64,000 nucleotides of DNA from Trichocoleus desertorum ATA4-8-CV12 (GTDB lineage: Bacteria; Cyanobacteriota; Cyanobacteriia; FACHB-46): assembly GCA_019358975.1 (NCBI GenBank), contig JAHHIL010000022.1:1-64000 (forward strand), in the 5' to 3' direction. How positions within the stretch are numbered: position 1 is the stretch's first letter; the number at the start of each line of letters is the position of its first letter. The position numbers were made by a program, and so were the translations under genes. Below the pieces are notes generated by a model. That model searched no databases. It was not told where the DNA came from and saw only the letters and a list, made by a program, of their open reading frames with translations. This document shows positions 1-64,000 of this stretch, one piece after another.

Positions 1-200
1 TTTGGAATCGCTGGAGCTATCGACCCGACAATGGCGTTGCCCTTCATGCCAGTCGGTGAATGACCGCGATGGCAACGCCGCAGTGAATATCAAACAGGTT
101 GGGATTTCAACCTGGGGATTAGGAGATGTCAGTCAGGCTCAGCCTGCAATCTCTGCTTGAGTCCCGAATCCCCGTCTCTTCAGAGCGGGGAGTGGATCAA
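1..200 (+). mobile_element. Right end of an IS200/IS605-family element with subterminal hairpin
   Basis: After the tnpB stop comes an imperfect hairpin at 170-190: CCCCG paired with CGGGG, extended by CTCT/AGAG around one bulged T. A short tail ending near GGATCAA (194-200) follows. Cyanobacterial IS605-type elements typically end this way, in a CCCCG..CGGGG stem plus a few bases. In this family the 3' end of tnpB and the right-end hairpin also form the scaffold of the omega (re)RNA, with the guide taken from the flank. If that holds here, the guide would start near position 201. The exact end cannot be fixed without the left end or an empty site. Confidence 0.7.
2..160 (+). CDS. tnpB: TnpB (IS200/IS605-type OrfB) C-terminal fragment, cut by window edge
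   Basis: Frame 2 is open from the window edge to a TGA at 158-160 and encodes the last 52 residues of a TnpB-like RNA-guided nuclease. The visible part has the second half of the zinc ribbon (CPSC, near 38-49) followed by DRDGNAAVNIK. This is the conserved C-terminal signature of TnpB, whose Asp completes the RuvC-like active site; most members have DRDxNAAxNI. The tail GLGDVSQAQPAIS is typical of cyanobacterial copies. The first half of the zinc ribbon and the other RuvC motifs lie outside the window, so intactness cannot be judged. A right-end hairpin follows at once, so the element ends here. Family assignment is firm; activity is unknown. Confidence 0.85.
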   Translation: MESLELSTRQWRCPSCQSVNDRDGNAAVNIKQVGISTWGLGDVSQAQPAISA

Positions 201-529
201 GAGCCTTTGGTTTTGAGGTCAGCCAGCATTAAGTTGATGCGCTCAGCCACATCTGCCTTACCTTCTGGATCGGCGTCATATAGAAATACATCCAGAATGA
301 ACCAGCGACAGAGGATGGGGTCAATCTGGACTAATTCCAGCATGACTCCGTTGATGACTTCGGTCGTCCAATCCCTAGGCAAGCGCTGGAGTTCATCTCG
401 AATTGCCAAGGCATCTTCTAAGTTTTGACTTTTGTGGGCCGCGATCGCAGATTTAACCACAGCCTCAACCAATTTGTTGAGACCGATCGCTATATCGGAA
501 TTGGGGGAGTTGGGAGGCTGGTCTTCCAA
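197..529 (-). CDS. Conserved hypothetical protein, 110 aa
   Basis: A small, soluble, mostly helical protein without signal peptide or membrane segment. It starts MEDQPPNSPNSDIAIGLNKL and has a pattern resembling cyanobacterial proteins of unknown function. I recognise no catalytic motif. It lies 72 bp downstream of dnaE on the same strand and could be read through from it. Its stop codon (197-199) falls in the last bases of the IS605-type right end, so the insertion may have supplied the stop and removed a few native C-terminal residues. Function unknown. Confidence 0.6.
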   Translation of the reverse strand: MEDQPPNSPNSDIAIGLNKLVEAVVKSAIAAHKSQNLEDALAIRDELQRLPRDWTTEVINGVMLELVQIDPILCRWFILDVFLYDADPEGKADVAERINLMLADLKTKGS

Positions 530-601
530 GAGAATTTTTTAGATAGTAATACTTCTGAGCTTAGTATGACTCCCTTATTTTTGACCGACATCAACGCTAA
601 T

Positions 602-3600
602 TTAAGCATTAACTAAAGCTGAGGCTCTGGCTTGAAAGCCAGCTCTCGCTAAACCATCCACAGCAGCCTGATAATCTTGCACGCGGAACTGTGCCCCTAA
701 GCGCACAAATTGGCGTCGGTTAGAAGCAGAAACGATCGCGACTACTAGAATTTTGGCTTTTTCCTCGTCGCCTCGGTTTTCTAGTAATACTGTTCTGAGG
801 CGATGCTGCGCTTCAATGTCACTAGCTCGTTGGGGGTCAAGCTCTACCATCAGCATCCGTACTTCTTCTACAAGCTCCGCATCATCAATGATGAATTGGT
901 TGCGGTCGTCGCGGCGATCTACTTTGCCCCAGATCATTAAGCGAGCATCAGGAATAATATAAGCTTCGATTCGCGCAAAAGATTTGGGAAACACCACGGC
1001 CTCTGCTTGCCCCGTCAAGTCCTCAATTTGCACAATGGCCATGCGATCGCCTTTCTTGGTGACTACGGGCTTGACATTGGTCAGCATGACGATGGCGCTA
1101 ATAGTTACATCATCGCGCTGTTCACCCAAGTCACAAATATTGATCGGGGCCAGGATCTTGGCTGATTGTTGTAGCGACTTTAGCGGATGGTCGGAGATGT
1201 AGAAACCGAGCAATTCTTTCTCTAGCCGTAGCTTTTCCTGCTTCGGAAAATCTTCTACGGGAGGTGCTTTGGGAGCAGATTCAAAATTAGTTGTAGCTAT
1301 TGTATCGTTGCTTTCAGCCGTGGCTCCTCCAAACAAATCGAACAAGTTCCCTTGACCGATCGCCCGATCTTTGGCGCGGGCTTGGGCCCAATCAATCACG
1401 AGCCCTAGGTCTTGAATCAGCTGGTTACGGTTGGAGTTGGGGTCAAAAGCGTCCATTGCCCCGCACTGAATTAAGGCTTCTAAGGCTCGTCGGTTTACAG
1501 AGCGAGAATCCACGCGATCGCATAGATCCGCCAGTGATTTAAATGGGCCTCCTTCGTCACGAGCCGCCAAAAGACACTCGATCGCACCCTGACCTACGTT
1601 ACGCACCGCTGACAGACCAAATAAAATACTGGTTTTGAGCGGGGTGAAATCTACGAGCGATCGGTTGATATCCGGTGGCTCTACTTCAATCCCCATACTC
1701 AAGCAAGTACTAAGATATTTTTGAACTTTATCCTGATCGCCACTATTAGCGGTTAATAAAGCTGCCATGTATTCGACTGGATAATTAGCCTTTAAATAAG
1801 CGGTTTGATAAGTGACATATCCATAAGCTGTGGAATGGGATTTATTAAAACAGTACTCTGCGAAAAGTACCATTTGATTGAAGAGTTCTTCGGCAATTTT
1901 GGACTTTACGCCATTCTTCGTTGAGCCATTTACAAAGATTGCCTGATGCTTTTGCATCTCAGACATCTTCTTTTTACCCATCGCCCGACGTAGCAAATCG
2001 GCTTGCCCCAAAGAGTAGCCACCCATATCTTGAGCGATCTTCATGATCTGCTCTTGATAGACCATGATGCCGTAAGTTTCTTTGAGGATTGGCTCTAAAA
2101 TTTCATGAGCATAATCAATTTGTTCTCGGCCATGCTTACGGTTAATAAACTTAGGAATTAAACCTGCATCTAAAGGGCCTGGACGGTAGAGCGCCAGAAT
2201 TGATGAAATATCTTCTAAGTTAGAAGGTTTTAGATCACGTACTACCTGACGCATGCCAGAAGACTCTAACTGGAAAATACCTTCTAGTTCCCCTTTAGCT
2301 AATAAGGAAAAAGCTTTGGAGTCATCCATCGGAAGTTGGTCTGGATCGACTTTTTGGCCGTGGGTTTGCTCAATTAAGTCAACCGTTTTCTGGATCATCG
2401 TCAGGTTTCTAAGACCCAGGAAGTCCATTTTTAGGAGGCCAATATTCTCAATATCTTCCATGAAATATTGAGTAATTACAGAGCCATCATTGTTGCGTTG
2501 TAATGGCACAATTTCATCGAGAGGTTGAGCCGAGATCACTACTCCGGCGGCATGCACGCCAAAGGTTTTGTTCGTGCCCTCAATTCGGATTGCCATGTCA
2601 ATCCAGCGGCGATAGGTGACGGAAGTGTTGGGAATTGTTTGGTTGCCATCGTATTTTTCTTTGAATTCTGGGGCGGGGGTGCCATCCGAAATCATGACCT
2701 TAAGTTTGGCAGGCTTACCCCTTGCCACCGGAATGAGTTTCGCCATGCGATCGGATTCACCGTAGGGGATATCTAACACCCTAGCTACATCCTTGAGCAC
2801 CGCTTTTGAGGTCATGCGGTTAAAAGTAATAATTTGGGCCACCCGGTCTTCACCATATTTGCGGGTGACATATTCCAGCATTTGATCACGCTTTTCAATG
2901 CAGAAATCGGTATCAATATCAGGCATTGACTTCCGTTCTGGATTCAAAAATCGCTCAAATAGTAAGCCGTGATGTACCGGATCAATATTGGTAATTTTTA
3001 GGGCGTAAGCGACTAAAGAACCTGCTGCGGAACCACGCCCTGGCCCTACTGGAATCCCACTATCCCTGGCGTACTTAATGTAGTCCCAAACCACTAGGAA
3101 GTAATTAGGGAATCCCATTTGCTGGAGCATTTCTAGCTCATACTCTAACCGTTCGCGATAGGTAGAAGGTATCTCTTGCTGAGACTCACAGCCTAATCGC
3201 TGCAATAAACCTTCCCAGGTTACGTGCTCTAAATAAGTATCAGGAGTGTGGCCTTCAGGAACTGGGTAATTTGGTAGGGGATCTTTTCCTAAAATGTCGT
3301 AAGGTTCTACTTTCTCAGCCACTTCTAGAGTGGTCGCGATCGCCTCTTCAATCACTTCATCCGGTAAATGATCTTGAAAGAGTTGCCGCATTTCATCGGC
3401 TGATTTTAGATACTCAGTCCCGCTATAGCGCAGCCGTTTATCTTCAGCAATGAGCTTGCCAGTTTGAATACATAGCAGTGCATCATGGGCTTCGACATCA
3501 AAGCAAGAAATAAAATGAGAATCGTTGGTAGCAACAATTCTGATGTCTAACTCACGAGCAATTTTAATAATTTCAACATTGACGATGCGATCTTCAGTAG

Positions 3601-4138
3601 AACCATGATCTTGAATTTCGAGATAGTAATCCTCGCCAAACAGATCTTTATACCACTGGGCTACTCGACGTGCGACTTCGGGTTTGCCTTGCATAATGGC
3701 TTGCGGCACTTCTCCCCCTAAGCAAGCACTCGTAACAATCAATCCCTCGTGATATTGCTCTAGTAAGTCTTTGCTAATGCAAGGGCGCGAAAAAATACCC
3801 TTCCCTTGTACGCCTTTGAGGTGAGAGATCGTAGTAAGTTTTACGAGATTTTTATAGCCCTGAGTGTTTTTGGCCAGCACGACTTGGTGATAGCGAGGAC
3901 GGCGCTCTTGCTTCTCAATGTCACCGTTGATCACGTACATTTCGTTGCCAATGATCGGCTTGATATCTTTGCCACGACACACTTTAATCAGTTCGATCGC
4001 CCCATACATGACTCCATGATCCGTCAATGCGATCGCGGGCATACCGAGTTCCAAGGCGCGATCGATGAGGGCGGGCAACTGACTGGCTCCGTCGAGCAAG
4101 CTGTAGTCACTATGAATATGTAGGCCAACGAAAGACAT
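602..4138 (-). CDS. dnaE: DNA polymerase III subunit alpha, uninterrupted (no intein)
   Basis: Catalytic subunit of the replicative DNA polymerase, 1178 aa. The N-terminal PHP domain begins with [12 protein letters not shown]. The polymerase core carries the acidic motif PDIDTDF near residue 404 and [12 protein letters not shown] just before it. Helix-hairpin-helix and OB-fold regions follow (for example EAVVFPKSF). ATG at 4138 is preferred over the in-frame GTG at 4153 because DnaE proteins start just before (F)VxLHxHSxYS. In many cyanobacteria DnaE is split by a trans-splicing intein inserted before CFN. Here [10 protein letters not shown] reads straight through at residues 760-769, so the gene is a single intact polypeptide. 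A divergent promoter region lies upstream at 4154-4622. Confidence 0.97.
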
Positions 4139-4153
4139 GGGCGTCTCAACCAC

Positions 4154-4622
4154 AGAGGGATGGAGATTAGATTACCGCATATCTAGTGTTCGTACCACTA
4201 AATTAGCCCTATAAATCTCAATATCTAGTAGGGATTGAGTTACAAGGGATCATTCAAGTTAGCGATGCTGTTTAACTCAGTTTTTTAATAGTGCAGTAGT
4301 ACTATTTTACTTGCGTCATCCCAGGGATGTGAGTTAACTTTGGGCGATCGCTTGGTCTGTATAGCAATCCTTTTTGATTTTTGAACGGGTGGGGGGGTGA
4401 ATCCCTGCGTGGGGACGCACCCCCCCACACCCCTTGGTCATAAACCGTTTGTGATCGCTGTATATCTATATTGATTTGGGGCACTCTAAGTGAAAACTTA
4501 GGCTTAAAATAACCGGACGGCAACCCCCTTAGGCAGTTAAAAAATTAATATACAGCCAGCAACTTTATTGAGCCTGGTGCAATCACTACTAGTACCTCAC
4601 ACACAAGCTTCTCACACAAACT
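4154..4622. other. Intergenic region between divergent dnaE and DUF3747 gene
   Basis: This 469-bp spacer must contain the divergent promoters of dnaE and the secreted DUF3747 protein. It also holds a repeat-family copy (4357-4466). An 11-bp perfect inverted repeat, GTGGGGGGGTG at 4389-4399 against its complement at 4418-4428, could form a strong hairpin. I see no convincing gene; the open frame on the minus strand here runs through the repeat. Confidence 0.6.
4357..4466. repeat. Degenerate copy of a short palindromic (MITE-like) element
   Basis: The left end, TATAGCAATCCTTTTTGAT at 4360-4378, matches the left end of the element at 39452-39555. Both copies then have a G-rich stretch, a C(C)TTGCGTGGGG-like or CCTGCGTGGGG core and a C-rich stretch. 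The right end here (GTGATCGCTGTATA) is only a rough complement of the left, so this copy has decayed or diverged. The internal 11-bp G/C stem is specific to this copy. Confidence 0.6.
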
Positions 4623-5876
4623 ATGTTGAATTCCCTGCGGCTTCAATTGGCTGTTTCAGCTACGCTAGCGTTGAGTGCGCTCAGTTCTGTCGATCCGGCG
4701 ATCGCGGCTGCCACGTTTAGTCAACAAGAGGTAGACCAAGGCAAATTTATTGCTGTAGCGGCTCCCTATGGTCAACAAGCTCACCAGCTCCTCATTTTGG
4801 AACAGGTCTCCAATAAGCGTGCCTGTTGGCAAGAAGGTAGCACAGCCGCAAACAGCCCTACTCCCGTAGAACCACTGCTCCTTGGCTTTGACTTCTCAGG
4901 GATTTGTGGGCGCAGCACCGACAGTAACGGCTACTCTCTGCGGATGGCAGGGCAAGACTTAGGGTTGAAGTATAGTGTGCGAGTGGTCAAACGCAACAAT
5001 GAGTTGGTTCTGATCGGGCAACCCAACCGGGGCCAAAACTTACCGATGTTAGAGATTGGTAGAACCCGTGGCTTAGACTCAGGCTTTGCTAAGATTTTTC
5101 TCGATCCAGGTTGGCGGTTGAGCAAGCGGGTTTACAACGATCGCCCGCTTGGTCATGTTTACCTCACCAATGATTTGGCTCCAGAGACACTACTACCCAA
5201 CAACATTGCCACGGGTTCAACTTCGCCTACTACGATTCCTGCGGTTGGCTCTACCAAACCTGTGACCTTCCCCCCAACTGGCTCGACTCGCCCTGCCACT
5301 GCACCTGCTCCCCTGCCGACCGTTCGCCCCACTCAGCCTATTGGAACCGTTCGCCCCACTCAGCCTATTGGAACCGTTCGCCCCACTCAACCCGCTGGCG
5401 TGATTCCTAAAACCCCAACAACTGCAATCATCATCCCCGTGCCAGTCCCTCCTCAATCTACGGTTCAGCCCGCAGGTCAGCCCATAGGTCAGCCTATCAG
5501 TCGGCCCATAGGGCAGCCAACTCGTCAACCTGGTCGGGTGACACCTCAAGTATCCACTTCTCCCGCATCCGTTCCAATTTTGGTTCCACTACCAGAAATT
5601 CAAACGAGACCTAGCACCTCTAGCGTCAAACTGCCGACTGTCACACCTACGCCCAGCATTCCCCCTGTGACTAACTCTAGCCGTCCTCTCCCGAATGGTG
5701 GCATTAAGGTCACACCTGTACCCAGTCTGCCGCCTCTTAACAGCTCTAACAACGCTCCTAGTAAAGGTGGTTTTGTCGTCGTGCCAACGGTTGGCGAGCC
5801 AACCAATAGCCGTACCCAGGCACCTGTGGCTCCCACGGTTCAAATCAACTTACCTACCGTTACGGTTTATCAATAA
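4623..5876 (+). CDS. Secreted DUF3747-domain protein with proline-rich tail
   Basis: A 417-aa exported protein. The first 28 residues form a signal peptide with a probable AIA-A cleavage site. Residues about 30-190 match the cyanobacterial DUF3747 domain: QGKFIAVAAPYG, LLGFDFSGICGRSTDSNGYS, a V-R-V-x-K stretch, then a C-terminal FLDPGWRLSKRVYNDR segment. The remaining 220 residues are low-complexity Pro/Thr/Gln, including three tandem VRPTQPIGT units near 5325-5400 and several QPIG units, as in wall-spanning linkers. The biochemical role of DUF3747 is unknown. The location should be periplasm or outer surface. Confidence 0.85.
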   Translation: MLNSLRLQLAVSATLALSALSSVDPAIAAATFSQQEVDQGKFIAVAAPYGQQAHQLLILEQVSNKRACWQEGSTAANSPTPVEPLLLGFDFSGICGRSTDSNGYSLRMAGQDLGLKYSVRVVKRNNELVLIGQPNRGQNLPMLEIGRTRGLDSGFAKIFLDPGWRLSKRVYNDRPLGHVYLTNDLAPETLLPNNIATGSTSPTTIPAVGSTKPVTFPPTGSTRPATAPAPLPTVRPTQPIGTVRPTQPIGTVRPTQPAGVIPKTPTTAIIIPVPVPPQSTVQPAGQPIGQPISRPIGQPTRQPGRVTPQVSTSPASVPILVPLPEIQTRPSTSSVKLPTVTPTPSIPPVTNSSRPLPNGGIKVTPVPSLPPLNSSNNAPSKGGFVVVPTVGEPTNSRTQAPVAPTVQINLPTVTVYQ

Positions 5877-6016
5877 GCTGAATTCTCTGTCCATCTCATC
5901 TGCTAAGGGGCAGAAAAGTTTTCAGAGAGGAATTCGGTCTTCTGCCCCATGTTTTTCAGGCTGGTTTGGGTTGCGATTGATATGGTATTGCTATTCCGCT
6001 TCACCCGCTATCCTCC

Positions 6017-7177
6017 ATGCTTGACGATCGCCCAGAATTTCGGCATTTTATGCTGCAAGAGATCTACGAGCAACCTGATGTCGTTCAGGCTTGCCTAACG
6101 CAGTATCTCGATTTGGACTGGCCCCAAAATCACACTTCAGGTTACGCTTCCACATCTCCGATGCAGTTGGGATTGTCAGCCTCCCTTTATGACAATTTAG
6201 CGGAGATCCACCTCCTTGCTTGCGGCACCAGTCTCCATGCCAGTTTGGTTGGGCAATATTGGTTGGAACAGTTGGCAGGTATTCCTAGTAGAGTTCGTTA
6301 TGCTTCGGAGTTTCGAGAGACTCCGTTTCCCCTCACTGCCAAGACCCTGACGATCGCGGTGACGCAATCGGGTGAAACGGCAGATACGCTTAAAGCCCTG
6401 GAATTTGAGCAACAACGACGGTTTCAGCGATCGCAGCTTGCTCCAGCCTACCGTCCTCACTTGCTAGGTTTGACGAATCAACCCGCCAGCACCTTACACC
6501 AACGGGTGGACTATATCCTACAGGCACCTTCCGGGCGGGAAGTGGGAGTGGCCGCAACCAAGAGTTTTGTGGCTCAGTTAATGGTGTTTTATGCCTTGGC
6601 GCTAGATTTGGCCGCTCGACGGCAAACCCTATCCAGCGATCGCATTCACCAACTCCTGAGAGAGCTAGAACGATTGCCTGGAAAGATTGCCCAGATTCTA
6701 GAATCCGCCGATGCGATCGCCCAATTGGCCAAAGATTTAGTGGATACTCAAAATTTTATCTTTTTGGGCCGAGGCATTAACTACCCGATTGCCCTGGAAG
6801 GAGCCTTAAAGCTAAAAGAAACCAGCTACATCCATGCCGAAGGTTATGCGGCAGGAGAATTTCTACATGGGCCGATCGCGATTTTGGATGAAAACGTAGC
6901 TGTAGTGGCGATCGCCATGCCAGGGCAAGTGTATGACCAAACCTTGGCAAATCTACAAAAGGTGAAATCTCGTGGATCTAAGTTAATTGGCATAACCACT
7001 CCTGAAAACCCCGCCGCCGCTTTGTTTGACTGCTTGCTGCCGATGCCCGACGTAGATGAGTTAATGTCGCCAATCTTGACGGTAATTCCCTTGCAACTCT
7101 TGGCCTATTACATCACGGTGTATCGTGGCCTAGATGTCGATCGCCCTCGCGGTTTAACGAAGTCTTTGACCACATAA
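6017..7177 (+). CDS. GlmS-like double-SIS isomerase lacking the glutaminase domain
   Basis: The 386 aa match the C-terminal isomerase half of glucosamine-6-phosphate synthase. The first SIS domain has ACGTSLHA and TQSGETADTL. The second has GRGINYPIALEGALKLKETS and AEGYAAGEFLHGP, which includes the Glu that acts in ring opening/isomerisation in GlmS. The C-tail RGLTKSLTT keeps the catalytic Lys but lacks the usual final VE. The normal N-terminal class II glutaminase (Cys1) domain of about 240 residues is absent, and no frame upstream encodes it; the protein begins right at the inter-domain MLQEIYEQP motif. It might use free ammonia, deaminate or isomerise a sugar phosphate, or work with a separate partner. 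A complete GlmS elsewhere in the genome is likely but not visible. Confidence 0.85.
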   Translation: MLDDRPEFRHFMLQEIYEQPDVVQACLTQYLDLDWPQNHTSGYASTSPMQLGLSASLYDNLAEIHLLACGTSLHASLVGQYWLEQLAGIPSRVRYASEFRETPFPLTAKTLTIAVTQSGETADTLKALEFEQQRRFQRSQLAPAYRPHLLGLTNQPASTLHQRVDYILQAPSGREVGVAATKSFVAQLMVFYALALDLAARRQTLSSDRIHQLLRELERLPGKIAQILESADAIAQLAKDLVDTQNFIFLGRGINYPIALEGALKLKETSYIHAEGYAAGEFLHGPIAILDENVAVVAIAMPGQVYDQTLANLQKVKSRGSKLIGITTPENPAAALFDCLLPMPDVDELMSPILTVIPLQLLAYYITVYRGLDVDRPRGLTKSLTT

Positions 7178-7186
7178 GGCGGGTTC

Positions 7187-10100
7187 CTACTGGCTCAATG
7201 GCTGCGTCACTGCACCCAATGCCATGAGTGTAGTTTTTTGAGCCTCCGTTAAACCCATCACCTCTGTAATATTCATTCCTTCGTAAGGTCGAGGTGGTTG
7301 CAGCGTATGAGCACATATCCCTGTTTCGAGTTGCCAACATTTTATAGTTTCATCTTGGCTACCGCTCCATAGCACTTGGCGCTTGGCATCAAACACCAAT
7401 GACCATACCCAGTTTTGGTGACCTGACAAAGTGTTTAGGCACTCATCGCTGCTTAAACTCCAGATCTTAATGGTTCTGTCAGCGCTGCCCGTAATCAGAG
7501 AGTTGCTACCCGGATGAAAGAGAATTGCCAGAACCGGACTGGTATGACCTGACAAAGTTTTCTCACATTCTCCGGTAGCAACATTCCATAGCTTGATGGT
7601 AAAGTCATCTCCCCCCGTTGCTAGCAGTTGTCCATCCGAGCTAAAAGCCACAGACCAAACTCGGTTGGCATGGGCTTGGAGGCTTCTGAGGCATTGACCT
7701 GTGGCAACATCCCACAGTTGAATCATTTGCTCGTAGCCACCACTTGCCAGCCAGCGAGCATCGGGGCTAAAAGCGACAGACAGCACCGAGCTGGAATGAC
7801 CTACCAATGTCTTGAGACATTCTCCACTGCTGAGATCCCACAGCTTTACCAAGTGGTCGTAGCTACCACTAGCGACTAATTTCCCATCTGGGCTTAAGGC
7901 AGTTGCCCAGACCCAACTGGTATGACCTTGCAGGGTTTTCAGGCATTCTCCAGTTTGCACATTCCATAGTTTGAGCGTGCGGTCTAAGCTGCCTGTAACC
8001 AGGGTTTTTCCATCCGGTGTGAAGGCGACCCCAAAGATCCGATTGGTATGTCCCCGAAAGATTTTTGTGGGTGGGTTGGCTAAACTGCTGGCAGAAACAG
8101 CCAAGGCTGGAGGTTCTCCAAATTCTGCGGCGTTGAGATTCCACAGCCTCAGGGTTTGGTCTTCATGGCCGCTAGCTAGCCATTGCTGATCTGGACTCAG
8201 AGCGATCGCATAGATCGAATTACTGTGACCCTGAATGGTTTTGGCACATTGACCTGTAGAGATATCCCAAATTCTCGCAGTATGGTCATCTCCCCCACTC
8301 GCGAGTAGATGTCCCTCTGGGTGAAAAGCGACAGACCAAACCCGATTGGTATGTTTTTGTAAGGTGGTCAGGCATTCTCCTGTGGGTACGCTCCACAGCT
8401 TGACGGTTTGGTCATAGCTACCACTAGCAACCATTTCGCCGTTGGGGCTAAACGCTACAGCCGCTACAGTGCCGATATGTCCCTGGAGAGTTCTTAGACA
8501 TTCTCCCGTACTGGCATTCCACAGCTTCACGGTATTGTCAAAACTGCCGCTGACTACAGTTTGCCCATCTGGGCTGAGTGCTACAGCTTTGACCCAATGA
8601 CTATGGGCTGGAAAGCTTTGGAAACATTCTCCTGTCGCGATCGCCCACAGCTTGATAGTTTGATCTTCGCCTGCACTAGCTAGCGTTTGGCCGCTGGCAT
8701 CCACACTCACCGCCCACACACAGGCCGCATGTCCTTCTAAAACTCGCAGACAATCTCCGCTCTGAATATCCCAAATCCGAATGGTTTGATCGGCGCTACT
8801 ACTAATCAGGATTTGAGCTGCTCCCCCCTCTGCATATTCTGAATTGGCAGCAAAGGCGATCGCTGTGACAATGCTGTGATGTCCGTGCAAGGTTTTGAGG
8901 CATTGCCCTGTCTCTACATCCCACAGCCGCACTGTATGATCTTGCCCACAACTGGCTAAAACTCGGCTGTCCTGGTTAAAAGCAACGGCCCAAACCCAAC
9001 TGTTATGACCCTTGCAAGCGGTAAGTTGTTTACCATCTACCGCTCTCCAGATGTGAATGTCGCCATTGGTATCGCTAGTCGCTAGGAGTTGACCCTGTGA
9101 GTCCAAGTTCACAGAAGTAATGCCGCCAAAGGTCGCAGCGAAAGCACAATCGATGAACTCTGCTTGGGCAAAATTCACCTGATGTAAATTGACATCTTGC
9201 AGATAGGCTTGGCGGATCTTTAATTTGGAAAAATCATAACCCGCCAAGTTTGTTTCTAACTGGCGAAACAAGTTGAGGAGGTTACCCCCGCCGTATCCGA
9301 CAAAACCAGGTGACTGATGTTGTAGGTTAGTCAAAAGCTGATTGAGTTTTTGTTCGAGCTGTTGTGGCGATCCTAAGGCGGTTAGCGATCGCTCCATCAC
9401 AGCCTTTAAGATCACCCGCATCTGGCTTTCGCGGATGTACTCTTTGGCTTGGGCTTTCATCAACACGTGGCTTAGCAGCAACCGAGGAGAGACTGTAACG
9501 ATCTCCTCACAGACTTGCTCAATCAGTTTTTCGGTGACATACTCCATCACCACTGGCTGTTGCGTAAACCCCACTGGGCCATTCTCGCCAACATTGGGTC
9601 TGGCTGTGTCAATTAGACAGCGCCATTTCAACGACTCCAACGTCTCCAGTAATCTGAGCTTCGAGATTTCCGGCACCATATCAGCTGAAATTTCAGCGGG
9701 TGAGACAGGTTCCCGGTTGATAGCCAGCCAGTACATTACCTGGATTTCTATGTCTGACAAACGCTGAAATTGTTGGCTCAGTAAGGTAGCAATGCCATTG
9801 AAGGCTCCTGTACCCTGGTCGAGAAACGTCGCAATGTCACCAGCAAATAAATCTTGGATGGAAGTGGCAGCAATCTTGAGCGCCAAGGGATTGCCCCGAT
9901 AATGTTCAATCAAATGATTTTGCTCGGTGTTTGAACCTGCTAATCCTTTCGCTAGCAGAATTTCTTGACCTGCGATCGCTTCCAAGCCAGACACTGCTAG
10001 CGTTCGGACTAGCAACAAATCTCCTTCTAGCGCTCCTATTTCTTGGGGTTTCTCGCGGCTCGTAATCACCAAACAACTTTGGTGGGAGATCTCGCCGACC

Positions 10101-10861
10101 CGCTTCAACAATTCGCCATAGCTTTCATAACCGCTGCGGTAAGCTCCTGTCCGCTTGCCTCCTTGGAGAACCGCCTCGAAGTTATCCAGAATGAGCAGAC
10201 AACGCGAAGCACGCAACAGCTCTAGCAGGCGAGAGAGTTGACCACCCAGGCTCTCTGGTAGCTTGGTGTCTTGCTGAGCAGACAAAAACTTAATTAAGGT
10301 CGTGAGTAACTCTGTCAGTGGAGGGGCATCCCGCAGCGATCGCCAAATTAGATAATCAAATTCGCCCTGTAACTGCTCCCCCAGCTTCACAGACAAAGCC
10401 GTTTTACCCATTCCTCCCATCCCTAAAAGGGTGATGAGACGGCAACGGTCTTGCTGGACCCACTGTTTCAAAGTGCCGAGTTCACCGGAGCGGCCATAAA
10501 AAATCGACACATCGATCGCTTCTCCCCAATCTTGAGCCGGCAGGGAGGGGCTAGGAACATGAACCGAGGTGCTGGTATCTTTTGGGTCGTTGGCTGCAAG
10601 TTCTTGACGATTGACCTGCGATCGCTTCACCACTGCTTGGACGTTGAATTTTGTGACTCTCTCGCCTAAAGCATCCGAGAGGAGCTGCCACAACTTAGCG
10701 CCTGTGTCTTTGATGTAGCCTTGGTCATAACCAGATTCTTTAGCAATCTCTGCATACGACCATCCTTGCCAAGCTCGCTTAAAGACAGTCTCCTGCACCT
10801 TATTTAAGTAGCCTTGCTCTAAAATCTGCCCAACAATCGCTAATGCTTCCTCAGCCGTCAT
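7187..10861 (-). CDS. STAND-type NTPase: HTH + NB-ARC + 14 WD40 repeats
   Basis: A 1224-aa signalling ATPase. Residues 1-80 form a helical HTH-like N-terminus (QGWSYAEIAKESGY, YIKDTGAKLW) of the kind found on cyanobacterial vWA-MoxR-associated and NB-ARC proteins. The NB-ARC core follows, with Walker A GMGGMGKTAL near 147 and Walker B RCLLILDNFE. Next are winged-helix and helical segments and a short pentapeptide-like stretch (LKIRQAYLQDVNLHQVNFAQAEF). From about 580 to 1195 there are 14 WD40 repeats, each about 42 aa and ending in LWD/LWN then GH, enough for two seven-bladed propellers. ATG at 10861 (MTAEEALAIV) is preferred over the upstream in-frame start. By family logic the propellers sense a ligand and the NTPase oligomerises; the target is unknown. 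The gene lies convergent to and 9 bp from the SIS gene. Confidence 0.9.
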   Translation of the reverse strand: MTAEEALAIVGQILEQGYLNKVQETVFKRAWQGWSYAEIAKESGYDQGYIKDTGAKLWQLLSDALGERVTKFNVQAVVKRSQVNRQELAANDPKDTSTSVHVPSPSLPAQDWGEAIDVSIFYGRSGELGTLKQWVQQDRCRLITLLGMGGMGKTALSVKLGEQLQGEFDYLIWRSLRDAPPLTELLTTLIKFLSAQQDTKLPESLGGQLSRLLELLRASRCLLILDNFEAVLQGGKRTGAYRSGYESYGELLKRVGEISHQSCLVITSREKPQEIGALEGDLLLVRTLAVSGLEAIAGQEILLAKGLAGSNTEQNHLIEHYRGNPLALKIAATSIQDLFAGDIATFLDQGTGAFNGIATLLSQQFQRLSDIEIQVMYWLAINREPVSPAEISADMVPEISKLRLLETLESLKWRCLIDTARPNVGENGPVGFTQQPVVMEYVTEKLIEQVCEEIVTVSPRLLLSHVLMKAQAKEYIRESQMRVILKAVMERSLTALGSPQQLEQKLNQLLTNLQHQSPGFVGYGGGNLLNLFRQLETNLAGYDFSKLKIRQAYLQDVNLHQVNFAQAEFIDCAFAATFGGITSVNLDSQGQLLATSDTNGDIHIWRAVDGKQLTACKGHNSWVWAVAFNQDSRVLASCGQDHTVRLWDVETGQCLKTLHGHHSIVTAIAFAANSEYAEGGAAQILISSSADQTIRIWDIQSGDCLRVLEGHAACVWAVSVDASGQTLASAGEDQTIKLWAIATGECFQSFPAHSHWVKAVALSPDGQTVVSGSFDNTVKLWNASTGECLRTLQGHIGTVAAVAFSPNGEMVASGSYDQTVKLWSVPTGECLTTLQKHTNRVWSVAFHPEGHLLASGGDDHTARIWDISTGQCAKTIQGHSNSIYAIALSPDQQWLASGHEDQTLRLWNLNAAEFGEPPALAVSASSLANPPTKIFRGHTNRIFGVAFTPDGKTLVTGSLDRTLKLWNVQTGECLKTLQGHTSWVWATALSPDGKLVASGSYDHLVKLWDLSSGECLKTLVGHSSSVLSVAFSPDARWLASGGYEQMIQLWDVATGQCLRSLQAHANRVWSVAFSSDGQLLATGGDDFTIKLWNVATGECEKTLSGHTSPVLAILFHPGSNSLITGSADRTIKIWSLSSDECLNTLSGHQNWVWSLVFDAKRQVLWSGSQDETIKCWQLETGICAHTLQPPRPYEGMNITEVMGLTEAQKTTLMALGAVTQPLSQ

Positions 10862-11163
10862 TAACCTGCAACTCAAACTGTATTTGCGTAGATAAACGGT
10901 TATGGCACGCTAACTCGCGTCCTCAGCTTTGACGTACCCCTCAATAACCTTATCCGCAAATTTACGGCTTATCCGACTTTATCCGAACCTTTTTTGGCTT
11001 TTAACTGGGAGAAATCAAGGCTAATGCTGCTCAGCATGATACCTTGACCGCTACAGATTGACGGGATGTGGTTCTCCGCAAATACTGGAACAACCCTCAG
11101 TCAGACCCAAATAAGGCGATCGCTTCTCTTATATTTTTCCCAGTTTGATACTAGAAAAGGAGA
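10862..11163. other. Intergenic region, no gene seen
   Basis: This 302-bp stretch lies upstream of the STAND gene (minus strand) and downstream of the hydrolase (also minus). TTATCCG occurs three times within 36 bp (starting 10950, 10969 and 10979), a possible small operator cluster for the STAND promoter. No terminator with a T-run and no RNA gene were recognised. Confidence 0.4.
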
Positions 11164-12069
11164 CTACTGAGAAACCGTAACCTGTTCCTGCCTGGTTCGT
11201 ACCTGCTCAGTAAATTGTTGAATCGCTTGCAGATAGCGGCCCTCACCAATGGCGGCGACATCATTGTGTCCTGCGTCCTCTACCCATAAAAGTTGTTTGG
11301 GTTCTGGGGCTGCTTGGAATAAAGTGCGGCTCATTTCTGCGGGGACTGTCAAGTCCAAAGTGCCGTGGATAAACAACACGGGCATTTGCAGCGATCGCAC
11401 TTTCTCTAAAGAATTAAACTTCTGCAGCAGTAACAAATCAGTTGGAAATAGACCAAATCCACCTCGGACATCTACCATCCGTCTCATTGAGGTAAAAGTG
11501 CTCTCCACGATCAGCCCAGCCACTTCAGGCTGCTTCACCGCTAAGTCGATCGCGATCGCCCCCCCTAAGGAATGCCCATAGAGAAAAATCTGTTTAGGTG
11601 GAATTTGTCGTTCTTGAGTTAAGTAGTTCCACGCAGCCTGCGTATCCTCATAAACCTGCGCTTCGCTGGGAAAACTGCCTTGACTACGGCCATACCCTCG
11701 GTAGTCAAAGACAAAAACAGATAGCCCTAATTGATGAAAGCGTTGAGATTGAGAAACCGTAGCTCCTACATTCGCACCATTGCCATGCAAGTAAAAAATT
11801 ACGCCCTGCTCTAGACCTGCCGCTGGCATCCACCAGCCATGCAACTGCTCGACTTTGCCCTTAGGAGTCGCGATCGGTATCCAGACATCCTGATACGTGA
11901 GTTTTACAGAGGCAGGTGTGATGTCACTGACGGGAGCAGGAAAGAAGATAAAACGACTTTGCCGAAATAGCAGGAAGATGCAGGCCGCTAAGTAGGCGAT
12001 CGCCAACCCTCCTCCCAAGACCAATAGTAGCTTCAACAATAGTTTGAACAGCAGGACGAGAGTAGGCAT
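11164..12069 (-). CDS. Membrane-anchored alpha/beta hydrolase (BEM46-like)
   Basis: 301 aa. An N-terminal hydrophobic segment of about 30 residues (LLLKLLLVLGGGLAIAYLAA) acts as anchor or signal. The alpha/beta-hydrolase fold follows: oxyanion region YLHGNGANVG, nucleophile elbow GHSLGG (Ser), acid in HGTLDLTVP (Asp) and His in DAGHNDV. All three catalytic residues are present. The family includes esterases and peptidases of unknown substrate resembling the fission yeast Bem46 protein. The active domain probably faces the periplasm or lumen. Confidence 0.88.
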   Translation of the reverse strand: MPTLVLLFKLLLKLLLVLGGGLAIAYLAACIFLLFRQSRFIFFPAPVSDITPASVKLTYQDVWIPIATPKGKVEQLHGWWMPAAGLEQGVIFYLHGNGANVGATVSQSQRFHQLGLSVFVFDYRGYGRSQGSFPSEAQVYEDTQAAWNYLTQERQIPPKQIFLYGHSLGGAIAIDLAVKQPEVAGLIVESTFTSMRRMVDVRGGFGLFPTDLLLLQKFNSLEKVRSLQMPVLFIHGTLDLTVPAEMSRTLFQAAPEPKQLLWVEDAGHNDVAAIGEGRYLQAIQQFTEQVRTRQEQVTVSQ

Positions 12070-12154
12070 AGTTTTTCAGGTCGGAAGCAATCCTAGCGCT
12101 AGCCGTAACCCTGGCTGAAGTTACCAGCTAGCACGATTCACTGCGCCACTCTAG

Positions 12155-12424
12155 CTAAATGGAGCGCCGCTTGAACACAAAATAAGATCCTGCGGCGGCG
12201 GTTCCCAACAATAGGGTACTGCCTAAAGCCAGAGGTAGCGTTGTGTCAGGGCTGGATACAGTCTGGGTAACTGTTTCCTGAGCAGAAGATACAGTTTGAG
12301 TGACTGTTTCCTGGGCAGAGTGGACAGGGTCGTGATGAGCTTGGGCAGTAGGAGCCAGCAAATGACTCGCACCCACCAAAGCGAACGTGAGGGAGGAGAG
12401 CTGCCAAAATGAGCGTAGGTTCAT
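12155..12424 (-). CDS. Small secreted or membrane protein with internal duplication
   Basis: 89 aa. An N-terminal signal peptide (about 30 residues, ending AQA) is followed by two tandem copies of SAQETVTQTVS, then a C-terminal transmembrane helix (LPLALGSTLLLGTAAAGSYF) with a basic KRRS end. This signal/spacer/TM/basic-tail layout resembles a wall- or membrane-anchored small surface protein. No family is recognised. Expression is plausible: the ATG at 12424 is preceded by an AGGAAG-like ribosome site on the minus strand. Confidence 0.6.
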   Translation of the reverse strand: MNLRSFWQLSSLTFALVGASHLLAPTAQAHHDPVHSAQETVTQTVSSAQETVTQTVSSPDTTLPLALGSTLLLGTAAAGSYFVFKRRSI

Positions 12425-12544
12425 TACATCCTTCCTAAGAGTCTAGAGGTTCTGTCATCCCTGCAGGAAGACTGAAGGCATAATAACTAGACTCTCGCGG
12501 TTCTCTAATAAATCTTTAGAGAGAAAACAGAGTTCAGGAAGCTT

Positions 12545-12640
12545 GGAACTTAACCCCCTGCCCCTTCCCTACTAGGGAGGGGGAGCTAGATCTAAAGTCC
12601 CCTGCCTCATAGGAGAGAGGGGTTTGGGGAGTCAGTTTAA
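12545..12640. repeat. C/G-rich dispersed palindromic repeat
   Basis: The stretch has CCCCTGCCCCTTCCCTACTA followed by GGGAGGGGGAG, then CCCCTGCCTCATAGGAGAGAGGGG. Both halves can fold back. Such CCCT..AGGG units are dispersed repeats in many cyanobacterial genomes. It lies just beyond the 3' end of gatA, but no U-run follows on that strand, so it is not listed as a terminator. Confidence 0.45.
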
Positions 12641-12651
12641 CTGCGATCGCA

Positions 12652-14112
12652 TTAACCAAGCTGGGGCGTTTGCTCATGCCAAGGCGTGGATTGCTCATAA
12701 GCGTAGGCAACCTGGAACAAGATATCTTCCCGGAGCACATTACTAATCATTTGCAAGCCAATCGGCATACCGTTCTCATCAAAGCCGCAGGGAACGCTTA
12801 AGCCTGGTAAGCCAGCTAAGTTCACCGGAATGGTCATCAAGTCCGACAGATACATGCTTAAGGGATCAGCCGTTTTCTCGCCCGCCTTGAATGCCGTTGA
12901 AGGGGCAGTGGGACAGACCAACAGATCCACTTGTTCAAAGGCTCGCTCAAAGTCTTGCTTAATCAAAGTTCGAACTTTTTGCGCCTTCAGGTAATAAGCG
13001 TCGTAGTATCCGGCAGACAAAGCGTAGGTGCCAATCATAATTCGGCGTTTCACCTCAGCCCCAAATCCTTGAGCGCGGGTTTGGGTATACATTGCCAGAA
13101 TGTTGTCGGGATCTTCCGAGCGGAATCCATACTTCACGCCATCGTAGCGAGCCAAGTTAGCGGACGCTTCGGAGGGCGCAATGACGTAGTAAGTGGGCAA
13201 ACCGTAGCGGAAACTAGGACAAGAAATTACTTGAATTTCCGCACCCAAATCTTGAAGCTGTTGAATCGCTTTGGTGACTGCTGCTTCTACGACCGGATCA
13301 AGCCCTTCACCAAAGGTTTCTTGAATCACCCCAATTTTGCGCCGACCTCTGGGTTTGAGATCAGGCTTGAGGAATTTTGAGTAGTCTGGGATTTCTACGT
13401 TAAGGCTGGTTGAGTCTTTGGCATCGTAGCCCGCGATCGCCTGCAACAAAACTGCCGCATCTTCTACCGTTCGACCAAATGGCCCAATTTGATCGAGAGA
13501 AGAGGCATAGGCCACCAAACCATAGCGCGAAACTAAGCCATAAGTTGGCTTCAGGCCCACTACACCGCAGAAGGACGCGGGTTGCCGAATTGATCCTCCT
13601 GTATCTGATCCCAAAGCGACTACGCACTCTTTAGCCGCCACTGCTGCCGCCGAGCCACCAGACGAGCCACCAGGTACCCGTTCTAGATCCCAAGGATTTG
13701 CGGTGACTTGATAAGCAGAATTCTCGGTGGAGCTACCCATCGCAAACTCATCAAGATTGGTTTTACCCACCATTACGGCTCCAGCGGCAGCTAGCTTCTG
13801 GGTCACCGTTGACTCGTAGGGGGGCACAAAGTTTTCTAAAATGCGAGAACCGCAGGTTGTGGGAATGCCTTGGGTACAAAGATTGTCCTTAATTCCTACA
13901 GGGATACCTGCTAACAGGCCGATTTCCTCCCCTGCCGCAATTTTGGCATCGACTTGCCTTGCTTGCTCTAGCGCCCGGTCTGCCGTGACGCACAGAAAGC
14001 TATGCAATTTCGGCTCCAGGGCTTGAATGCGCTCTAGAGCGTCTTGAGTAATTTCCACAGCCGAGCGCTCTTTGCTGACAAGCTGTTGATGCAACTCGCG
14101 GATGGATGCCAT
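12652..14112 (-). CDS. gatA: Aspartyl/glutamyl-tRNA(Asn/Gln) amidotransferase subunit A
   Basis: Amidase subunit of GatCAB, which converts Glu-tRNA(Gln) to Gln-tRNA(Gln) using glutamine. The 486 aa are the usual GatA length. The amidase-signature Lys lies in [14 protein letters not shown], and the Ser-cis-Ser/Ser motif in [13 protein letters not shown] and [19 protein letters not shown] at 14112 ([10 protein letters not shown]) is chosen over the ATG 30 bp upstream because family members start there. gatB and gatC are not adjacent, which is common in cyanobacteria. Confidence 0.97.
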
Positions 14113-14237
14113 GCAGCGACCTCTTCCTGACTCAAAGTCCAAAACTTTAGTATACGTTTCTGCAAATACACCTTATCTGTTTAACCGAATAAAGTTCTGG
14201 TCAGTCACTATGAAAGTTGAGAAGTTAAGGGTTTAAG

Positions 14238-15098
14238 ATGCAATCCCAAAATTCAAGTTGCGATCGCGCTACTCAAGCTGTACGTCTACATGTTCAGAGA
14301 CAGGGGGAAGGGTTTCCGATTCTTTGTCTGCATGGACATCCGGGATCGGGCAGTAGTTTATCGGTCTTTACCAATCATTTATCGCAGCGTTTCCAGACGA
14401 TCGCGCCTGATTTACGCGGTTATGGCAACAGCCCTGCCCAGCAAGCCTTTGAGATGGAAGATCATCTGCTGGATCTAGAAGCAGTGCTCGATCGCTATCA
14501 AATTTCGCGTTGCTTAGTTTTAGGCTGGTCGCTGGGCGGAATTTTGGCGATGGAACTGGCCCTAAAATTTCCCGAACGAGTCAGTGGCTTAGTCTTGGTC
14601 GCAACTGCGGCTCGGCCACGTGGCAACCACCCACCGATTACTTGGCAGGATAACTTTTATACAGGGCTGGCCTCAATCGTCAATCGCCTTTCCCCTGGTT
14701 GGCAGTGGAATATTGAGGCGTTTGGCAAGCGATCGCTCTACCGCTACCTAATTCAGCAGCACACCGCGATCGCTTACCAATATCTAGCGGATGAAGCTCT
14801 CGTGGCTTACCTAAAAACTTCACGAGAAGCTACCCAAGCTCTGACAACCGCTTTGAGAAAAGACTATAACCGCTTGGCAGATCTCTCGCAAATTACTTGC
14901 CCCAGCTTAGTGCTAGCGGGTGCCGAAGACCGCCACATTACAGCCCAATCGAGTTGGGAAACGGCTCAGCACCTCCAGCACAGCCAATGGCATTGCTACC
15001 CGAATACGGCTCACCTCTTTCCGTGGGAAATCCCCGATCAAGTCCTGAAAGATATTGATCGGTGGTTGGCTCTCCATCCAGAAGTGGTGACAACTTAG
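14238..15098 (+). CDS. Alpha/beta-fold hydrolase
   Basis: A soluble 286-aa hydrolase. It has the oxyanion loop LHGHPGSGSS, DLRGYGNSP, the nucleophile elbow GWSLGG (Ser near 97), Asp in AGAEDRHI and His in NTAHLFPWE. This order is typical of the epoxide-hydrolase/haloperoxidase-like esterase group, and the catalytic triad is intact. There is no signal peptide. It is monocistronic, divergent from gatA. Substrate unknown. Confidence 0.88.
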   Translation: MQSQNSSCDRATQAVRLHVQRQGEGFPILCLHGHPGSGSSLSVFTNHLSQRFQTIAPDLRGYGNSPAQQAFEMEDHLLDLEAVLDRYQISRCLVLGWSLGGILAMELALKFPERVSGLVLVATAARPRGNHPPITWQDNFYTGLASIVNRLSPGWQWNIEAFGKRSLYRYLIQQHTAIAYQYLADEALVAYLKTSREATQALTTALRKDYNRLADLSQITCPSLVLAGAEDRHITAQSSWETAQHLQHSQWHCYPNTAHLFPWEIPDQVLKDIDRWLALHPEVVTT

Positions 15099-15169
15099 GT
15101 TTTCTTCTTAGCTAACCTCAAGGGTAGCCACAGGTTTAAAGACAATCTTGAGCGTGACGACTCACACTA

Positions 15170-15454
15170 CTAAAATTGACCGCTAAGAATCCGAGACTTT
15201 CCCAGAGGGAGTTTTACCTCCAAGTCATCCGAGATTGTCAGGTCGGCAGGGGGCTTGCAGCGCTTTACCGTAACTCGAATTCCTTGAGCACCTTCTTGCT
15301 CCAAATCTTCAACGTAACCAGATTTGGCAGCTTGAGCCTCTTGAGAGCTGAGGAATGGCCCAAAATAGTAAGTACACCGAGGTCTGTCGGTTACTATCTC
15401 AACCCAAAAAGCGAGCCCAAGAGTCTCGAGAAGACTGATCAAAACTTCTTTCAT
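15170..15454 (-). CDS. DUF1816-domain protein
   Basis: 94 aa. The core WVEIVTDRPRCTYYFGPF, then a SQEAQAAKSGYVEDLEQEGA stretch and IRVTVKRCKP, matches the cyanobacterial DUF1816 family. Members are small soluble proteins of unknown function, sometimes near phycobilisome or CpcD-like linker genes. The stop is at 15170; the gene ends convergent with the upstream hydrolase, 71 bp apart. No other domain is visible. Confidence 0.8.
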   Translation of the reverse strand: MKEVLISLLETLGLAFWVEIVTDRPRCTYYFGPFLSSQEAQAAKSGYVEDLEQEGAQGIRVTVKRCKPPADLTISDDLEVKLPLGKSRILSGQF

Positions 15455-15522
15455 GATTCTTTTTCTTTGCCGATTACCAACGTTTTACGGAGTGCTACGC
15501 GGGCTTCTACCATCGTTATTAT

Positions 15523-17004
15523 TCACACTTTGTTATACTCTGTGGCATTTCTTTTTTCAATTCCTTCTTTACTAGGCAAATTCGCGAAATCGAAGGAATT
15601 TCCATGCCGCTGTCGGTAAATTTCATAGAGCACCATGCCTGCGGCCACAGAAGCATTGAGGCTGGGAGTCTTTCCAGCTAGGGGAATTGAGACTAAAACA
15701 TCACAACACCGCTGCACCGCCAAACTTAAACCTTCCCCTTCTGAACCGATGACCAACACGATCGGGCCAGAAAACTTCACGGCTGGGATAGGTTGGCTAG
15801 CTTCAGCAGCAGTGCCATAAATCCAGAATTCCGCAGTTTTAAGTTCTTCTAGAGCACGGGCAAGATTCACTACCCTAGAAACTGGAAATGTTTCTAAAGC
15901 GCCTGCTGCTACTTTCTTCACCGTTGATGTGATTCCCGAAGCTCGGCGTTGCGGGATCACTAAGCCTTGGGCTCCTAAGGCTTCTGCCGTCCGAATAATG
16001 GCTCCCAAATTGTGCGGGTCTGTAATGCCATCGGCTACAACCAACAATGGTTGAGTCGTTGCAGCTTTGGCTCGGTCGATCAAATCTCCTAATTCTACAT
16101 ACTCATAAGGTGCTACCTGGGCAACTACACCTTGATGATTTGCCCCCGGAACTAGGTAGCTGAGGCGTTGTGGCTCTACTTCATCAATAACGGTGCCATT
16201 GGCTTTGGCTTGCAGTAGGACTGTATGAAAACGGGGGTCGTAGCGCAATCGGGGAGTAATCCAAATCCGATTGAGTGGGCGTTGGTTTTCAAGTGCTGCC
16301 AACACTGGGTGCCGACCATAGATCAAGTCGTTCTCTTCCGACTCAGTATCAGGTCTGGTCGAGGTCTCGCTAGTGCCCCGCTCGCGCCCTTCAAAGCTGC
16401 GATCGCGTCCTCCAAAGTTGCGCTCACGCCCTTCAAAGCTGCGATCGCGGCTCTCAAAGTTGCGCTCACGTCCTTCGCTGCGATCGCGGCTCTCAAAGCT
16501 ACGTCCACCACGGCTCTCATTGCGATCGCGGCTCTCATTCCGATCGGGCCTTTCCTTCCGCTCACCGCTTGCAAAATTCCGATCGCGACCCTCTGTGCCT
16601 CGATTGCGATCTCCAAAGTTGCGATCGGGTCTTTCCTTCCGCTCACCACTTGCAAAATTACGATCGGGTCTCTCACTCCGTTGGGGTCTTTCACCGCGAT
16701 CGCGGCTTTCAAAGTTGCGGTTAGGCTGATCTGAACGTTGCCGAGGCGGTTTAAAGTCTCCACCTACGGAGGGTCTTGCTCTGGGTTCTGATTTATCCGG
16801 GCCTCTGCGATCGGAGTCTTTCCCGACAGGGCGATCGCTAGCTGGTTTTGCACGCAAACGGGGACTCTGGCTGCGGGAGGCATCCTTAGGGGTCGGTCGG
16901 CGGCTCCTCTCTCCTGGCTTGTCTCTTGAGGGGCCTTGAGACTGGGAACCTTTGCCCTCCTCGGCTCTACCTCGGTCTTTAGAGTAATTCTTCTTAGCAG
17001 CCAT
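15523..17004 (-). CDS. rlmB: 23S rRNA 2'-O-ribose methyltransferase (RlmB/TrmH family) with long Arg-rich N-terminus
   Basis: The C-terminal about 260 residues form a SpoU/TrmH (SPOUT) methyltransferase. It has a substrate-binding domain ([12 protein letters not shown]), motif 1 in [20 protein letters not shown], motif 2 in [13 protein letters not shown] and motif 3 in [21 protein letters not shown]. It is expected to 2'-O-methylate G2251-equivalent 23S rRNA. The first about 225 residues are low complexity, built from RDR, ERN, NFES and RPDRNF units, strongly basic and probably disordered, like RGG-type RNA-binding tails. GCGATCGC recurs in frame there and encodes R-D-R. It lies 91 bp downstream of mrnC on the same strand, the same pair as in Firmicutes. 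Confidence 0.92.
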
Positions 17005-17095
17005 ATTATTCTCTCAATAATTTGAAAATTTATATTCCGGAGCTTTACTTTAAAGTTCCCCTAGGTCTGGGCTCATTATCTTGACCGCTGGGGAG

Positions 17096-17569
17096 CTACT
17101 CCTCTAGCGTTGGGTCTAGTTTCAATTGAGCCAGCAAGTAAGCCAAGCGTTGAGGATTAGTGAGATACAAATAGCCCATTAACGCTTCTAAACTGGTTGC
17201 TTGCTGATAAATTCCTGGATCAACTCGCTTAGGTCGTCCAGAAGCAGCGTTACGTCCTCGCCGCAGGATTTCTAACTCTTCGCTGGTCAGCAAAGCCTCT
17301 AGCGATCGCAGATGTTGAGCCTGGCTTTCTGCTCTGACCTGTGCCACGACTCGATGATGATAGCTTTGTAAGCGCTGCGGAGGGACAAGATACAGAGCGC
17401 GAATATACAGTTCGTAAACTGCATCTCCTAAATAGGCCAACGCCCCAGGAGAAATGCTTTTCATTTGTGCGGCTGACAGTGCAATAACGGGCAGAAGGTT
17501 AACTGGGCTAGCCATGTCTTGAGCTGCCTGAGCATCCAAAATTTCTAAGCAATCTTTTTCTGCTTTCAC
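17096..17569 (-). CDS. mrnC: Mini-ribonuclease III
   Basis: 157 aa. It is a single RNase III catalytic domain without dsRNA-binding domain, the hallmark of Mini-III, which matures 23S rRNA ends. Visible motifs are LAYLGDAVYELYIR (signature helix with catalytic Asp and Glu), EILRRGRNA and TSLEALMGYLYL (second acidic cluster). It sits directly upstream of rlmB on the same strand, as in Bacillus, which supports a shared role in 23S rRNA processing. Confidence 0.93.
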   Translation of the reverse strand: MKAEKDCLEILDAQAAQDMASPVNLLPVIALSAAQMKSISPGALAYLGDAVYELYIRALYLVPPQRLQSYHHRVVAQVRAESQAQHLRSLEALLTSEELEILRRGRNAASGRPKRVDPGIYQQATSLEALMGYLYLTNPQRLAYLLAQLKLDPTLEE

Positions 17570-17669
17570 AGACAGCTTCTACCTTGTCAGTTAGATTCTA
17601 CGGAAGCGTTATCTCCCATCATAAGTCTCATCAGTGAGTCTGTTGATCCGCTGTAGCACTGTCAATTTT

Positions 17670-17722
17670 TCAGAATGACAAGTTCTCAGAATGACAAGCT
17701 ATCCAGTTAAGTCTGGATAGCT
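17670..17722. repeat. Direct repeat plus 10-bp perfect hairpin between mrnC and STAS gene
   Basis: TCAGAATGACAAG occurs at 17670-17682 and again at 17686-17698 (16-bp period). The second copy runs into a perfect hairpin: AGCTATCCAG at 17697-17706, a 6-nt loop and its complement at 17713-17722. It lies 24 bp beyond the STAS stop codon. It may protect or end that transcript, although no U-run follows on the minus strand. Confidence 0.55.
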
Positions 17723-17746
17723 TGGTGGCATAACTTTCTGCATGAG

Positions 17747-18115
17747 TCAAGCTGACTTGACGTTCTCTAAGGCGACATCAACTGAAGGTTGCAGAGCCAA
17801 AAACTGTTCTAGACGAACTAGCTTCACAGTTTGGGTCACCCTAGGATTGGTGACAATCTGCAAGGTACCTTCGGTGGATTGTGCCTTTTTGGCTATCTGC
17901 ACCAAAGCGCCCAGTCCAGAACTATCGACAAAATCAATCTGGGAAAGATCCAAAATGATATGCTTTGGGCCTTCCTCAACGCACTTCGTGAGCACCTTAC
18001 GAAAGGTAGGCTCAGAAAAGGCATCTAATAAGCCCGTCAAACGGAAAAGTTGGCAATTATCTCTGACTTCGCGTGTGCCTCTAAGGCTAACAGTCAGGGT
18101 GAGTGGCTCAGGAAT
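17747..18115 (-). CDS. STAS-domain anti-sigma factor antagonist, probable ATT start
   Basis: 122 aa from the proposed start. The STAS core is clear: LFRLTGLLDAFSEPTF, then HIILDLSQIDFVDSSGLGAL with the Ser that is phosphorylated in SpoIIAA-type antagonists, then QIVTNPRVTQTVKLVRLEQF. The frame continues upstream of the TTG at 18040 through EPLTLTVSLRGTREVRDNCQ, which is folded STAS sequence (first beta strands). It stops at a TAG at 18125-18127. The only plausible start in the extra stretch is ATT at 18113-18115, 5 nt after a perfect AGGAGG. Starting at TTG would cut off the first beta strand. Probable role: partner switching with an anti-sigma/HATPase kinase not seen here. Confidence 0.85.
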   Translation of the reverse strand: MPEPLTLTVSLRGTREVRDNCQLFRLTGLLDAFSEPTFRKVLTKCVEEGPKHIILDLSQIDFVDSSGLGALVQIAKKAQSTEGTLQIVTNPRVTQTVKLVRLEQFLALQPSVDVALENVKSA

Positions 18116-18126
18116 AAATCCCTCCT
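18116..18126 (-). promoter_or_regulatory. Strong Shine-Dalgarno that fixes the STAS gene start at ATT
   Basis: On the minus strand AGGAGG (18126-18121) is followed by GATTT and then ATT CCT GAG. The 5-nt spacing is ideal for initiation at ATT. An in-frame TAG overlaps the ribosome site, so translation cannot start further upstream. ATT is a rare initiator, best known from infC. Confidence 0.65.
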
Positions 18127-18247
18127 ACACAAAAAATGTCCACAATTTGAGGCTCCAGTATACACTTTAGCCAGTTTTAAGGACAACTCATGCCAGTATA
18201 ATTCTTAGCCCCATGCTTGTAACCTCAATTTTGTGACTTTAAGCTCT

Positions 18248-19432
18248 CTAAGGAGTTGCTACGGCTGTAGAGCGATCGCCATTAGCCTTAGCAGCTTGCA
18301 TGGACTGAACAAACTGCTCAAACAGGTAGTCTGCGTCATGAGGGCCAGGGCTGGCTTCGGGATGGTACTGCACTGAGAACAGCGGTAAGGATTTGTGACG
18401 TAGACCTGCAACTGTGCGATCGTTGAGGTTTAGGTGAGTAATTTCCACATCAGCATCTGGCAGGGAGGCGGGATCGATCGCAAAGCCATGATTTTGACTG
18501 GTGATCTCGATTCGCTGCTTTAACCCCGCAGGCTGATTCAACCCGCGATGGCCAAACTTGAGCTTGAAAGTTTCTGCCCCTAACGACAACCCCAAGATTT
18601 GGTGACCCATGCAAATGCCAAAAATAGGTTTTTGACTCGTTAAGAGTGCCTTGGTTGTGGCAATTCCTTCGGTCACTGCCGCTGGATCGCCCGGTCCATT
18701 CGAGAGGAAAATCCCGTCTGGATTGTATTTCATGATTTCGTCTGGAGGAGTATCCGCCGGAACCACAACCACACGGCAACCATAACTCGCTAGACGACGC
18801 AAAATGTTGCGCTTAATGCCGAAGTCGAGTGCAACTACGGTCAATAGAGTCGAGCTACTCTCGTCATTCTGAGCGCCGGGGCTAAACTCCCACACTGAAG
18901 CCGTGGGGTCAGACCATTCGTAAATAGCGGAGGTAGTGACTTCGCGCACCAAGTTGAGTCCAGCCATGCTAGGTGCGTTTTGTACTTGCTCCAATAGCTC
19001 AGTGGGGTCCAGAATCTCGGTTGAGATGGCTCCATTCATGGCCCCAACGGAACGGAGCTTGCGAGTCAGAGCGCGGGTATCAATGCCATAAATGCCTGGA
19101 ATGTTGTGCTCCTTAAGGTAGTCCGGCAGGGATTGGGTCGATCGCCAATTGCTAGGACGTGGGCAAATATTGCGAGCGATCGCCCCTCGTACCTGAGGCC
19201 GTGCAGATTCATCATCTTCAGGGTTTACGCCAGTATTTCCCAACTCAGGATAAGTGAAGGTAACAATTTGACCGCAATAGCTGGGATCGGTCAAAACCTC
19301 TTGATAACCTGTCATTCCCGTGTTGAATACAACTTCGCCAATGGTGGTTCCAGGCGCACCAAAAGACCATCCCCGGTAAACTGAACCATCCGCAAGAACT
19401 AAAAGAGCAGGTTGAGGGGCAGAAAGAGCCAT
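18248..19432 (-). CDS. carA: Carbamoyl-phosphate synthase small subunit
   Basis: 394 aa. Glutaminase subunit that supplies ammonia to CarB for carbamoyl phosphate (arginine and pyrimidine synthesis). The N-terminal CPSase_sm_chain domain has [14 protein letters not shown] and [17 protein letters not shown]. The C-terminal class I GATase has the nucleophile Cys in [16 protein letters not shown], and the His-Glu pair in YHPEASPGP. Start ATG at 19432. carB is not adjacent. Confidence 0.97.
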
Positions 19433-19562
19433 AGAAGTCTAGATAGGAGAACCTTGAAAACTGATACTTGAGAAGTGATACTTGCAGGACGCTATTATCT
19501 CATGCTCAATTGTAAGTGTCGTATCGAAAACTGCCGAATACGGTTGGCGTAGTCGTTGCCAA

Positions 19563-20564
19563 TTATTCAACGCTTGGTTCCGCAGGGACGATCACTTTCA
19601 ATGCTTGTTTCACCACTTGGAACGTCACGGGCAATTCCCCAATCTGATGCCCATCAATATGAACAGGTAGCTTGGCGATTGAAGTGAAACGCACCTTTGC
19701 CACTTGGTAAGTTTCAATCTTGGGGCTGTAGTAGTACTGCCCCCGACTAATAGACCAAAAATGGCGCACGAGTTCCCATTTACTGAATTTTCGGTAAACG
19801 CTGACGGTCAGCAGACCATCATCCATGACTGCATCAGGGGCAACCGTAAATCCAGTTCCATAATAGGGGCCGTTGGCAATTACAACCAGTAAGGCTTGGA
19901 GCTGAAATTCACTGCGAGTTGCGATCTGACGGCGCAAAAATCGTTTAGGGAGGGCGGTGCGAACCATTGCTTTTGCCAAGGGACGATCTAACTCAATTCT
20001 TAGCCGTTGAGGTTGATAACCAATTGCTAAGCGAGCAGCTTGCAGCATGCGTCCCCATTGCCCACCCTTGACCTCTTCCCCCAAAGGAAACAACGCGGCA
20101 TCTAGTCCTACCCCAGCTGCCTCAAAAAAATAGTGCTCATTGTCGTTATTGGCTTGCCCAACATCAATTGTTTTAATTTGCCCTTGGGCGATGACTTGAC
20201 AAGCTTGGGCCATATCTGTGGGTATGCTGAGACTCCGGGCAATGTTGTTGTAGGTGCCGATGGGGACTATGCCCAGGGGAATCGGAGCGTGAATTAACCC
20301 TTTGGCAACTTCGCTGACTGTGCCATCCCCACCCCCTACAATCACCATGTCATAGGCTTCTTCCACCGCTCGTTGGGCTAGCAGCGCTGGAGATTCATCT
20401 GGTTTGGTGAAGGCAAGGTCAGCCCGAATATCCTCTGCTTCTAAGGCCGCTAGGAGATCGGGCAACTTCATGGGATTAGGCTCATCAGTACCGGAAACCG
20501 GATTCATGATTAAACTTGCACGCTTCACTGGCTTAGTCCCACTTCGATGTTGTGATCCATACAA
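19563..20564 (-). CDS. YegS/DgkB-type lipid kinase
   Basis: 333 aa of the diacylglycerol/sphingosine kinase-like family. It has the nucleotide-binding signature IVGGGDGTVSEVAKGL, then PLGIVPIGTYNNIARSLSIP in place of the usual GTANDFAR, and late motifs NGPYYGTGFTVAPDA and DDGLLTV. The GT-YNN substitution may affect substrate choice. It is a paralogue of the protein at 24674-25564. Its start overlaps no neighbour, and it is 129 bp from carA. Likely role: phosphorylation of a membrane diacylglycerol or related lipid. Confidence 0.85.
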   Translation of the reverse strand: MYGSQHRSGTKPVKRASLIMNPVSGTDEPNPMKLPDLLAALEAEDIRADLAFTKPDESPALLAQRAVEEAYDMVIVGGGDGTVSEVAKGLIHAPIPLGIVPIGTYNNIARSLSIPTDMAQACQVIAQGQIKTIDVGQANNDNEHYFFEAAGVGLDAALFPLGEEVKGGQWGRMLQAARLAIGYQPQRLRIELDRPLAKAMVRTALPKRFLRRQIATRSEFQLQALLVVIANGPYYGTGFTVAPDAVMDDGLLTVSVYRKFSKWELVRHFWSISRGQYYYSPKIETYQVAKVRFTSIAKLPVHIDGHQIGELPVTFQVVKQALKVIVPAEPSVE

Positions 20565-20782
20565 AATATGTGGTTAATACAAATTAATTTCTGCAACATT
20601 TGAGTTCAATGTAGCTGATTCAGGTTTGATACCGATCGCTTGCCTGGGCACGTCGTTTTTTGAGCGAGCGATCGCTTAGTACGGAATCAGAGTTAGAGGC
20701 ACTGAGTTTAAAGTGGAAGAGTGAAAACTGAAAATATCTAGCTTGTAGACTTTAAACCATCCACGGCAGTTGTTCGCTTCCT

Positions 20783-21715
20783 ATGCCAAAGCCTTTTTCG
20801 TCGAGAGCAATTTTGCTGATTGCATCGGCTGTCTTAACGCTGGTTAGTGCAGCTTGTAGCGGTTCATCGATCAAATCCTCCACTCAGAGCCAGTCAGATT
20901 CTACCCCTGCCTCAACTTCTGGAGCGATCGCCTCCTTACCCACGGACCCCTCCCCAGTAGTCATTGCAGAGCCTACCCCTCCGCCCACTCCACAAACAGA
21001 CCCCTTTGAGTTTGCTCTCGATCGCGCTGCTAGTGCCGCTAGCATTGGAGCTTCCGCGCAATCTCAAGATGACTGGAAGTTGGTCGTGAGCCAGTGGCAA
21101 GACGCGATCGCCCTGCTCAAGCAGGTGCCAAACTCCAGCCCTTACCAACTGCTGGTCAAAGAAAAAATCAGCGAATATCAGCAGCAACTTGCCTACGCTA
21201 AACAACAAGCTAGCAAACCAGACGGTAGTAACCAGCCACAGCCTGAGCGCATCATTGCCCTAGCCCCTCCCCCGATTCCGCAACCTGTAGAAGCGGCTCG
21301 CTCTAATGTCGCGACTCGGCCTGCCCCACCTGCTCCTAGGCAAGAACGGGTCTTTGAAGCTCCGATCAAACGCCGAGAAGGCGGAACTCCCGTCATTGAT
21401 GTCACCTTTAACGGCAATCAGACGTTCGAGATGATTGTGGATACAGGCGCAAGCGGCACCTTGATTACTCAGCAAATGGCGATCGCAATGGGTGTCAAAC
21501 CTGTGACTAAAGCTTTGGTAGACACAGCCAGCCAGAAAGGGGTAGAAATTCCTGTGGGCTTTGTGGATTCCATTGAGGTGGACGGGGCGGTGGCTAGAAA
21601 TGTATCAGTCGCGATCGCAGGGCCTGATCTAGGCACGGGGCTACTCGGGCACGATTTCTTTGGCAACTTTGATGTCACTATTCGACGGGATGTGGTTGAA
21701 TTTCGAGTTCGATAG
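20783..21715 (+). CDS. Retropepsin-like aspartyl protease, probable lipoprotein
   Basis: 310 aa. An N-terminal signal ends in LVSAAC, a plausible lipobox that would lipidate Cys. A Ser/Thr/Pro-rich linker follows, then a helical repeat-like region (about 75-140) and another Pro-rich linker. The C-terminal single-lobe aspartyl protease (about 200-310) carries the active-site IVDTGASGTLI and a second hydrophobic GLLGHDFFGNFDV. Single-lobe enzymes act as dimers. Expected in the periplasm. Substrate unknown. Confidence 0.85.
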   Translation: MPKPFSSRAILLIASAVLTLVSAACSGSSIKSSTQSQSDSTPASTSGAIASLPTDPSPVVIAEPTPPPTPQTDPFEFALDRAASAASIGASAQSQDDWKLVVSQWQDAIALLKQVPNSSPYQLLVKEKISEYQQQLAYAKQQASKPDGSNQPQPERIIALAPPPIPQPVEAARSNVATRPAPPAPRQERVFEAPIKRREGGTPVIDVTFNGNQTFEMIVDTGASGTLITQQMAIAMGVKPVTKALVDTASQKGVEIPVGFVDSIEVDGAVARNVSVAIAGPDLGTGLLGHDFFGNFDVTIRRDVVEFRVR

Positions 21716-21829
21716 GCCAAGCCTTTTGAAGCTCGCTACCTGAATAGTCCCAAGGCTTGCGATCGCTTTGCTACCGAACTGCACCAGGGACAAACCGTTT
21801 TCTTTCAGAAATCCCGTTAGGCGGAACCC

Positions 21830-22603
21830 TTAGGCAAAAGCTGAGGTGCCAAAATCAGGAGGGACATCCTGCCAGCGTCCTTGACCCACGGCTCGCAGGG
21901 CTTCTTTCAAATCCACATCTCCGGTATAAATGGCTCGACCGACGATCGCCCCTGTAACTCCGGAGGGTTCTAGCGCCAGTAAGCTCAATAGATCGCTTAC
22001 CGAACTGACGCCACCTGATGCAATCACAGGAATGGCGATCGCACTGGCTAATTCCCGTAGCGCGTCCATATTTGGCCCTTGCAGGGTACCGTCACGGTGA
22101 ATATCGGTGTAGATAATTGCCGCCGCGCCCAGTTGGGCCATACGCTGTGCCAACTCTGTGGCTAAGACTTCCGAAGTTTCGAGCCAACCACGAGTTGCTA
22201 CCTTCCCGTTGCGGGCATCAATCCCAACCACGATTTGACCCGGAAATTCTTGGCAGAGCTGCGCCACTAAATCTGGTTGCTCCACTGCCACAGTGCCTAA
22301 AATGGCGCGTTGCACACCTGTTGCTAGGAGATTGGCTACACTCTGGCGATCGCGCAAACCACCCCCCACTTGAATGGGCACATCTACCGCTTGCACAATG
22401 GCCTCGATCACTGCCAAATTTACCGGATGCCCAGCCTTGGCTCCATCTAAGTCAACCAAGTGCAATCGAGGTGCGCCTTGCTCGACCCACTGCCGCGCCA
22501 CTGCAACTGGATTCTCATCAAATACTTGTGATTGAGCGTAGTCGCCCTGGTACAGCCGAACACAGCGACCTTCTAGTAGATCAATGGCTGGAATCACATC
22601 CAT
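21830..22603 (-). CDS. hisA: ProFAR isomerase of histidine biosynthesis
   Basis: 257 aa TIM barrel catalysing the Amadori rearrangement of ProFAR to PRFAR. Hallmarks are [21 protein letters not shown] (catalytic Asp8), [16 protein letters not shown], the second catalytic Asp in [13 protein letters not shown], and ASGGVSS. ATG at 22603 is chosen because HisA proteins begin MxVIPAIDL; the in-frame ATG 42 bp upstream adds an unrelated leader. Other his genes are not adjacent. Confidence 0.96.
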
Positions 22604-22770
22604 GACTTCACTATTCCTTACCCGTAAACACCAAACTTGCTGCAACTCAGGGTCGCGATCGCGCTACCTCGTGCTTTCCTATTGAAGCAGGTTCAGTTCT
22701 CAATCAACTACCACGCCGTTACGGATTCTAGGACTTGCCTAGTTCAGGCCATCTAGCTCTTCCTTACCCC

Positions 22771-24468
22771 TTAGGGAACTGGGGCGAGTTCGCCCAATAT
22801 TTTGAATTTGATGTGATTGATTGATAGATCGCCTAATGAAACATCACAAGATTCACTAATGGGGGCTCCTTGAACTTTGACGTTTTCAAAGGAAACGCCT
22901 TTGGCCATTTCAGCGTGATACCAAGCCAAGCCCATAAAGAAACGAGTTGGATAGGGGCCGCGATCGACCACATCATCTGGATTAGATTCCATTGGTAACC
23001 AGCCAAACCCTGGAATATAGAACTCAATCCAAACGTGATTAAAATCGGGTTCTAAAGGGACGAATTGGCGTTCTGCGTAAGGTGGACACTTGTAGCGACC
23101 GACGGTGCGGCAGGCAATGCCATTGAGACGGGCTAACGCTAAAATTAGGCCGACATACTCACCACAGGAGCCGATGCCGCGTTCTAAGACGACATCTGGG
23201 GTATCAATATGCGGCTTGATGCCATAGGAGAGGCGATCGTAAACATAGTTCCGAATCTTCAAAACCTGTCGCAACAAATTAGTTTCTGTACCAACTGCGG
23301 CTTGGGCAGCCCAACGAATCGTAGCCGTATCCATTGCCAACTCATCATCATCCACCAAGTAGCGGGCTTGAAACTCCGGCGACAACGGTGGGGCATTTTC
23401 TACTTCGCGGGGGGCGAGCTGATACTTGATACTCCAGACTTCTAAAAGCGCTTTCCAACCCAATAAGCGTCGCTCTCCAGGCTTCAACGCTGCAAACTTA
23501 AACAGTGCCACCCGTTGTCCTTCGTGCAGTTCTTCAGTAAACGGCACCCCAATCGGCTCAATCTGCCTGACCTTTTGCCGATTAGTTTCTGCTGGCAGCG
23601 CAATCCGCCACTCCACATTTTCTAAATCCACTTCTTCTAGAGGTTGCAGTTCCTCTACATAAGACATTTCAACCAGATAGCCATTGGAGAGGGAGTAGCG
23701 GTCGTCTTCGTAATAGTGGAAGTACAGCGGATGGATAAACGTGCGATCGCGAATGGCGAGTTCATGAGATGGATCAGCATTGGGGTTATCGCGAATGTAG
23801 GGTTCTTCCCCGGCATAAGCAACATAGAGAATATTTTGGCCAGTAGCAGGATGGCGGTGAAAAGCTAGACCTGTGGGCTGGTCAAAGGGTGTTAGGACAC
23901 TGAAGCGAATTTCCCCAGTGCCTCGATCGAGACAGTAAACAGTTTGCTCAATGCGATCGCTGACCCAGAGTTCCTCGCCCCGCACAGTTAAGTGTTCGCT
24001 GCCGACACCCGGCGTAGAAAACCGGGTAATTTGGCGACCTGTCGCTGCTTCAAAAATCACAATGTAGCCCAGCTTCTGGCAACTGACATAAACCGTTGAT
24101 TGCCAGACCGCTACTCCATCAATCTGATAAGGCAAGGTGACAAAGTGCTGCGGTGTCAAATCTTTCAGGGTGCAATAGTAAACGCTACCGCCTCGCGTAA
24201 ACCAGAGCTTGTCTCCCTGAACCGCTAAACCCGTGGCATCTAGAAAACTTGTGGTTTGATGTGCATTCAAGATTTGGGTGTCACCACTAGTCACCGTGAC
24301 TTGGAGTAAGTATCCCCGGACTGTATCTACTGCAAGCAGGGTATCCTCCCAGAAACTCAACCCCTCGAGGGCATAGGTACCGAAGGGGCGAATGGTCGTT
24401 AACCACGGATCGAGTTGCCCGATCGAAACAGGGGATAGCTGAGTAGATGGAGGTGGTTCAAGCGGCAT
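22771..24468 (-). CDS. Beta-propeller + transglutaminase-like protein
   Basis: 565 aa. Residues about 20-250 are propeller repeats (YALEGLSFWEDTLLAVD, GLAVQGDKLWFTRGG, VWVSDRIEQTVYCLDR), resembling NHL/SMP-30 or PQQ-like blades. The C-terminal part (about 400-520) is a papain-like transglutaminase: Cys in GIGSCGEYVGLILALARLNG, His in DFNHVWIEFYIPGFGW and an acidic third residue in MESNPDD. The full triad is present. There is no signal peptide from ATG 24468. The longer frame to 24579 adds a Cys-rich leader that looks non-coding. Possible role: amide-bond cleavage or peptide processing; substrate unknown. Confidence 0.82.
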   Translation of the reverse strand: MPLEPPPSTQLSPVSIGQLDPWLTTIRPFGTYALEGLSFWEDTLLAVDTVRGYLLQVTVTSGDTQILNAHQTTSFLDATGLAVQGDKLWFTRGGSVYYCTLKDLTPQHFVTLPYQIDGVAVWQSTVYVSCQKLGYIVIFEAATGRQITRFSTPGVGSEHLTVRGEELWVSDRIEQTVYCLDRGTGEIRFSVLTPFDQPTGLAFHRHPATGQNILYVAYAGEEPYIRDNPNADPSHELAIRDRTFIHPLYFHYYEDDRYSLSNGYLVEMSYVEELQPLEEVDLENVEWRIALPAETNRQKVRQIEPIGVPFTEELHEGQRVALFKFAALKPGERRLLGWKALLEVWSIKYQLAPREVENAPPLSPEFQARYLVDDDELAMDTATIRWAAQAAVGTETNLLRQVLKIRNYVYDRLSYGIKPHIDTPDVVLERGIGSCGEYVGLILALARLNGIACRTVGRYKCPPYAERQFVPLEPDFNHVWIEFYIPGFGWLPMESNPDDVVDRGPYPTRFFMGLAWYHAEMAKGVSFENVKVQGAPISESCDVSLGDLSINHIKFKILGELAPVP

Positions 24469-24673
24469 AGGTACAGGTTTTTCAGCAATGGCTCCCTCAT
24501 CATAAACAAAACCTTTTAGACGTAACCGTATCCCAGCACTACTCTCTAGGCAGAATTTGCAATCTCGTACTCCAGGCACTTGTGCTACTGGGGTACCCCA
24601 TAGACGATCAACTCAGGATCATGAGGCAAATCATTCCTGAGTTTGTTCATCCTCTAGTTATTTTTGGCCATCT

Positions 24674-25564
24674 ATGAATCAGCGCGCTCTATTACTAGTC
24701 AATCGTCAGGCTCGTCGGGGTCAGGAGACCCTTACCCAGGCAATTGAAGCCTTGCAGGACTGGGGTCTAGATTTACTGGAGGAATCAACCGCTGATCCTC
24801 AGCATTTATCTGATTTGATTCGGAGCTACCGCGATCGCGTGGATCTAGTCATTGTGGGTGGGGGAGATGGCACTCTGAATGCCGTGACTGAAGGATTGGT
24901 TGAGACTCAACTGCCCCTGGGAATTTTGCCTTTAGGTACCGCCAATGACTTAGCTCGGACGCTCTGCATCCCGACTGATCTGACTCAAGCTTGCAAAATC
25001 ATTGCTCAAGGTCGAGTGCAACGGATCGATCTAGGCTGGGTGAACGGCAAGTACTTTTTTAACGTTGCCAGCCTGGGCCTCAGCGTGCAAATTACTCAGC
25101 AAATGACTAAAGAAGTGAAGCGCCGTTGGGGCGTATTTGCTTATTTGACGACTGCCATTCGGGTAGTGGGCCAGTCTCGACCCTTTTGGGCCGAAATTCG
25201 TTGTCAGGGAGAATCGATTCCGGTGAGAACGGTACAAGTTGCCGTAGGGAATGGTCGTCATTACGGCGGTGGCATGACTGTGGTTGAAGATGCCGCGATC
25301 GATGATAATCGGCTCGATTTGTACAGCTTAGAGATTCAGCATTGGTGGCAGATTATTCCCCTATTGCCAGCCATGCGGAGTGGGCAGCACATCAATTCAC
25401 CCAGGGTTCGAGCGTTAGCTGGGAAGGAATTTGAAGTGCATACTCGCAGACCGCGTCCGATTAATACCGATGGTGAAATTACCACATACACGCCAGCTAC
25501 TTTTCGGGTCGTTCCCAAGGCGCTATCAGTTTTGGTTCCCAACTCGCCGCCCCAACCAAGTTAA
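24674..25564 (+). CDS. YegS/DgkB-type lipid kinase (second paralogue)
   Basis: 296 aa. It has IVGGGDGTLNAVTEGLV, the classical LPLGTANDLARTLCIP, RIDLGWVNGKYFFNVASLGL, GNGRHYGGGMTV and DDNRLDLYSLE. It has all family motifs, including GTANDLAR, which the copy at 19563-20564 lacks. The last 68 bp overlap, tail to tail, with the EAL gene on the other strand. Confidence 0.88.
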   Translation: MNQRALLLVNRQARRGQETLTQAIEALQDWGLDLLEESTADPQHLSDLIRSYRDRVDLVIVGGGDGTLNAVTEGLVETQLPLGILPLGTANDLARTLCIPTDLTQACKIIAQGRVQRIDLGWVNGKYFFNVASLGLSVQITQQMTKEVKRRWGVFAYLTTAIRVVGQSRPFWAEIRCQGESIPVRTVQVAVGNGRHYGGGMTVVEDAAIDDNRLDLYSLEIQHWWQIIPLLPAMRSGQHINSPRVRALAGKEFEVHTRRPRPINTDGEITTYTPATFRVVPKALSVLVPNSPPQPS

Positions 25565-26687
25565 ACCAGGAACTAGAGTCTGCCACCTGAGATACAGAGC
25601 GATCGCTAGGTAGGGTTTCTGCGAGATCGAGGGCTGACCAATTGAGGGGCTGCTGCTGCAAGGTGAGTTCTGGCATCCCCAAGCCATAGCCCTGCCCAAA
25701 GTCCACTCCTAGCCCACGGCAGAACTCGATATCGGCAGTATCCTCCAAGCCTTCTGCCAAGACAGAAATGCCTAGCTCATGGGCGGAATGCAGCAAACTT
25801 TTAATTAAAACTTGCTGGAGTGGCTGCCGACTACAACCGTGCACCAGTTGGCGATCGAGTTTAATTAGATCTGGATAGAACCCGGTAAAGTAGTGATCAA
25901 ACGCTACATTGCCGCAGAGATCGTCTACTGCAATTCCAAATCCTTGTTCCCGAATCCAAGGAATTAGTTCGCTGAGTTCTGGGCAATTGAGTAAAGCTTC
26001 CACTTCGGTTAGCTCAAAAACAATTTGCTGAGGCCGTAAGCCTAAATCAAAAACTTGTTGAAAGTTCTGGGCTAAGGCTTGTGGGTTTTGCATGATTGCA
26101 TTTGGCAAAACATTAATAAAGAAAACCTGTTCAGTTCCCAGATTTGCGATCGCTTCCAAACAAGTTTTGCGTGCTAGTTCATCAAACTCGTGAATACAGC
26201 GACTAGAAAGCGCAGCATCTACCAACTGCTTGCCACTAAAAGCATCTCCATTTTTGCCAGTCGCTCTTGCTAAACATTCGTGAGCAATCACCTGCCCAGA
26301 AGCCAAGTTAAAAACAGGTTGATATTTGAAGAATAAGGTTTGATTAATGAGAACTTCAAAAAACCAACTGTATTTAATCGATGCCGTCAAAGCACTAAGG
26401 GGCTGAGCATGGAGAAATTCAACGAGTAAGCCTTCCGAGTTCAAAGGCGATCGCGTAAAGAAACAACGAGAAAGTAGTTGACTCTCTTCAGATACAGTTT
26501 GGCCAATCTGCAAGCAAACCTCAATCAACTGCTGATCGGTAACTGCTAAATAAAGCAGTTGAGGAATATTAGGAAGCTTCTGAAACCCTAAATCGTGCAG
26601 GCACTGCTTCACCTCTGGGTTATGAGGTTGAATGATCAGCTTAAAGGAATCGGAGAGAGCCGAGGAATCAATAGGGAACACAAACAA
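25497..26687 (-). CDS. EAL-domain protein (c-di-GMP phosphodiesterase-like)
   Basis: 396 aa. The N-terminal about 130 residues are an unrecognised sensory-like region. The C-terminal EAL domain (about 130-345) has YQPVFNLASGQVIAHECLAR (EAL reads ECL), FFINVLPN, IVFELTE, AVDDLCGN (DDFG-like), DLIKLDR and LAEGLED. Most metal ligands (Glu, Asn, Glu, Asp-Asp, Lys, Glu) are present, so activity is possible although the motif is divergent. The final residues are encoded antisense to the 3' end of the lipid kinase gene. Confidence 0.85.
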   Translation of the reverse strand: MFVFPIDSSALSDSFKLIIQPHNPEVKQCLHDLGFQKLPNIPQLLYLAVTDQQLIEVCLQIGQTVSEESQLLSRCFFTRSPLNSEGLLVEFLHAQPLSALTASIKYSWFFEVLINQTLFFKYQPVFNLASGQVIAHECLARATGKNGDAFSGKQLVDAALSSRCIHEFDELARKTCLEAIANLGTEQVFFINVLPNAIMQNPQALAQNFQQVFDLGLRPQQIVFELTEVEALLNCPELSELIPWIREQGFGIAVDDLCGNVAFDHYFTGFYPDLIKLDRQLVHGCSRQPLQQVLIKSLLHSAHELGISVLAEGLEDTADIEFCRGLGVDFGQGYGLGMPELTLQQQPLNWSALDLAETLPSDRSVSQVADSSSWFNLVGAASWEPKLIAPWERPEK

Positions 26688-27140
26688 GGAACCTTTTTCT
26701 ATCGCTGCTTAAATTCTAATTAAGGACGTTTCATTAATGATGAAGTAGCTGAATATCATCTTGCAAAATGCGGAGGCTGCTCGTGAAGTCAAGGACTGAT
26801 AATTTATTGAATCCCCTGTATCTTTTTACACTTATTTGCACTCATGTTTTCTCGGTGTTAAGGCTGCATGTCTTTCTCAGCATTGGCTCTAGGCATTCAA
26901 ACTATCAAATTGATCCTAGAAGATTTCCTTGTCAAAAGTTGAATGGCGAGATTAGCAAAGTCTCTTTAGCTCAACCTATTCCCGATCGCTCAGGGTTTTA
27001 TGTCCCGAATAGAGTTAGAAACTTGAGCAGGCTCAGAAGGGTTGAGATTGCGGTGTGACAGCGTAGAGACACATGGAAACCAAATTTAAGCACTATGATT
27101 AAGTGCTGTAGGCGTTTTTTTATTTCCCGTGACTCTATCC
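26688..27140. other. Intergenic region between divergent EAL and Ca2+ ATPase genes
   Basis: A 453-bp spacer that must hold two divergent promoters. The 96-codon open frame inside has no family features and a hydrophobic, compositionally odd product, so it is not called. No hairpin with a T-run and no RNA gene were recognised. Confidence 0.45.
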
Positions 27141-29942
27141 ATGGCTTCAGATTCACCGCCAGACTCTGTTGTGGCTTGGCATACCCTAGAGGCTGAGAAA
27201 GCACTAGAGGTTCTTCATAGCGATCGCGAATCTGGCTTAACGACTCAACAGGTGACAGAGCGCTTAGAACAGTACGGCCCCAACGAGTTAGTTGAGTCTG
27301 CGGGCCGCAGTACCTTAGCCATCCTGTGGGATCAGTTCAAGAACATCATGTTGTTGATGCTGATGGGTGTTGCGGTCGTCTCTGCCATTTTGGATTTGCG
27401 TGCTGGCCGCTTTCCTAAAGACGCGATCGCCATTACCTCGATCGTAGTTTTGAACGCTATCTTGGGCTACGTGCAGGAAAGCCGAGCTGAAAAGGCTTTA
27501 GCTGCTCTCAAAAGTCTGGCCTCCCCTAGGGTTCGGGCGATCCGTGATGGCAAAATTGTTGAAGTCAACTCAAAAGAGTTGGTCCCAGGCGATGTCATGC
27601 TGCTTGAAGCAGGGGTTCAGGTGTCTGCGGATGGCCGCCTGCTCGAAGCGTCAAATCTGCAAGTCCGAGAATCGGCTCTGACTGGGGAAGCTCAGCCATC
27701 GACCAAACGCGCAGAAACTCACTTGCAGGAAGAAACACCTTTGGGCGATCGCCTCAACTTGGTTTTCCAAGGCACTGAGGTCGTCCAGGGGCGGGCTACC
27801 GTGCTAGTCACGAATACTGGCATGAAAACTGAGCTGGGCCACATTGCTACCATGCTTCAGTCTGTCGAGGCGCAGGAAACGCCTTTACAGCAACGCATGA
27901 CCCAGTTGGGGAACGTTCTCGTCAGCGGTTCGCTGGCTCTAGTGGCCTTAGTCGTCGTTGGTGGCGTGATCCGAACCGGAAACTTCAGCACCTTTGAGGA
28001 GTTATTAGAAGTTTCTTTGAGTATGGCCGTTGCCGTTGTCCCAGAAGGCTTGCCTGCGGTCATTACAGTAACGTTGGCCTTGGGGACGCAGCGCATGGTT
28101 CGTCGGCAAGCGCTGATTCGTAAATTGCCTGCGGTGGAAACCCTCGGTTCTGTCACCACCATCTGTTCCGACAAAACCGGGACGCTGACTCAAAACAAGA
28201 TGGTTGTGCAACTCGTTGATACCGAGCGGCATACTTTTCGGGTTTCTGGCAACGGCTACGATCCAGTCGGGGATTTTCAGCTAGAGCAACAAGCTGTTTC
28301 TCCAGAGCAATATTTAGAGCTACAAACTTTATTAATCGCTTGTATTCTTTGCAACGACGCGACCTTGCAGTATGAGAAAGACCAATGGCTCATTTTTGGT
28401 GATCCTACCGAAGGAGCGTTGCTCACTTTAGGCGCGAAGGCAGGGGTTGACAAGGCAACTTGGGCCCGTAAACTACCACGGGTTTCCGAGTTCCCCTTCT
28501 CGTCTGAGCGCAAGCGCATGAGCGTGATTTGCGAAGCGAACGATTACCGACCCATTACAGCCACGGCGGCAGACCCAATTCAATATCTGATGTTTACCAA
28601 GGGGTCTCCAGAGTTGATTTTGGAACGCTGCGCCCATATGCAGGTGGGCGATCGCTTGGAGCCGTTAAACGCGGAACAGCGAGCCGAAGTGCTAGACCAG
28701 AACAACCAAATGGCAGGTCGGGGTCTGCGCGTTCTTGGGTTTGCTTACAAACCACTGGCAACTTTGCCTGCCGAAGGCTCTGATGAAGTCACCGAGAAAG
28801 AATTGATTTGGCTCGGCTTAGTAGGGATGCTGGACGCACCTAGACCCGAAGCCAAAGAAGCCGTCGCTCGTTGTCGCGCCGCAGGTATCCGGGTGGTGAT
28901 GATCACAGGTGACCACCAACTAACCGCCCAGACCATTGCCCAGGAACTAGGAATTGCCCAGCCAGGCGATCGCGTGGTCAGTGGTCAAGAACTCGATCGC
29001 ATGAGTTTACAAGAACTCGAAGATCAAGTCGATCAAGTCAGCGTCTATGCCCGCGTTTCCCCAGAGCACAAACTACAAATTGTGCAAGCCCTAAAACGTC
29101 GCGGTAGAGTCGTCGCCATGACCGGAGACGGCGTCAATGATGCTCCCGCCCTGAAGCAAGCCGACATTGGCATCGCTATGGGAATTACGGGTACTGATGT
29201 CAGCAAAGAAGCCAGCGATATGGTGTTGCTAGATGACAACTTTGCCACCATCGTAGCTGCGACTGAAGAAGGCCGCACCGTCTACACCAATATTCGCCGC
29301 TTCATCAAGTACATCTTGGGTAGCAACATTGGTGAAGTACTTACCATTGCGGCAGCTCCCTTAATTGGTCTAGGAGGGGTTCCCCTCTCGCCGCTCCAAA
29401 TTTTGTGGATGAACTTGGTGACGGATGGTTTACCCGCCTTGGCCCTTTCGGTTGAGCCCCCAGAACCCAACGTCATGAATCGGCCTCCCCACAATCCCCA
29501 AGAAAGCATTTTTGCGCGGGGTTTGGGTTCCTACATGATCCGAGTGGGCATTGTTTTTGCTGTTCTAACCATTGCCCTGATGACTTGGGCTTACGGTTAC
29601 ACCCATGCTCCTGGATACGATCGCTCACCTGAGACTTGGAAAACGATGGTATTTACTACCCTTTGCCTTGCTCAGATGGGCCACGCGATCGCCATCCGTT
29701 CTAACACTCAGCTCACCATTGAACTCAATCCCTTTTCCAATCCTTATTTGCTAGGGGCTGTCACTCTTACGACGATTCTGCAATTGCTGCTAGTTTATGT
29801 ACCCCCGCTCCAGAACTTCTTTGATACCTTCTGGTTAAGTCCTTTAGAGTTAGCCATTTGCTTTGGCTTTAGTGCTCTGATGTTCGTTTGGATCGAGCTA
29901 GAAAAGCTGTTTCTCCGTTGGCACTCCGCTCGACGCAGCTAA
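27141..29942 (+). CDS. pacL: P-type ATPase, Ca2+-transporting (PacL/SERCA-like, P-IIA)
   Basis: 933 aa. A cation-ATPase N-domain is followed by the actuator motif TGEAQPS (TGES-like), M4 with PEGLPAVI, phosphorylation site [13 protein letters not shown]-domain [11 protein letters not shown], hinge [14 protein letters not shown]5/M6 with [12 protein letters not shown] and a C-terminal cation-ATPase domain. M4 PEGLPA and M6 N..D are the P-IIA Ca2+ site pattern, although a broader cation range is possible. ATG at 27141 is preferred to the in-frame GTG at 27129. It transports Ca2+ out of the cytosol across the plasma membrane. It appears monocistronic. Confidence 0.92.
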
Positions 29943-30163
29943 CGCTCAGTCCGATCGCTGTTTAGTCCGATTGCTGCTTAGTTCGATCGCCAGACTTGCT
30001 GGCTAGGGTTGGGTTGGGTAGGCAAAGCCCAACTCATACAACTCCACAAATCTAATAGAGTGCAGTAGTAGGGGTGTGCTAAGGTGCGCCCCTACAATAA
30101 TTTTGAGCGATCGCATCGCTTCCTCTTCCTCCATCGCCTCTTGCTGACCGCTGACCATAACCC
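29943..30163. repeat. Short degenerate tandem repeats before recF
   Basis: Three imperfect copies of TAGTCCGATCGCTGTT-like sequence occur at about 29946-29990. An inverted pair follows (GTTGGGTTGGGTAGGC with AAGCCCAAC at about 30007-30033), which could form a hairpin. The rest includes the recF promoter region. No gene is seen. Confidence 0.45.
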
Positions 30164-31324
30164 ATGTATCTCAAAAGTCTTCATCTGCGTCACTTTCGCA
30201 ATTATCTGGATCAGCGGGTTGACTTCTCTGCCCCCAAAACCATCTTGGTGGGCAACAATGCTCAAGGTAAGTCTAATTTGCTCGAAGCCGTGGAGTTATT
30301 AGCCACCCTGCGATCGCACCGGGCTAGCCGCGATCGCGACCTAGTGCTAGAAGGAGAGCCAATTGGCCAAATTGCCGCCTTGCTAGAGCGAGATACAGGT
30401 TCTATTGACCTCACACTCACCTTGCGGAGTAATGGTCGCCGCACCGTTGCGCTTAATAGCGAACCTTTACGCCGCCAACTCGACTTTTTGGGCGTTCTGA
30501 ATGCCGTCGAATTCTCCAGCTTAGATTTAGATTTAGTCCGGGGTGGCCCCGAAAAACGGCGAGCCTGGTTAGACGCCCTGCTGACTCAGCTAGAGCCGAT
30601 CTACGCCCACATTTTGCAGCAGTACAACCACATCCTGCGGCAACGCAATGCTTTACTCAAGCAGCGGCAACCACGCACGACAGAGCCCAGCTTATTTTCC
30701 TCATCTCCAGAGCCTACAGAAGCAGTCGATAAACCAGCAACCTTAGAGCTGTGGAATACCCAGCTGGCCGCCGCAGGCTCTCGTGTGATTCGCCGCCGAG
30801 CTAGAGTTCTAGAGCGATTGGCTCCTCTGGCTGAGCAATGGCACCAAGCCATTAGTGGCAGCACTGAAGTTTTGCAAGTGAGATACGCACCAAACGTCGT
30901 GTTGACTGAGGACGACCCTGCCCAGGTGCAGCAAGCCTTTCTAGAGAAAATTCAGCAACGGGCGATCGCAGAACAGCACCAAGGCACCACCTTAGTTGGC
31001 CCGCACCGGGACGAAGTGGAATTCACCATCAACCAAACTCCCGCTCGGCAATATGGCTCTCAAGGGCAGCAACGCACCTTAGTTCTAGCTTTGAAATTAG
31101 CAGAACTCAAACTAATTGAAGAGGTCGTGGGGGAACCCCCTCTGCTGTTATTAGATGACGTTTTAGCAGAGTTAGACCTTAACCGCCAAAATCAATTGCT
31201 CGATGCCATTCAAGACCGATTTCAAACTTTGATTACCACAACCCACTTGGGTTCTTTCGATGCTCAATGGCTAAATTCTTCGCAAATTTTGGCAGTCCGA
31301 GCAGGGCAAATCTCACCTATTTAA
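30164..31324 (+). CDS. recF: DNA replication/repair protein RecF
   Basis: 386 aa SMC-like ATPase that loads RecA at gaps with RecO/RecR. It begins [14 protein letters not shown], then Walker [26 protein letters not shown], the conserved [12 protein letters not shown], signature [18 protein letters not shown] and Walker [14 protein letters not shown], then TTHLG. The length is normal. A pseudo-match frame upstream is a shadow. Confidence 0.97.
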
Positions 31325-31429
31325 TGCAGTCATCCTGATTGATTGGCTGGGGTTTTGTATTACTAATTACTCGGCATATACGCAAACTCATAACCTTAGG
31401 CTGTGTTCGCTAGCTTCTATTCATCAGTT

Positions 31430-31849
31430 ATGAAAACTGTTATGGATCAGCATGAAATCAATCAATTAGGATCTTCTCTCCAAAAGATTGACCAAACCTT
31501 AATTCGCTCCGATCAATCGAGTGGGGTCACTCGACTTTGGTATCAAGGAAGAGAGCCTTACTTCGATGTGGTTTTTGAGCTGCAAAACCACGATTTAGTC
31601 TGGTTTCAACTCACTCTGCGAGGCAAGTCACTCTCTTGGAACCAAAAATCTAAAAACGTCCAAACTGGGATGACTAACGAACGCCAGGTTAATGACACAA
31701 CCTACTACTCTGGCAGCAAATTGATCCAAACGAATCACACCGTTGATCAAAACTTTGTACAACTCGTGCGAGCAATTTTACAGACTAGAGTTGGGGAACT
31801 TGTGTTTGATCAAGCATTGGCGTTGCTAAACCAACGAACCCAGAGCTAA
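31430..31849 (+). CDS. Conserved hypothetical protein, about 139 aa
   Basis: Soluble protein with alternating beta-rich and helical stretches (VTRLWYQGREPYFDVVFELQ, LVWFQLTLRGKSLSW) and a C-terminal helix. It resembles uncharacterised cyanobacterial proteins. The start is uncertain: ATG 31430 (MKTVMDQHEIN) is preferred over the ATG at 31403 because the first residues of the longer form look non-conserved. It follows recF by about 105 bp and could share its transcript. Function unknown. Confidence 0.6.
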   Translation: MKTVMDQHEINQLGSSLQKIDQTLIRSDQSSGVTRLWYQGREPYFDVVFELQNHDLVWFQLTLRGKSLSWNQKSKNVQTGMTNERQVNDTTYYSGSKLIQTNHTVDQNFVQLVRAILQTRVGELVFDQALALLNQRTQS

Positions 31850-31896
31850 TGTTTAGCACTAGTAGCGCGATCGCTCCCCAAACTTCCGTTTCTAAC

Positions 31897-32871
31897 CTAA
31901 GGCTGCACTACATACTGAGATGAAATGTTTTCGGCTTTGCCAGAGGCGACTAAGGCTTGGTAGATAAAAGCTGCTGCATCTGCACGAGTTGTCTTTTCGT
32001 TTGGCTCCAGTGCTTTGGGTTGTGGATAAGACACAGCTAGACCAGCCTGCGTTGCCGCTGCTACGGCATTAGTAGCATACTGAGGGATCTGCGCTGCATC
32101 GTCATAGGTTTGCAGCACTTGGGTAGGAGCCGCCGGACGAGGAATTTCTAAGCCACTGGCCAGAGCAACCAACGCTTGAACTCTGGGAATTTGTTGGGTG
32201 GGCTGAAAGATCCTGTTTGGGTAACCCGCCAAAAAACCATTTCGAGACACTTCTTGAATAGCATCGTTGGCCCAGAAGTCTGAAGCTACGTCTTTGTAGC
32301 TTACCGCTGCTAGGTTTGGTGGTTTGTCAAAGGCTTTTTGCAGCATCGCCGCATACTCAGCTCTTGTTACCGGAGCATCGGGCCGAAATGTGCCATCTGG
32401 AAAGCCGCTAATGATATCGCGCTGAGCGAGAGCTGTAATGAAGGGGTAAGCCCAATAATTTTCTGAAAGATCCGAGAAGCCAACTGGCTCAGTGGCCTCT
32501 GAAGTAGGGCTAGGGGTAGGACTGGGACTAGGGCTAGCAGGGGCTCTGATTGCAAACGGCACCGGAACCACAGTCGATTCAGCTGGGGTAGGCGCAACCA
32601 AAGGGCTCGGTTGAGTTGGGTCCGGAGCTGGGGCTACGGTTCCTGCAACTGGACTGGCAGGATCGGTTGGGGTCGCAGTAGGCGTTGGGGTTGCAGTAGG
32701 CGTTGGGGTTGCCGAAAGGTTACCGAGATTGAAGCTTTGTCCTGTTCGGCCTAGCGACCAAAACAAGATACCGCCAATGACACTAAAGGCGAGAAAAATG
32801 CCAATAAACTCATCAAATCCTAGAGGATCTCTGGGGGATGGCTGAGGATTGGGGGGCAGCGAATTGGTCAT
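31897..32871 (-). CDS. SLH-domain protein with Thr/Pro linker
   Basis: 324 aa. A cytosolic N-tail and one transmembrane segment (FIGIFLAFSVIGGILFW, about 25-42) are followed by a Pro/Thr linker with tandem TPTPTA units. Next come S-layer homology repeats from about 135: FSDLSENYWAYPFITALAQR, GFPDGTFRPDAPVTRAEYAA, then YKDVASDFWANDAI, GYPNRIFQPTQQIPRVQALV and a third, weaker one. SLH domains bind secondary wall polymer or peptidoglycan, so the role is probably anchoring the envelope. There is no other catalytic domain. Confidence 0.88.
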   Translation of the reverse strand: MTNSLPPNPQPSPRDPLGFDEFIGIFLAFSVIGGILFWSLGRTGQSFNLGNLSATPTPTATPTPTATPTDPASPVAGTVAPAPDPTQPSPLVAPTPAESTVVPVPFAIRAPASPSPSPTPSPTSEATEPVGFSDLSENYWAYPFITALAQRDIISGFPDGTFRPDAPVTRAEYAAMLQKAFDKPPNLAAVSYKDVASDFWANDAIQEVSRNGFLAGYPNRIFQPTQQIPRVQALVALASGLEIPRPAAPTQVLQTYDDAAQIPQYATNAVAAATQAGLAVSYPQPKALEPNEKTTRADAAAFIYQALVASGKAENISSQYVVQP

Positions 32872-32976
32872 CTTAGCTCCAACAGTGCCAAATGCGCGAA
32901 GTTTGGTTAGATTCTACGCCCAATTTATAACCGCGATCGCAGTCTATGGCAATTAGTCGCAAGTTAGAGAAAAATT

Positions 32977-33648
32977 TTATGAATGATGCCTAGGAGACTT
33001 AGAAGATGCGATCGCGAGTTCTGCCTTGATCGCACTATCGTCTTCGCTTGCTTGAGGTTGGGGTTCAGATGGGAAATGCTCTTCCAGAATGGCAGAAACG
33101 GTTTCAGGATGAATGCGGGTATAGCGGGTTTTGTCAGGCATCACGACCATAGTGGGGCCAGCCTTGCACTGCTTCATGCAACCAGTGCCCTTAACCGTGA
33201 CTTGCTCACTCAGACCGCGATCGCTTATTTCCGACTCCAACGCCTGACACAGCGCTTTTGCACCCCGTTTCATACAGTCTGATTTTTGGCAAACTAAAAT
33301 AGTTCCTTTACCGGAGGCAGGAGCTGCTTTGGATGGAGCCACCGGAGGCATTTCACCGGGTACAGCGGGGTGGATTGCGTAAGCCTTGAGCTTGGGAAAT
33401 CCCGTTTTAGAGTCCAGCTTTTTCTCGCCCGTAATCCGAATCCAATCGCCTGGGTTTAACACTTTGCCTTCAGCGATAAAGGAGGAAACGACACTCGCTC
33501 GTGACTCTTTAGACAGTTTGATACAAACCTCGCCTTCAGGGGTAGCCACTTGGATGCGCTTAAATTTGTAGCCATCTTCCATTTCAAAGCCGAGAAAACG
33601 CCCCTCTAAGCTGAATTCTGAAAGCTGGTCGTACTTGGACTTACCCAT
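32977..33648 (-). CDS. Thioredoxin-like [2Fe-2S] ferredoxin-domain protein
   Basis: 223 aa. Residues 1-95 are an OB-like domain (EGRFLGFEMEDGYKFKRIQV, GDWIRITGEKKLDSKTGFPK). Residues about 115-190 are a thioredoxin-like ferredoxin: ILVCQKSDCMKRGAKALC, VKGTGCMKQCKAGPTMVVMP and YTRIHPETVSAILEEH. The cysteines of the 2Fe-2S site (Cys in VCQKSDC and GCMKQC) are present. The family is related to the NuoE/HoxE-type domain. The electron partner is unknown. The tail is a Ser-rich segment. Confidence 0.85.
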   Translation of the reverse strand: MGKSKYDQLSEFSLEGRFLGFEMEDGYKFKRIQVATPEGEVCIKLSKESRASVVSSFIAEGKVLNPGDWIRITGEKKLDSKTGFPKLKAYAIHPAVPGEMPPVAPSKAAPASGKGTILVCQKSDCMKRGAKALCQALESEISDRGLSEQVTVKGTGCMKQCKAGPTMVVMPDKTRYTRIHPETVSAILEEHFPSEPQPQASEDDSAIKAELAIASSKSPRHHS

Positions 33649-33813
33649 GATGAGATCCTAAGGTTTGCTAGGTTTACTTTTTTCTTAAAACTGCTCTTAA
33701 AGCTGTTGCCATCAAAAATATAGAAGCTTGATTCTGTTTCGCTAAATTTTCATAGGTATTGTTGCTTATCGCATCAACCATAATGTTGATTCCGTTCTGA
33801 GTCTAGTGTGAGT

Positions 33814-34062
33814 CTAAGCTTCCAATTGCCAACATAGATCCAACCAGTCGATTAACTCATTGCGAGAACTTGTTAGCTGCTGGATGACGCTGCGGAGTTG
33901 AACTGCTTCTCCGACCGTTTGAACTTCTACCGACAAGGTGCCATCCCCTGCACACCAACACTGAACGCCTAGCTCCTGTAACCGTTGGTAAGCCTGCCAG
34001 CGATCGCAACGGGAAACCTGGATAACTTGACCAACAAGGGAGTTGAGGCTGGATGAGTTCAT
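33814..34062 (-). CDS. Asr1405/Asl0597 family protein
   Basis: 82 aa from ATG 34062 (MNSSSLNSLVGQV). The core CDRWQAYQRLQELGVQCWCA, then LSVEVQTVGEAVQLRSVIQQ and LIDWLDLCWQLE, fits the small cyanobacterial Asr1405/Asl0597 group. The product is mixed alpha/beta and soluble; no function is established to my knowledge. The longer frame upstream to 34254 encodes a hydrophobic leader unlike family members and is left out. Confidence 0.78.
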   Translation of the reverse strand: MNSSSLNSLVGQVIQVSRCDRWQAYQRLQELGVQCWCAGDGTLSVEVQTVGEAVQLRSVIQQLTSSRNELIDWLDLCWQLEA

Positions 34063-34537
34063 AAGCTGCCTTCCTAAATGCAAGGGATTCTTAGTTGCAA
34101 AAGCTAGGGAAATCGAGAGGGAGAGCAAGTGCTGCAAAGGAATTGCAAGTAGCTGTGAGTTGAAGTCTGCTATTGAGTAAATACGGATAGCATCAGTGAA
34201 ATTTCGGATTGAGACTAAGGGATCGCGGTCAGGTGCTGTAGTTAGATTGCCCAAGACTGAGCTAATGTGATTGATCAGTTTAGGTAATCAATGCTTGGAT
34301 TGACTCAGTTGGTTCTGACTCAGACTCTAAATTATTGAGAATAATAGTCAATAACTTCGTTAAAAACAATATAACAAAAAGTGTGTATTTGAAAACTCTT
34401 TTCATTAAGAATTCATTCACTGTGCCTCTCAGGACAGATTTGAAAGCAGCAAAAATTGGGCAGTGATGGCACTGTCCTGAAGGCGATCGCTTACAGTGAG
34501 ATGCTTTCAGCCTTAGCCTGGTTTTCGTTGGGTGAGT
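34063..34537. other. AT-rich intergenic region
   Basis: A 475-bp spacer between two minus-strand genes, so it contains the promoter of the Asr1405-type gene. It is AT-rich in 34320-34430 (several A5-T5 runs). I see no RNA gene, terminator with T-run, or clear operator. Confidence 0.4.
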
Positions 34538-35077
34538 TTAAGGCTCGATTTCAAGATTCAACACATAAGCGCCGAGCTGCACTTTTTCAGACCATAACTC
34601 ATACTCAATCCGCAAATGGTGCGGCAAAGCTTTGCCTTCTAGCTTTAAGCTTCGAGTGAAATTCCGGAGACGCATCTGGCCACTGCCGCTGAGCAAATCA
34701 CTTTGTAGCCAATAACGGCTCATGCCATAAACGCCTTGCTCCCAAAAATGGCGGTAGCTAAAGCGGCCATTGCCTTGCATGGTCATGATGACGCGATAGG
34801 GCGAAATTTCTAGCCACAATAACCGAGGTGCAGGGGTTGGTGGCAACATCTCATGGCCTGGAGTACCCAAATGGCCCGGAGTACCCAAACTTGAAGCTGG
34901 GGCATCCGCACTTTCAACAGCAATAGCTTGGTCTTGGATCATCGGTTCAGTTAACAACAAATGAAACCGTTCTTGATCCTTTTGGTAGAGTGTGGCGGCA
35001 GCTTCAACCACTGACCAGATTGGTAGATCTGTGGAAACAAAGGATAAGCAAACAGGCTTGCGATGATGCGTCAGCAT
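34538..35077 (-). CDS. Conserved hypothetical protein, 179 aa
   Basis: Two beta-rich parts (residues 1-55 and 85-179) are separated by a linker with a tandem LGTPGH LGTPGH. Conserved-looking stretches are LLWLEISPYRVIMTMQGNGR, FSYRHFWEQGVYG and LRIEYELWSEKVQLG. It has no signal peptide, membrane helix or recognisable catalytic motif. It is divergent from aroA. Such proteins appear in cyanobacteria without assigned function. Confidence 0.65.
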   Translation of the reverse strand: MLTHHRKPVCLSFVSTDLPIWSVVEAAATLYQKDQERFHLLLTEPMIQDQAIAVESADAPASSLGTPGHLGTPGHEMLPPTPAPRLLWLEISPYRVIMTMQGNGRFSYRHFWEQGVYGMSRYWLQSDLLSGSGQMRLRNFTRSLKLEGKALPHHLRIEYELWSEKVQLGAYVLNLEIEP

Positions 35078-35189
35078 GAAGTGTGAGGAGTGTGAGGAGA
35101 GCGCAATTTCGGATAGGTAGTAATCACTCAGCCCTAATATCTAAGGAAAGCGGTAGGATTACTACGCAGTTCTAGGTCAGTCTATCTCA

Positions 35190-36542
35190 ATGCCAGCTCC
35201 GATCGTAACGTTGACAACCACAGAAAATCAGCATCAGCTCACAATTGCCCAGCCGAATTCAGGTCTTTCTTTGCAGGGTCGAGTGCAGATTCCTGGCGAT
35301 AAATCCATCTCTCACCGGGCTCTGATGTTGGGAGCTTTGGCCGAGGGAGAAACGCAAATTCAAGGATTACTCCTGGGCGAAGATCCTTGCAGTACCGCGA
35401 GTTGTTTTCAAGCGATGGGAGCAGAAATCTCGGAGCTGAATACGGAGCTGGTGCGCGTGCAGGGGATTGGCTTAGGCAATCTGCGAGAACCCGTCGATGT
35501 TTTGAATGCAGGCAACTCTGGTACCACTCTGCGGCTGATGCTGGGGATTTTGGCTTCTCACCCCGATCGCTTTTTTACAGTGACAGGGGATAGCTCTTTG
35601 CGATCGCGCCCCATGTCCCGTGTCGTCAAGCCGCTGCAACAGATGGGAGCCCAAATTTGGGGCCGCCAAGGGGGGGCTTTAGCGCCCTTAGCGGTGCAAG
35701 GCCAAGCCCTCCAGCCCACACATTACCAGTCCCCCATTGCTTCAGCTCAAGTCAAGTCTTGCATTCTGTTGGCAGGGCTCATGACTGAGGGCCAAACCAC
35801 GGTCACTGAGCCTGCCCTCTCCCGTGACCATAGTGAGCGCATGTTGCGGGCGTTTGGCGCTGAGTTGACTGTCGATCCAGAAACCAAGAGTGTCACCGTT
35901 ACGGGGCCAGCTCGTCTACAAGGCCAAACCGTAATTGTTCCTGGTGATATTAGCTCTGCCGCCTTCTGGCTAGTGGCAGGCGCGATCGTCCCAGGTTCCG
36001 AACTGTGGGTGGAAAACGTGGGGGTGAATCCGACCCGTACCGGGATTTTGGAGGCTTTAGAGATGATGGGAGCCGACATTACCCTGGAAAATCAACGCAT
36101 TGTGGCGGGAGAACCAGTCGCTGATTTACATGTGCGGCATAGCGTCCTGAAAGCTTGTGAAATTAAGGGAGACATCATTCCTCGCTTAATTGATGAGATT
36201 CCAATTTTGGCAGTTGCTGCCGCCTTTGCTCAAGGTACTACCATTATTCGGGATGCAGAGGAGTTACGGGTCAAAGAGAGCGATCGCATTGCGGTGATGG
36301 CAACTCAGCTCAACCAAATGGGGGCGCAAGTTACCGAGTTACCAGATGGTTTAGAAATTACGGGTGGTGTTCCCCTCAAAGGTGCCGCAGTGGATAGCCA
36401 CACCGATCATCGGATTGCTATGAGTTTGGCGATCGCCGCTCTCAATGCCACGGGCACCACGACCGTTCACCGAGCTGAAGCCGCCGCAATTTCTTACCCC
36501 AACTTCACGACCACTTTGCAACAGATCTGTCACTCTCTATAG
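35190..36542 (+). CDS. aroA: 3-phosphoshikimate 1-carboxyvinyltransferase (EPSP synthase)
   Basis: 450 aa enzyme of the shikimate pathway. It has [18 protein letters not shown] near residue 37, [59 protein letters not shown] with the catalytic Asp-Glu, RVKESDRI and [14 protein letters not shown]. Its motifs place it with the cyanobacterial EPSP synthases. Start ATG at 35190; the first 30 residues are a non-conserved extension. Confidence 0.97.
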
Positions 36543-36600
36543 ATCTTGAGATCTGGAGTGAGATCTTGAGATCTTGAGTGTCGATTCAGATCTGGGCAAA
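36543..36600. repeat. AGATCTTGAGATC-type short tandem repeats after aroA
   Basis: Right after the aroA stop, AGATCTTGAG occurs about three times with variants (AGATCTGG, AGATCTGGG) up to about 36597. AGATCT is itself a palindrome. No role is known; it may be a replication-slippage tract. Confidence 0.5.
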
Positions 36601-36626
36601 CTAGCTCTAGCTTTTAGAGACAACGG

Positions 36627-36665
36627 AGCGATCTAGCTGGTAACCCCAGCGATCGCTTTTTTTTT
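36627..36665 (+). terminator. Rho-independent terminator of aroA
   Basis: The stem is AGCGATC (36627-36633) paired with GATCGCT (36651-36657), continued after a 2-nt bulge by GCTGG with CCAGC around a short loop. It is followed at once by a run of nine T. It stands 85 bp beyond the aroA stop and should end that transcript. Confidence 0.8.
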
Positions 36666-37178
36666 GACTTAAATAGCAGCAAAACCTCTAAAGGTTGAAG
36701 TTAGGTTAAAGTTAGCGGAAAACTGCCACTCACTGTTAGCTAATGATCAAGTAGCTAATGATCAAGCCAGTCAATAATTAATTTAGTTCTTGAAGGTATT
36801 TAACTACTAATTAAATATCAATGTTTTTTGTTTATCCGCTCGATTGATAACTGTTAGCAATCAATGATCTGACAGTGCCAAAATCATAGAGTTTACTTAA
36901 GGCGAATCATCGAGAAGTCTGATGTATAAATCAGTTTCAATTGATAGTTGAATTTTTTAAAGCCATACTACGTAAGTATTCAGCGATTAATCAGCACTGC
37001 CAACCTCTGTATTGCTTAGGATGCCACTCAGGCTATCTACTGACATTATGTAAAAGGATTATGACGGCCTGAAATAACAGTTTAATTATTTTTTGAGGAA
37101 TAATTTGGTCGAATTAGTAGGTTTCCAAACTCAAACCAGTCTCAGAATTTTTACTTAGCTTGGCAGTTGTTCAATATC
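36666..37178. other. AT-rich promoter region of the REC-GGDEF-EAL gene
   Basis: A 513-bp spacer after the aroA terminator. It includes two direct copies of AGCTAATGATCAAG-like sequence at about 36738-36765. It must hold the promoter of the response regulator at 37179. No small gene or riboswitch was recognised. Confidence 0.4.
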
Positions 37179-38903
37179 ATGGCGAAAATTCTTGTAATCG
37201 AGGATGATCAACCAGTTCGGGAAAATATCTTAGAGCTATTAGAAGTCGAAGAGTTTGATGTCATTGGGGCAGAAAATGGTTTGCTTGGCGTACAACTGGC
37301 CCAGAAGCATCTACCAGACTTGGTTCTCTGCGATGTCATGATGCCAGAGCTGGATGGCTATGGAGTGTTGACCGCTCTGCGGGCAGATCCGCTCACTGCT
37401 GCAATTCCGTTTATCTTCTTGACGGCCAAAGCTGACAAAACTGACCTCCGCCAAGGTATGAACTTGGGAGCTGATGACTATTTGACCAAACCCTGTACTG
37501 CTGATGAGCTGCTAGACGCGATCGCTGCACGGTTGCAAAAACAAGCAAGAGTGACTCAGCAGTACACGACGGCTCTCAACCAGGCCCAAGAACAGCTGAA
37601 CCAGCTAATCCGGCATGATAGCCTCACAGGTTTGTCTAACCGCTTAGCTCTCCGAGAACGATTTAGCGTCATTCTCGCCCAAACGACCCAACCCGAACCC
37701 ATAGTGCCAGTTCTACTGGTACATCTAAACCGGTTTAACCGCATCAACGATACTTTAGGCTACTTACTGGGGGATCTCTTGATCCAAACAGTGGCGACCC
37801 GAATTCTAGAGTGTGTACAACCCACAGACACAGTCATTCGCCTGAGCACAGAACAATTCGTTGTGCTTTTACCTAACACTCAGCAAAAACAAGCAGTAGC
37901 AGATATTGCTCAAGAGATTCTAGAGCGGCTATCTCTGCCTTTTGTTCTAGAGGGGCAAGAAGTCTTTGTGAGTACAAGTATCGGTATTTCTCTCTATGCC
38001 GAAAATGCCGATAGCATTGACGCTCTGATTAAGCAGGCCGATGCAGCTATGCAGAGCGCTCAAAAACAAGGAGGCAACCACTACGAGTTTTATGCGGCAA
38101 GCATGAATCTTGGCTCGCTCAATCAACTGCTGCTAGAAGCGAACCTCCGGCATGCTTTGGAACGCTTAGAGTTTCAGGTTTACTACCAACCCAAGGTGAG
38201 CTTAACGACTGGGGAAATTGTTGGAGCGGAAGCGTTGATTCGCTGGTTTTCTCCCACTCAAGGCTTCGTCTCACCTGCCGAGTTTATTCCTTTGGCGGAA
38301 GAAACAGGGTTGATCGTGCCCTTAGATGAATGGGTGATCACAACTGCATGCACTCAGGTCAGGCAGTGGCAGCTAGCCGAGTTTCCTCCGTTGCAGGTTG
38401 CGGTTAACTTGTCAGGGTTGCAATTTCACCAAACTAATCTGATCGAACGAGTCACCCAAATTTTGCACCAAACTCAGCTAGACCCGCAGTATCTAGAGCT
38501 AGAGCTAACGGAAGGGGTGATTATGCAAAACACTGATGCCACGGTTCATAGGTTGGATCAGCTCAAAGATTTGGGGATTCAGATTGCGATTGATGACTTT
38601 GGCACTGGGTATTCTTCCTTAAGTTATCTAAAGCAATTCTCCTTTGACACCCTGAAAATCGATCGCTGCTTTGTTCAAAACATTAGCTGTGACTCTAAAA
38701 ATGCAGCCATTACCACTGCCATGATTCAGATGGCTCATGATCTGGAACTGAAGGTGATTGCGGAAGGCGTCGAAACCAGTTCAGAGTTAGCTTTTTTGCA
38801 GCAGCAAGCTTGTGATGAAATGCAAGGATATTTCTTTAGTCGCCCTGTTCCAGCACATGAGTTTGAGCAGCTACTGGTAACTGGTAAGCGGCTGAGCAAT
38901 TAA
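37179..38903 (+). CDS. Response regulator with degenerate GGDEF and intact EAL domain
   Basis: 574 aa from ATG 37179 (MAKILVIEDD). The N-terminal receiver has acidic pair EDD, phosphoacceptor Asp in LVLCDVMMPELDG, Thr in IFLTAKAD and Lys in LTKPC. The central GGDEF-like domain (about 135-300) lacks the active motif: the GGDEF position reads STEQF in RLSTEQFVVLLP. The C-terminal EAL domain is complete: YQPKVSL, EALIRW, VAVNLSGLQF, LELELTEG, IDDFGTGYSSLSYL, TLKIDRCFV and IAEGVET. It is therefore expected to be a c-di-GMP phosphodiesterase under phosphorelay control, with the GGDEF part acting as a regulatory (possibly GTP-sensing) domain. Confidence 0.93.
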   Translation: MAKILVIEDDQPVRENILELLEVEEFDVIGAENGLLGVQLAQKHLPDLVLCDVMMPELDGYGVLTALRADPLTAAIPFIFLTAKADKTDLRQGMNLGADDYLTKPCTADELLDAIAARLQKQARVTQQYTTALNQAQEQLNQLIRHDSLTGLSNRLALRERFSVILAQTTQPEPIVPVLLVHLNRFNRINDTLGYLLGDLLIQTVATRILECVQPTDTVIRLSTEQFVVLLPNTQQKQAVADIAQEILERLSLPFVLEGQEVFVSTSIGISLYAENADSIDALIKQADAAMQSAQKQGGNHYEFYAASMNLGSLNQLLLEANLRHALERLEFQVYYQPKVSLTTGEIVGAEALIRWFSPTQGFVSPAEFIPLAEETGLIVPLDEWVITTACTQVRQWQLAEFPPLQVAVNLSGLQFHQTNLIERVTQILHQTQLDPQYLELELTEGVIMQNTDATVHRLDQLKDLGIQIAIDDFGTGYSSLSYLKQFSFDTLKIDRCFVQNISCDSKNAAITTAMIQMAHDLELKVIAEGVETSSELAFLQQQACDEMQGYFFSRPVPAHEFEQLLVTGKRLSN

Positions 38904-38983
38904 GCACAGTTCTGAGAGATTACGGAGGAAGTGGGAATACTGGGAAAAGCTTCGGTGAGTCCCAGGTTGGTAGCTTGTAGAGC

Positions 38984-39409
38984 ATGTGGCAAAGGCTCAA
39001 GAATTTATGGCTTAGTTGGCGAACGTATGGTGACCTCAGCCCAGATCTAAAAACTCGGCGGGGGGTAAATCGGTGGCTGCGCGATCGCCCTGCTTTAGGG
39101 GTAGATGAGTGGTACCAGTCTTTTTGGCAATCACGCCAAGTTTCACCGTCTGTTGCGAAGTTTGTCTACTTCCATCTAGAGAAATATTCTGGTTTACAAG
39201 CGGCCAGAATGTTGCCCAGCGATCGCCTAGAGGAAGACTTACGCTTAACCCTGGTTTGCTGGTTTGACTGGCATTTCACCCTTTGCGAAGATTTTGAGCA
39301 ACACTTAGGGGTGGGGATTGACGACTACCTGGAACTGCAAGACCTCTCCACCATCGAAGAATTTATGATGTTCCTCAATCGTCAATTGCTCTCCGTCAAT
39401 CATTCCTAG
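38984..39409 (+). CDS. Hypothetical protein, possibly acyl-carrier-like fold
   Basis: 141 aa, soluble, aromatic- and acidic-rich. The segment SDRLEEDLRLTLVCWFDWHF, then FEQHLGVGIDDYLELQDLST and IEEFMMFLN, has the helical rhythm of acyl-carrier-protein-like DUF1493 proteins, but the usual Asp-Ser-Leu site is not seen. Function unknown. The gene lies downstream of the EAL gene by 80 bp and may be co-transcribed. Confidence 0.55.
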   Translation: MWQRLKNLWLSWRTYGDLSPDLKTRRGVNRWLRDRPALGVDEWYQSFWQSRQVSPSVAKFVYFHLEKYSGLQAARMLPSDRLEEDLRLTLVCWFDWHFTLCEDFEQHLGVGIDDYLELQDLSTIEEFMMFLNRQLLSVNHS

Positions 39410-39451
39410 GTCAGGTGACGTTAACCTAGGTTTATTGGGAGCCTAATAGCT

Positions 39452-39555
39452 ATATAGCAATCCTTTTTGATTCTTCAATGGGGTGCAGGGGTAAAACCCT
39501 TGCGTGGGGGCTTCGTCTCCACCTCCTGTTTCCAATCCATTTAGGATTGCTATAT
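39452..39555. mobile_element. MITE-like palindromic element with 13-bp terminal inverted repeats
   Basis: 104 bp. The left end ATATAGCAATCCT (39452-39464) is the exact reverse complement of the right end AGGATTGCTATAT (39543-39555). The interior is GC-rich (CTTGCGTGGGGGCTTCGTC). There is no coding capacity. A degenerate relative lies at 4357-4466. The size, perfect inverted ends and lack of coding fit a miniature inverted-repeat element or cyanobacterial dispersed repeat. The target site duplication is unclear (TAT/TA at the ends could be part of it). Confidence 0.7.
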
Positions 39556-39688
39556 GCAACGCATTGTGGTTAAGGTGAGGCCCGATTCCAAGGTGCAAAA
39601 GATTGAAACTGCTTCAGATGGTAGTTTAGTGGTTCACGTCAAGGCACCACCCGTTGATGGCAAGGCGAATATTGAAACCAATAATTAA
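39554..39688 (+). pseudogene. Truncated DUF167 (YggU-like) gene
   Basis: A 44-aa frame starting at an ATG that overlaps the last 2 bp of the MITE-like element. It reads [20 protein letters not shown], then [18 protein letters not shown], which is clear DUF167 sequence with the family's [10 protein letters not shown] signature. It then ends after IETNN at a TAA. Full-length members have 70-100 aa with a second conserved half (AxLxxxLAxxLxVxKSxVxIxxG), which is missing here. The gene is therefore a remnant or a very short variant, probably cut by a deletion just before mobA. Confidence 0.75.
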
Positions 39689-39714
39689 CAGCTCAATAAT
39701 TAATACTTAAAGTT

Positions 39715-40302
39715 ATGTCACTCGCTGCAATTATCCTCGCTGGCGGTCAAAGCTCTCGGATGGGTCAGGATAAAGCCCTGATTCCGGTGCATGGTGTGCC
39801 TCTGCTGCGCCATGTGTGTGATGTTGCCTCCAAGTGTACCCGTGACATCTATGTGGTGACGCCTTGGCCACAGCGTTACTGGGAGTTGCTACCTCCTTCC
39901 TGTCGCCTAGTGCAAGAACGACCTTTGCATCCAGATATTCAGCCTCAAGGCCCTTTAGTGGGATTTGCTCAAGGTTTGGTGCAAGTTAAAGCAGATTGGG
40001 CCTTATTGTTAGCCTGTGATCTCCCCCGGCTCAGAGCTGAGGTCTTACAAGACTGGGCACAACAACTAGACAGCGTTCCGGAGTCTGCGATCGCCTTTGT
40101 CCCTCACCATGCTAAAGGCTGGGACCCCTTGTGTGGGTTTTATCGCCGGAGTTGCTTACCGCTCTTGAATGCTTTTATTAGCCGAGGTGGGCGATCGTTC
40201 CAACGTTGGCTAGACCGCAATGAAGTGCATGCGATTCCAGATCCTGATAAGTCAATGCTCTTTAACTGCAATACTCCTAGTGATTTAGCAGCTTTGAGTT
40301 AG
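39715..40302 (+). CDS. mobA: Molybdenum cofactor guanylyltransferase
   Basis: 195 aa. It transfers GMP to molybdopterin to give the bis-MGD used by NarB. The nucleotidyltransferase motif AAIILAGGQSSRMGQDKALI is followed by RHVCDVASK, QGPLVGFAQGL, ALLLACDLPRL (metal-binding Asp) and WDPLCGFYRR. It lies about 14 kb upstream of narB, the only molybdoenzyme visible here. It may share a promoter with the DUF167 remnant. Confidence 0.93.
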   Translation: MSLAAIILAGGQSSRMGQDKALIPVHGVPLLRHVCDVASKCTRDIYVVTPWPQRYWELLPPSCRLVQERPLHPDIQPQGPLVGFAQGLVQVKADWALLLACDLPRLRAEVLQDWAQQLDSVPESAIAFVPHHAKGWDPLCGFYRRSCLPLLNAFISRGGRSFQRWLDRNEVHAIPDPDKSMLFNCNTPSDLAALS

Positions 40303-40389
40303 ATGTGCCACCAGAGAGATGCTGGGTTCTGACATAAATTGCTAAGCTCGGTTTGGATAGGAATATTTTTAACTAAGGAGCTTAACACT

Positions 40390-40578
40390 ATGAGTATTGA
40401 AGATAGAGCCGAAGCAGTTGCTAAAAACATTGAAGGCAAAGTTCAAGAAGCAGTGGGCAACATTACGGGCGATCCTAAAGACCAAGCCGAAGGTCAAATT
40501 AAGCAGCAGCAGTCCGCCGCGATGCACACGGTAGAAGATATGAAAGATCAGGCGAAAAGGGTAATTGATCAAGCCTAG
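40390..40578 (+). CDS. CsbD family stress protein
   Basis: 62 aa, hydrophilic and helical, with MSIEDRAEAVAKNIEGKVQE, then AVGNITGDPKDQAEGQ, the typical CsbD signature. Start ATG 40390 is preceded by AAGGAG at 40375-40380, which rules out the longer frame from 40339. CsbD proteins are induced by general stress; their exact function is unknown. The 3' end lies inside an 18-bp perfect inverted repeat. Confidence 0.88.
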   Translation: MSIEDRAEAVAKNIEGKVQEAVGNITGDPKDQAEGQIKQQQSAAMHTVEDMKDQAKRVIDQA

Positions 40579-40606
40579 TTCATCACCAAACTAGGCTTGA
40601 TCAATT
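40563..40606 (+). repeat. 18-bp perfect inverted repeat overlapping the csbD stop
   Basis: AATTGATCAAGCCTAGTT (40563-40580) is followed by an 8-nt loop CATCACCA and its exact complement (40589-40606). The stem includes the last codons and the stop TAG (40576-40578) of csbD. It could stabilise the 3' end or affect translation termination. It has no T-run of its own. Confidence 0.85.
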
Positions 40607-40623
40607 AGGTTGAAATTTCGCTT

Positions 40624-40655
40624 CAGCAGAGTTCTTGAAATTCTGCTGATTTTTT
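40624..40655 (+). terminator. Rho-independent terminator after csbD
   Basis: The stem is CAGCAGA (40624-40630) paired with TCTGCTG (40642-40648) around an 11-nt loop, followed by ATTTTTT. It lies 46 bp beyond the csbD stop, between the convergent csbD and HEAT genes. Confidence 0.75.
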
Positions 40656-40658
40656 ATG

Positions 40659-42050
40659 TCAATTTTCGCCAATAATTCTATTCACTTGCCACTCTTGCAA
40701 AGCGATCGCCACTCCCTGCTTCAATTTCGGTGGAGTTTCTGCATCTGCCGACAAAGCTTGCAGGTGTTGATGGGCTTGTTCAGGAGCAAGTTGCTTCAAG
40801 GCGGCGATCGCATGGAGCTGCACACCCATATCCGGCGTGGCTAACAGTTGAATCAGCGGTTCCACAGCAGCAATTTCTCCCAATTGCCCTAAACCTAGCG
40901 CGATCGCTTGTTTCGTGTGGGGTTGTTGCACAGCGGGGTGTTGGCTGTCCAGCGCTGCCAATAAAATTTCGGCGGCTTGCGGTTTCAACTCAGGCAGTTC
41001 CACTCGACCTAGTGCCGTGAGCACAGCTTGATACACTTCGTCAGATCCTAGCTGCAATGCTTGGCGTAAGTAGTCCAGTGCGTCAGAGTGATTCATCCAA
41101 CCTAAAGCTCGCACCACTTCTAACTGGAGGGTGACAGGAGTGGCCGCAGATTGCAACACTTGCCATAAAGCTGCTGCCGCTGTGGGACTCCCTAACCGCC
41201 CCAGGGAAGTTGCTGCTTGTTGGCACACTGCCAGATTAAAATCCCATAGGCGATCGCGCAGGAGTGCAACTACATCCAGATCGGGGGCTAAATCTGCTCG
41301 TAAAGCCAAGCCCGACACAGCCTCTCGTCTGACTGTAGCTGCCACATCATTGAGAGCATTGACCAAAATCGGCGCAATCTGGGGGTCATGAAAACTACTC
41401 AACGCCTCAATCGCAGCCGATCGCACTTCTACTTGAGAATCGTTCACCACGCTGCATAAGGGAGCAATGGTTTCACGGCTGCGGATCTGGGCTAAGGCTT
41501 GCACTGCTAACACTCTGGATTGCTCATCGGCTAGTAGCTCTGTTAAAGCTGCGATCGCGGTTGGGCCAAAACTTGCCAAGGTAGTTGCAGCGATTTCACT
41601 CAACTCTTCCGCTTCAGTATCCTCAGCATCTTGCAGTAGTTGCACCAAAGTCTTAATTACTACAGGCTGATTAAACTGGCCCAAGATTCTTACTGCAAAC
41701 CAACGCAGTTCTACATCGGCTGCATCATCTTGCACAATTTCGATCAAAGGCGCAGTGATCCAATCTTCACTTTGTCCAGCCTGGTTGACTGCTGTGGCTA
41801 AGGTGGGAAACAGTTTGGCGATGTCCCACCGCGATTGAAAGTCTCCGTTAGAGAGAGCCGCGATCGCCAAATCCAGCACTTGTTGCAAACCTATGACTGT
41901 CTGCTGATCTATTTCAGCCCTAGAAGCAGCATTAGAATCAGCGCTAGAAGCAGTTTTTAGGGCTTCAGGAACTTGTTGCAAATACTGATTGAGTAGCGGC
42001 CAATTGGCTTGCAGGGCCGCAGCCTGCGCTTCTTCTAAAACCTTTAACAT
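40659..42050 (-). CDS. HEAT-repeat protein
   Basis: 463 aa made almost entirely of about 30-residue HEAT/PBS-lyase-like repeats, for example LRWFAVRILGQFNQPVVIKT, VRSAAIEALSSFHDPQIAPI, VRREAVSGLALRADLAPD and LHAIAALKQLAPEQA, with a weakly helical N-terminus. Such proteins are often scaffolds, and the family includes CpcE/NblB-type phycobilisome factors, but no lyase motif is distinctive here. It follows the Rieske gene by 28 bp on the same strand, so the two are probably one operon. Confidence 0.85.
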   Translation of the reverse strand: MLKVLEEAQAAALQANWPLLNQYLQQVPEALKTASSADSNAASRAEIDQQTVIGLQQVLDLAIAALSNGDFQSRWDIAKLFPTLATAVNQAGQSEDWITAPLIEIVQDDAADVELRWFAVRILGQFNQPVVIKTLVQLLQDAEDTEAEELSEIAATTLASFGPTAIAALTELLADEQSRVLAVQALAQIRSRETIAPLCSVVNDSQVEVRSAAIEALSSFHDPQIAPILVNALNDVAATVRREAVSGLALRADLAPDLDVVALLRDRLWDFNLAVCQQAATSLGRLGSPTAAAALWQVLQSAATPVTLQLEVVRALGWMNHSDALDYLRQALQLGSDEVYQAVLTALGRVELPELKPQAAEILLAALDSQHPAVQQPHTKQAIALGLGQLGEIAAVEPLIQLLATPDMGVQLHAIAALKQLAPEQAHQHLQALSADAETPPKLKQGVAIALQEWQVNRIIGEN

Positions 42051-42078
42051 CAGAAAATAATCAGCAAATAGCTGGTGC

Positions 42079-42528
42079 TTAGATTTTTACCAAAACCGTA
42101 CTCCCTTCTAGCTTCGCCTCATAGGTTTTAAGCGGCTCTGTAGCTGGCCCTTGCAATGCTTTGCCATCGGTGGCGAACTTGGAATCGTGGCAAGCACAGA
42201 AGAAAACTTGTTGATCCGCCTGCCAGGTTACCGGACAAGCCTTATGGGTACAGGTAGGATTAACGGCGACTAGGCTCTCAGGACTAGCAGGGTTTCGTAC
42301 TACTAATAAAGGCCCGGAGGCAAACTTTGGGACGGCCAATTCACCCTTCGAGTTTAGTGCTCCCACGGGTTGGAAGCCATCCGAGCGAGCCGAACTTGCT
42401 GAAGGAGCTGTAGAATTCGACGCCGTTTCGTTTGTAGTCGTTTTGTCAGAGCAGGCGGCGATCGCCACTGGCAAAGAACTGGCAATTCCACCAACGCCAA
42501 CCCAAGTTAAGAAAGTACGACGATCCAT
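42079..42528 (-). CDS. Rieske [2Fe-2S] protein with Tat signal peptide
   Basis: 149 aa. The N-terminus MDRRTFLTWVGVGGIASSLP is a Tat-type signal with a lipobox-like VAIAAC. A Ser/Thr/Asn-rich linker follows. The Rieske domain has the cluster ligands CTHKACPVTW and CACHDSKF (Cys-x-His and Cys-x-x-His, the latter as C-x-C-H). Expected in the periplasm or thylakoid lumen. It is unlike PetC in length and has no hinge. The electron partner is unknown. It is probably co-transcribed with the HEAT gene. Confidence 0.88.
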   Translation of the reverse strand: MDRRTFLTWVGVGGIASSLPVAIAACSDKTTTNETASNSTAPSASSARSDGFQPVGALNSKGELAVPKFASGPLLVVRNPASPESLVAVNPTCTHKACPVTWQADQQVFFCACHDSKFATDGKALQGPATEPLKTYEAKLEGSTVLVKI

Positions 42529-42865
42529 TATTTAGTCTATAGAAGTTCTGCTCGTTCAATTGTCGCATAAGGCTCTAAATCAGTTCCCCATTACCGATCA
42601 CACGGGTTTTCAGCCTCCTGCTTGTCTAAAAAATCTACCTGACCATGTTTTGTGAACAGTATAGATTGCGCCAGGATTATGCAGCTTTTGTATAGTTAAT
42701 TGCTTTTTTGCATTCGTTGAGTTAATACAAGAACTGCATAAATTAATCAGAAAAATAAGTAATTTTTCTCAAAGGAATTGCGTTTTTAGCTCAAGTTAGT
42801 TTCTTTCAAATTGTCTTGAATGATGCAAATCCTCAAAAAACTGTATAGAGAACGACTTTTTGTAA

Positions 42866-42880
42866 GCATGAAATTCATGC
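42866..42880. promoter_or_regulatory. GCATG-N5-CATGC palindrome upstream of FNT gene (candidate LysR/NtcB operator)
   Basis: GCATGAAATTCATGC is a 7-bp perfect inverted repeat around one base. The same GCATG-N5-CATGC motif occurs at 44082-44096 in front of nirA. In both cases exactly 26 nt separate it from the following NtcA site. LysR-type activators such as NtcB bind short inverted repeats near the nirA NtcA site in other cyanobacteria; the match to NtcB is inference. Confidence 0.6.
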
Positions 42881-42906
42881 AGTAATTGCATTGATTGGCG
42901 AATTTT

Positions 42907-42920
42907 GTAGTTAAAGATAC
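42907..42920 (+). promoter_or_regulatory. NtcA binding site (GTA-N8-TAC) of FNT gene
   Basis: GTA GTTAAAGA TAC matches the NtcA consensus perfectly. Surrounding bases also match the nirA site (ATTTTGTA..AGATAC.AATT, 20 of 24). The -10 is less clear than for nirA: TACATA begins 23 nt after the site and TAAACT begins 27 nt after. NtcA activates such promoters under nitrogen limitation. Confidence 0.75.
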
Positions 42921-42962
42921 AAATTTTATTTCTATGCAGAAGTTACATAAACTATAGATTTT

Positions 42963-42976
42963 GTGGTCAGAGATAC
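42963..42976 (+). promoter_or_regulatory. Second NtcA-like site (GTG-N8-TAC)
   Basis: GTG GTCAGAGA TAC lies 56 bp after the first site. The 19-nt context TTTTGTGGTCAGAGATACA matches the first copy in 16 of 19 positions, and all three differences are transitions, so it looks like a local duplication. It breaks the GTA half-site and has no obvious -10 at 22 nt. Confidence 0.5.
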
Positions 42977-43053
42977 ATTTTCAAATTCAAAGTCAAAGAT
43001 TTCGATTTGAAATTAAATTTCCTGGCTCAAAGCAGCTTTAAAGGGACTTGATT

Positions 43054-43917
43054 ATGACGAAAGAAGCGATCGCGACTATTATTAGTGCTGCCCGCACCAA
43101 AGCAGAACTGGTTGAAAACAGCTTGCCTAAATTCTTAGTTCTATCTGTAATGGCAGGTGTTTATGTTGGCTTTGGAGTGATGCTGGTTTTTTCCATTGGC
43201 GCACCCTTGCATGCGGCTGGATCACCTGCGGTTAAAGCCTTAATGGGAGCTTCGTTTGCGGTCGCTTTGTCATTAGTTATTTTTGCTGGGTCTGAACTAT
43301 TCACTGGCAATCATATGTTCATGGCAATTGCTAGCCTTGCTAAACAAGTCACCTGGAAAGACACTTGGAAGGTTTTGGGAATCAGCTTTATTGGTAACTT
43401 GGCTGGCTCTCTGCTGCTAGCCCTGCTCTTGGTTCAGTCCGGGCTTTTGGCTAAAGGACCGATCAAGAATTTCGTCTTAGAAGCTGTAGCTGGAAAAATG
43501 CAGGCTCCCTTTATGGAGCTATTCTTTCGCGGCATCCTTTGCAATATTTTGGTTTGTTTAGCCATTTGGATGGCCGCTAAGACCAAAGAGGATATCGCGA
43601 AGTTGGTGCTGATCTTCTGGTGTCTGTTTGCCTTTGTGGGGGCAGGGTTTGAACACAGCGTCGCCAACATGACCCTGATGGGATTAGGTCTATTTATTCC
43701 TCATGATCCGGCGCAAATTTCTTGGATCGGATACGCCAAAAACCTGATCCCTGTCTCTCTGGGTAACTGGGTTGGTGGCGCTTGCCTCGTTGGAGCCTCT
43801 TACTGGTATGTAGGGAGCGATCGCCCATCCCGTAAAACCAGAAAAACTAAAAAGTTGGAATCAATGCCTAGTTTTGAAACTTGGGAAACAGAACCTAGAG
43901 AGAAAACAACTTATTAA
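43054..43917 (+). CDS. Formate/nitrite transporter (FNT) family channel
   Basis: 287 aa from ATG 43054; the in-frame TTG 6 bp earlier is less likely. Six transmembrane helices fit the FocA/NirC fold: KFLVLSVMAGVYVGFGVML, the loop with LFTGNHM, then FRGILCNILVCLAIWM, ALALL-type helices and GAGFEHSVANMTLM (central His). The C-terminal tail is cytosolic and basic. In front of nirA and with an NtcA site, nitrite is the likely substrate. A separate terminator follows at 43952, so it is its own transcription unit. Confidence 0.92.
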   Translation: MTKEAIATIISAARTKAELVENSLPKFLVLSVMAGVYVGFGVMLVFSIGAPLHAAGSPAVKALMGASFAVALSLVIFAGSELFTGNHMFMAIASLAKQVTWKDTWKVLGISFIGNLAGSLLLALLLVQSGLLAKGPIKNFVLEAVAGKMQAPFMELFFRGILCNILVCLAIWMAAKTKEDIAKLVLIFWCLFAFVGAGFEHSVANMTLMGLGLFIPHDPAQISWIGYAKNLIPVSLGNWVGGACLVGASYWYVGSDRPSRKTRKTKKLESMPSFETWETEPREKTTY

Positions 43918-43951
43918 TTTGCTTAAGCAAACTCATTCTCCTAGTTAAAGA

Positions 43952-43987
43952 GCTTATCCAGACTATTTGGATAGGCTTTTATTTTTT
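43952..43987 (+). terminator. Rho-independent terminator of FNT gene
   Basis: GCTTATCCA (43952-43960) pairs with TGGATAGGC (43968-43976), with one G-U pair, around GACTATT, followed by a T-rich run (TTTTATTTTTT). It lies 35 bp past the FNT stop. Confidence 0.8.
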
Positions 43988-44081
43988 GAAGCAGCACCAA
44001 ATAATCAGGTTTTTTGTATCTTTCGCTGCAAAATCAAATGTATTTTTAGCTTTGTGTGATTCAACAAACTATGTCAAAACA

Positions 44082-44096
44082 GCATGACTTACATGC
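44082..44096. promoter_or_regulatory. GCATG-N5-CATGC palindrome upstream of nirA (candidate LysR/NtcB operator)
   Basis: GCATGACTTACATGC shares arms and spacing with the palindrome in front of the FNT gene. It ends 26 nt before the NtcA site, as there. Two genes handling nitrite would thus share both NtcA and a second regulator, consistent with nitrite-responsive control of nirA by NtcB in other species. Regulator identity is inferred. Confidence 0.6.
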
Positions 44097-44122
44097 AAGT
44101 GTTTCATATATAGAAACATTTT

Positions 44123-44164
44123 GTAACTATAGATACGAATTCTCTAGCTGAGTGCTCATAACCT
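44123..44164 (+). promoter_or_regulatory. nirA: NtcA-activated promoter of nirA
   Basis: GTA ACTATAGA TAC at 44123-44136, then exactly 22 nt, then TAACCT (TAN3T -10) at 44159-44164. This is the canonical class II NtcA promoter layout. Transcription should start about 6-8 nt after the -10, leaving a leader of about 80 nt. Confidence 0.88.
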
Positions 44165-44253
44165 TAGCTGGTAAGAAACATTAAACGGCAAATTGCATTG
44201 AATTCATCCGAATTCAAACCTTGCTTAAAGCCAACAGTGACACGGGTAGATTC

Positions 44254-46200
44254 ATGACAACCGCAGCAACCAATCCAGCGACTGGAAGCAATAAATTTGA
44301 GAAACTCAAAGCTGAAAAAGACGGTTTAGAGGTTAAAAAAGAACTCGATCGCTTTGCTCAAATTGGCTGGGAAGCGATGGATGAAACCGATCGCGACTAC
44401 CGCCTCAAATGGTTGGGTGTATTCTTCCGACCTGTCACTCCTGGCAAGTTTATGTTGCGGATGCGGATTCCCAACGGCATCCTCACCAGTGGCCAAGTAC
44501 GGGTTCTGGGAGAAGTGCTACAACGCTATGGTGAAGATGGTACGGGTGACATCACCACTCGGCAGAATATTCAGTTACGCGGCATCCGCATCGAAGACTT
44601 ACCCGATATCTTCCGTCGCTTCGAGGAAGCGGGCCTCACCAGTGTTCAGTCAGGGATGGATAACGTTCGCAACATTACAGGCTCTCCCGTCGCAGGCATT
44701 GATGCAGACGAGTTGATTGACACTCGCGGCATCGTCCGTAAAGTGCAGGACATGATCACCAACAACGGTGAAGGCAATCCCTCTTTTACTAACCTGCCCC
44801 GGAAATTCAATATTGCGATCGCGGGCTGTCGCGACAACTCAGTCCACGCCGAAATCAACGACATCGCCTTTGTCCCCGCCTACAAAAACAACAACCTAGG
44901 CTTCAATGTTTTAGTGGGTGGCTTCTTCTCCGCCAAGCGCTGTGAAGCAGCAATCCCCATGAATGTCTGGGTTGACCCCCGCGATGTGGTGGCTCTGTGT
45001 GAAGCGATTCTCTTGGTCTATCGCAATCACGGTCTGCGGGCCAATCGCCAGAAAGCGCGCTTGATGTGGCTGATTGATGAGTGGGGTCTCGACAAGTTCC
45101 GCTCTGAAGTTGAGCAACAAATGGGGCATCCGCTCCAAACTGCCGCCGCCAAGGATGAGATTGTTTGGGATAAGCGCGATCATGTTGGCATTCATGCCCA
45201 GAAGCAACCCGGACTGAACTATGTAGGGCTACATGTTCCAGTAGGCCGTCTCTATGCCCAAGACCTGTTTGACTTAGCTCGTCTGGCTGAAGTCTATGGC
45301 AGTGGGGAGGTTCGCCTCAGTGTTGAGCAAAATGTGATTGTTCCCAATATTCCTGATTCTCGCTTAGGCCCCTTCCTGAAAGAGCCTCTGCTACAACGCT
45401 TTACCGCTGATCCTGCGCCTCTGTCGCGATCGCTGGTTTCCTGCACTGGGTCTCAGTTCTGCAACTTTGCCCTGATTGAAACCAAGAACCGCGCTGCTGC
45501 CTTGATTCGCGAACTCGATGAGGAACTCGCTTTGCCGAAATCGGTGCGAATTCACTGGACAGGTTGCCCCAACTCCTGTGGTCAACCCCAAGTGGCTGAT
45601 ATTGGTCTCATGGGCACCAAAGTTCGCAAAGATGGCAAAACGGTAGAAGGTGTAGACCTCTATATGGGTGGCAAGGTGGGCAAACATGCCGTTTTGGGTA
45701 CCTGCGTACAGAAATCCATTCCTTGCGAAGACCTCAAACCAGTTCTTATCGATCTCCTAATCCAAAACTTTGGTGCTCAAATTCGCACAACTCCACTGAA
45801 AACTTCTGCTCAAATTCAATTTTCTGTAGAAGAGGAGGTAGTTCCTAGCCCTGTTGCTGCTGTCAATAGCACTGCGACATCCGCCTATCAACCTGTGGCC
45901 GTGGAAATTCCTACTCCCTCGGCTCCTCCTGCTCAAGCCGCGATCGCTAGCTTTGCTAAATCTGGTAAAGAAGTTGCTTGCACTGAAGCAGATACCTTGC
46001 TAGATGTGGCGACTCAGGCAGGGGTAGAGCTAGATAGCAGTTGTCAGGCGGGTACCTGTGGCACTTGCAAGCAAAGATTGCTGGAAGGCCAAGTGCAATA
46101 TGAGGGCGAACCGGATGGCTTGGATGCCTCTGAGCAAGCCGAAGGTTGGATTCTCACCTGTATTGCTCATCCGATTGGCAAAGTTGTAATTGATGCCTAA
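44254..46200 (+). CDS. nirA: Ferredoxin-nitrite reductase with fused C-terminal [2Fe-2S] ferredoxin domain
   Basis: 648 aa from ATG 44254 (MTTAATNPAT); usual NirA is about 510 aa. It reduces nitrite to ammonium with six electrons. The two ferredoxin-like half-domains and siroheme-binding halves are clear: GDITTRQNIQLRGI, PSFTNLPRKFNIAIAGC and the 4Fe-4S/siroheme ligands SCTGSQFC and HWTGCPNSCG. After a linker rich in Ala/Pro/Val (about 530-570), the last about 80 residues form a plant-type ferredoxin: DSSCQAGTCGTC and a distant Cys in ILTC (C-x4-C-x2-C..C). A fused ferredoxin is known for the Plectonema boryanum enzyme and may give built-in electron delivery. It is under an NtcA promoter. Confidence 0.95.
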   Translation: MTTAATNPATGSNKFEKLKAEKDGLEVKKELDRFAQIGWEAMDETDRDYRLKWLGVFFRPVTPGKFMLRMRIPNGILTSGQVRVLGEVLQRYGEDGTGDITTRQNIQLRGIRIEDLPDIFRRFEEAGLTSVQSGMDNVRNITGSPVAGIDADELIDTRGIVRKVQDMITNNGEGNPSFTNLPRKFNIAIAGCRDNSVHAEINDIAFVPAYKNNNLGFNVLVGGFFSAKRCEAAIPMNVWVDPRDVVALCEAILLVYRNHGLRANRQKARLMWLIDEWGLDKFRSEVEQQMGHPLQTAAAKDEIVWDKRDHVGIHAQKQPGLNYVGLHVPVGRLYAQDLFDLARLAEVYGSGEVRLSVEQNVIVPNIPDSRLGPFLKEPLLQRFTADPAPLSRSLVSCTGSQFCNFALIETKNRAAALIRELDEELALPKSVRIHWTGCPNSCGQPQVADIGLMGTKVRKDGKTVEGVDLYMGGKVGKHAVLGTCVQKSIPCEDLKPVLIDLLIQNFGAQIRTTPLKTSAQIQFSVEEEVVPSPVAAVNSTATSAYQPVAVEIPTPSAPPAQAAIASFAKSGKEVACTEADTLLDVATQAGVELDSSCQAGTCGTCKQRLLEGQVQYEGEPDGLDASEQAEGWILTCIAHPIGKVVIDA

Positions 46201-46551
46201 CGTCCGGTGACGATCCTCATTGAGCTACCTTGCTGGCTCACCTCATTGACTCTGCAACTAGGTTTGAGTTTTGCTCATAAGACTGCGATCGCAATTTTTG
46301 TGGAACTCAAACCTAGCTTAGACGGCGGCTATCAGCACGACCCAGTACAGGTCATTACAGCTCAGCGATCGACCCGTATGTTTTGCTACAGACAAGAACT
46401 ACAAAATCTGCATAAAAGTTTCAGATTTGCTCATGGGTAACAGTTTGTCTTTAGCAATGCAGATAGGGTAATTGCAGCGGCTGGTATAGAAAGCTACCAA
46501 CGCTGCCCCAAACATTTTTACAACTTATAACTTGAGTATTGGTGAACGAGG
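46201..46551. other. Spacer between nirA and nrtA
   Basis: 351 bp without a clear gene. The 77-codon frame at 46207-46440 has no conserved features and is rejected. Near the right end lies an NtcA-type site (46484-46497). Two TGCA copies (46468 and 46483 regions) flank AGATAGGGTAAT. No terminator with T-run is obvious, so some read-through from nirA is possible. Confidence 0.45.
46484..46497 (+). promoter_or_regulatory. NtcA-type site upstream of nrtA
   Basis: GTA TAGAAAGC TAC matches GTA-N8-TAC. The downstream -10 is imperfect: TACAAC starts 21 nt after, and TAACTT 30 nt after. It suggests that nrtABCD can be started separately from nirA. One perfect match in 350 bp could arise by chance (about 8 percent). 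Confidence 0.6.
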
Positions 46552-47883
46552 ATGACGAAGTTTTCGAGACGGAAATTCATCTTGACAGCAGGAGTTACCG
46601 CCGCAGGTACCTTACTCGCCCACGGCTGTACGTCCTCTAGCTCGACCGATACTGCTGGAACTGCCTCTAATGCCACTCCTGCGGTGAATGTCTCAGCTGC
46701 CGACACGCCAGAAGTCACCACGGCCAAGCTGGGTTTCATTGCTCTGACCGATGCTGCTCCCCTGATTATTGCCAAGGAAAAGGGGCTGTTTGCGAAATAT
46801 GGTATGAAAGATGTTTCTGTAGCTAAGCAAGCCTCTTGGGCCGCTACTCGCGACAACATCGTCCTGGGTTCTGAGGGTGGCGGCATCGACGGAGCCCATA
46901 TTTTAAGTCCTATGCCTTACTTGATCTCCACAGGTAAGGTAACTGACGGCAAGAAAGTACCGATGTACATTCTTGCTCGCTTAAACGTGAATGGTCAGTG
47001 CATTTCAGTCGCCAACGCTTACAAAGATCTCAATGTTGATGTCAAGAGCAATTCGCTCAAAGACGCTTTTGCCAAGGCTAAGTCAGCCGGAAAAGAGACT
47101 AAGTGCGCTGTGACTTTCCCAGGTGGCACTCATGATCTATGGATGCGCTATTGGCTCGCCGCAGGTGGGTTGAATCCAGATCAGGATGCTTCCACCATTG
47201 TGGTACCTCCCCCACAAATGGTTGCCAATATGAAAGTCAACAACATGGAAGCCTTCTGTGTCGGTGAACCTTGGAATGCTCAGTTGGTGAACCAAGGATT
47301 GGGCTACACCGCTTTCACCACAGGAGAGTTGTGGAACAATCACCCTGAAAAAGCCTTTGCGATGCGGGCTGAGTGGGTCGATAAAAACCCCAAAGCAGCA
47401 AAAGCCCTGCTGATGGCAGTTCAAGAAGCCCAAATTTGGTGCGATGAAGCAGGCAACAAAGACGAAATGTGTGACATTCTCTCGCAGCGAGAGTGGTTTA
47501 AGGTTCCTGCCAAAGACATTGTAGAACGAGCTAAAGGCCGTTTTGACTATGGCGATGGTCGTCGAGTCGTTGAAAATAGCCCCCACTTAATGAAGTTCTG
47601 GGCTGATAACGCTTCCTATCCCTACAAGAGCCATGACCAGTGGTTCCTCACTGAGGATATCCGCTGGGGCTACTTTGAGCCAGATACAGACACCAAGAAA
47701 CTAGTGGATGCGGTGAACCGCGAAGACCTCTGGAAAGAAGCTGCCAAAGCGATCGGTCAAACAGCCATGATTCCGGCTAGCACCTCTCGTGGTGTGGAAA
47801 CCTTCTTTGATGGCGTCAAGTTTGACCCAGAGAATCCAGAAGCTTACCTGAAGAGTTTGCAAATCAAAAAAGTCGAAGTTTAA
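46552..47883 (+). CDS. nrtA: Nitrate/nitrite ABC transporter substrate-binding protein
   Basis: 443 aa periplasmic lipoprotein. The N-terminus has a Tat-like SRRKFILTAG and a lipobox ending LLAHGC. The mature part matches NrtA: KLGFIALTDAAPLIIAKEKG, GIDGAHILSPMPYLISTG, TFPGGTHDLWMRYWLAAGGL, PPPQMVANMKV, FCVGEPWNAQL and NHPEKAFAMRAEWV. It binds nitrate and nitrite and delivers them to NrtB. It is the first gene of nrtABCD. The same fold recurs in the C-terminal half of NrtC. Confidence 0.97.
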   Translation: MTKFSRRKFILTAGVTAAGTLLAHGCTSSSSTDTAGTASNATPAVNVSAADTPEVTTAKLGFIALTDAAPLIIAKEKGLFAKYGMKDVSVAKQASWAATRDNIVLGSEGGGIDGAHILSPMPYLISTGKVTDGKKVPMYILARLNVNGQCISVANAYKDLNVDVKSNSLKDAFAKAKSAGKETKCAVTFPGGTHDLWMRYWLAAGGLNPDQDASTIVVPPPQMVANMKVNNMEAFCVGEPWNAQLVNQGLGYTAFTTGELWNNHPEKAFAMRAEWVDKNPKAAKALLMAVQEAQIWCDEAGNKDEMCDILSQREWFKVPAKDIVERAKGRFDYGDGRRVVENSPHLMKFWADNASYPYKSHDQWFLTEDIRWGYFEPDTDTKKLVDAVNREDLWKEAAKAIGQTAMIPASTSRGVETFFDGVKFDPENPEAYLKSLQIKKVEV

Positions 47884-47968
47884 GTCCCATTCTTAGCCTG
47901 TAGGGGCTTGATTGCCTAAGCTCCTACCCTTCCCTTCTCACCTGCGACCCGACGAGGAACAAGAGAGC

Positions 47969-48805
47969 ATGACAGCTAGATCGAGTAGTAACGCCATTAA
48001 TTCTTTCCCTGCCAACTTGCTGTCTCAGCTACGGAAGCAGGCAATCAATGTGATTCCCCCTGTGGTCGCAATTTTGATCTTTTTAGTGATTTGGCAAATC
48101 CTTTGCTCAGGTCCTCAAGCTCCACTCCCAGCACCCACCACTGTTATCTCCGAAACCTGGGAGCTGATTATTGATCCCTTTTTCGATAACGGTGATACTG
48201 ATAAAGGCTTAGCCCTCCAGATCTTTGCCAGCCTCAAGCGAGTTGCGATCGGTTACTCTCTCGCCGCTATTGTCGGAGTGGCTTTGGGAATTTTGATTGG
48301 CACCAATAAGCTGATGTTTCGGGCCTTAGATCCCCTCTTTCAGGTACTGCGTACCGTTCCTCCTCTGGCTTGGTTGCCCATCTCCCTGGCGGCGTTTCGT
48401 CAAGCTAACCCCTCCGCAATCTTTGTTATCTTCATCACTGCCATCTGGCCGATCTTGATCAATACAGCGGTGGGCGTGAAGCAAATTCCCCAAGATTACA
48501 ACAACGTTGCTAAAGTCCTACGTCTCTCCAAGCAAAAGTACTTCTTCAAGATTCTCTTTCCTGCCACGGTGCCCTACATCTTCACGGGGCTCAAGATTGG
48601 GATTGGTCTCTCTTGGCTCGCGATCGTAGCGGCTGAGATGCTTACGGGTGGCGTTGGCATCGGCTTTTTTATCTGGGATGCCTGGAACAGTTCTCGCATC
48701 AGCGAAATCATTCTCGCCCTCGTCTATGTCGGCGTGGTGGGATTACTACTCGACAAGCTAGTTAACTACGTCGCTTCTCTGGTTGTTACTGAAGAACAGA
48801 AGTAA
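47969..48805 (+). CDS. nrtB: Nitrate/nitrite ABC transporter permease
   Basis: 278 aa from ATG 47969 (MTARSSSNAI). It has six hydrophobic segments starting with VIPPVVAILIFLVIWQIL and the BPD permease signature region LRLSKQKYFFKILFPATVPY (EAA-like). It forms the channel as a dimer. A TTG 57 bp earlier is rejected because the ribosome site GAGGAAC precedes the ATG. It follows nrtA by 85 bp. Confidence 0.96.
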   Translation: MTARSSSNAINSFPANLLSQLRKQAINVIPPVVAILIFLVIWQILCSGPQAPLPAPTTVISETWELIIDPFFDNGDTDKGLALQIFASLKRVAIGYSLAAIVGVALGILIGTNKLMFRALDPLFQVLRTVPPLAWLPISLAAFRQANPSAIFVIFITAIWPILINTAVGVKQIPQDYNNVAKVLRLSKQKYFFKILFPATVPYIFTGLKIGIGLSWLAIVAAEMLTGGVGIGFFIWDAWNSSRISEIILALVYVGVVGLLLDKLVNYVASLVVTEEQK

Positions 48806-48877
48806 ATGCATCAGTGAGCCATATTGATGCTGAGCCTGAGCGATCGCTCACTGTTCCTCTCAATCAATGATTCTAAT

Positions 48878-48908
48878 TTCATCCTTCATCCCTCATCCTT
48901 CATCCCTC
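48878..48908 (+). repeat. TCATCC-type heptamer repeat before nrtC
   Basis: Four copies of TTCATCC/CTCATCC in a row (7-bp period) directly before the nrtC ATG at 48916. The tract resembles the short tandemly repeated repetitive (STRR) sequences of filamentous cyanobacteria. The same heptamer fills the gaps before nrtD and narM. Confidence 0.75.
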
Positions 48909-48915
48909 TAGCACC

Positions 48916-50976
48916 ATGTCTGCCTTTGTTGAAGTCGATCATATTGACCGTGTCTTCCCGCTCCCCGATGGCGGCAGCTATGTAGCGCTAAAGAATATTG
49001 ACCTCAAAATTCGCCAGGGTGAGTTCGTCTCCCTAATTGGACATTCTGGTTGCGGTAAATCCACTCTGCTCAACATCGTGGCAGGCTTAGATAAGCCCAC
49101 CAGCGGTGGCGTAGTGCTAGAAGGTCGGCAGGTCACGTCACCGGGACCCGATCGCATGGTGGTGTTCCAAAATTATTCTTTGCTGCCTTGGCTAACGGTG
49201 CGTGAAAACATTGCCTTGGCTGTCGATGAAGTCGCTAAGAACCTACCCAAAGGAGAGCGACGGGGCATTATCGAACACCATATTGATTTGGTGGGGTTGC
49301 GAGCTGCGGCTGATAAGCGCCCAAGTCAATTGTCGGGGGGGATGAAACAGCGGGTGGCGATCGCCCGTGCCTTGGCTATTCGTCCTAAGTTGTTGCTACT
49401 GGATGAACCCTTTGGCGCTTTGGATGCGCTGACGAGAGGGAACTTGCAAGAGCAGCTAATGAAAATCTGCGAAGAGAGCCGTGTCACTTGCTTAATGGTG
49501 ACCCACGACGTAGACGAAGCGCTGCTCCTCTCTGACCGCATCGTTATGCTTACGAATGGCCCCGAATCTCACATTGGTCAGATTTTAGAAGTCGCTATTC
49601 CTCGACCTCGCCATCGCTTGGAGGTGGTGAATCACCCCAGCTACTACAGTATGCGGAGTGAGATCATCTACTTCCTCAACCAGCAAAAACGGGCGAAGAA
49701 GCGGCAAGCCAAGCAAAATATTGCGATCGCCCGTCATGGCCTCGAAAAAGTCAACCTAGACATCGGCTTTATCCCCCTCACCGACTGTGCTCCCCTCGTA
49801 GTCGCTAAAGAGAAGGGCTTCTTCAAAAAGCATGGTTTAGACGAAGTCAATCTAGTCCGAGAATCGAGTTGGAAGACAGTCGCGGAAGGCATTGCCAGTC
49901 GTAGATTGGATGCCGCTCAGATGGTGGCAGGGATGCCGCTCTCGATGACCATTGGCGTCGGTGGCAACGCGCCTACCCCCGTTGTGACTGCTTTAGTGCT
50001 CGATCGCAACGGCAATGCCATTACCCTCGACAAACACTTTCATCGGCAAGGAGTTAAAACCTTAGCTGACTTCAAAGCTGCAATCGATCGAGCGCCTGAC
50101 CAAGTGCATACATTGGGGATTGTGCATCCTGCCTCCATGCACAACCTAATGTTGCGCTACTGGCTAGCTTCGGGTGGCATTGATCCAGATCAAGATGTCA
50201 ACCTCACGGTGATCCCGCCGCCGCAAATGGTCGCGAACCTCAAAGGAGGCCACATCGACGGCTACTGTGCGGGTGAACCATGGAACTCACGGGCGATTCA
50301 AGAAGGCTTGGGATATGCGATCGCCACCGATCTCGAAATTTGGCCCGGACATCCGGAGAAAGTTTTGGGAGTCCGCGAAGATTGGGCGACTCAACATCCC
50401 GAAACTCACATCGCCCTGCTCAAAGCCCTCATGGAAGCTTGTGAGTATTGCGACGATCGCCGCCATCGCGAAGAGATTGTGGAACTGCTAGCGCGACCAG
50501 AATATGTCGGCACTGCTGCTAGTTACATCCGCCCTGGCTTTATCGATCCCTACGATCGCGGCAACGGTGACGCACCGAAAAACTTACCTCGCTACAACCA
50601 GTTTCACGTGAACCATACCAATTGCCCCAGTCGCGTTGAAGGGCTATGGATTTTGACTCAACTGGCTCGCTGGGGTATTACAGCCTTCCCTAAAAACTGG
50701 ATTGAAATTCTCGATCGCGTCCGGCGGGTTGATGTTTACGGAGAAGCTGCTAGACAACTGGGTTGGCCCGATACCGAACCCGATCGCGATGCCTTCCAAC
50801 TCTTCGATGGCACCCTCTTCAACCCCGACGATCCCATCGGCTATCTCAACCGCCTAACCATTCGTCGCGATATCCGCATCGAAGAAATCAACATCGATCA
50901 ACCTATTCCGACTCCCACTTCCACCACTCCTACTTCCACTACTTCTACCTCCACAAGCCCCACCATCGCCGCCTAA
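48916..50976 (+). CDS. nrtC: Nitrate ABC transporter ATPase with C-terminal NrtA-like regulatory domain
   Basis: 686 aa. The N-terminal ABC domain has Walker A GHSGCGKST, signature LSGGMKQRVAIARAL, Walker B LLLLDEPFGALD and H-loop MVTHDVDEA. From about residue 285 an NrtA-like domain follows (LDIGFIPLTDCAPLVVAKEK, PPPQMVANLKG, YCAGEPWNS, GHPEKVLGVREDW). In Synechococcus this domain is needed for ammonium-promoted inhibition of nitrate transport. The tail is Pro/Thr/Ser repeats. It pairs with NrtD. Confidence 0.97.
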   Translation: MSAFVEVDHIDRVFPLPDGGSYVALKNIDLKIRQGEFVSLIGHSGCGKSTLLNIVAGLDKPTSGGVVLEGRQVTSPGPDRMVVFQNYSLLPWLTVRENIALAVDEVAKNLPKGERRGIIEHHIDLVGLRAAADKRPSQLSGGMKQRVAIARALAIRPKLLLLDEPFGALDALTRGNLQEQLMKICEESRVTCLMVTHDVDEALLLSDRIVMLTNGPESHIGQILEVAIPRPRHRLEVVNHPSYYSMRSEIIYFLNQQKRAKKRQAKQNIAIARHGLEKVNLDIGFIPLTDCAPLVVAKEKGFFKKHGLDEVNLVRESSWKTVAEGIASRRLDAAQMVAGMPLSMTIGVGGNAPTPVVTALVLDRNGNAITLDKHFHRQGVKTLADFKAAIDRAPDQVHTLGIVHPASMHNLMLRYWLASGGIDPDQDVNLTVIPPPQMVANLKGGHIDGYCAGEPWNSRAIQEGLGYAIATDLEIWPGHPEKVLGVREDWATQHPETHIALLKALMEACEYCDDRRHREEIVELLARPEYVGTAASYIRPGFIDPYDRGNGDAPKNLPRYNQFHVNHTNCPSRVEGLWILTQLARWGITAFPKNWIEILDRVRRVDVYGEAARQLGWPDTEPDRDAFQLFDGTLFNPDDPIGYLNRLTIRRDIRIEEINIDQPIPTPTSTTPTSTTSTSTSPTIAA

Positions 50977-50986
50977 CCCCCTTTTC

Positions 50987-51080
50987 CTCCCTCATCCCTC
51001 ATCCTTCCTCCCTCATCCCTCATCCCTCATCCTTCCTCCCTCATCCTTCCTCCCTCATCCTTCCTCCCTCATTCTTCCCT
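50987..51080 (+). repeat. TCATCC/TCCTCC-type tandem repeat between nrtC and nrtD
   Basis: About 94 bp of nearly pure pyrimidine heptamers (CTCATCC, CTTCCTC, CCTCATC in irregular order) fill the gap and end 8 bp before the nrtD ATG. The tract is purine-poor on the plus strand, so the mRNA leader would be unstructured. It is related to the tracts before nrtC and narM. Confidence 0.75.
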
Positions 51081-51088
51081 AAGCAGCC

Positions 51089-51922
51089 ATGCAAATTCTC
51101 GACGGTCAAGCCTTAGATCCAGCTCCAGCCATGAACCGGGACCCCTTCCTGGTGATTGACCACGTTTCTAAGGTCTACCCCACTCCCAACGGTCCCTACA
51201 CAGTTTTAGAAGGGATTGATCTCACAGTCTACGAAGGCGAGTTTATCTGCGTCATTGGTCACTCTGGCTGTGGCAAATCAACGCTCTTAAATATGGTGGC
51301 GGGCTTTAGCAAACCTACTACTGGTGAAGTGCGCCTGCAAACCAAGCGCATCACTCAGCCTGGACCCGACCGGATGATGGTGTTCCAGAACTATGCTTTG
51401 CTGCCCTGGATGAGTGCTTTTGACAATGTCTACCTCGGTGTGGACGAGGTGTATCCCACCAAACCACGAGCTGAGAAGGTGAAGATTGTCCAGGAGCACT
51501 TGGCAATGGTGGGCCTGACAGAAGCCGCTGACAAAAAACCAGGGCAACTGTCGGGCGGGATGAAGCAGCGGGTGGCGATCGCTCGTGCCTTGGCTATTCG
51601 TCCTGAAGTGTTGATTTTGGATGAACCCTTTGGAGCGCTGGATGCCATTACCAAGGAAGAACTGCAAGAGGAACTCCTCCAAATCTGGCGAGATCATCGT
51701 TGCACCGTGATGATGATTACCCACGATATTGATGAGGCGCTATTCCTAGCCGATCGCTTGGTGATGATGACCAATGGCCCCTCGGCCCAGATTGGGGAGG
51801 TCTTGGAGATCCCCTTCCCTCGCCCTCGCGATCGCGCCCAACTGCTAGAAAGCCCGGAATACTACAGCCTCCGCAACTACGCCCTCGACTTTCTCTACAG
51901 TCGCTTTGCCTTGGCCCATTAA
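51089..51922 (+). CDS. nrtD: Nitrate ABC transporter ATPase subunit
   Basis: 277 aa, a single ABC domain: FLVIDHVSKVYPTPNGPYTV, Walker A GHSGCGKST, signature LSGGMKQRVAIARAL, Walker B LILDEPFGALD and MITHDIDEA. It forms the NrtC-NrtD ATPase pair. ATG at 51089 is used; an internal ATG at 51131 (MNRDP) is the other option. It lies 66 bp before nrtP, so read-through is likely. Confidence 0.96.
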   Translation: MQILDGQALDPAPAMNRDPFLVIDHVSKVYPTPNGPYTVLEGIDLTVYEGEFICVIGHSGCGKSTLLNMVAGFSKPTTGEVRLQTKRITQPGPDRMMVFQNYALLPWMSAFDNVYLGVDEVYPTKPRAEKVKIVQEHLAMVGLTEAADKKPGQLSGGMKQRVAIARALAIRPEVLILDEPFGALDAITKEELQEELLQIWRDHRCTVMMITHDIDEALFLADRLVMMTNGPSAQIGEVLEIPFPRPRDRAQLLESPEYYSLRNYALDFLYSRFALAH

Positions 51923-51994
51923 CCAACCCATACCCACAACGCTACCCCGCTCGAAATTGGGAATCTTTCCCTCTGTTGAATTCAAAGGTTTGAC

Positions 51995-53515
51995 GTGCTT
52001 AGAGAATTATGGTCATTTCAGGGTCGTTACCGCATCTTGCACATGACCTGGTTTGCTTTCTTTCTGTCCTTTGTCGTTTGGTTTAACTTTGCTCCCCTCG
52101 CGACAGCAGTGAAAGCCGACTTGGGTCTTACAGAAGCTCAAATGCGGACGATCGCGATCTGCAACGTTGCGCTAACCGTTCCGGCTCGCATCATCATCGG
52201 CATGCTACTGGATCGTTACGGCCCTCGTGTGACCTATTCCCTCCTGTTGATGTTCTCCGCCATTCCTTGCACCGTTTTTGCCTTAGCCCAAAACTTTAGT
52301 CAGTTAGCCCTAAGCCGTCTAGCTTTGAGCATTGTGGGAGCTGGGTTTGTGATTGGCATTCGCATGGTGGCAGAATGGTTTCCCCCCAAAGAGATTGGTC
52401 TAGCCGAAGGGATTTATGGCGGCTGGGGTAATTTTGGTTCGGCTGCTGCTGCCTTTACGCTGCCGACTCTTGCCGCTACCACTGCTGTGGTTGCCGCAGG
52501 TCAGGTGAACTGGAGACTGGCGATCGCCTTAACCGGAATTTTTGCTGCGGTTTACGGAGCGATCTACTTTTTCAATGTCCAAGATACACCCACTGGTAAG
52601 GTCTACCAGCGTCCGGCTCGGCATGGTGGGATGGAGGTCACCAGTCGCAAGAGTTTCTGGGCCTTAATGGGCATGAACATTCCTTTGATAGGTGTTTTGG
52701 GCTTGTTGGCTTGGCGCTTGCAGACCGCTGGGATTTTAGATGCAATAGGGCTTTACATTAGCTGGTTGCTTTTGGTAGGTCTTTATCTCTTTCAGGCTTA
52801 TAAGTGCTGGGAGGTCAACAAGGAGTTGATGACTGGCAAAAAGTCCTATCCCCCTGAGGAGCGCTACCGCTTTGGCCAAGTTGCCCTTCTGGAACTCACC
52901 TATTTTGTCAACTTTGGCTCAGAACTCGCAGTTGTTTCGATGCTACCTGCCTTCTTTGAAAACACTTTTGGTTTGAGCAAAGTCGTGGCGGGTATGATTG
53001 CTGCGAGTTACGCTTTTATGAACTTGGTGGCTCGGCCTGGGGGCGGTTTGGTGTCAGACAAACTCGGCAGTCGTAAGCTCACCATGACCGTCTTGACTGC
53101 TTGTATGGGCCTAGGCTACCTCGCGATGAGCAGTGTTACCAGTAGTTGGTGGCTGCCGATCGCCATTGTGTTGACGATGGCTTGCTCCTTCTTTGTTCAG
53201 GCAGGTGAAGGCTCTACCTTTGCGATTGTGCCTCTGGTTAAGCGCCGAGTCACAGGTCAAATTGCCGGAAATGTCGGAGCCTACGGTAACGTCGGAGCGG
53301 TGATTTACCTGACCCTCTACAGCCTGCTACCTGAAGGGGCGATCGGAAACCAGATTTTCTTTCAAACTCTCGGTATCATGTCCGTGATTGTTGCCTTCCT
53401 CTGTGGATTTCTCCTTAAAGAACCTAAAGGCTCGTTCTCAGAACATCATGAAGGAGAGGAAGTCTTAGTATTGTCTCCTAAGGCCATGCCAGTTTTCGCT
53501 GAAGAACACGAATAA
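51995..53515 (+). CDS. nrtP: MFS nitrate/nitrite permease (NrtP/NarK type)
   Basis: 506 aa from GTG 51995. It has 12 transmembrane helices of the nitrate-nitrite porter family. Conserved are RYRILHMTWFAFFLSFVVWF, the substrate-Arg region NVALTVPARIIIGMLLDRYG, GLAEGIYGGWGNFG (nitrate signature 1), FFVQAGEGSTFAIVPLVKRR and GQIAGNVGAYGNVGAV (signature 2). A long cytosolic loop (about 200-300) and an acidic C-tail are seen. This permease type is common in marine and some filamentous cyanobacteria; here it is next to nrtABCD. Confidence 0.95.
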   Translation: MLRELWSFQGRYRILHMTWFAFFLSFVVWFNFAPLATAVKADLGLTEAQMRTIAICNVALTVPARIIIGMLLDRYGPRVTYSLLLMFSAIPCTVFALAQNFSQLALSRLALSIVGAGFVIGIRMVAEWFPPKEIGLAEGIYGGWGNFGSAAAAFTLPTLAATTAVVAAGQVNWRLAIALTGIFAAVYGAIYFFNVQDTPTGKVYQRPARHGGMEVTSRKSFWALMGMNIPLIGVLGLLAWRLQTAGILDAIGLYISWLLLVGLYLFQAYKCWEVNKELMTGKKSYPPEERYRFGQVALLELTYFVNFGSELAVVSMLPAFFENTFGLSKVVAGMIAASYAFMNLVARPGGGLVSDKLGSRKLTMTVLTACMGLGYLAMSSVTSSWWLPIAIVLTMACSFFVQAGEGSTFAIVPLVKRRVTGQIAGNVGAYGNVGAVIYLTLYSLLPEGAIGNQIFFQTLGIMSVIVAFLCGFLLKEPKGSFSEHHEGEEVLVLSPKAMPVFAEEHE

Positions 53516-53582
53516 GGTAGCTGCAAGCGCTTGGGAGGGTGAGGATTGACGAGCTTTTATGCTCTTTGGTCTACACTCTCCG

Positions 53583-53606
53583 GCTGATATTTTCAGGTTT
53601 ATCAGC
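53583..53606. promoter_or_regulatory. Inverted repeat upstream of the narB NtcA site
   Basis: GCTGATA (53583-53589) and TATCAGC (53600-53606) form a 7-bp inverted repeat with a 10-nt spacer, ending 15 nt before the NtcA site. It differs from the nirA/FNT palindrome, so any second factor here would be different. It could also be the hairpin end of the nrtP transcript, though no T-run follows. Confidence 0.4.
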
Positions 53607-53621
53607 TTGAACGGTATTTTT

Positions 53622-53663
53622 GTAACAAATTCTACGAATTAAATCTCTCAAGCCGCCTAGGTT
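53622..53663 (+). promoter_or_regulatory. narB: NtcA-activated promoter of narB
   Basis: GTA ACAAATTC TAC at 53622-53635, then 22 nt, then TAGGTT (TAN3T) at 53658-53663. The spacing is identical to that of nirA. So narB, about 9.5 kb downstream, has its own nitrogen-controlled promoter. Confidence 0.85.
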
Positions 53664-53723
53664 GGGGTTAAACTCTGAATCCATCTACGGCCCATCTACG
53701 CTTAGTACCGGACGACTGTTGTT

Positions 53724-55934
53724 ATGACTGATCCCACTAAAACTCTCTGTCCTTACTGCGGTGTCGGGTGTGGCTTAGAAGTATTGCCACCCGCACAGGC
53801 TGGTAAGCCCACTCATAGAGATAGTGAAGGTAAACCTTCCTGGCAGGTGCGGGGCGATCGCGCCCATCCTTCGAGCCAAGGGATGGTTTGCGTCAAGGGA
53901 GCCACGATCGCAGAATCGTTGAATAAAGACCGCTTGCTCCACCCGATGATCCGCGACAACCTGAATCAGCCGTTTCGTCGCATCACCTGGGAAGAAGCCT
54001 ATGATGCCATCGTGAACCGAATTCAAGCTGTTCGGTTTACTCAAGGCCCAGAAGCAATCTGTATGTATGGTTCTGGGCAGTTTCAAACTGAGGACTACTA
54101 CACAGCCCAAAAGCTGCTCAAGGGTTGTCTGGGCACAAACAATTTTGATGCCAACTCGCGCTTGTGCATGTCTTCAGCCGTGTCTGGTTACATTCAAAGC
54201 TTTGGAGCTGACGGTCCTCCTTGTTGTTATGACGATCTAGAGCTGACTGATTGTGCGTTTCTGATTGGCACCAACACCGCCGAATGCCATCCGATCATCT
54301 TTAATCGCCTGCGGAAATACCATAAGCAAAACCGCCACGTCAAAATGATTGTGGTTGATCCGCGCGAAACAGCAACGGCTCAGGCTGCTGATCTGCATTT
54401 GGCCATTCGCCCTGGCACTGATATTGATTTGCTCAATGGCATGGCTCATCTGCTGATGCGGTGGGGCTACTTTGATGTCAGCTTTATTGATGAATGCACC
54501 GCCAATTTCCCCGCTTTTGCTCAAGTGATTCAAGACTACACGCCTGAAATGACAGCGCGGCGTTGTGGTATTGCGGTGGAAGATTTAGAAACTGCGGCTC
54601 GTTATTGGGGGGAATCTCAGCGAGTGCTTTCCCTGTGGTCGATGGGAGTCAACCAATCTAGCGAAGGTACTGCTAAAGTCCGGACGATCATTAACCTACA
54701 CCTGATGACTGGGCAAATCGGTAAACCTGGAGCAGGGCCATTCTCTCTGACGGGACAGCCGAATGCAATGGGGGGGCGAGAGGCAGGTGGATTAGCTCAC
54801 TTGTTACCTGGCTATCGCGTGGTGCAAAATCCCCAACACCGGACAGAACTAGAGCAGTTTTGGGGACTGAAGCCTGGACAGATTTCTGCTCACCCAGGTC
54901 GGACAGCCTGGGAAATGATCACTGGGTTGGAGCAGGGAGATGTTGGGGTGCTGTGGATTGCGGCTACTAATCCGGCGGTGAGTATGCCTGACTTGGAGCG
55001 GACGAAAGCGGCCCTCAAGCGATCGCCCTTCACGATTTACCAAGACGCCTATTACCCTACGGAAACTGCCGAGTATGCCCACTTGCTATTGCCCGCAGCG
55101 CAATGGGGCGAAAAAACAGGTGTGATGACCAACTCAGAGCGGCGAGTCACGCTTTGTCAGGCATTTCGCGATCGCCCTGGTGAAGCTAAAGCGGATTGGG
55201 AGATCTTTGCGGAAGTGGGGCGGCGTTTAGGCTTTTCTCAGTACTTTACCTTTACGACGGCTGCCGAAGTCTACGCTGAATTTGCTCAGATTACTCGCGA
55301 TCGCCCTTGTGAAATGACGGGATTGAGTCATGAGCGATTGCGGGCTCAAGGTCCAACCCATTGGCCTTGTCGAGCTTCGGGTGAGGTTAAACCTGGGGAA
55401 CCTGCGAGGCTCTATCAAGATCTGCGCTTTCATACTCCCGATGGTCGGGCACGGTTTGGTGCTTACCATTCCCGTGGCTTAGCGGAACGTCCTGATCCGG
55501 AATATCCTTTGGTGCTCACGACGGGTCGGCTTTACGGTCACTGGCATACGCAGACGCGAACTGGACGGATTGAGAAGACGCGGCAAATGCACCCGAATCC
55601 TTTTTTGGAAATTCATCCTCGTGATGCGGCGGCGCTGGAGTTGCAGGACAAAGATTGGGTAGAAGTGCGATCGCGGCGAGGGTTGGCGCGGTTTCCGGTG
55701 ACGGTGACGAAGGCGATCGCGCCTGGGACTGTGTTTGTGCCGATGCACTGGGGCTTTTTGTGGGCAGACCAAGCGGAGGCAAATGCCTTGACGCATCCAG
55801 AATGTTGCCCCGATTCTAAGCAGCCAGAGTTGAAAGCTTGTGCGGTGCAGCTAATTCCGATGAAGGCTGGAGCTAGTAATCTGGAGAGTTTGCATTCATC
55901 AGCCCGATCGAGTATCCTCGCACCATCTTCTTAG
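53724..55934 (+). CDS. narB: Ferredoxin-nitrate reductase
   Basis: 736 aa molybdoenzyme reducing nitrate to nitrite. The N-terminal [4Fe-4S] site is CPYCGVGCG plus VCVKG. Other motifs are the molybdopterin region ([11 protein letters not shown]-like as [14 protein letters not shown]), [29 protein letters not shown], and C-terminal molydop-binding [18 protein letters not shown] and FVPMHWG. The length is usual. It takes electrons from ferredoxin, needs bis-MGD (mobA) and NarM. Confidence 0.97.
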
Positions 55935-55952
55935 CTGTTCTAGTTGCATCAG

Positions 55953-56417
55953 ATGCGATCGCTAAAAAAAGTTACCCGACAGTGTACTGAAGCAGGCAGT
56001 AATGAAAACTTTCTCAAGTTTCTTGCCAATGTAGAAGCTTTGGTAGCTAGAGCGTTGTCGATTGCTATGGTTCTGGTCTTGGCCGTAGCAGTGTTTGACT
56101 TGTGCAAGTTTCTGGTTTTGCAAATTTTCTCGGCTCCGTTTGGAAGCTTCGGCATTACTCTGATCGAGATTTTTGGCTTGTTTCTCAATGTCTTGATTGC
56201 GCTGGAAATTCTGGAAAATATTTCTGCTTATCTTCGGCAGCATGTGGTGCAGGTGGAGTTGGTGGTGGTAACTTCGCTGATTGCGGTAGCGCGGAAGATT
56301 ATTATTCTCGATTTTGAGAAAACGACTGGGGTGGAGTTGATTGGTCTGGCGATCGCGATCTTTTCGCTTTCGATTAGTTATTGGGTGATTCGTCATGTGA
56401 ATGCGAAGGCTCACTAA
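55953..56417 (+). CDS. PsiE-family membrane protein
   Basis: 154 aa. It has four predicted membrane helices (ALSIAMVLVLAVAVFDLCKF, LIEIFGLFLNVLIALEIL, VELVVVTSLIAVARKIII, IGLAIAIFSLSISYWVI). The sequence ENISAYLRQHVVQVELV, then IAVARKIIILDF, is the family signature of phosphate-starvation-inducible E proteins. ATG 55953 is chosen over the in-frame TTG 9 bp upstream. It starts 18 bp after narB and is probably co-transcribed. Its link to nitrate use is unknown. Confidence 0.85.
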   Translation: MRSLKKVTRQCTEAGSNENFLKFLANVEALVARALSIAMVLVLAVAVFDLCKFLVLQIFSAPFGSFGITLIEIFGLFLNVLIALEILENISAYLRQHVVQVELVVVTSLIAVARKIIILDFEKTTGVELIGLAIAIFSLSISYWVIRHVNAKAH

Positions 56418-56426
56418 ATCCGATCC

Positions 56427-56485
56427 TTGGGGGCACTCGCCCCCAAACCCCCGCTGAGGGACGGTTGCGTCCCCCAGACCCCCTC
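56427..56485. repeat. Dispersed GC-rich palindromic repeat (REP-like)
   Basis: Two adjacent hairpins: TTGGGGGC (56427-56434) with GCCCCCAA (56439-56446), and GGGACG (56458-56463) with CGTCCC (56468-56473), each around a 4-nt loop. CCCCCTC follows. It resembles a repeat type scattered in cyanobacterial genomes. No T-run, but it may weaken transcription between psiE and narM. Confidence 0.6.
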
Positions 56486-56560
56486 CAAACGAACGTAATT
56501 GTAAGCGTTTCGATTCTTTTTCTAGATCCCAACTTTTTTCTTCCAAACTTCTGTCTCCTT

Positions 56561-56680
56561 TTTCATCCTTCATCCCTCATCCCTCATCCTTCCTCCTTTC
56601 CTACCCCCTCCCTCCTCCCTCCTCACCTTTTCATCCTTCATCCCTCATCCTTCCTCCTTCATCCTTCATCCCTCCCCCTC
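56561..56680 (+). repeat. TCATCC-type heptamer tract before narM
   Basis: About 120 bp of TCATCCT/TCATCCC units with TCCTCC variants, the same family as before nrtC and nrtD. It ends 4 bp before the narM ATG. It is almost free of purines. Confidence 0.72.
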
Positions 56681-56683
56681 TCT

Positions 56684-57145
56684 ATGTCTCACTTTTTCCA
56701 GTTCGAAGCTGATTTTGTCGAGTCTCTCCGTTGTATCCCAATGCAGGTACGGTACAAGCTAGATGCTTGTGGCGTTAAGTTGAAGTTGCAACACTGGCAT
56801 CAGTTTATGCAGGGGGAACGGCAGTCTTTGGTGGATCTTCCTTGTGGGACGGAGGGGGAGGCTGCGAGTTACCGGGAGCATTTGCAGCAGATGGTTGTAG
56901 AACATATGGGGCAGGCTGCGAGTGCTCTTCCAGTGGAGGCTTGCCCTGCTTGGATGGATGAAACTGTGATTCCGTTGAGTGTGCAGGAGAAGGCAACGGA
57001 GACTGGTGTTGGGTTGACGCTGGAGCAGTGGCGATCGCTTTCGCCGCTCCAACGGTTTGTGTTGATCAAGCTCAGTCGATCGGGTCACGAAAACAGCAAT
57101 TTTTTGCCAGCGATGCAGGAATTCCAATTGGTTTCAGCAGATTGA
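56684..57145 (+). CDS. narM: Nitrate reductase-associated protein NarM
   Basis: 153 aa from ATG 56684. It has FQFEADFVESLRCIPMQVRY, KLDACGVKLKLQHW, DLPCGTEGE, LTLEQWRSLSPLQRF and IKLSRSGHENSNFLPA, the Nitr_red_assoc signature. NarM is required for nitrate reductase activity in cyanobacteria. The longer open frame upstream (from 56381) runs through psiE and the repeats and is not real. It follows narB and psiE on the same strand. Confidence 0.94.
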   Translation: MSHFFQFEADFVESLRCIPMQVRYKLDACGVKLKLQHWHQFMQGERQSLVDLPCGTEGEAASYREHLQQMVVEHMGQAASALPVEACPAWMDETVIPLSVQEKATETGVGLTLEQWRSLSPLQRFVLIKLSRSGHENSNFLPAMQEFQLVSAD

Positions 57146-57221
57146 AAAGCTAGTGGAATTACGCAGAGCTAAATCAGCTTTGTAGTTCATAAACTAGAGG
57201 TGCTGGTCATGAGATGCTGCT

Positions 57222-57773
57222 ATGGAATTGCAACAGGTTGGGTTGATCTTCAAGGCTCTGGATTTTGCGGCTCGTAAGCATCGGGACCAGCGGCGCAAGG
57301 ATCTAGAGGCTTCTCCCTATATCAATCACCCGATTAATTTAGTGAATTTATTGTGGAATACGGCAGGTGTGAGCGATCCAGTGGTGATGGCTGCGGCGCT
57401 GCTGCATGACACGGTGGAGGATACTGAAACAACTTTTGCAGAGTTAAAGCAAGAGTTTGGCGCAGAGGTAGAGCAGTTGGTCAGGGAGGTGACTGATGAT
57501 AAGTCTCTGCCTAAGCAAGAGCGGAAACAATGCCAAGTTGAACAGGCGGCACATTTGAGTCAGAGGGCTAAGTTGGTAAAGCTGGCGGATAAGATTTCTA
57601 ATCTGCGCGATATTATGGCCTCACCTCCGGCTGATTGGTCTCACGATCGCAAGCGAGAGTATTTTATTTGGGCTAAGCAGGTGGTGGATCAGCTACGTGG
57701 CGCTAATGCTCAGTTGGAGTCTATCTTTGATGGGGTTTATCAACAAGGCATCGCTCAGTTTAGCGATCGCTAG
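57222..57773 (+). CDS. HD-domain hydrolase, Mesh1/SpoT-like
   Basis: 183 aa. The first half has RKHRDQRRKDLEASPYINHP, the metal-binding AAALLHDTVEDTETTFAEL (HD motif) and REVTDDKSLPK, then KLVKLADKISNLRDIM. This is the small stand-alone ppGpp/HD hydrolase family (Mesh1) type. It has no synthetase, TGS or ACT domain, so it is a short hydrolase only. It may degrade (p)ppGpp or another nucleotide. Not part of a clear operon. Confidence 0.85.
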   Translation: MELQQVGLIFKALDFAARKHRDQRRKDLEASPYINHPINLVNLLWNTAGVSDPVVMAAALLHDTVEDTETTFAELKQEFGAEVEQLVREVTDDKSLPKQERKQCQVEQAAHLSQRAKLVKLADKISNLRDIMASPPADWSHDRKREYFIWAKQVVDQLRGANAQLESIFDGVYQQGIAQFSDR

Positions 57774-57910
57774 TGAGTCTTTCTTTCTCAGGAAAAACTA
57801 ATATTTGGCTTAGAGCAACATCATTTTTTTGGTTTTTACTCTTATTGAGTTGTTAAGTTGGAAAGTAGTGTTGAGCGCATAAGATTGAATCTCTTTCGAG
57901 CCTGGGCTGA

Positions 57911-59392
57911 ATGAATTTCATTAGTGATTTGCTCAGGAAAATTACTAAAACTAAAGAGCGGATCGATCCATTTTCGCTACAGTTTCGTTTAACTGTCGGT
58001 ATTATTGGGGCGTCAGTTTTAGGCTTTGGTGGGGTGGCGATTTGGACGACTTGGACGACCTACCAAATCCTGATTGATTCTCACAAGCAAAGTATTGTCT
58101 ACCTCACCGATCGCTTACCGCGTGATGTGGAGCTGTATAGCGAAATGATTCCGGTAGAGATTGGGTTGCGGAGGGCGATCAACAATGTCACTAATCCGAA
58201 TCTCTTGATTTGGGCCAGGGCACCGGATGGGAGTGTTTTAGCTCAAGCTGAAACGTTGAAGACGGAACGGGCGAGCCAAATCGTGGCGGCGGTTGATGAT
58301 TTGCCTTGGTTGCCTACCAAGCCTCAGAGTTCTTGGATTAATGGTTCGTATTTGTTGATTAGTAGTGAGCCGCTAGCCGTTAAAGGCACTCGGATTGGCA
58401 AGCTCTATATTGCTCAAGATATTACTCGCGACCACAGTCGGTTTTTGGGTTTAATTCGGAGTTTGACTCTGGTCAATTTGTTGGCAATTCTGGCGCTGGC
58501 TGTGGCGATCGCTTCCTATATCCGGCGATCGCTCCAACCCTTGCGCGAGATGAGTCAGATGACTCAAGTGATTTCGGTGGATGACCTGGGGAAAGCCCAA
58601 TTGCAACTAGATAGTGCCCCCAGCGAAGTCACGGATTTGGCGCAAACTTTCAATATGATGCTGTCTCGTCTGTCTGACTCTTGGACCCAACAGCGAGAGT
58701 TTGTCAGCAATGTTTCTCACGAATTACGGACGCCGCTGACGATTGTGCATGGTTATCTCCAAAGCATGCAGCGCCGCAGCCAAAATTTAACGGAAGCCCA
58801 ACAGGAAGCCCTCGATATTGCTGCCGTTGAAACCGATCGCATTATCCGGTTGCTGCAAGATCTTCTAGATTTAGCCAGGGCCGACAGCGGTTATTTGCAC
58901 CTTTCTTGGGAGCCGATTGACTTAGCTGGGCTGTTGCGTGAGGTGGCTAGCATGGCAGAGCAATTTGGCAATCATACAATTCAAGTTGAAATTGAAAGTC
59001 TTGAGAGAAACGGTGCTGGGACCGAGCCGATTTACGTCAAGGCCGATCGCAGCCGCTTGAGACAGGTGCTGATCAATCTGATTGATAATGCGGTTAAATA
59101 TTCTGAACCTATTGCACCCATTACTTTACGCCTACATCAGTTTGATGAGTTCGTCAGCCTCCAAGTGAGCGATCGCGGTTGTGGGATTGATCTCCCCCAC
59201 CAAACCCGTATCTTTGAGCGCTTCTATCGGGTCGATGAAGCTCGTTCTCGTTCTACCGGAGGCAGTGGTTTGGGTCTGTCAATTGTGAAAACCTTAGTTG
59301 AAGGTATGGGAGGCAGCATTACGGTACGCTCCAAACTGGGAGAAGGCAGCGTCTTCACTGTCACCTTACCTACCCCATCTTTAAAGCTATGA
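57911..59392 (+). CDS. Membrane sensor histidine kinase
   Basis: 493 aa. Transmembrane helix at about 28-52, a periplasmic domain of about 140 residues, second helix near 185-205, then HAMP (IRRSLQPLREMSQMTQVISV). HisKA has the phospho-His in VSNVSHELRTPLTIVHGY. HATPase_c has N box LRQVLINLIDNAVKYSE, G1 VSDRGCGID, F box FERFYRVDEARSR and G2 GGSGLGLSIVK. It overlaps the response regulator by 4 bp (ATGA). The periplasmic domain does not reveal the signal. Confidence 0.95.
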   Translation: MNFISDLLRKITKTKERIDPFSLQFRLTVGIIGASVLGFGGVAIWTTWTTYQILIDSHKQSIVYLTDRLPRDVELYSEMIPVEIGLRRAINNVTNPNLLIWARAPDGSVLAQAETLKTERASQIVAAVDDLPWLPTKPQSSWINGSYLLISSEPLAVKGTRIGKLYIAQDITRDHSRFLGLIRSLTLVNLLAILALAVAIASYIRRSLQPLREMSQMTQVISVDDLGKAQLQLDSAPSEVTDLAQTFNMMLSRLSDSWTQQREFVSNVSHELRTPLTIVHGYLQSMQRRSQNLTEAQQEALDIAAVETDRIIRLLQDLLDLARADSGYLHLSWEPIDLAGLLREVASMAEQFGNHTIQVEIESLERNGAGTEPIYVKADRSRLRQVLINLIDNAVKYSEPIAPITLRLHQFDEFVSLQVSDRGCGIDLPHQTRIFERFYRVDEARSRSTGGSGLGLSIVKTLVEGMGGSITVRSKLGEGSVFTVTLPTPSLKL

Positions 59393-60072
59393 CCGCTCCT
59401 TCCGCCCACATCTTAGTCATTGAGGATGAAGTGAAGCTAGCCCGCTTTATTGAGCTAGAGCTGAGCTATGAAGGCTATCAGGTCACTCTGGCCCACGATG
59501 GCTTCACGGGGTTGACCACCGCTCGCGATGCCAAACCAGATTTAATTATTCTCGATTGGATGCTACCAGGGTTGTCTGGCTTGGAAGTGTGCCGTCGCCT
59601 CCGCACCACAGGCGATAAAGTTCCGGTTGTGTTACTCACCGCTAAAGATGAAGTGAGCGATCGCGTCGCAGGGTTGGATGCAGGTGCGGATGACTATGTG
59701 GTCAAACCGTTCAGTATTGAAGAATTACTAGCGCGAGTTCGGGCGCATCTCCGGCGAGTGCAGGAAACTGATCCAGATGTTTTACAGTTTGAGGATCTGA
59801 TTCTAAATCGCCAAACTCGTGAGGTCTTCCGAGGCGATCGCGCCATTGAACTCACTGCTAAAGAGTTTGATCTGTTAGATTTTCTCATGGCTCACCCCCG
59901 CCAAGTGATTAGCCGCGATCGCATTTTGGAGCAGGTTTGGGGTTATGACTTTATGGGCGACTCCAACATCATTGAAGTCTATATCCGCTATCTCCGTCTT
60001 AAACTCGAAGCTAACCAAGAAAAACGCCTGATTCAAACCGTACGTGGGGTGGGCTATGTGTTAAGGGACTAA
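59389..60072 (+). CDS. OmpR/PhoB-family response regulator
   Basis: 227 aa. Receiver: acidic pair IEDEVK (EDE), phospho-Asp in LIILDWMLPGLSG, Thr in VVLLTAKDE and Lys in DYVVKPFS. DNA-binding winged helix: ELTAKEFDLLDFLMAHPRQV, then SRDRILEQVWGYDF and SNIIEVYIRYLRLKLE. It is the cognate regulator of the preceding kinase (4-bp overlap). Target genes unknown. Confidence 0.95.
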   Translation: MTAPSAHILVIEDEVKLARFIELELSYEGYQVTLAHDGFTGLTTARDAKPDLIILDWMLPGLSGLEVCRRLRTTGDKVPVVLLTAKDEVSDRVAGLDAGADDYVVKPFSIEELLARVRAHLRRVQETDPDVLQFEDLILNRQTREVFRGDRAIELTAKEFDLLDFLMAHPRQVISRDRILEQVWGYDFMGDSNIIEVYIRYLRLKLEANQEKRLIQTVRGVGYVLRD

Positions 60073-60131
60073 GTAGATTTGCCCAACTGAAATGCTAGGC
60101 TGAGTCCAGTGAAGTCAGCTATTCTGAAGCC

Positions 60132-60968
60132 ATGCATAGACTCCTGACTGGGCCGCTAAGCGTTGATTCTCTAACGATTGCGATCGCTGGACTCCCTCCG
60201 GCTTTGCACAATACGAAGCTCGTGCAGTTTTCTGATTTTCACTACGATGGTCTGCGGCTCTCAGACAATTTACTAACCCAGGCGATCGCTGCCAGTAATG
60301 CACTAGAGCCAGATCTGGTTTTGCTCACCGGAGACTATGTGACTGATGAGCCAGAACCAATTCATGATTTGGTACGCCATCTGAAGCATTTACGCAGTCG
60401 GGCTGGAATTTTGGCAGTCTTGGGCAACCACGACCTTCAAGAGCAGCATTCTCAGGCGGAAGTTACTGCGGCTTTGACTAGCATTGGCGTTCAGGTTTTG
60501 TGGAACGAAGTGGCTTATCCGTTAGGAGCTGATTTACCCTTTGTTGGTCTAGCAGATTTCTGGTCAGGGAAGTTTGCTCCCACTCCAGTGATGACGGAGC
60601 TAGATCCCGCGCTGCCCCGCATTGTGCTCTCTCACAATCCTGACACGGCCCAAATCTTAAAAAAATGGCGAGTAGATTTGCAGCTTTCCGGTCATACCCA
60701 CGGCGGGCAAGTGGTCATCCCTGGTCTCGGCACGATTTCTAAACTGTACGAAGATATTTTCTACAGCATCCCTAAAACCATTCGTAGCTCGATCCCGTCT
60801 ATGAAGAAACATAGCCACCGGGTTGTACAGCACTGGGAATGGGCTAGCGGTTTACATCAAGTCGGAGACAATCTACTTTACGTCAACCGGGGGCTCGGCA
60901 CTTATCTCCCTGGTCGCCTTTTCTGCCCCCCTGAAGTGACCGCTATTACCCTGATTGCTCAGGACTAA
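60132..60968 (+). CDS. Metallophosphoesterase (YkuE-like)
   Basis: 278 aa. Metal ligands are in LVQFSDFHYDG (Asp and His), LLTGDYVTDE, LGNHD, VLSHNPDTA and LSGHTHGGQV. The family includes phosphodiesterases on UDP-sugar or lipid substrates (YkuE/PhoD-like calcineurin fold). It has no clear signal peptide, so cytosolic or weakly membrane associated. It lies 59 bp downstream of the regulator and may share its transcript. Confidence 0.88.
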   Translation: MHRLLTGPLSVDSLTIAIAGLPPALHNTKLVQFSDFHYDGLRLSDNLLTQAIAASNALEPDLVLLTGDYVTDEPEPIHDLVRHLKHLRSRAGILAVLGNHDLQEQHSQAEVTAALTSIGVQVLWNEVAYPLGADLPFVGLADFWSGKFAPTPVMTELDPALPRIVLSHNPDTAQILKKWRVDLQLSGHTHGGQVVIPGLGTISKLYEDIFYSIPKTIRSSIPSMKKHSHRVVQHWEWASGLHQVGDNLLYVNRGLGTYLPGRLFCPPEVTAITLIAQD

Positions 60969-60979
60969 CGAAGATTACC

Positions 60980-61171
60980 ATGCTCTATTGTCCTGGAGTT
61001 GACTGTCCACTGCGGAGTGACTGTTATCGCTTCACGCAACCTGTACCTAATCGCGATCGCTTTGCTGGGGCTAGCGGCAATATTCTTCAGCTTGCTGGGT
61101 CGAGCGAACGGTTACGAGGGCTCCTTGACGAATCACGAACTCACTTAAGCCCACATTCGCAGGACGAGTAG
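60980..61171 (+). pseudogene. Cys-rich small-protein remnant
   Basis: A 63-codon frame whose first about 27 residues (MLYCPGVDCPLRSDCYRFTQ, then PVPNRDRF) match a small cyanobacterial Cys-rich protein with spaced Cys residues. After RDRF the sequence (AGASGNILQLAGS) does not continue the usual PY..C region. The rest overlaps the opposite-strand gene that ends at 61071. It looks like a 5' remnant cut by a rearrangement. Confidence 0.45.
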
Positions 61172-61880
61172 GTTCTAAGCGTTGCCAGTCGGCTGCATTA
61201 CCCCAGTCATAGGTGTATCCCAGTTGAGTCCAGGGGTAAGACTTACCTGTAGTGGGGTAGCGACTGGTGAACTGGGTGCTGAACCACTCCTGATAAGTTG
61301 CTGAGATCGTTTCAAACCCATTCAACGGGAATTCCAGTGTGGCTTCGCGATCACTGATGTCTGGGTCGGGGGTGGGACGGAAGAGATGTTTTGGTTCCAC
61401 CCACAATTCGACGATGTAGCGAGACTGGCTGGCCTCATCTGGAGGCAACCCCAAGAGTTGGTTGAGGCGATAGGGTAGAGAAACTTCTTGAGTCGGACGG
61501 TAGGTTTTGCAGAAATTTTGCAAATCAGGAGCCGCTGTCACCCAAAGGTCGATCGGCAACCGCATCAGACCACCCACTCGACTAGCGTATCCAGAATAAG
61601 TCGTCCACACTGTCACTAAGACGCGACTTCTGTCCCAAACTAAAGCAGGGTTGTACCAAACGATGGGAGTGAGGTTGCGATAGATTTCCCGTGGCTCTGC
61701 TAGCTTGGCATCCTCGATCGCTTCCAAATAGGCTTGCGGTAGCGGTGTTTGACTGGAAGGTTTTCCACTTACCTGAGCTAGAGCGGAAATTCCTAGCAGG
61801 GGTTCTACGAGGCTGATTAGCAGCACAACCCAGGAGAAAATGACAGACTTTTGGCGATCGCGGATTTGATGCATACTCAT
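61071..61880 (-). CDS. Secreted protein of unknown function
   Basis: 269 aa from ATG 61880 (MSMHQIRDRQ); the exact start is uncertain, since ATG 61874 and 61907 are also in frame. The hydrophobic segment SVIFSWVVLLISLVEPLLGI ending ALAQ is a signal peptide. The mature part has PREIYRNLTPIVWYNPALVW, VLVTVWTTYSGY, RYIVELWVEPKHL and WTQLGYTYDWGN, a globular pattern found in uncharacterised cyanobacterial secreted proteins. No enzyme motif is recognised. Confidence 0.65.
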   Translation of the reverse strand: MSMHQIRDRQKSVIFSWVVLLISLVEPLLGISALAQVSGKPSSQTPLPQAYLEAIEDAKLAEPREIYRNLTPIVWYNPALVWDRSRVLVTVWTTYSGYASRVGGLMRLPIDLWVTAAPDLQNFCKTYRPTQEVSLPYRLNQLLGLPPDEASQSRYIVELWVEPKHLFRPTPDPDISDREATLEFPLNGFETISATYQEWFSTQFTSRYPTTGKSYPWTQLGYTYDWGNAADWQRLEPTRPANVGLSEFVIRQGALVTVRSTQQAEEYCR

Positions 61881-61951
61881 GCACCAAAAGTATATGCCTA
61901 GCTGCACCCCTACTGTATTCAGATTAAAAAATTTACAACCGACTCACAAAC

Positions 61952-61979
61952 AAAAAATCCCCAGCCGAAGCCAGGGATT
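61952..61979 (-). terminator. Rho-independent terminator with UUCG tetraloop on the minus strand
   Basis: Read on the minus strand: AATCCCTGGC, loop TTCG, GCTGGGGATT, then a run of T. All ten stem pairs form (two G-U), and the UUCG loop is highly stable. No gene with known function lies upstream of it on the minus strand within 200 bp; the next plus-strand gene (62168) reads the other way. So it may end a short antisense or leader RNA. Confidence 0.7.
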
Positions 61980-62167
61980 GAATTCAGGGTGCATCTACCA
62001 TTCCTTTTTTCTAGGGAAGAAGGGCTGTATCCGGAAGAAATGATTGTGGGAAAGGTGGAATTCTGCTGCTGGTTCAGACGATTGAGCAAGAAACTCAAAA
62101 AGAAGTGGCGAAATAAGATGGTATCAGTGCTCAATCCATCCCTTAGCATCAAGACGGAATTTATCAA

Positions 62168-63670
62168 GTGCCACATTTCCATCTCTTTAAATCAAATTAC
62201 TGGGGCTGGGTCTTGGGTCTGGTTCTCAGCGTCATGCTGTTGCTCACTGCACCTGCTGGAGCTGTGGCTAGCCCTCAACAAGACCTCCAGCAGCTAGATA
62301 CTTATATTGAACAAGCGATCGCCAAACTAGAAGCCCAAGATTTAGCGGAAGCAGCCACCACTTACAACCAGTTCCGCGAAAGTTGGTTCGAGGTTGAGGA
62401 TAGTGTCAAGGAAAGCTCTCGACAGGCTTACCGCGAGATTGAAGATGCAATGGGCAACGTCAAGTTTGCCTTTTCTGTTGAACCAAGCAACCCAGATCAA
62501 CTGGAATCTGCCCTCAAGGAGTTACAAGCAACTAACCAAAAATTTATTGCAGGCAAGTTTAGCTCAACAACAGCTCCTACTACCACCCGCTCTAATTCAG
62601 TGACGATCGCGAGCTTAGCCCAGCGTTTAGATCGAGTTGAAGCAGCTCTACAAAAGCAGGATCTTGCTACAGCTATCAGTGAGGTCAAAAGCTTTCAGAC
62701 CGATTGGGTCGAAGTAGAAGGTTTTGTGGCTGGGAAATCTCGGCAGGCTTATGTGGCGATCGAGAACAACATGGCTAAAGCTTATGCAGCGTTGCGTTCT
62801 ACGCCGCCCAACCTAGAGGAAGCCAAAACCGCGATCGCCACCCTAAAAACCGACTTGCAACCTTTTGCCGAGAAAACTCTACGCTATAACTTATTCGACT
62901 CGGCTGTAATCTTGCTGCGGGAAGGCATGGAGGCACTTTTAGTCCTGGTGGCACTCTGTGCTTTTTTGGTCAAGAGTGACAATGGAGACAAGAGCCGCTG
63001 GATCTGGATTGGCGCGGGCGCGGGCATCCTGGCATCGGTTCTCACTGCCTTGGTGATCCACTTAGTCTTTGCCAATATTGCCGTTGGCAGCAACCGAGAA
63101 CTCTTGGAAGGACTGACGGGTTTAGTCGCAGCCATAATGTTGTTCTATGTCAGCTATTGGCTCCACAGCAAATCTTCAATGGGAGCGTGGCAAGGCTACA
63201 TCCAAGAGAAAACTACTGTGGCCCTAGCGCAAAACAGTGTCTTTTCTTTAGCCTTGCTGGCATTTCTCGCTGTTTTTCGAGAGGGGGCAGAAACAGTGCT
63301 GTTCTATATTGGCATTGCTCCCTCAATCAGCACATTTGATCTACTAGGTGGCTTAGCTGTAGGTTCTCTCATCTTGGTAGTGGTGGCAGTCTTGATGCTG
63401 GGTTTGGGCTTACGGATTCCCCTCAAACCCTTCTTTTTGTTCACTAGCCTGCTCATTTACTATCTGGGCTTCAAGTTTGTCGGTAGCGGCATTCATGCTT
63501 TGCAAGTTGCAGGTCTGCTGCCTGCTGATACCGCTAGCTTCTTACCCTCCGTTGATGCCTTGGGCCTCTATCCCACCTGGGAAACCACTTTAGTCCAACT
63601 GGCAATTGTTCTGATTGCCCTTGGAGTCGTGCTTTACAACCGTTCCCACGCACCTAGGACAGATGCCTAG
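62168..63670 (+). CDS. FTR1-family iron permease (EfeU-like)
   Basis: 500 aa. An N-terminal signal/TM segment (WVLGLVLSVMLLLTAPAGAV) is followed by a helical periplasmic part with two similar units containing ESWFEVEDSV and QTDWVEVEGFV, about 100 residues apart. The C-terminal permease has about 7 helices with two REGxE motifs: LLREGMEALLVLVALCAF and AVFREGAETVLFYIG, the iron-binding signature. GTG 62168 is the start by frame; no ATG fits before the signal. It imports Fe2+/Fe3+. Confidence 0.93.
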   Translation: MPHFHLFKSNYWGWVLGLVLSVMLLLTAPAGAVASPQQDLQQLDTYIEQAIAKLEAQDLAEAATTYNQFRESWFEVEDSVKESSRQAYREIEDAMGNVKFAFSVEPSNPDQLESALKELQATNQKFIAGKFSSTTAPTTTRSNSVTIASLAQRLDRVEAALQKQDLATAISEVKSFQTDWVEVEGFVAGKSRQAYVAIENNMAKAYAALRSTPPNLEEAKTAIATLKTDLQPFAEKTLRYNLFDSAVILLREGMEALLVLVALCAFLVKSDNGDKSRWIWIGAGAGILASVLTALVIHLVFANIAVGSNRELLEGLTGLVAAIMLFYVSYWLHSKSSMGAWQGYIQEKTTVALAQNSVFSLALLAFLAVFREGAETVLFYIGIAPSISTFDLLGGLAVGSLILVVVAVLMLGLGLRIPLKPFFLFTSLLIYYLGFKFVGSGIHALQVAGLLPADTASFLPSVDALGLYPTWETTLVQLAIVLIALGVVLYNRSHAPRTDA

Positions 63671-63765
63671 CCATACTCATCGTTCGTTAACTGCTTGCAT
63701 GATTAAGAGTGGCATGATTGGCATTAAGCAATTTCTAGGCAGTGACCGACAGACTAACAGATAGT

Positions 63766-64000
63766 ATGAGCACCATAGAAATCACCCAACTGTTTACCTA
63801 TTTCATTAAAGGGCTAACTCCTCACGTTTGCGATCGCGTCTCTCTCCAAGCAGGCCACGGCATCCCAGGCGATCGCGGCTTTGCTTTGATGTACGCAGAT
63901 GCAGGTTTGGCGGAGTTAAGTGATGAAGTACCTTGGATGAGGAAAAACAATTTTGCGATGCAGGCTGACTGGCCTGGTTTAGCCAGCTTAACTTGTGAGT
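63766..64000 (+). CDS. MOSC-domain protein, partial (3' cut by window edge)
   Basis: 78 residues visible: MSTIEITQLFTYFIKGLTPH, then GHGIPGDRGFALMYADAG, then MRKNNFAMQADWPGLASLTC. The pattern fits the N-terminal beta-barrel and start of MOSC proteins (molybdenum cofactor sulfurase C-terminal family). MOSC proteins often handle sulfur in cofactor or detoxify reactions. The link to Mo-cofactor is a family association only. Confidence 0.8.
   Translation, partial: MSTIEITQLFTYFIKGLTPHVCDRVSLQAGHGIPGDRGFALMYADAGLAELSDEVPWMRKNNFAMQADWPGLASLTCE

Follow-up and report, generated by a model that had tools for sequence, protein, structure and literature searches.

The nitrate/nitrite gene cluster

The window, which is the whole stretch of 64,000 nucleotides from Trichocoleus desertorum ATA4-8-CV12 that was analysed, contains a cluster that starts with a formate/nitrite transporter (FNT) gene and continues with nirA and the nrt and narB genes (Table 1). 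The family assignments support NrtA, NrtP, and NarB, and nrtB, nrtC, and nrtD were assigned from the sequence and the gene order. The C-terminus of NirA features a fused plant-type [2Fe-2S] ferredoxin domain (fdx_plant, E = 1.8e-14, residues 570-648), and this NirA-ferredoxin fusion is common to many of the compared loci and missing in others. A MobA-like nucleotidyltransferase gene (PF12804) is located 5' of the cluster at 39715-40302, which fits a role in molybdenum cofactor supply for NarB, and no NtcB operator was found near it. Additionally, the region between nirA and nrtA features three GTA-N8-TAC sequences (46345, 46376, and 46484) within 153 nt (46345-46497), which is above the local expectation.

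Table 1. Promoter elements and genes of the FNT and nirA region, with positions in the window.
Feature	Position	Strand	Basis or remark
FNT distal NtcB dyad (predicted), degenerate, ACTTT-TTGTA-AGCAT	42855..42869	+	operator model; GCAT on the right is the sole intact half-site
FNT palindrome, GCATG-AAATT-CATGC	42866..42880	.	right half of distal dyad plus left half of proximal dyad
FNT proximal NtcB dyad (predicted), perfect, ATGCA-GTAAT-TGCAT	42877..42891	+	centre about -71; exact pattern match
FNT NtcA box, GTAGTTAAAGATAC	42907..42920	+	GTA-N8-TAC match
FNT -10-like hexamer (inferred), TTACAT	42943..42948	+	22 nt past the NtcA box; 1 mismatch to TAN3T
FNT (formate/nitrite transporter) gene	43054..43917	+	PF01226, 3.3e-73
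nirA distal NtcB dyad (predicted), ATGTC-AAAAC-AGCAT	44071..44085	+	operator model; centre about -93
nirA palindrome, GCATG-ACTTA-CATGC	44082..44096	.	junction between the two dyads
nirA proximal NtcB dyad (predicted), ATGCA-AGTGT-TTCAT	44093..44107	+	centre about -71
nirA NtcA box, GTAACTATAGATAC	44123..44136	+	GTA-N8-TAC match, operator model
nirA -10 box, TAACCT	44159..44164	+	22 nt past the NtcA box; same hexamer as Anabaena nirA
nirA, ferredoxin-nitrite reductase	44254..46200	+	NCBIfam PRK09566, 4e-275, residues 5-513
nrtA, nrtB, nrtC, nrtD, nrtP, narB, 3' of nirA	46552..55934	+	ORFs, families, order

A sequence-only reading of this DNA had reported a palindrome, GCATG-N5-CATGC, followed at a fixed distance by an NtcA site in front of two nitrite genes, and this observation was reproduced in every detail. 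The palindrome is located exactly at the two positions in Table 1 and nowhere else in the window, 26 nt separate each copy from a perfect GTA-N8-TAC site, and the 24-nt contexts of the two NtcA sites (42902-42925 and 44118-44141) are identical at 20 of 24 positions. The family matches of the two downstream genes confirmed that both are nitrite genes. Dinucleotide shuffles of the window predict 0.13 palindromes compared with the two found, and 0 of 100 shuffles reached two. The genome contains three copies in 6.06 Mb, two of them in the window. The combination of palindrome, 26 nt, and NtcA box was observed twice, with ~0.003 expected per genome from base composition. GTA-N8-TAC alone was found nine times in the window against 5.25 expected, which is not significant.

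Operator anatomy across the phylum

Comparison of the nirA upstream regions of 30 genomes and 80 further loci revealed that the nirA operator has one anatomy in more than 100 cyanobacteria, which consists of ATGCA-N5-TGCAT, 7 nt, ATGCA-N5-TTCAT, 15 nt, the NtcA box, 22 nt, and the hexamer TAN3T. Throughout the phylum, the proximal dyad commonly ends in TTCAT on its right side. The spacing of these elements is rigid. Dyads of the form ATGCA-N5-TGCAT were counted with one mismatch allowed and TTCAT accepted, and they were measured against NtcA boxes. Among 80 loci, the spacing between dyad and NtcA box is 15 nt in 37 and 37 nt, which corresponds to the distal dyad, in 27, and adjacent values occur in 0-3 loci. 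The offset between the two dyads is exactly 22 in 25-36 loci, with zero loci at the neighbouring offsets. In 69 of 79 nirA loci, exactly 22 nt separate the -10 hexamer TAN3T from the NtcA box in front of it, and the nirA promoter of the window conforms to this.

An operator model derived from 79 sites contains 40 bits and reads t.ATGCa..t...GCAT.a.....ATGCa.aaa.ttCAT..a....Aa.aTTTTGTAac....gaTAC. In a separate genome set, 44 of 54 nirA upstream regions score above the 99% level of the shuffled null. This fraction comes from a model for which the pattern of the window served as the seed, and some of the test genomes belong to the same species as training loci. Recognisable operators directly before nirA were not found in the NtcB-bearing genomes G055, G011, G046, G029, and G050 or in the basal f14 group. 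In the f14 group (L199-L201), a divergent NtcB-like gene (45% identity) is located head-to-head with nirA, with no recognisable two-dyad operator, and therefore the two-dyad architecture may have arisen after the f14 split.

Scanning the whole window with the model gave the highest score to the nirA site (55.3), followed by the FNT site (32.4) and a site with a score of 6.7 that overlaps the FNT operator on the other strand; no second operator was found before nrtP or narB. The presence of only two operator sites in the window indicates two operator-driven units, which are FNT alone and nirA to narB, and the latter is probably a single unit. In the complete genome, the pattern ATGCA-N5-TKCAT-N15-GTA-N8-TAC has exactly two perfect matches, and the next best site has two mismatches. 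The longer pattern GCAT-N7-ATGCA-N5-TKCAT-N15-GTA-N8-TAC, with up to two mismatches, occurs exactly twice in each genus member (3/3), at FNT and at nirA. The rigid dyad spacing and the two exact genomic matches bear out the earlier suggestion of a composite operator for NtcA and a LysR-type factor at both genes. At FNT, the proximal dyad is retained in all three genus members, whose distal dyads all lack the left half-site, including those of both sister strains.

The FNT leader also contains ATGCAGAAGTTACAT (42934-42948) and GTGGTCAGAGATAC (42963-42976), which were considered as a possible additional, degenerate module and rejected with a score of -7.8. The spacing and the box of this module are lost in the sister strains, and the predicted FNT -10 element overlaps its dyad.

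NtcB as the probable second factor

The factor that acts together with NtcA is almost certainly NtcB, judging from gene content and promoter comparison. The genome encodes an NtcB protein at C4:138498-139451, on another contig and unlinked to the cluster, that matches the NtcB of PDB entry 8h3v over residues 1-299 (E = 6e-146); the entry features four NtcB chains. The NtcA protein of this genome (C2:220278) scores above the TIGR03697 cut-off and matches the NtcA of the same entry. In 8 of the compared loci, ntcB is found on the opposite strand ~2-3 kb upstream of nirA. The operator model detected no operator before ntcB in this genome (L211).

One family of cyanobacteria without NtcB provides a natural control for the role of the dyads. 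NtcB was found in 0 of its 81 genomes at E <= 1e-30 and NirA in 67 of 81, and the same query finds NtcB in 54 of 59 genomes of another set. Dyads at nirA follow the presence of the ntcB gene: they occur at 0 of 31 promoters in the NtcB-less family versus 44 of 52 in NtcB-bearing genomes (Fisher 1e-15, a value that overstates independence because the family probably reflects one loss, i.e., one event seen many times). The NtcA element at nirA is equally frequent in both, with 16 of 31 in the NtcB-less family and 27 of 52 elsewhere. Freshwater picocyanobacteria have been reported to be without ntcB (PMC10161378). NtcB had been put forward as a candidate from the sequence, and the absence of the dyads from the NtcB-less family together with the match of the genome's own NtcB to 8h3v single it out as the right one.

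It is very unlikely that the dyads are bound by a different LysR-type regulator such as PacR or CmpR. The genome does contain six LysR-type genes above the family cut-off, and one report describes, from other work, PacR binding to nirA and ntcB in Anabaena (PMC12052932); however, the dyads are gone in the family that has no NtcB, ntcB is frequently located near nirA, NtcB is the protein found together with NtcA in the solved structure, and the operator copies are limited to nitrate/nitrite and siroheme genes.

A fusion of a LysR-type regulator to an NMT1/NrtA-like substrate-binding domain was observed at L008 (G000:C53, ~8.6-10.7 kb). It occupies one open frame of ~670-685 residues with PF00126, PF03466, and PF13379 domains, and may combine sensor and regulator for a transported anion in a single protein.

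The palindrome as a junction of two dyads

The palindrome combines the inner half-site of each dyad with one base from either end of the 7-nt linker. As far as the aligned promoters tell, it is the everted junction, or seam, of two predicted inverted dyads and not a functional unit. The ATGCA-N5-TKCAT dyads fit the T-N11-A rule for LysR-type sites, whereas GCATG-N5-CATGC has C-N11-G in that register and does not fit. The aligned promoters do not support GCATG-N5-CATGC as the recognised unit, and it was rejected as an independent motif: across 79 loci, the information content of the outer linker bases is 0.01 and 0.03 bit, and they are G and C in only 2 of the 79.

The literal form of the earlier suggestion, in which a separate factor binds GCATG-N5-CATGC and works with NtcA, is exceedingly unlikely. 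The palindrome is scarce in the genome yet located at both promoters, and the sister strains, which had been named as the place to look for its loss, both retain the arms. However, the outer bases of the arms are not conserved across the phylum, the FNT spacer GAAAT is replaced by GGGAT in the sister strain G001 with the half-sites unchanged, the conserved units run outward from the palindrome and not inward, and the operator-model scan found no operator around the third genomic copy (C47:29385). A recent local duplication with no separate function at the FNT gene, suggested by the common spacing and orientation of the modules 1.2 kb apart, has just as little to recommend it, because the modules agree at no more than 41 of 68 positions, most of which belong to the half-sites and the T-run/NtcA box, and both are retained in all three genus members while the flanks diverge.

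Half-site type and NtcB position 30

Part of the phylum has operators with mostly ATAC/GTAT instead of ATGC/GCAT half-sites. Operators of the ATAC/GTAT type were found in six genomes (G018, G022, G031, G036, G044, and G057), and all six encode an NtcB with Pro30. Among the first ~50 NtcB proteins, Ser30 was found with 81 ATGC and 0 ATAC half-sites, and Pro30 was found with 20 ATAC and 3 ATGC half-sites. A tentative and rather doubtful proposal is that operators with mostly ATAC/GTAT half-sites exist only alongside an NtcB with Pro30, in place of Ser, in its recognition helix and that the operator was re-coded within the phylum by co-evolution. If true, the helix region of NtcB around position 30 would help to set the choice of half-site.

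There are exceptions in both directions. G049, G084, and G095 combine Pro30 with ATGC in the proximal dyad, and L132, L133, and L143 combine a Ser30 NtcB with one ATAC half-site each. The Pro30 exceptions show that position 30 is not the whole story, and Ser30/Pro30 as the sole specificity switch was rejected on the basis of genomes added after the first set, namely G084 and G095, which have Pro with ATGC half-sites, and the Ser30 cases L132, L133, and L143. Among L242-L249, L259, and L332-L334, position 30 partly tracks the half-site type, with the exceptions located in one f17 subclade.

The FNT transporter and other likely operator targets

A search of 291 genomes at E <= 1e-30 detected relatives of this FNT gene in four, which are the three genus members and G108. 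The G108 protein is 62% identical, and the operator model found no operator in front of its gene. The FNT protein of the window is ~26% identical to the nitM-type FNT genes located near nirA in the NtcB-less family. NitM belongs to the FNT family and is linked to nirA in marine picocyanobacteria, its overexpression kills cells on nitrite, and the nitM of beta-cyanobacteria reportedly shows no linkage to genes for nitrite use (PMC4390861). Unlike beta-cyanobacterial nitM, the FNT gene described here adjoins nirA and has a predicted NtcB-NtcA operator of its own. Since overexpression of nitM is lethal on nitrite, tight control of FNT makes sense. With three intact half-sites versus four at nirA, the FNT promoter would be a weaker or differently tuned copy of the operator, and a graded or stricter nitrite response at FNT is a reasonable guess from its half-sites.

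A search of 145 genomes for the exact operator gave 30 matches in 24 genomes, and the reversed control pattern gave 0. The genes 3' of these operators are mostly nirA, with FNT in this genus, nrtP once, and a NirB-like FAD/BFD oxidoreductase once. In three genomes (L156, L175, and L180), the operator precedes cobA, the gene of a tetrapyrrole (uroporphyrinogen) methylase (PF00590) of siroheme synthesis, and two further matches (L172 and L173) are likely due to chance. The operator before cobA would tie the siroheme supply of nitrite reductase to the nitrite switch. Both cobA and the FNT nitrite transporter are thereby added as likely NtcB targets, and the operator is specific enough to find such targets with few false positives.

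Proposed switch

The two promoters are best read as copies of the known cyanobacterial NtcA-NtcB nitrate/nitrite-response operator, with a probability of roughly 0.93. A tetramer of NtcB would occupy the two 15-bp dyads of the ATGCA-N5-TGCAT type, whose centres are 22 bp apart, and a dimer of NtcA would bind GTA-N8-TAC 15 bp past the proximal dyad and ~41 bp upstream of the transcription start. NtcA, which signals nitrogen shortage via 2-oxoglutarate, would bend the DNA and allow nitrite-activated NtcB to contact RNA polymerase, and full expression would thus require both nitrogen shortage and nitrite. The DNA looping and the mechanism of NtcA belong to the general background on these regulators. 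The NtcB of this strain is predicted to bind these exact sites.

Activation of the Anabaena nir promoter reportedly requires both NtcA and NtcB (Frias et al. in 2000), Maeda et al. are said to have mapped the cis-acting sequences of the Synechococcus elongatus PCC 7942 nirA promoter in 1998, and a 2011 study reportedly described the NtcB regulon already; given that earlier regulon study, the NtcB motif class is not new. The novelty attributed to the motif in the sequence-only reading therefore falls away, as NtcB-dependent nitrite-responsive nirA promoters, the NtcB regulon, and an NtcA-NtcB structure have all been published. The switch is already known and is found in most of the phylum. Nitrite-responsive activation of nitrate-assimilation genes by NtcB has been described (PMC4390856). 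What is new is modest and consists of the four-half-site anatomy, the FNT copy with three half-sites, and the copies before cobA and nrtP elsewhere. The suspected new motif is replaced by a precise description, with dyads 22 bp apart, 15 bp to the NtcA box, and 22 bp to the -10 element.

Comparison with known systems

PDB entry 8h3v is presumably the NtcA-NtcB structure of Han et al. (2024) on the nirA promoter of Anabaena/Nostoc sp. PCC 7120. The four NtcB chains in this entry fit two dyads, and near full-length relatives of both regulators are encoded in the present genome. The nirA promoter of Synechococcus elongatus PCC 7942 was reportedly found to be NtcB-dependent and nitrite-responsive (Aichi and Omata in 1997; Maeda et al. 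in 1998), and it likewise features a LysR dyad upstream of the NtcA box. The PCC 7942 site is reportedly TGCA-N5-TGCA, which is the core of the proximal dyad described here. The mapped nirA promoter of Anabaena reads GTAGCTACTTATAC-N22-TAACCT, and the nirA promoter of the window features the same NtcA box, the same 22-nt spacing, and the same TAACCT -10 box (PMC3898017). The present system differs from that of PCC 7120 in its non-Nostoc lineage, in the TTCAT right arm of the proximal dyad, in an ntcB gene that is unlinked to the cluster, and in the second copy of the operator at FNT.
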